The position numbers and the translations under genes are program-made. DNA of 12,313 nt from Methanosarcinales archaeon (lineage in GTDB: Archaea > Halobacteriota > Methanosarcinia > Methanosarcinales > Methanosarcinaceae): the NCBI GenBank assembly GCA_012329085.1, contig JAAXQB010000039.1, positions 1 through 12,313 on the forward strand, written 5' to 3'. Below are positions 1 to 12,313 of the stretch, in pieces (the first letter of the stretch is position 1; every line of letters starts with the position of its first letter). Under the pieces are notes generated by a model that was not told the origin of the DNA, did not search any database, and was given only the letters and a program-made list of their open reading frames with translations.

Positions 1-486
1 CTACACCCATTCTATATAAAAAACCTATTTTCATTCATTATCGTAATCCATCAATAAGATTTTACTATATATTTTTTTCATTATATTTAAATATTGTGTT
101 CAATCGTAATATTGAAATTATATAATCGATTTTAAACTATTTTTTATTTATACATAAAATCATAAAATTGATTTGCAATTTAAATGAAATGATATCACAT
201 ATACATTAATGCATAATGATTTTTGTTATATCGCACAAATTAAATAAACCCCATCTTAAATTTATTTTTTCTAAACAACAAGTCTATCATATAAAACGAT
301 TATTCTATAAAATATAAAATATGTTAAATTTTTATTCATGCCATATAACATTTGTAAAAACAATTTTAAAATATATCGATTATACTAAATTGAAAAAAAT
401 CCTCTTGAAAATTATACAAAAAAAACATGTGCAATGCATGAAAATTAAAAAAATCCTCATTCATCACACACGATTACTAAAAATTA
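1..486. other. AT-rich intergenic flank downstream of cdhE
   Basis: No convincing gene is seen here. The only longer open frame on the plus strand (from 321) is made of AT-rich codons and runs into the antisense of the cdhE 3' end. Read on the minus strand, the part nearest cdhE holds several oligo-T tracts that could end the cdh transcript (listed separately). The rest is low-complexity AT-rich DNA without recognisable RNA genes or repeats. Confidence 0.7.
393..458 (-). terminator. oligo-T terminator tracts behind cdhE
   Basis: On the minus strand, about 30-90 nt after the cdhE stop, there are three T-runs: T7 (447-453), T8 (418-425) and T7 (393-399). The two T7 runs are each preceded by the same GAGGA, giving a 12-nt direct repeat GAGGATTTTTTT (plus 447-458 and 393-404). 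Archaeal RNA polymerase terminates at U-rich tracts with little need for a hairpin, so this is a plausible tandem terminator for the cdh transcript. There is no experimental support. Confidence 0.55.
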
Positions 487-1845
487 TTACGCACTACACT
501 TCTCTTCTATATACTTACCCAATCCCGACGAATCCTTTGGACCAATCATCACATTCCATTTACTCAAGTCTTCAAGTTCCCCTGATATTCGTGCAGAAAG
601 TCCCGGAATAATCATTGCCTTATTATCAACTTTATTTTCAAGCTCAGTATCCTCAATTGCTTTTTGCACTTTTGGAGCACTAAGCTGCCTTCCTGCAACA
701 GCCGCCTCTACACTAATACCATCCGTATCAATTACAAGAAGATAACAATCAACCTTTGCAGATTCCAAATCTGACGCAACTGTATAATAGGTCAATGCAA
801 AATTTGTTGTCATAATCACAGGTGAAGATTTATTAGGTGATCCAATAACCTTCAATCCCGGTTCAACTGCAACAGGTTTTCTAGGGTCTGTATAAATATT
901 CTGCCTCATTGTAAGAATTGGAATTAATGCCCACATTTCCATATTTCGTATTATAATCATATCTGCATATTTTGCAATCATCATAGATGCATATAACACT
1001 TCACTCAATTCCGCATTTTCATCAGATTCAATATAAATAGACATTGGAATTCCAAGAATTGGACAATTTAATATTTTCTCATCACCCTTTACAACACTTC
1101 TTCTCACATTAGTATAAGTATCTGTAACAAATGAAGAACCGGGATCAATAATAATATCTTTTACACCCATTTCAATTAATACGCCAACAATAGACTTCAA
1201 TTCATTCATATCATTATCTGCAAATGCAACTACTGGGCATTTATATTGTATTGCAAGCTTTCCTATTTCGCCCCAATTATCTTTTGTTGCAGCATAAATA
1301 AGTGGTTTTCTATTACCTATAATCTCAAGAGCACCTTTAAGTGCATCTGAATTCCATGAGCACAATATAATATTCTTAGAGGCACTACAAGTTTTTGAAA
1401 CTATTTCTACACACTTCTTAAATTTTTCAACATCCCCTGATTTATTTCTAACTGATATGCCTTGAAGTTTTAATATAATCCCAATTCGCTCAAATGCAAA
1501 ATCATTTACATACTCAATTCGGTTTATAAGTTCTAACTCTTCCATCTCATCATGAACATCAATGATAATTGAAGTTTCATTAAAAAAGGTAGATTCGTGC
1601 CTATGTACAACTTCATCTCCTCCAATTATTGAGGTTCCCCATTCAATTTCTTTTATAGGTGGCGAAATCAATTCTTCAAGTTCTTTAAGTTTATCACCTT
1701 TAAGGTGTGGGCATTGACTTAATTTTACTTTTTTCTCAATTAATTGAGAACTAAATGCCATGCAAGTCTTTTCACCACACTTTTTACAATTTATTTTTGG
1801 AAGAAATTTATATATTGCAAGAGGTCCTAATTTCTTTTTTGCCAT
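487..1845 (-). CDS. cdhE: ACDS corrinoid iron-sulfur protein, gamma subunit (CdhE)
   Basis: Large subunit of the corrinoid Fe-S protein, which with CdhD passes the methyl group between tetrahydromethano(sarcina)pterin and the A-cluster of CdhC. The N-terminus carries the family's [4Fe-4S] site: C20, C23, C28 and C45 (C-x2-C-x4-C-x16-C), the cluster that keeps the corrinoid cobalt reduced. The middle is a TIM-barrel-like region. The C-terminal part (roughly residues 330-452) includes G-L-x-V-I-G-S-P-N and I-I-P-G-L-S-A-R stretches expected of the corrinoid-binding domain. Its 452 residues are close to the family's usual length. The ATG lies 6 nt after the cdhD stop, with a GGTG-type ribosome site inside the end of cdhD, so the two are translated as a pair. 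Last gene of the cluster. Confidence 0.96.
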   Translation of the reverse strand: MAKKKLGPLAIYKFLPKINCKKCGEKTCMAFSSQLIEKKVKLSQCPHLKGDKLKELEELISPPIKEIEWGTSIIGGDEVVHRHESTFFNETSIIIDVHDEMEELELINRIEYVNDFAFERIGIILKLQGISVRNKSGDVEKFKKCVEIVSKTCSASKNIILCSWNSDALKGALEIIGNRKPLIYAATKDNWGEIGKLAIQYKCPVVAFADNDMNELKSIVGVLIEMGVKDIIIDPGSSFVTDTYTNVRRSVVKGDEKILNCPILGIPMSIYIESDENAELSEVLYASMMIAKYADMIIIRNMEMWALIPILTMRQNIYTDPRKPVAVEPGLKVIGSPNKSSPVIMTTNFALTYYTVASDLESAKVDCYLLVIDTDGISVEAAVAGRQLSAPKVQKAIEDTELENKVDNKAMIIPGLSARISGELEDLSKWNVMIGPKDSSGLGKYIEEKCSA

Positions 1846-1851
1846 GATATA

Positions 1852-3036
1852 TCACACCGCCATCCAATCTTTTGATTTTATTTTTCGTTTTTCATCACTA
1901 AGCAACTTTACCATATTCTTAAATAATACCATTGAATCTGGGCACATCATAAATAATACATTACATCCTGCAAGATATACAGATAATGCAAGTGTTGCCT
2001 CCCATAGAACACCTCGCTTCGCTTTATCTCCCCATTCAGGATTTTTCATCCATGCCTCTCTTGCACCCCATGCATTTGTAGTTCCAGATGCCATTGGCAT
2101 TTGAAGGTCGGTATCTCCTTTAAGTGCATTCAATCGAATTCGCTCCATCACACTATAAGTATAATCCATTCCATATCCAAGTGGTGCAGTTGTTGGATCC
2201 ATTATAATATCTTCATGTTTCATTCCAAGCCCAAGCATTTTTTTATTCAATATTTTTTGTGAATTAATATCAAGTTGAGTCCATGAAAGAACTGCATGCC
2301 CATACTTCATTCCGGCTTTCACAATTGGTTCATAATCCATATTCAAACTTGCAGAGTTTAACATGCACCTCTCACCTTCTGCCGCAGCTCCTGCATATTC
2401 TAATACAGTTGGATCTTTATCTGGATTTCCAGAACCACCTATTAACATTGGAATACTTATTGCTTGTAACACATCTTCAATCGTTTTTGCAGCTTCTCTT
2501 GCAGACCTGTCTTTTAAATCTGGGTCAGTAGTCACAAGATGGAAAGTAATAAGCTCTGCACCATATTTTTTCTCACAAAGCTTTGCCCATTCAGCAGGGT
2601 CATCCATCACTTCATCAAAATGCATAGTTATTGCTTTTGGAAGATTTAATCTCATATCAAATATATCAAAAGCAATGATAGGTTTAACAGGCGGACCTGC
2701 TTCATAAGGCATGTGAGTATCCCCGCCAATCATTACAGAACTTTTTCTTGTGCCTCCCTCAGACTTTGTATGTCCTATTTGGACGGCATTAATTTTACTT
2801 TTATAGCCAACAGGAACTTTTTTAAAATCAAGATTTTTAAATTCAGGGAATTTAGTTTCTATAATCTTTTCTCTTGCTTCTTCCTTCTTTTTATGAACAA
2901 CTGCCATTTTTTCTATTACTGGCATCATTGATTGCAAATTAAGAGTTAAATCTATCTCTTCTGCATCGATACTGAAATTATTAATTTCAATTTCTTCAAC
3001 ATCTTTCAATGAGTCCATAAGTTTTTGAAAATTCAT
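1852..3036 (-). CDS. cdhD: ACDS corrinoid iron-sulfur protein, delta subunit (CdhD)
   Basis: Small subunit of the corrinoid Fe-S protein, the partner of CdhE. The 394-residue protein has the expected TIM-barrel character and typical family segments: G-G-x-x-x-M-P-Y (about 105-111), I-A-F-D-I-F-D (121-127), L-I-G-G-S-G-N-P-D-K-D (198-208), and I-I-M-D-P-T-T-A-P-L-G-Y-G (277-289). No cysteine cluster is expected in this subunit and none is seen. The start is well supported: an AAAAGGAGG Shine-Dalgarno sequence sits a few bases upstream of ATG at 3036. It follows cooC by 71 nt, and a hairpin lies in that gap. It is tightly coupled to cdhE downstream (6 nt). Confidence 0.96.
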   Translation of the reverse strand: MNFQKLMDSLKDVEEIEINNFSIDAEEIDLTLNLQSMMPVIEKMAVVHKKKEEAREKIIETKFPEFKNLDFKKVPVGYKSKINAVQIGHTKSEGGTRKSSVMIGGDTHMPYEAGPPVKPIIAFDIFDMRLNLPKAITMHFDEVMDDPAEWAKLCEKKYGAELITFHLVTTDPDLKDRSAREAAKTIEDVLQAISIPMLIGGSGNPDKDPTVLEYAGAAAEGERCMLNSASLNMDYEPIVKAGMKYGHAVLSWTQLDINSQKILNKKMLGLGMKHEDIIMDPTTAPLGYGMDYTYSVMERIRLNALKGDTDLQMPMASGTTNAWGAREAWMKNPEWGDKAKRGVLWEATLALSVYLAGCNVLFMMCPDSMVLFKNMVKLLSDEKRKIKSKDWMAV

Positions 3037-3042
3037 TAAATT

Positions 3043-3051
3043 CCTCCTTTT
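3043..3051 (-). promoter_or_regulatory. strong ribosome binding site of cdhD
   Basis: Minus-strand AAAAGGAGG, about 6 nt upstream of the cdhD ATG, is the most complete anti-16S match in the window. It fixes the cdhD start and suggests that the cdhDE pair is translated efficiently on its own rather than by read-through from cooC. Confidence 0.8.
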
Positions 3052-3065
3052 TTATTTTCCTTTTT

Positions 3066-3090
3066 GTTCCAATCCCCTGGAATTTGGAAC
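3066..3090 (-). promoter_or_regulatory. intercistronic hairpin between cooC and cdhD
   Basis: A perfect 7-bp stem GTTCCAA/TTGGAAC encloses an 11-nt loop with a CCCC/GGGG run. It lies between the cooC stop and the cdhD ribosome site. It is followed on the minus strand by A-rich rather than T-rich DNA, so it is not a terminator. A role as an RNA processing or stability element that raises cdhDE relative to cooC is inferred. It resembles the C-rich element at 6557-6580 (shared core TCCCCTG plus AATT). Confidence 0.5.
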
Positions 3091-3107
3091 GAATTAAATT
3101 ATAATCG

Positions 3108-3872
3108 CTATTTTTCAATTGATTTTTCTTTTATTTTCTCGACAATCTTACCAACAGCTTTTGTTGCATCGCATTCTTCTAATTTAAGTAAAGATTTTCC
3201 TTCAAATGCATATTTTTCTACTTGCTGGTCATAAGGAATAAGCCCAATAAATTCAAGTCCAATAGAATTAGATTTAGCCAATATCTCTTTTTCATATGAA
3301 TGATGAATCCTATTTGCAACGAGATATAAATGTTTAAATCTAGCACCAAGGTCAGTTGTCATTTTTTTTATTCGCTCTGCAGCATTAAATCCATGCGAAG
3401 ACATATCAGTCACAATAATCATATCATCTACACCAAGTGTGGTTTTTCGACTTATATGTTCAAGACCTGCTTCAACATCAATAATAATATAATCATATGA
3501 TTTTGTCATAGAATCTATGACCCACCTAAGCACATTATTTACTGCACAATAACACCCTGAGCCTTCTGGTCGCCCCATAACAAGTAAATCAAATTCATCA
3601 AGTTCTTCTACTGTTTCAAATATTTTTGATTCGAGCCATTTAGACCTATTCACGCCCTCTGGCAAATCATTTTGTTCAGACATCAATTCTTCTTTAATAT
3701 CGCCAACAGTAGATTCAACTTCAACACCCAACATATCAGGCATATTTGAATCAGGATCGGCATCAATTACAAGAATATTATTTTCGCCATCTAATATCAA
3801 TTTTCGTATAATAAGGGCAGAAAGTAATGATTTTCCTACTCCTCCTTTTCCAGATACTGCTATAATTCTCAT
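3108..3872 (-). CDS. cooC: CooC-type CO dehydrogenase nickel-insertion ATPase
   Basis: A P-loop ATPase of the MinD/SIMIBI class that helps insert nickel into CO dehydrogenase/acetyl-CoA synthase. Visible motifs are the deviant Walker A G-K-G-G-V-G-K-S (8-15), D-A-D-P-D (37-41), the CooC-specific C-Y-C (C107, C109) proposed to bind Ni/Zn at the dimer interface, V-N-N-V-L-R after it, and the Walker B-like I-I-I-D-V-E-A-G (129-136). The length of 254 is normal. Its place between cdhC and cdhD is the usual one in Methanosarcinales-type operons. The ribosome site is weak (TGTGAT, rather far upstream). It is the only gene in the set ending in TAG. In-frame TAA follows after two codons (CGA TTA), so amber read-through would barely change the product. 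Confidence 0.93.
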   Translation of the reverse strand: MRIIAVSGKGGVGKSLLSALIIRKLILDGENNILVIDADPDSNMPDMLGVEVESTVGDIKEELMSEQNDLPEGVNRSKWLESKIFETVEELDEFDLLVMGRPEGSGCYCAVNNVLRWVIDSMTKSYDYIIIDVEAGLEHISRKTTLGVDDMIIVTDMSSHGFNAAERIKKMTTDLGARFKHLYLVANRIHHSYEKEILAKSNSIGLEFIGLIPYDQQVEKYAFEGKSLLKLEECDATKAVGKIVEKIKEKSIEK

Positions 3873-3895
3873 AATTTTTTTATTATCACATTAAA

Positions 3896-4009
3896 CGCAC
3901 ATTTTCTTTTAAGAATGTGCTTCCGAAGAAGAATGGGCGTTATATATAATTTGTAAAGCTCATTTGGAATAAATGAGCGTTTGCTCGTTCTTAAAGAGAA
4001 CGAGCGTTT
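3896..4009. repeat. three palindromic repeat units upstream of cooC
   Basis: Unit 1 is in minus orientation: stem GCACATT (3897-3903)/AATGTGC (3914-3920), with GTTTAA behind it on the minus strand. Unit 2 is in plus orientation: GCTCATTT (3958-3965)/AAATGAGC (3971-3978), followed by GTTT. Unit 3 follows directly: GCTCGTTC (3983-3990)/GAACGAGC (3998-4005), followed by GTTTA. The stems differ by paired changes that keep base pairing. All would be present in the 5' leader of a cooC transcript that starts upstream of them. Confidence 0.85.
3940..3949 (-). promoter_or_regulatory. possible TATA box for cooC-cdhDE
   Basis: TTATATATAA reads the same on both strands and lies about 70 nt upstream of the cooC ATG. 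With the usual archaeal spacing, transcription would begin near 3915-3920, inside the repeat hairpin at 3897-3920. The terminator-like hairpin behind cdhC makes a promoter for cooC desirable, but in DNA this AT-rich a TATA-like string is weak evidence. Confidence 0.3.
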
Positions 4010-4142
4010 ATTTTATATTAAGATAAAATTCCTTTTTTCTCGTAATTTGTTCAAAAAATCCATTCAAGATAAATGTTCGTAAATAATCATTTTTTCACTG
4101 CATATAATTTATAAAAGTATATACTGAGAGAAATTTTCAATA

Positions 4143-4167
4143 GCTTGTTTGAAACAAACAAGCGTTA
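4143..4167. repeat. palindromic repeat unit (variant stem)
   Basis: GCTTGTTT (4143-4150)/AAACAAGC (4156-4163), followed by GTTAT. This is a compensated variant of the GCTCATTT/AAATGAGC stem: both arms differ from the commonest form but still pair perfectly. Behind it (4178-4190) comes GTTTAAGAAAAT, a spacer string also found beside the repeats near 6370. Confidence 0.8.
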
Positions 4168-4394
4168 TCTCGAAATATGTTTAAGAAAATTTCTAATTTT
4201 TATTCTAAACGAGCATCAGCATATAAAATATAATTTTTTTATTTGATATATAAATTAAAACAAATATTTTATTTTTAATCTGCGTGAATCCTGAGGATAA
4301 TATATTTTTAAAACACACGCTGATGCAAATGTTTTATTTGTATAATCTATGAATTAATATATTCTCTATTTTCATTACACATAATTTATAAAAT

Positions 4395-4595
4395 TTATTT
4401 ACTCATAGAAAAATTTTTAATTTTATGCTCACTTTCATTTTCACCCAATTCAATATCGCACTCGATTTTAACACCATTAAGTTCCATTGAATCCATTTCA
4501 ATATCACACTCGATTTTAACACCATTAAGTTTTATATCATAATTATTCAAAAGTTCATTTAATCTATGAATGGATAACAGTTCTGTAAAATTCAT
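4395..4595 (-). CDS. small hypothetical protein with a 16-residue tandem duplication
   Basis: A 66-codon frame between cdhC and cooC that I do not recognise. The start is supported by GGAG 10 nt upstream of ATG, the same spacing as in cdhC. An amphipathic N-terminal part is followed by two adjacent copies of a 16-residue unit beginning L-N-G-V-K-I-E-C-D-I-E; the core is identical, and at DNA level a 48-nt period has only a few differences. The tail is charged and ends S-M-S-K. The alternating pattern V-K-I-E-C-D-I-E suggests a beta strand. No signal peptide or membrane segment is seen. It may be a real accessory small protein or a chance open frame produced by the duplication in repeat-rich DNA. 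An orphan reading in the same direction as the cdh genes is consistent with either. Confidence 0.4.
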   Translation of the reverse strand: MNFTELLSIHRLNELLNNYDIKLNGVKIECDIEMDSMELNGVKIECDIELGENESEHKIKNFSMSK

Positions 4596-4721
4596 TATAT
4601 GTATTCTCCATATGATATATATTTCATAAAATCTTTAATAAATCATTTGGAACAAATGATCGTTTGTTCATTTGGAATAAATGAGCGTTTACACACCCAT
4701 AAAAAGAATGTGCAACATTCA
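4596..4721. other. short gap between cdhC and the small ORF, with two repeat units
   Basis: Two palindromic units in tandem, both in plus orientation: ATCATTT (4642-4648)/AAATGAT (4654-4660) followed by CGTTT, then GTTCATTT (4666-4673)/AAATGAGC (4679-4686) followed by GTTT. The first has a compensated stem end (ATCATTT/AAATGAT instead of CTCATTT/AAATGAG). No gene fits here. Confidence 0.75.
4701..4720 (-). terminator. hairpin plus T5 directly behind cdhC
   Basis: On the minus strand, one base after the cdhC stop, GAATGT-TGC-ACATTC forms a perfect 6-bp stem with a 3-nt loop (4706-4720) and is followed at once by TTTTT (4701-4705). This looks like an intrinsic terminator and would separate cdhABC from cooC-cdhDE, at least in part. 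The loop is tight and the T-run short, so leaky termination or an RNA 3'-end stabiliser is equally possible. Confidence 0.55.
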
Positions 4722-6287
4722 TCATTTTTTTCGAATTATAATTTGATCTATATGTATTTTTGCATTTTTAAGAACTATCTTAAAACTTCCACTCGGAATT
4801 CCTTGCATTCCTGTCATTGTAGGAAGAACTTGCTCTACAACTTCCTTTACCCCTGTTACAATTTCAGAGTCTTCTTTTCCAGCTTTAATTTTAAGTGTAA
4901 GTGCATCATTGCCCTCACTACTAATAGTTCCTTCTATTTTATCTTCATTTTTAAGCTTATTTGCAACTTTGACAATTTGCTCTTTTGTGATTCCAACAAC
5001 ATCAGCAACTTCATCAAGATATATTTCATCTCTTGGTTTTATATATTCTAAAAATTGAGATTCCATTTCTTCTGTGATTTCAAAATCCCATCGTTGTGTG
5101 ACAGGGTGTGTGGCTTTCTCTAAAAATGATTTTAAAGATTCTGTATCTTTGACAGTTTCCTCTGTTGCAATTTTATTAAAAATATCTTCTGGAATTGCAT
5201 CTTTATATATTTCTTTTATAGTAGAAGGCAACCATACAATGCGATTCCATCCACCGTCTGCTTGAAGAAATTTACTAGACCGCATATAATCCATTGCAAT
5301 TCCGAGTATCCCCTCTGTTTGTTCGCCACCGCCTGTTTGAGATGCCATTCTTGAAAATGGAACTCCCACTGGCGTTTCATCTGTGAAATCTCTATGAACT
5401 ATTCCAATTCCATCTACTTCTGGAATATAAAATGCAAGAGATTCAAAACAGCCGCAAGAAGTATGTGGAAATCCAAACATACTATGTAAATAAAATCGCT
5501 CATTATCTCCGCCTGACCTTTCTACAACTAATGCATTTACGCCTTCATACTCCCCTTTTTCTTTATCCAATACTTTTCCTTTAATCACAGGAACCATTGC
5601 ACCTTCTGAATCTGCTTTTGATGCCGCTCTTGCTTCTATCCAGCTTATTGCACCACAAAGACCCTTTCTTTCAGGTGTAATTACGCATACATGGGGTGGC
5701 GCAAAACTTTGACACATAAGGCATGAATAAAACTCTTCAACATCACTTTCTTTAAGATCTCGTGTTTTTTTATCTCTTGCTTCATGGGATTCTTTTGCAA
5801 TTTGTATTACTTTTTTGGCTTCAGTTTCATCAGTTATAATTGTAATTTGCATTTTCTCAATAAGATTCCATTCAGTTTTAAATAAATCAAGTAATGCAGT
5901 TCCAAAATGAGTTAGTGTAAATCCTTTTTTGATTGCATCCTTGCTAACTCTGCACCAAATATCACTTCTTTGATTTAAATGCATAAATCCTTCAATAAAA
6001 TTACAATATTCGTGAGTTTTTCTTTCTATAACTCCTTCCATATCTTCTTCAAGCTTCTCACCTGCAACTTCCATAAACATTACAAATGTTGATTTTGTGC
6101 CTTCTTCCATGTCTTTAATATCTAATCCACGAAGTGTGACTTTACCATCTTCAATATCATCTAAATTTGCAAGTTTTACAAGCTCACATTTTAATGCTAC
6201 TTTTGGACCTCCAAGTTCTGCATACATCTCCTTTTTTCTAATTCTTTCTCCTTCAAATTGAGGACCTACCTCAAATGGCAATTCCAT
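4722..6287 (-). CDS. cdhC: ACDS acetyl-CoA synthase, beta subunit (CdhC)
   Basis: Catalyses synthesis or cleavage of acetyl-CoA at the Ni-Ni-[4Fe-4S] A-cluster. The ligand set is complete: C189, C192, C201, C211 (C-L-M-C ... C ... C) and C278-G-C280 in H-T-S-C-G-C-F-E, which hold the cubane and the two nickels. I start it at ATG 6287, 521 codons, because AAAAGGAG lies 10 nt upstream and the protein then begins M-E-L-P-F-E-V-G-P. The frame stays open to ATG 6356, but those 23 extra codons are translated palindromic repeat. It is about 50 residues longer than the roughly 470 I recall for Methanosarcina CdhC. The extra length lies between about 400 and 480, where residues 418-470 look like a small winged-helix fold, before the usual C-terminal segment. 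It is isolated from cdhB by about 320 nt of repeats and from cooC by about 850 nt. Confidence 0.95.
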   Translation of the reverse strand: MELPFEVGPQFEGERIRKKEMYAELGGPKVALKCELVKLANLDDIEDGKVTLRGLDIKDMEEGTKSTFVMFMEVAGEKLEEDMEGVIERKTHEYCNFIEGFMHLNQRSDIWCRVSKDAIKKGFTLTHFGTALLDLFKTEWNLIEKMQITIITDETEAKKVIQIAKESHEARDKKTRDLKESDVEEFYSCLMCQSFAPPHVCVITPERKGLCGAISWIEARAASKADSEGAMVPVIKGKVLDKEKGEYEGVNALVVERSGGDNERFYLHSMFGFPHTSCGCFESLAFYIPEVDGIGIVHRDFTDETPVGVPFSRMASQTGGGEQTEGILGIAMDYMRSSKFLQADGGWNRIVWLPSTIKEIYKDAIPEDIFNKIATEETVKDTESLKSFLEKATHPVTQRWDFEITEEMESQFLEYIKPRDEIYLDEVADVVGITKEQIVKVANKLKNEDKIEGTISSEGNDALTLKIKAGKEDSEIVTGVKEVVEQVLPTMTGMQGIPSGSFKIVLKNAKIHIDQIIIRKK

Positions 6288-6297
6288 AAATATTATA

Positions 6298-6306
6298 CTC
6301 CTTTTT
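6298..6306 (-). promoter_or_regulatory. ribosome binding site that decides the cdhC start
   Basis: Minus-strand AAAAAGGAG, 10 nt upstream of ATG 6287. No comparable site precedes the upstream in-frame ATGs (6329 and 6356), which lie in palindromic repeat sequence. Confidence 0.75.
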
Positions 6307-6310
6307 AATA

Positions 6311-6534
6311 GTTCATTCGGAAAGCTCATTTGAAACGAATGAGCGTAATCACTCATTCTTTCAAAACGAGTTTAAGAAAATCTTTGATAGCTCGTTCGGA
6401 AAGCTCATTCGGAACGAATGAGCGTATGAGAAAATCTCTGATTTTCGAATGAACGAGCGTTTGCTCATTTGAAACAAATGAGCGTTTGCACATTCTCGAA
6501 GAAAATGAGCGTTATTCGACCAAATAAGCGTTAT
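6311..6534. repeat. cluster of palindromic repeat units upstream of cdhC
   Basis: All units are in plus orientation. GCTCATT (6324-6330)/AATGAGC (6338-6344). GCTCATTC (6403-6410)/GAATGAGC (6416-6423), nested inside a larger perfect stem GCTCGTTC (6390-6397)/GAACGAGC (6451-6458). GCTCATTT (6463-6470)/AAATGAGC (6477-6484) followed by GTTT. A decayed unit at 6488-6510, and the half-unit AATAAGCGTTAT at 6523-6534. Spacer text recurs: AAAATCTTTGATAGC (6377-6391) is identical to 11238-11252. The nested arrangement suggests one unit inserted into, or duplicated within, another. Confidence 0.85.
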
Positions 6535-6566
6535 CTTGTTTCTCATTGGTTTTTATGTTTCAATTC

Positions 6567-6601
6567 AGGGGACTTTAAACTACAATGCATGATTTTCCCC
6601 T
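6567..6601 (-). promoter_or_regulatory. inverted repeat downstream of cdhB
   Basis: AGGGGA (6567-6572) and TCCCCT (6596-6601) can pair across a 23-nt loop that holds TTTAAACTACAAT (6574-6586) and an ATGCAT palindrome. It begins 7 nt past the cdhB stop. No T-run follows, so it is not an obvious terminator. A processing or stabilising role is inferred. Confidence 0.35.
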
Positions 6602-6607
6602 ATATTT

Positions 6608-7150
6608 TTATTTTTTAAATTCTTCAATAATCGCATTTAATTTTTTGCCATTTATTAAAATAGACATGTTGGCACTTGGGTGGTATCTTGGGCAAATTGT
6701 CATTGTATCTAAATGTGGTGCAAAGTGTTTCAAAGTTGATAAGCCTTGCTCCCCAAGTGGACAAAGAACACCAAAAAATATTACAAGGTCATGCTGCCCT
6801 TCATTTCGTATGCCATCCCACGAAGAATCTCTTAGCCTATCAACAATGTTAATAACAGGCATAAACGCATCAGGTTTAAAATCTCTTTCAAGAAATCCTT
6901 TTATTGCATGCCCTACGGCAACTACGGGAATATCACACACCTTTAAAAGTTCGATAATATAATCTATCCCTAACTTATCATCATATTTAGAACTTAATAA
7001 AGAAGGACCAAATATAAATAATGGTCGTTTAGCTTTTTTTATTCTCTTTACATAGAGTTCTGGCGTGACTACTTTTGGAAGTTCTCCTTTTCCAAGACCT
7101 CTATTAATTTGCCAACAATGTTTAATATTTACTTTTGCAACATCTACCAT
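6608..7150 (-). CDS. cdhB: ACDS epsilon subunit (CdhB)
   Basis: The archaea-specific small subunit that binds the CO dehydrogenase CdhA in the alpha2-epsilon2 complex. It has a DHS-like, nucleotide-binding-type Rossmann fold and a proposed part in electron transfer or FAD contact. The 180 residues (family about 170) contain typical segments: R-P-L-F-I-F-G-P (42-49), I-P-V-V-A-V-G-H-A (74-82), D-L-V-I-F-F-G-V (121-128), and the C-terminal I-C-P-R-Y-H-P-S-A-N-M-S. The start ATG lies 6 nt after the cdhA stop, with GGAAGTGA within the end of cdhA as ribosome site. The two are therefore translationally coupled, matching their 1:1 complex. Confidence 0.95.
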   Translation of the reverse strand: MVDVAKVNIKHCWQINRGLGKGELPKVVTPELYVKRIKKAKRPLFIFGPSLLSSKYDDKLGIDYIIELLKVCDIPVVAVGHAIKGFLERDFKPDAFMPVINIVDRLRDSSWDGIRNEGQHDLVIFFGVLCPLGEQGLSTLKHFAPHLDTMTICPRYHPSANMSILINGKKLNAIIEEFKK

Positions 7151-7156
7151 TATAAT

Positions 7157-9463
7157 TCACTTCCATTTATGTTTAAATCGTTCAAGGCTTGTAGGATCTG
7201 GGATTTTACTTGGTTGCCAATCCATCAATTTAAGCTCTTCCATCATTTTTTTCTTTCTAGACATTGGTAAATCTGATACACTTCGGACAAAAACATACCA
7301 ATCATCAGGAAGAGTGCCAAAGTATTTTTCACTCAAATCAAAATAATGCGTAAGCTTTATCATTCTTCCCTTTGGAGTATCATTAGGACGAATGCACATT
7401 CTTGCCGCCATTACTATACACTCTTCTTTTGACTCTGCCGCATAAATAAGGTGCTCAGGTGCAGGTCCTATGAAACACTCTTCGCCATTTGATTTAACAT
7501 CGAATGCATTCCAATCTTCTTTCTTGTCTTTTCTACCAAGATATAATCTTCGATACTTAGATGCGTGTGGTCCTATGATTGCAGGAATCCCCCATCTATT
7601 ACATCCAACAGCAATTGCTTGTGCCTTTTGAGAGTATGCACCCCATGCAATTCCAACAGCTCCAATCCTATGCAAAATATAATCTGCTATTTCTTCATAA
7701 TTTCCTCTTAGATTTCTTCTTGCAAATATGCCTGCAATCTTAATACATGCCCCCGTTATATGGGAATTTGAAACACATGAACCAACATTACATAATCCAC
7801 CTTCTTCAAATCCTCCCGGATATTTTTCATATAAAGATACTCCATTTTCATCCTTATACATCGCAATATCCATTGCCGCACATCCTGATGCAACAACAAT
7901 GTATTTTCGTTTAAGGAATTCTTCTGCCATTTCTGCAAGTGCTCCCCTTCCTTTTGGATAGTTTGCACACCCAATAAATGCAATAACGCCTGGAATTGTT
8001 CCAAGCACAATTGGTGCCCCAACGATTCTTATTTCCGTATCTAATATAGGACCCCTTCCAGACCTTAGCATGAATTTTTCTTCTTTTATTTCTTTTTCTG
8101 ATGCTTTTTGTATCATGTCAAGTATAGGAATGTCCCACCCACATGCAGATTCACATACACCACATCCAAGACAAGTTTGATATACTTCTGAAAGTTGTGA
8201 AAAATCCCCTGTTCTTGCAAGTTTCATAGCATCTCTTATTGGTAAATCAAGTGGGCAAGAATTATCACATTCTTTACACAATTTACAACTTTTTGCAAGT
8301 GCTATTACTTCATCCGTATCAGGTATTGCTTTTATAGATTTTCTTTTTATAGATAATTCTTGTGCAACTCTAACAGCTACGATTCCTACCTTTTCCATGT
8401 CAAGTATCAATGCACCGGGTTCGCCTTCAACCAAATCTTTTATAATTTCATCTACTGAATCATTGGTTCTATCGGGCAAACCATAACAAATTTTGTCAGA
8501 AGTTGCAATAACTGCCATTTTAAGCTTTTTAGCTTCTTCAAAAGTATCTAATCGCACACATTGTTCATCAACAACAATAACATCAGGAACGCCAGATCGT
8601 ATAAAATACAAATGTTTTGAAATATGTCCTACAACCTTTGCAGATTCTTCATATCGCGTCAATTCATGTGCCGTACAACAAAGTCCGCATATTTCAATTT
8701 TATCCAAAACATCATTATCTGTTGCATAATTAATAACTTCTATTCCCGGAACTACATTGTGCCCAACACAAAGAACCACTGGTTTATTTTTATCAACAGT
8801 CCCCATCCCAACTTCAACCAATGGTGCATTAGGGTCTCCTTTTGGAAAATTATATCCTGAAATTTGAGCAAGTTCTGCCGCTTCCATGGCAACATGGTCA
8901 AGCATTCCTGCATGCATGGATTTTGATTCAAAATCTATATAATTGCTCTCTTGTCCTGTATGCACTGCTGACATACATTGAGCAATTTGTCCCTCCACAT
9001 AGATCATTACTTTTTTCAAATCTCCGATTGTTTCTGGTTTCATACCAAGAACAGTCATTATATTTGGTGCCGTATAATCAATAAAATTGCCAAGGTCTAT
9101 TTTAAAATCTGGACCGTGTTCTTCTATTAAGTGATCAATCATATGAGTCCCATGTGAGCCATGTGTTGCCGTTCCGATACAACTTGATAGATGATACATT
9201 CTTGCTTGTTGTGAGTCTATTGTTATTCCACATGCACCTTTCTTACCAGCTGTAAGGTCGCAAGTCCCATATGAACAAAGATTACAAGTATCGCCTTGTG
9301 GTGCATAAAATGGCTTGTATCTTTTCATTAAAAAGTAATCCCAATTTCTTAGCGTTGTTATAGAAGGTTCTGGAGTTGGACCCATAGGAGATTTCCAATT
9401 ATCCACTTCAATATCTTCTATGGTAAATGTGACATTATCTATTTTTGCAAGAGAACTTTTCAA
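7157..9463 (-). CDS. cdhA: ACDS CO dehydrogenase, alpha subunit (CdhA)
   Basis: Nickel-iron CO dehydrogenase: interconverts CO and CO2 at the Ni-Fe-S C-cluster and feeds ferredoxin. Numbered from the TTG at 9463, it shows the N-terminal cluster cysteines C60, C63, C68, C78; C-cluster candidates H235 (G-H-N-V), C263 (G-L-C-C), C499, C528 and C558/C563 (C-N-V-G-S-C); and two ferredoxin-type [4Fe-4S] motifs, C393-x2-C-x2-C-x3-C-P and C431-x2-C-x2-C-x3-C, found in the archaeal enzyme but not the bacterial one. The length is 768, and Methanosarcina enzymes are near 800. There is no ATG start. The frame is open back to a TAA at 9497-9499, with ATT (9493) and TTG (9463) as candidates. The only good ribosome-site match (GAGAGGG, 9501-9508) favours about 9493, or GTG 9489 if one base were missing. 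First gene of the cluster. Confidence 0.95.
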   Translation of the reverse strand: MKSSLAKIDNVTFTIEDIEVDNWKSPMGPTPEPSITTLRNWDYFLMKRYKPFYAPQGDTCNLCSYGTCDLTAGKKGACGITIDSQQARMYHLSSCIGTATHGSHGTHMIDHLIEEHGPDFKIDLGNFIDYTAPNIMTVLGMKPETIGDLKKVMIYVEGQIAQCMSAVHTGQESNYIDFESKSMHAGMLDHVAMEAAELAQISGYNFPKGDPNAPLVEVGMGTVDKNKPVVLCVGHNVVPGIEVINYATDNDVLDKIEICGLCCTAHELTRYEESAKVVGHISKHLYFIRSGVPDVIVVDEQCVRLDTFEEAKKLKMAVIATSDKICYGLPDRTNDSVDEIIKDLVEGEPGALILDMEKVGIVAVRVAQELSIKRKSIKAIPDTDEVIALAKSCKLCKECDNSCPLDLPIRDAMKLARTGDFSQLSEVYQTCLGCGVCESACGWDIPILDMIQKASEKEIKEEKFMLRSGRGPILDTEIRIVGAPIVLGTIPGVIAFIGCANYPKGRGALAEMAEEFLKRKYIVVASGCAAMDIAMYKDENGVSLYEKYPGGFEEGGLCNVGSCVSNSHITGACIKIAGIFARRNLRGNYEEIADYILHRIGAVGIAWGAYSQKAQAIAVGCNRWGIPAIIGPHASKYRRLYLGRKDKKEDWNAFDVKSNGEECFIGPAPEHLIYAAESKEECIVMAARMCIRPNDTPKGRMIKLTHYFDLSEKYFGTLPDDWYVFVRSVSDLPMSRKKKMMEELKLMDWQPSKIPDPTSLERFKHKWK

Positions 9464-9517
9464 TTCTTTGACTTTGAATGCTATTTCACTAATAAGTTAT
9501 CCCTCTCGTTTTTTTTA

Positions 9518-9527
9518 TTTTTATATA
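9518..9527 (-). promoter_or_regulatory. likely TATA box of the cdhA promoter
   Basis: Minus-strand TATATAAAAA. It predicts a transcription start near 9497, so the mRNA would have almost no leader if translation begins at 9493, or about 35 nt if it begins at TTG 9463. The box directly abuts the end of a palindromic repeat unit (9528-9549), so the BRE position falls inside the repeat. Methanosarcina cdhA has a long leader; an upstream promoter therefore remains possible here. Confidence 0.45.
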
Positions 9528-9553
9528 GCTCATTTAAGAATGAATGAGCGTTA
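9528..9553. repeat. palindromic repeat unit at the cdhA promoter
   Basis: GCTCATT (9528-9534)/AATGAGC (9543-9549), loop of 8 nt, followed by GTTA, plus orientation. Its outer end touches the putative TATA box of cdhA. Confidence 0.85.
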
Positions 9554-9560
9554 TTTGATT

Positions 9561-9573
9561 TTTAAACTACAAT
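9561..9573 (-). promoter_or_regulatory. 13-nt motif shared by the cdhA and cdhC upstream regions
   Basis: ATTGTAGTTTAAA on the minus strand, identical to 6574-6586 upstream of cdhC and in the same orientation. Neither lies in a palindrome unit. It could be a regulator site, a promoter element (TTTAAA as a TATA variant) or a trace of duplication. Confidence 0.35.
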
Positions 9574-9850
9574 CAATTTTTAAGATATGAGAAAAAATAG
9601 ATTGTAAAATTTATGTAGAAATTATTTATTTTTAAGTTTTAAAAAGGCAATCATACTTTGAAAATCTGTATCAATATCGAATGTTGCACAATATTTTTAA
9701 TTGTGTCATGACAAGATATGGAAAATATTTTTCGTTTTTTTTTGTAAATAGGGTTACTGATACATAAATTTTCAAATGTATTGTATTCTACATTATTAAA
9801 CATTATAATTCTTTTTATCAGTTATAAACTTTTCTTTATTTCTATCAAAA

Positions 9851-9891
9851 ATCAAAGATTTTTTCAAACGCTCATTCATTCTTAAATGAGC
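9851..9891 (-). repeat. palindromic repeat unit plus 20-nt spacer (left flank of ppk2 block)
   Basis: On the minus strand, a stem GCTCATT/AATGAGC (plus 9870-9876 and 9885-9891) is followed by CGTTTGAAAAAATCTTTGAT (plus 9851-9870). The latter 20 nt are an exact inverted match to 11230-11249 behind ppk2. Together the two copies bracket a 1.4-kb block that holds the miniature element and ppk2. Confidence 0.8.
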
Positions 9892-10288
9892 TATGAAAAA
9901 AGGAAAAAATAGAAATTATAAAAGAATCAAAATTGGGCATAATAAATAATTTACTGTTTTATTAACATTAAAAAGAAGTGGATTTTGTTAAACAATAATA
10001 AATTATTTCTTTAATTTCACAGCATCTACGCTCGCATGCAAAGAATCCATGACTTTCGTTCTTGTATGTTAGCACCTTGTTTGTTTCGTTAATTTCAACA
10101 TCACGAATATTGTTTTTCCATTAAAAACAAAATACAACTCAATCGAAATTATATTCAAATATGTATTTGACTATGGGATAAGTGCTATCGATAATATAAA
10201 TAAAAAAACTCAACTGTATGGTGTGAATATCTATTATTACATAAGTTAGATATATGATTGATTAGAATATATAATTAATATAAAACAA

Positions 10289-10423
10289 GGCACTGTTCCA
10301 AAATCCAGTTATTTTGGCATTTATTGCCTATACTAATTTTCTGGATTTATGCCTCTGATGGTCGAAATCTGTGCAAATCATTTTTGATCATTACTTTAAA
10401 ATAACTGGGAAAGGTATTGTGCC
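10289..10423. mobile_element. 135-bp miniature inverted-repeat transposable element (MITE)
   Basis: The imperfect terminal inverted repeats are 27 nt on the left (10289-10315) and 26 nt on the right (10398-10423), sharing GGCAC at the tips and CCAGTTATTTT inside. The element is flanked by a perfect 9-bp direct repeat ATAAAACAA (10280-10288 and 10424-10432), a target-site duplication. It has no coding capacity, so it must be mobilised in trans. The left tip GGCACTGTT matches the start of IS6/IS26-type ends (GGCACTGTTGCAAA), but those normally make 8-bp duplications, so the parent family is uncertain. It sits 49 nt upstream of the ppk2 start and may have separated the gene from an older promoter. 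Confidence 0.85.
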
Positions 10424-10472
10424 ATAAAACAAAAAGTTAGAATGTATATGATATTAAAAAAGGAAATTAAAT

Positions 10473-11228
10473 ATGAGTAAAGCAAAATGTAATGGAAAAA
10501 ATATTAATATAATAGATATAAATGCCATAGATTTATCTAAAAAAATTTCAAGAGCCGAATATGAAATTAAAATTAAAAGTTTGCAACTTGAATTACTGCC
10601 TTTGCAACTTGCCCTTAAAAATGAATCTAAAAAAAGAATGATAATTACTGTTGAAGGGTGGGATGCAGCTGGAAAAGGAGGTTCAATAAAAAGATTAGTT
10701 GAAAGACTTGACCCAAGAGGATATAAAGTATATTCAATTGCAGCTCCTGAACCAAATGAACAAAAAAGGCATTATATGTATCGATTTTGGACTAAATTAC
10801 CATTACCCGGAGAAATCGTTGTATTTGATAGGTCATGGTATGGGCGAGTTTTAGTGGAAAAAATAGAAGAATTTGCAAAAAAAGAAGAAGTTAAAAGAGC
10901 ATATGAAGAAATAAATTCTTTTGAGAAAACACTTGTTAAAGATGAAGTTATTGTTCTTAAATTTTGGTTTCAAATAAGTAAAGAAGAACAACTAAAAAGA
11001 TTTACAGATAGAAAACTAGATCCACTTAAATCATGGAAACTTACTGAGGAGGATTGGAGAAATAGAGAGCGATGGAGCGAGTATGAAGATGCAGCTCAAA
11101 TCATGTTTGAAAAAACACATACAAAACACTGTCCATGGCACATAATTGAATCCAATAATAAAAAATATGCAAGAATTAAATTCATTCAAACAGTAATCGA
11201 TGCTTTAAAATTAGCACTTTGTAAATAA
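10473..11228 (+). CDS. ppk2: polyphosphate kinase 2 family protein (PPK2)
   Basis: A soluble phosphotransferase that uses polyphosphate to phosphorylate nucleotides (or the reverse). Motifs: Walker A G-W-D-A-A-G-K-G-G (62-70), Walker B V-V-F-D-R-S-W-Y-G-R (116-125), and the lid region R-F-T-D-R-K-L-D-P-L-K-S-W-K (176-189). E-G-W-D-A-A-G-K-G-G and A-A-P-E-P-N-E resemble the catalytic domain of polyphosphate:AMP phosphotransferases, but this is one 251-residue domain, whereas the classical two-domain forms are about 500. Substrate preference (AMP, ADP or GDP) cannot be read off. The start has AAAAAAGGAAA a few bases upstream. It diverges from the cdh cluster. A miniature element lies just upstream and a palindromic repeat just downstream. 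Confidence 0.93.
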   Translation: MSKAKCNGKNINIIDINAIDLSKKISRAEYEIKIKSLQLELLPLQLALKNESKKRMIITVEGWDAAGKGGSIKRLVERLDPRGYKVYSIAAPEPNEQKRHYMYRFWTKLPLPGEIVVFDRSWYGRVLVEKIEEFAKKEEVKRAYEEINSFEKTLVKDEVIVLKFWFQISKEEQLKRFTDRKLDPLKSWKLTEEDWRNRERWSEYEDAAQIMFEKTHTKHCPWHIIESNNKKYARIKFIQTVIDALKLALCK

Positions 11229-11229
11229 T

Positions 11230-11274
11230 CGTTTGAAAAAATCTTTGATAGCCCATTCAGAATGAATGAGCGTT
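11230..11274 (+). repeat. 20-nt spacer plus palindromic repeat unit behind ppk2
   Basis: CGTTTGAAAAAATCTTTGAT (11230-11249) is followed by AG and a slightly decayed palindrome, GCCCATTC (11251-11258)/GAATGAGC (11264-11271), with GTT behind it. The left arm has one mismatch against the right arm. It is the inverted partner of 9851-9891 and also shares AAAATCTTTGATAGC with the cluster upstream of cdhC. Confidence 0.8.
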
Positions 11275-11294
11275 AATATATAATCTATAAATAT
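11275..11294 (+). promoter_or_regulatory. possible TATA elements for the methyltransferase gene
   Basis: AATATATAAT and TATAAATATT lie 30-48 nt upstream of ATG 11323. The second would place transcription start a few bases before the ATG, i.e. a leaderless or near-leaderless mRNA. That fits the lack of any Shine-Dalgarno sequence before this gene. Confidence 0.35.
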
Positions 11295-11322
11295 TAGATA
11301 CAGAAATAAACACCATTAAATT

Positions 11323-11928
11323 ATGAAGCAAAGAAAACTTGAAATACTTCTTCAAAAAGCACATAGTTTTGATAAACCCAAAGTACATCTTGAACAATAT
11401 CAAACACCTGCAATACTTGCTGCAGAATTGCTTCATTTTGCATATATGCATAATGACCTTGAAGGAACAGTGTATGATCTTGGTTGTGGGACAGGCATGC
11501 TTGCAATAGGTGCAAAACTACTTGGTGCAGAGAAAGTAGTTGGAATTGAAAAAGATAAAGATGCACTTAAAATAGCAAAAAAGAATGCAAAAATGTATGG
11601 CGTTGATATTGAGTTTTATTGTTGCGATATAACCGAAATCGAAGGTTTTGCAGATACGGTTATCATGAATCCACCGTTTGGGGCACAATCAAAAGGAAAT
11701 GATCGACCGTTTCTTAAAGTAGGTCTTAGCATAAGTAAAACATTATATTCCATCCATAATATAGGAAGTTATGATTTTATTAATAAATTTATAGATCCAA
11801 GTTTTATTGAAAATTGGTATGTAACAAATTTTTCTATAAAGCGAACCTTTAAATTTCATAAAAAAGATATAGAATGGATTAAAGTTGAAATATATCGAAT
11901 TATTTGCAATATGGAAAATGAAAATTAA
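11323..11928 (+). CDS. METTL5-like N6-adenine rRNA methyltransferase
   Basis: A class I SAM-dependent methyltransferase. SAM-binding motif I is D-L-G-C-G-T-G (52-58), with the acidic residue E76 at the end of strand 2 (V-V-G-I-E). The amino-methylation motif N-P-P-F (116-119) is followed by [12 protein letters not shown]. This closely follows the N-P-P-F-G...K-G-x-D-x-x-F-L pattern of METTL5, the enzyme that makes m6A in small-subunit rRNA. The segments E-Q-Y-x-T-P (24-29), Y-S-I-H (142-145) and K-F-H-K-K-D near the C-terminus also match that family. In eukaryotes METTL5 acts with TRMT112; archaea have a Trm112-like partner. The length of 201 is normal. The ATG lacks a ribosome site, consistent with leaderless translation. 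It could have another nucleic-acid target. Confidence 0.88.
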
Positions 11929-11931
11929 AGA

Positions 11932-11938
11932 TTTTTTT
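11932..11938 (+). terminator. T7 tract behind the methyltransferase gene
   Basis: TTTTTTT begins 4 nt after the TAA stop, a position and length suited to archaeal U-tract termination. Confidence 0.5.
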
Positions 11939-11946
11939 AATTGTAT

Positions 11947-12313
11947 TAGGAGTTACGCAGTTCAATAGAATGTGATAAAGTTAAGGTATGAACACACCAA
12001 AATGTAACGAAATAGATTACATCAATTTCTTGGTTGCGGCCCAGAAGGCATTCAGTGCTGTGGAAGCATCCAAGACGTATCCGGCTGGAGATGATGGGCC
12101 AGCGCATGATGCTTACACCCGTCTGCTGTACCGAATTCGATCGGATGGCGAAGCACTGTGGCCTGAGGTAGAGCCTCTGGTTGAACTTGGTAAGGGCTTG
12201 CTGATTGTTGACGACACCACGCTGGACAAATTCTATGCCCAGCAAATGGCGTTGGTCACGCGTCACTGGTCGGGCAAGCACGGACAGGTTGTCCAAGGAA
12301 TCAACCTGATTTC
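11947..12313 (+). mobile_element. left part of an insertion sequence, cut by the window edge
   Basis: From about 11947 the sequence changes abruptly to much higher GC, carrying a DDE transposase gene that runs off the window. The DNA AGGAGTTACGCAG near 11948-11960 is where the left inverted repeat probably begins, since it lies between the T-tract of the preceding gene and the transposase start. The exact end, target duplication and right half cannot be seen. Confidence 0.65.
11988..12313 (+). CDS. DDE transposase, N-terminal 108 residues (IS701/IS4-like)
   Basis: Translated from ATG 11988 (TTAAGG just upstream), the frame is open to the window end. It begins M-N-T-P-K-C-N-E-I-D-Y-I-N-F-L and contains G-P-A-H-D-A-Y-T-R-L-L, then L-L-I-V-D-D-T-T-L-D-K (the first catalytic aspartate region) and H-W-S-G-K-H-G-Q-V-V-Q-G-I-N-L-I. 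These are hallmarks of a widespread transposase group usually placed with IS701/IS4. The codon use is rich in G and C, unlike every neighbour, pointing to recent arrival from a different genomic background. The family call is from memory of the pattern. Completeness of the gene is unknown. Confidence 0.85.
   Translation, partial: MNTPKCNEIDYINFLVAAQKAFSAVEASKTYPAGDDGPAHDAYTRLLYRIRSDGEALWPEVEPLVELGKGLLIVDDTTLDKFYAQQMALVTRHWSGKHGQVVQGINLI

Follow-up and report, generated by a model that had tools for sequence, protein, structure and literature searches.

The window, i.e. the whole analysed stretch of 12,313 nt (contig JAAXQB010000039.1 of assembly GCA_012329085.1, from an uncultured Methanosarcinales archaeon of the Methanosarcinaceae), contains a family of 13 hairpin units which are built on a single shared plan and span positions 3893–11275. 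The units fall into eight clusters spread across five gaps within 7.4 kb, occur in both + and − orientations and are without exception (13/13) located between genes, intergenic DNA making up 24% of the window. Rfam gave no match within the window at gathering score. On balance, we lean towards REP-like, non-coding stem-loop repeats between genes, which are specific to the lineage of the window and multiplied in it.

Unit plan and inventory

The units were found by a scan selecting on the right arm and tag only (AATGAGCGTT, up to 2 mismatches, both strands). A covariance model, termed R1, was trained on 8 of the 13 units, all of equal length, because a MAFFT alignment of all 13 misplaced the left arms; it recovers the 5 units outside the training set with E values of 4e-7 to 0.009. 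Each unit consists of a hairpin of 21–24 nt with a stem of 7–10 bp counting G-U (one mismatch in 3/13) and a one-sided 3′ tag GTT(T/A), replaced by GTA in 2/13. Units and associated parts are as follows:

3893..3920, − strand: unit with GCACATT/AATGTGC stem, 10-nt loop and tag GTTT (R1 17.7 bits; outside training set)
3958..3982, + strand: unit GCTCATTT GGAAT AAATGAGC GTTT (arm/tag scan, R1)
3983..4009, + strand: unit GCTCGTTCT/AGAACGAGC, tag GTTT, forming a head-to-tail pair with 3958 (model 25.4 bits; outside training set)
4143..4167, + strand: unit GCTTGTTTG AAA CAAACAAGC GTTA with two matched changes (arm/tag scan, model)
4641..4665, + strand: unit (A)ATCATTTG GAA CAAATGAT(C) GTTT, outermost pair mismatched (arm/tag scan, model)
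4666..4690, + strand: unit GTTCATTT/AAATGAGC including a G-U pair, tag GTTT, forming a head-to-tail pair with 4641 (arm/tag scan, model)
6310..6322, + strand: left half-unit GTTCATTCGGAA adjoining unit 6324 (repeat family D2)
6324..6348, + strand: unit GCTCATTTG AAA CGAATGAGC, tag GTAA (arm/tag scan, model)
6348..6371, no strand assigned: degenerate unit ACTCATT..AACGAGT, merging into the linker (model 20.8 bits on the − strand)
6370..6389, + strand: linker GTTTAAGAAAATCTTTGATA (repeat families D3, D7, I5)
6390..6462, + strand: outer unit GCTCGTTC...GAACGAGC GTTT, its loop containing unit 6403 and an AT-rich hairpin (DNA fold)
6403..6427, + strand: nested unit GCTCATTCG GAA CGAATGAGC, tag GTAT (arm/tag scan, model)
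6463..6487, + strand: unit GCTCATTTG AAA CAAATGAGC GTTT, the best model match (42.5 bits)
6488..6514, + strand: unit GCACATT/AATGAGC, its stem interrupted by a single A.A mismatch, tag GTTA, forming a head-to-tail pair with 6463 (arm/tag scan, model)
6515..6536, + strand: degenerate unit AATAAGC GTTA (scan match at 6523, 5/7 pairs)
9528..9553, + strand: unit GCTCATT TAAGAATG AATGAGC GTTA upstream of cdhA (inverted pair I1, model; outside training set)
9866..9891, − strand: unit whose 22-nt hairpin is identical to that of 9528 but inverted, followed by linker (I1, model; outside training set)
11251..11275, + strand: unit GCCCATTCA GAA TGAATGAGC GTTA, its stem interrupted by a single C.A mismatch, following the linker in the gap that separates ppk2 from the methyltransferase gene (arm/tag scan, model)

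The scan produced 30 matches, 16 of which are intergenic and in the tagged orientation. A left arm pairs in 13 of these 16, at 7/7 positions in ten cases and at 6/7 in three, counting G-U; the latter (4655, 6504, 11265) are individually of weak significance (P 0.035–0.05). Matches 3932, 6452 and 6523 have no adjacent partner, that of 6452 being located about 50 nt off, across the nested unit. The remaining matches comprise five mirror readings of units counted elsewhere, the degenerate unit 6348 (minus strand), five overlapping genes and having no significant partner arm (P 0.18–0.80), and those at 295, 452 and 4550 (the last inside the small ORF), likewise without partner arm.

Perfect stems (at least 7 bp, at least 2 G/C, loops of 3–10) number 15 in 2900 intergenic bases versus a mean of 0.85 and a maximum of 4 in 100 dinucleotide shuffles, and 6 in coding DNA versus a mean of 3.9 and a maximum of 9 in 60 shuffles. 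A much looser unit scan discriminates less clearly: its 14 matches on the + strand equal the shuffled maximum (mean 6.7, maximum 14 in 200 whole-window shuffles), while its 26 matches in intergenic DNA on both strands lie above it (mean 4.3, maximum 10). The first-pass annotation had asked whether shuffled sequence gives equally many stems, which is answered in the negative by the intergenic count. Its description of about twelve units of one plan, confined to gaps between genes, also agrees with the 13 hairpins, all of them found there. The claimed constancy of the 3′ tag does not hold, GTT being present in 11 units and GTA in 2. Predominance of one orientation stands in so far as 11 of 13 units are on the + strand, but the bias is weak, with 6 versus 2 when counted by cluster. 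Units had further been placed around ppk2; one good unit indeed separates ppk2 and the methyltransferase gene, but the other (9866, − strand) is positioned 0.6 kb upstream of ppk2.

Within this set of paralogous copies of one window, chosen in part by arm pairing, arm positions of the 13 units are Watson-Crick paired in 87 of 91 cases (mean 78.4, maximum 86 in a scripted permutation), and in 52 of 56 if only unique arm pairs are considered (P 0.001). Among the 8 units of equal length, changes on both sides are seen in 5 of 9 pairs, a value reached by 0 of 500 shuffles, and six slid controls gave 0. The earlier statement that stems change in matched pairs is thus upheld as regards covariation, but has exceptions in the mismatches of 6488 (A.A), 11251 (C.A) and 4641 (outermost A.C) and in a G-U pair of 4666. 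The deduction drawn from it, namely that the hairpin matters since pairing is kept despite drift, goes too far: kept pairing alone is no proof of function, because template switching, reported in PMC8794818 to create and maintain hairpins, can restore stems neutrally.

Arrays, nesting and dispersal

A second conserved part, missing from the first-pass annotation, is an AT-rich linker near GTTTRARAAAATCTTTGATA adjoining several units. The linker is 20 nt long and is joined to units at several sites, linker-like stretches being found at about 4622–4640, 4179–4197, 6424–6442 and 11231–11250 (+) and at 9850–9868 (−).

Within the window, most close neighbours are arranged head to tail. Three head-to-tail pairs (3958/3983, 4641/4666 and 6463/6488) share a spacing of 25 nt, and a 44-nt junction is duplicated, 6304–6347 recurring at 6383–6426 (89% over 44 nt). 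Such arrays could result from slippage alone, and they are consistent with a local satellite whose palindrome was multiplied by replication slippage and intrastrand template switching, the arms being kept complementary with neither transposition nor function involved. The template-switching report cited above fits this explanation, as does the finding that the scanned proteins of the window include a single transposase, an IS701-type fragment at the contig end. However, the units occupy five gaps kilobases apart in both orientations, a related 33-nt element is present at two sites on different contigs of another genome (G066, see below), and dispersal across genes is not achieved by slippage alone. 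We consider a purely local origin rather unlikely.

For the REP-like family favoured here, we envisage that units multiplied in the low-GC lineage by DNA-level processes, which might combine local head-to-tail amplification with the copying or insertion of units between genes and inside one another; they would persist where genes stay undamaged. Unit 6403 is nested in the loop of the outer unit 6390..6462, and folding of 6370–6462 as DNA gives a stem closing two hairpins (z −4.7). Single-strand DNA folding of 8 unit stretches beat all 200 shuffles in just 4. The inverted pair I1 (9528/9866) has 43-nt arms with 314 nt between them. Target-site duplications, an excised site or a transposase able to move the units were not seen.

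Relatives and known repeat systems

The host lineage of the window is low-GC. The cdh region of the two nearest genomes found, whose CdhA is 70% identical and whose cdhB|cdhC gap is 3 nt, contains no model match. The CdhC relative P0002, from a 3.5-kb contig, shows 77% identity over 86%. A hairpin related to the window units occurs in G066 at two sites on different contigs, with 33 identical nt and differing flanks (R1 27.3 bits at E 2.1e-4 and 26.9 bits at E 2.8e-4, E values for G066). The 5′ flank of window unit 3958 has 15 nt (TATATAATTTGTAAA) in common with one copy (L059) and 9 nt with the other; the next best among 2537 window positions shares 9 nt. Beside one copy an inverted unit with tag GTTA is matched (22.2 bits, E 0.0015). 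Three related copies within a 0.7-Mb draft are not a high-copy family. De novo hairpin searches for stems of at least 8 bp gave 14 in 146 kb of G066 and 54 in 400 kb of the 1.07 Mb of G007 (0.135 per kb, top arm-heptamer count 4); the window has 6 stems of at least 8 bp (0.49 per kb, top count 3). Over 23 stretches (454,882 bases: L001, L033 and 21 of G007), R1 had six matches with E no higher than 5, the best at 0.045.

The strict consensus was found in 0/392 genomes of the phylum and 0/11 of the order and the core pattern in 6/392 genomes of the phylum, twice in G066 only; each of these patterns detects 4/13 window units, and divergent relatives would therefore escape. A flank pattern allowing 3 mismatches was uninformative, as it matched 11/11 genomes and its reversed control also matched many times. 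The strict consensus also matches 11 viral contigs, and a looser script reported a single such hairpin in each viral stretch, one of them with a second, unlike hairpin. A viral carrier of the units was not found, because the tandem and the linker pattern each gave 0 matches in the viral contigs. Literature searches on archaeal REP/RAYT systems, Methanosarcina extragenic palindromes, head-to-tail palindromes and archaeal MITEs yielded no description of the family, although one may exist.

The RAYT-linked GTAG REPs/REPINs, as portrayed in PMC3733652, resemble the window family in being short intergenic hairpins tagged on one side, present as singletons, dimers and clusters and divided into sub-families with alternative complementary stem residues; their stems are mostly of 6–9 bp and most loops are very short. 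The guide of RAYT-linked REPs is given as GT[AG]G, 0–2 nt 5′ of the hairpin (PMC6006769). In contrast, the window hairpins are not preceded by GT[AG]G and carry GTT(T/A) as a 3′ tag, which reads AAC on the opposite strand. The last three bases of the 5′ flank are ATA (5), TTT (4), AAA (3) or GAA (1) in the 13 units, and the other-strand 5′ flank, i.e. the tag complement, is AAC (11) or TAC (2). The short-hairpin rule set out in PMC6006769 (basal stem of at least 7 nt fully paired, loop of 2–5, G/C at three or more of the first four stem positions) describes 4/13 units with Watson-Crick pairs and 7/13 counting G-U. The window family also differs in its archaeal host and in that no linked Y1 transposase was found: the 9 window proteins scanned gave no Y1 domain, and PF01797, found in 3/11 genomes of the order, was not found in the two closest, G066 and G007. 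With the guide absent and no Y1 transposase found in these proteins and genomes, the movement by Y1/RAYT enzymes suggested in the first pass is unsupported.

REPINs are inverted REP doublets which form one hairpin with their spacer. The arms of the single inverted pair in the window are 314 nt apart, and G066 has one close inverted pair. The window units may also resemble double hairpin elements; a literature search on the latter gave unrelated work only. CGTC-tagged repeats share stems of 8–9 bp, loops of 4–5 nt, a tag at one end and, apparently, the lack of a dedicated transposase, according to the account in PMC3733652. They carry, however, a terminal CGTC (TGTC/CCTC) and a near-invariant AT at stem positions 1–2 and are arranged head to head, whereas the window family has (C)GTT or (C)GTA as its tag, GCTC at the start of most stems and head-to-tail neighbours. 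The archaeal REPs predicted by RepRanger are likewise palindromic and intergenic, but are broad predictions in whose available presentation (PMC12306157) a tagged, nested or covarying family is not described. Borg tandem repeats, as characterized in PMC9879509, are similarly head to tail, AT-rich, associated with archaea-linked elements and in some cases predicted hairpins; Borg units repeat without variation, roughly half of them within ORFs, whereas the window units are varied, palindromic and between genes.

Units in the cdh operon

The first-pass annotation rightly held that units break up a compact operon. The cdhB|cdhC gap measures 320 nt, 225 nt of which are units and linkers (with limits set by us), versus 3 nt in the related operons L033 and L034 and 1 nt in a third, L001. 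Units are present at cdhB|cdhC, cdhC|small ORF and small ORF|cooC, but absent at cdhA|cdhB, cooC|cdhD and cdhD|cdhE, and the mRNA strand of two gaps folds beyond all 100 shuffles (z −6.4, −5.2). Both findings would suit a regulatory RNA, in which hairpins of the cdh mRNA process or stabilise the transcript (selective RNA processing and stabilisation) and thereby set the amounts of CdhAB, CdhC and CdhDE; in Clostridium cellulolyticum, complex stoichiometry is reported to be set by intergenic stem-loops (PMC4423207). However, in the sole gap tested both ways the opposite strand also folds beyond its 100 shuffles (z −4.7), similar units exist outside the operon (11251) and inverted (9866), and R1 has no match at E up to 5 in the cdh stretches of L033, L034 and L001. 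Moreover, the unit-free operon gaps are only 6–71 nt long, so that unit position may merely reflect insertion room. We judge a regulatory RNA, as the explanation of the family, to be quite improbable. In the case of a REP-like family, units inside the cdh operon would probably be transcribed as hairpins, any RNA effect being secondary; a role of the hairpins in CODH/ACS subunit ratios is possible, if unsupported.

A more far-reaching scenario, to which we assign very little probability, is that of a selfish hairpin element of archaea, having a tag (GTT/AAC) and a single-strand-based copying route of its own, which would be able to insert into the loops of its copies and would have split a core carbon-fixation operon and been co-opted as mRNA spacers setting the ratio of CODH/ACS sub-complexes. 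If mobile, the units would represent an archaeal REP-like element without the GT[AG]G guide, and spreading hairpins would have widened an operon gap from 1–3 nt to 320 bases. This raises the questions of what copies tagged hairpins without a known RAYT and whether hairpins between subunit genes alter complex stoichiometry.

Promoter-like sites show no excess (42 versus a shuffled mean of 47, obtained with a sigma-70 pattern unsuited to archaea). A reading of the units as terminators of transcription or as protein-binding sites that selection has scattered appears scarcely tenable: the units are stem-loops between genes and account for two (3982, 9528) of five terminator-like sites, but such sites are not in excess (shuffled mean 3.9, bacterial-type pattern), nested and tandem copies within an operon are a poor fit, and both coinciding units are on the + strand, opposite to cdh transcription.

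Hairpin units between genes in and around the cdh operon

The minus strand of the window carries an archaeal cdh operon, and three further genes are read from the plus strand.

Genes of the window (coordinates, strand, identity)
9463-7157, minus: cdhA
7150-6608, minus: cdhB
6287-4722, minus: cdhC
4395-4595, minus: small ORF of 66 aa between cdhC and cooC
3872-3108, minus: CooC-like ATPase (cooC)
3036-1852, minus: cdhD
1845-487, minus: cdhE
10473-11228, plus: PPK2 kinase (ppk2)
11323-11928, plus: methyltransferase
11988 to window end, plus: IS701-type transposase, start only

The nearest genomes found, G066 (0.7 Mb) and G007 (a 1.07-Mb contig), show a CdhA identity of 70% and belong to an order represented by 11 genomes. 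The GC content is 32% for the whole window versus 46-47% in their cdh regions. The window CdhC shares at most 77% identity with any other protein among the 120 best homologues listed.

The hairpin units form a real and unusual repeat family. All 13 share a common plan in which a 21-24 nt hairpin precedes the tag GTT (11 units) or GTA (2). With G-U pairs counted, the stems are unbroken over 7-10 bp in 10 of the 13 units, a single mismatch lies near the stem foot in units 4641, 6488 and 11251 (named by start coordinate), and the loops measure 3-5 nt except in units 3893 (10 nt) and 6488 (about 9 nt). Intergenic DNA contains 15 perfectly paired stems of 7 bp or more versus 0.85 in 100 shuffles (maximum 4), and coding DNA 6 versus 3.9 in shuffles. 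A looser unit scan separates the window less clearly from shuffled sequence: the plus strand gave 14 matches, equal to the highest of 200 shuffles (mean 6.7), and intergenic DNA on both strands gave 26 versus 4.3 (maximum 10). The units are dispersed over the window in the following places.

Unit-bearing gaps
cdhB to cdhC: 320 nt
cdhC to small ORF: 126 nt
small ORF to cooC: 522 nt
upstream of cdhA: within 1009 nt
ppk2 to methyltransferase: 94 nt

No unit was found between cooC and cdhD (71 nt), cdhA and cdhB or cdhD and cdhE (6 nt each), or in the 486 nt downstream of cdhE. The cdhB-cdhC gap, of which 225 of 320 nt are units and linkers by the limits set in this analysis, is far longer than in three related operon stretches, where it measures 3 (L033, from G066), 3 (L034, from G007) and 1 nt (L001). 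R1, a covariance model built from the 8 equal-length units, found no match in these three stretches at E up to 5. Most simply, the 320 nt would have been gained in the lineage of the window. The relatives are not compact throughout: cdhC and cooC are 258 (G066) and 304 nt (G007) apart, and the cooC-cdhD spacing amounts to 0.8-0.9 kb (L033 2904-3813, L034 7241-8044) versus 71 nt in the window. ORFs of 199 aa (L033, 3059-3658) and 123 aa (L034, 7274-7645) are listed in the latter interval.

The 66-aa small ORF contains a 16-residue duplication (the 48-nt direct repeat D8) and resembles, at 42% over 33 aa (E 0.006), a short segment that in other archaea lies about 1 kb from cdhC and is possibly the start of CdhD. 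G066 and G007 also have a short ORF in the cdhC-cooC gap. The final ~30 residues of the window CdhC have their counterpart downstream of the cdhC stop in these two genomes (L033 ~4665-4760, L034 ~8914-9009), where the sequence reads as the final part of a distinct short ORF.

Stem covariation and arrangement of the units

The palindromic plan with matched stem changes described in the first-pass annotation is borne out by Watson-Crick pairs at 87 of 91 arm positions in the 13 units, as compared with a mean of 78.4 and a maximum of 86 upon right-arm permutation (20,000 permutations); unique arm pairs alone gave 52 of 56 (P 0.001). Among the 8 equal-length units, which like the others are paralogues within one window and partly picked for pairing arms, 97% of cells pair, both-sided changes occur at 5 of 9 pairs, and the covariation score was reached by 0 of 500 shuffles; slid structures of the same units, used as control, showed no both-sided change. 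With the right arm plus tag as sole selection, 16 intergenic tagged matches were obtained, 13 with a partner left arm. The right arm is altered in 7 of the 16: AATGTGC, AACGAGC and AACAAGC are each adjoined by a fully matching left arm, AATGATC by one matching 6/7, AATAAGC pairs at 5/7, the partner of a further AACGAGC, at 6452, lies about 50 nt off with a nested unit in between, and AATGGGC has no partner left arm. A consensus right arm coexists with one mismatch in units 6488 and 11251 and with a G-U pair in 4666. Template switching, as described in PMC8794818, can restore stems without selection.

Neighbouring units stand head-to-tail at 25 nt (3958/3983, 4641/4666, 6463/6488), and a 20-nt AT-rich linker near GTTTRARAAAATCTTTGATA, which in places folds into a small hairpin, precedes or trails several of them. 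Units are also nested: at 6390-6462 the unit halves GCTCGTTC and GAACGAGC GTTT surround a complete unit and a linker, the whole folding as a stem that closes two hairpins, and the junction between left half and unit is duplicated (6304-6347 and 6383-6426, 89% identity over 44 nt). Upstream of cdhA, two facing units with the same 22-nt hairpin lie within 43-nt arms (91% complementary, 314 nt apart). As DNA, 4 of 8 unit stretches fold better than all 200 shuffles; the remaining four reach z -1.8 to -2.3.

Around the inverted unit 9866 lie additional, outer pairs of inverted repeats (ATTTCTAT...ATAGAAAT; TTTTTTCA...TGAAAAAA), which make 9835-9935 a multi-level palindrome; 10 of 200 shuffles folded equally well.

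Relatives of the family and known REP elements

R1 recovers all five window units outside its training set (E 4e-7 to 0.009). At E up to 1 it matches 9 of the 11 genomes of the order, mostly at chance level; the strongest come from G066, with one at 27.3 bits (E 2.1e-4) and one at 26.9 bits (E 2.8e-4), and from another genome, G072 (22.2 bits, E 0.009). The G066 copies are dispersed on separate contigs, identical over 33 nt and divergent beyond. In its 5' flank one copy has an exact 15-nt match to the flank of window unit 3958 (9 nt for the other copy), the next best flank match among 2537 window positions being 9 nt; because the flank lies outside the model, this match is separate evidence of common descent. 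Next to one G066 copy is a unit in inverted orientation, its stem 10 bp long and its tag GTTA (22.2 bits; in 148 kb, E 0.0015); it is absent from the R1 match list over the 11 genomes. No comparable hairpin family was found in 400 of the 1067 kb of G007. Across 392 phylum genomes the strict consensus pattern occurs in none and the core hairpin in 6, more than once only in G066; each pattern detects only 4 of the 13 window units, and absence is therefore established for close forms only. Two viral contigs (L004 5289-5318, L009 226-255) each carry one hairpin that has the tag at either side, AACGCTCATT...AATGAGCGTT; each is the only copy in the stretch seen and perhaps due to chance.

REPs have been broadly predicted in archaea (PMC12306157). 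GTAG and CGTC REPs, as portrayed in PMC3733652, resemble the window family in plan and stem length; like it, they carry their tag on one side and include sub-families that use alternative, mutually complementary residues in the stem. Covarying tagged hairpins are therefore already known. The window family differs from both in tag, head-to-tail habit, nesting and host, and only 4 of its 13 units strictly follow the short-hairpin REP rule as worded in PMC6006769.

Origin and possible RNA role

The units are best read as a REP-like repeat that spread between genes and was amplified locally. Its copies would have arisen through insertion, beyond slippage alone, and may persist because gaps tolerate them. 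The units may have a function as RNA: folding of the mRNA strand gave z -6.4 and -5.2 in two gaps, and in a Clostridium species, according to PMC4423207, intergenic stem-loops control complex stoichiometry. However, in the one gap tested both ways the opposite strand also folds (z -4.7), and one unit sits outside the cdh operon. Movement by Y1/RAYT transposases, as initially suggested, is not supported, with the GT[AG]G guide absent and no Y1 domain found in the window proteins scanned; the corresponding domain PF01797 was not found in G066 or G007 and is present in 3 of the 11 order genomes. Since the units do not carry the RAYT-REP tag, they fall outside that family; the REP-like repeat is a variant of tagged-hairpin repeats distinct from RAYT-REPs.

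The IS701-type transposase start (11946-12313) has a higher GC content than the remaining window, and ~0.1 kb of this region is 73-79% identical to Meiothermus and two cyanobacteria plasmid records; it may have been acquired recently, or the assembly may have been joined here, where the contig ends.
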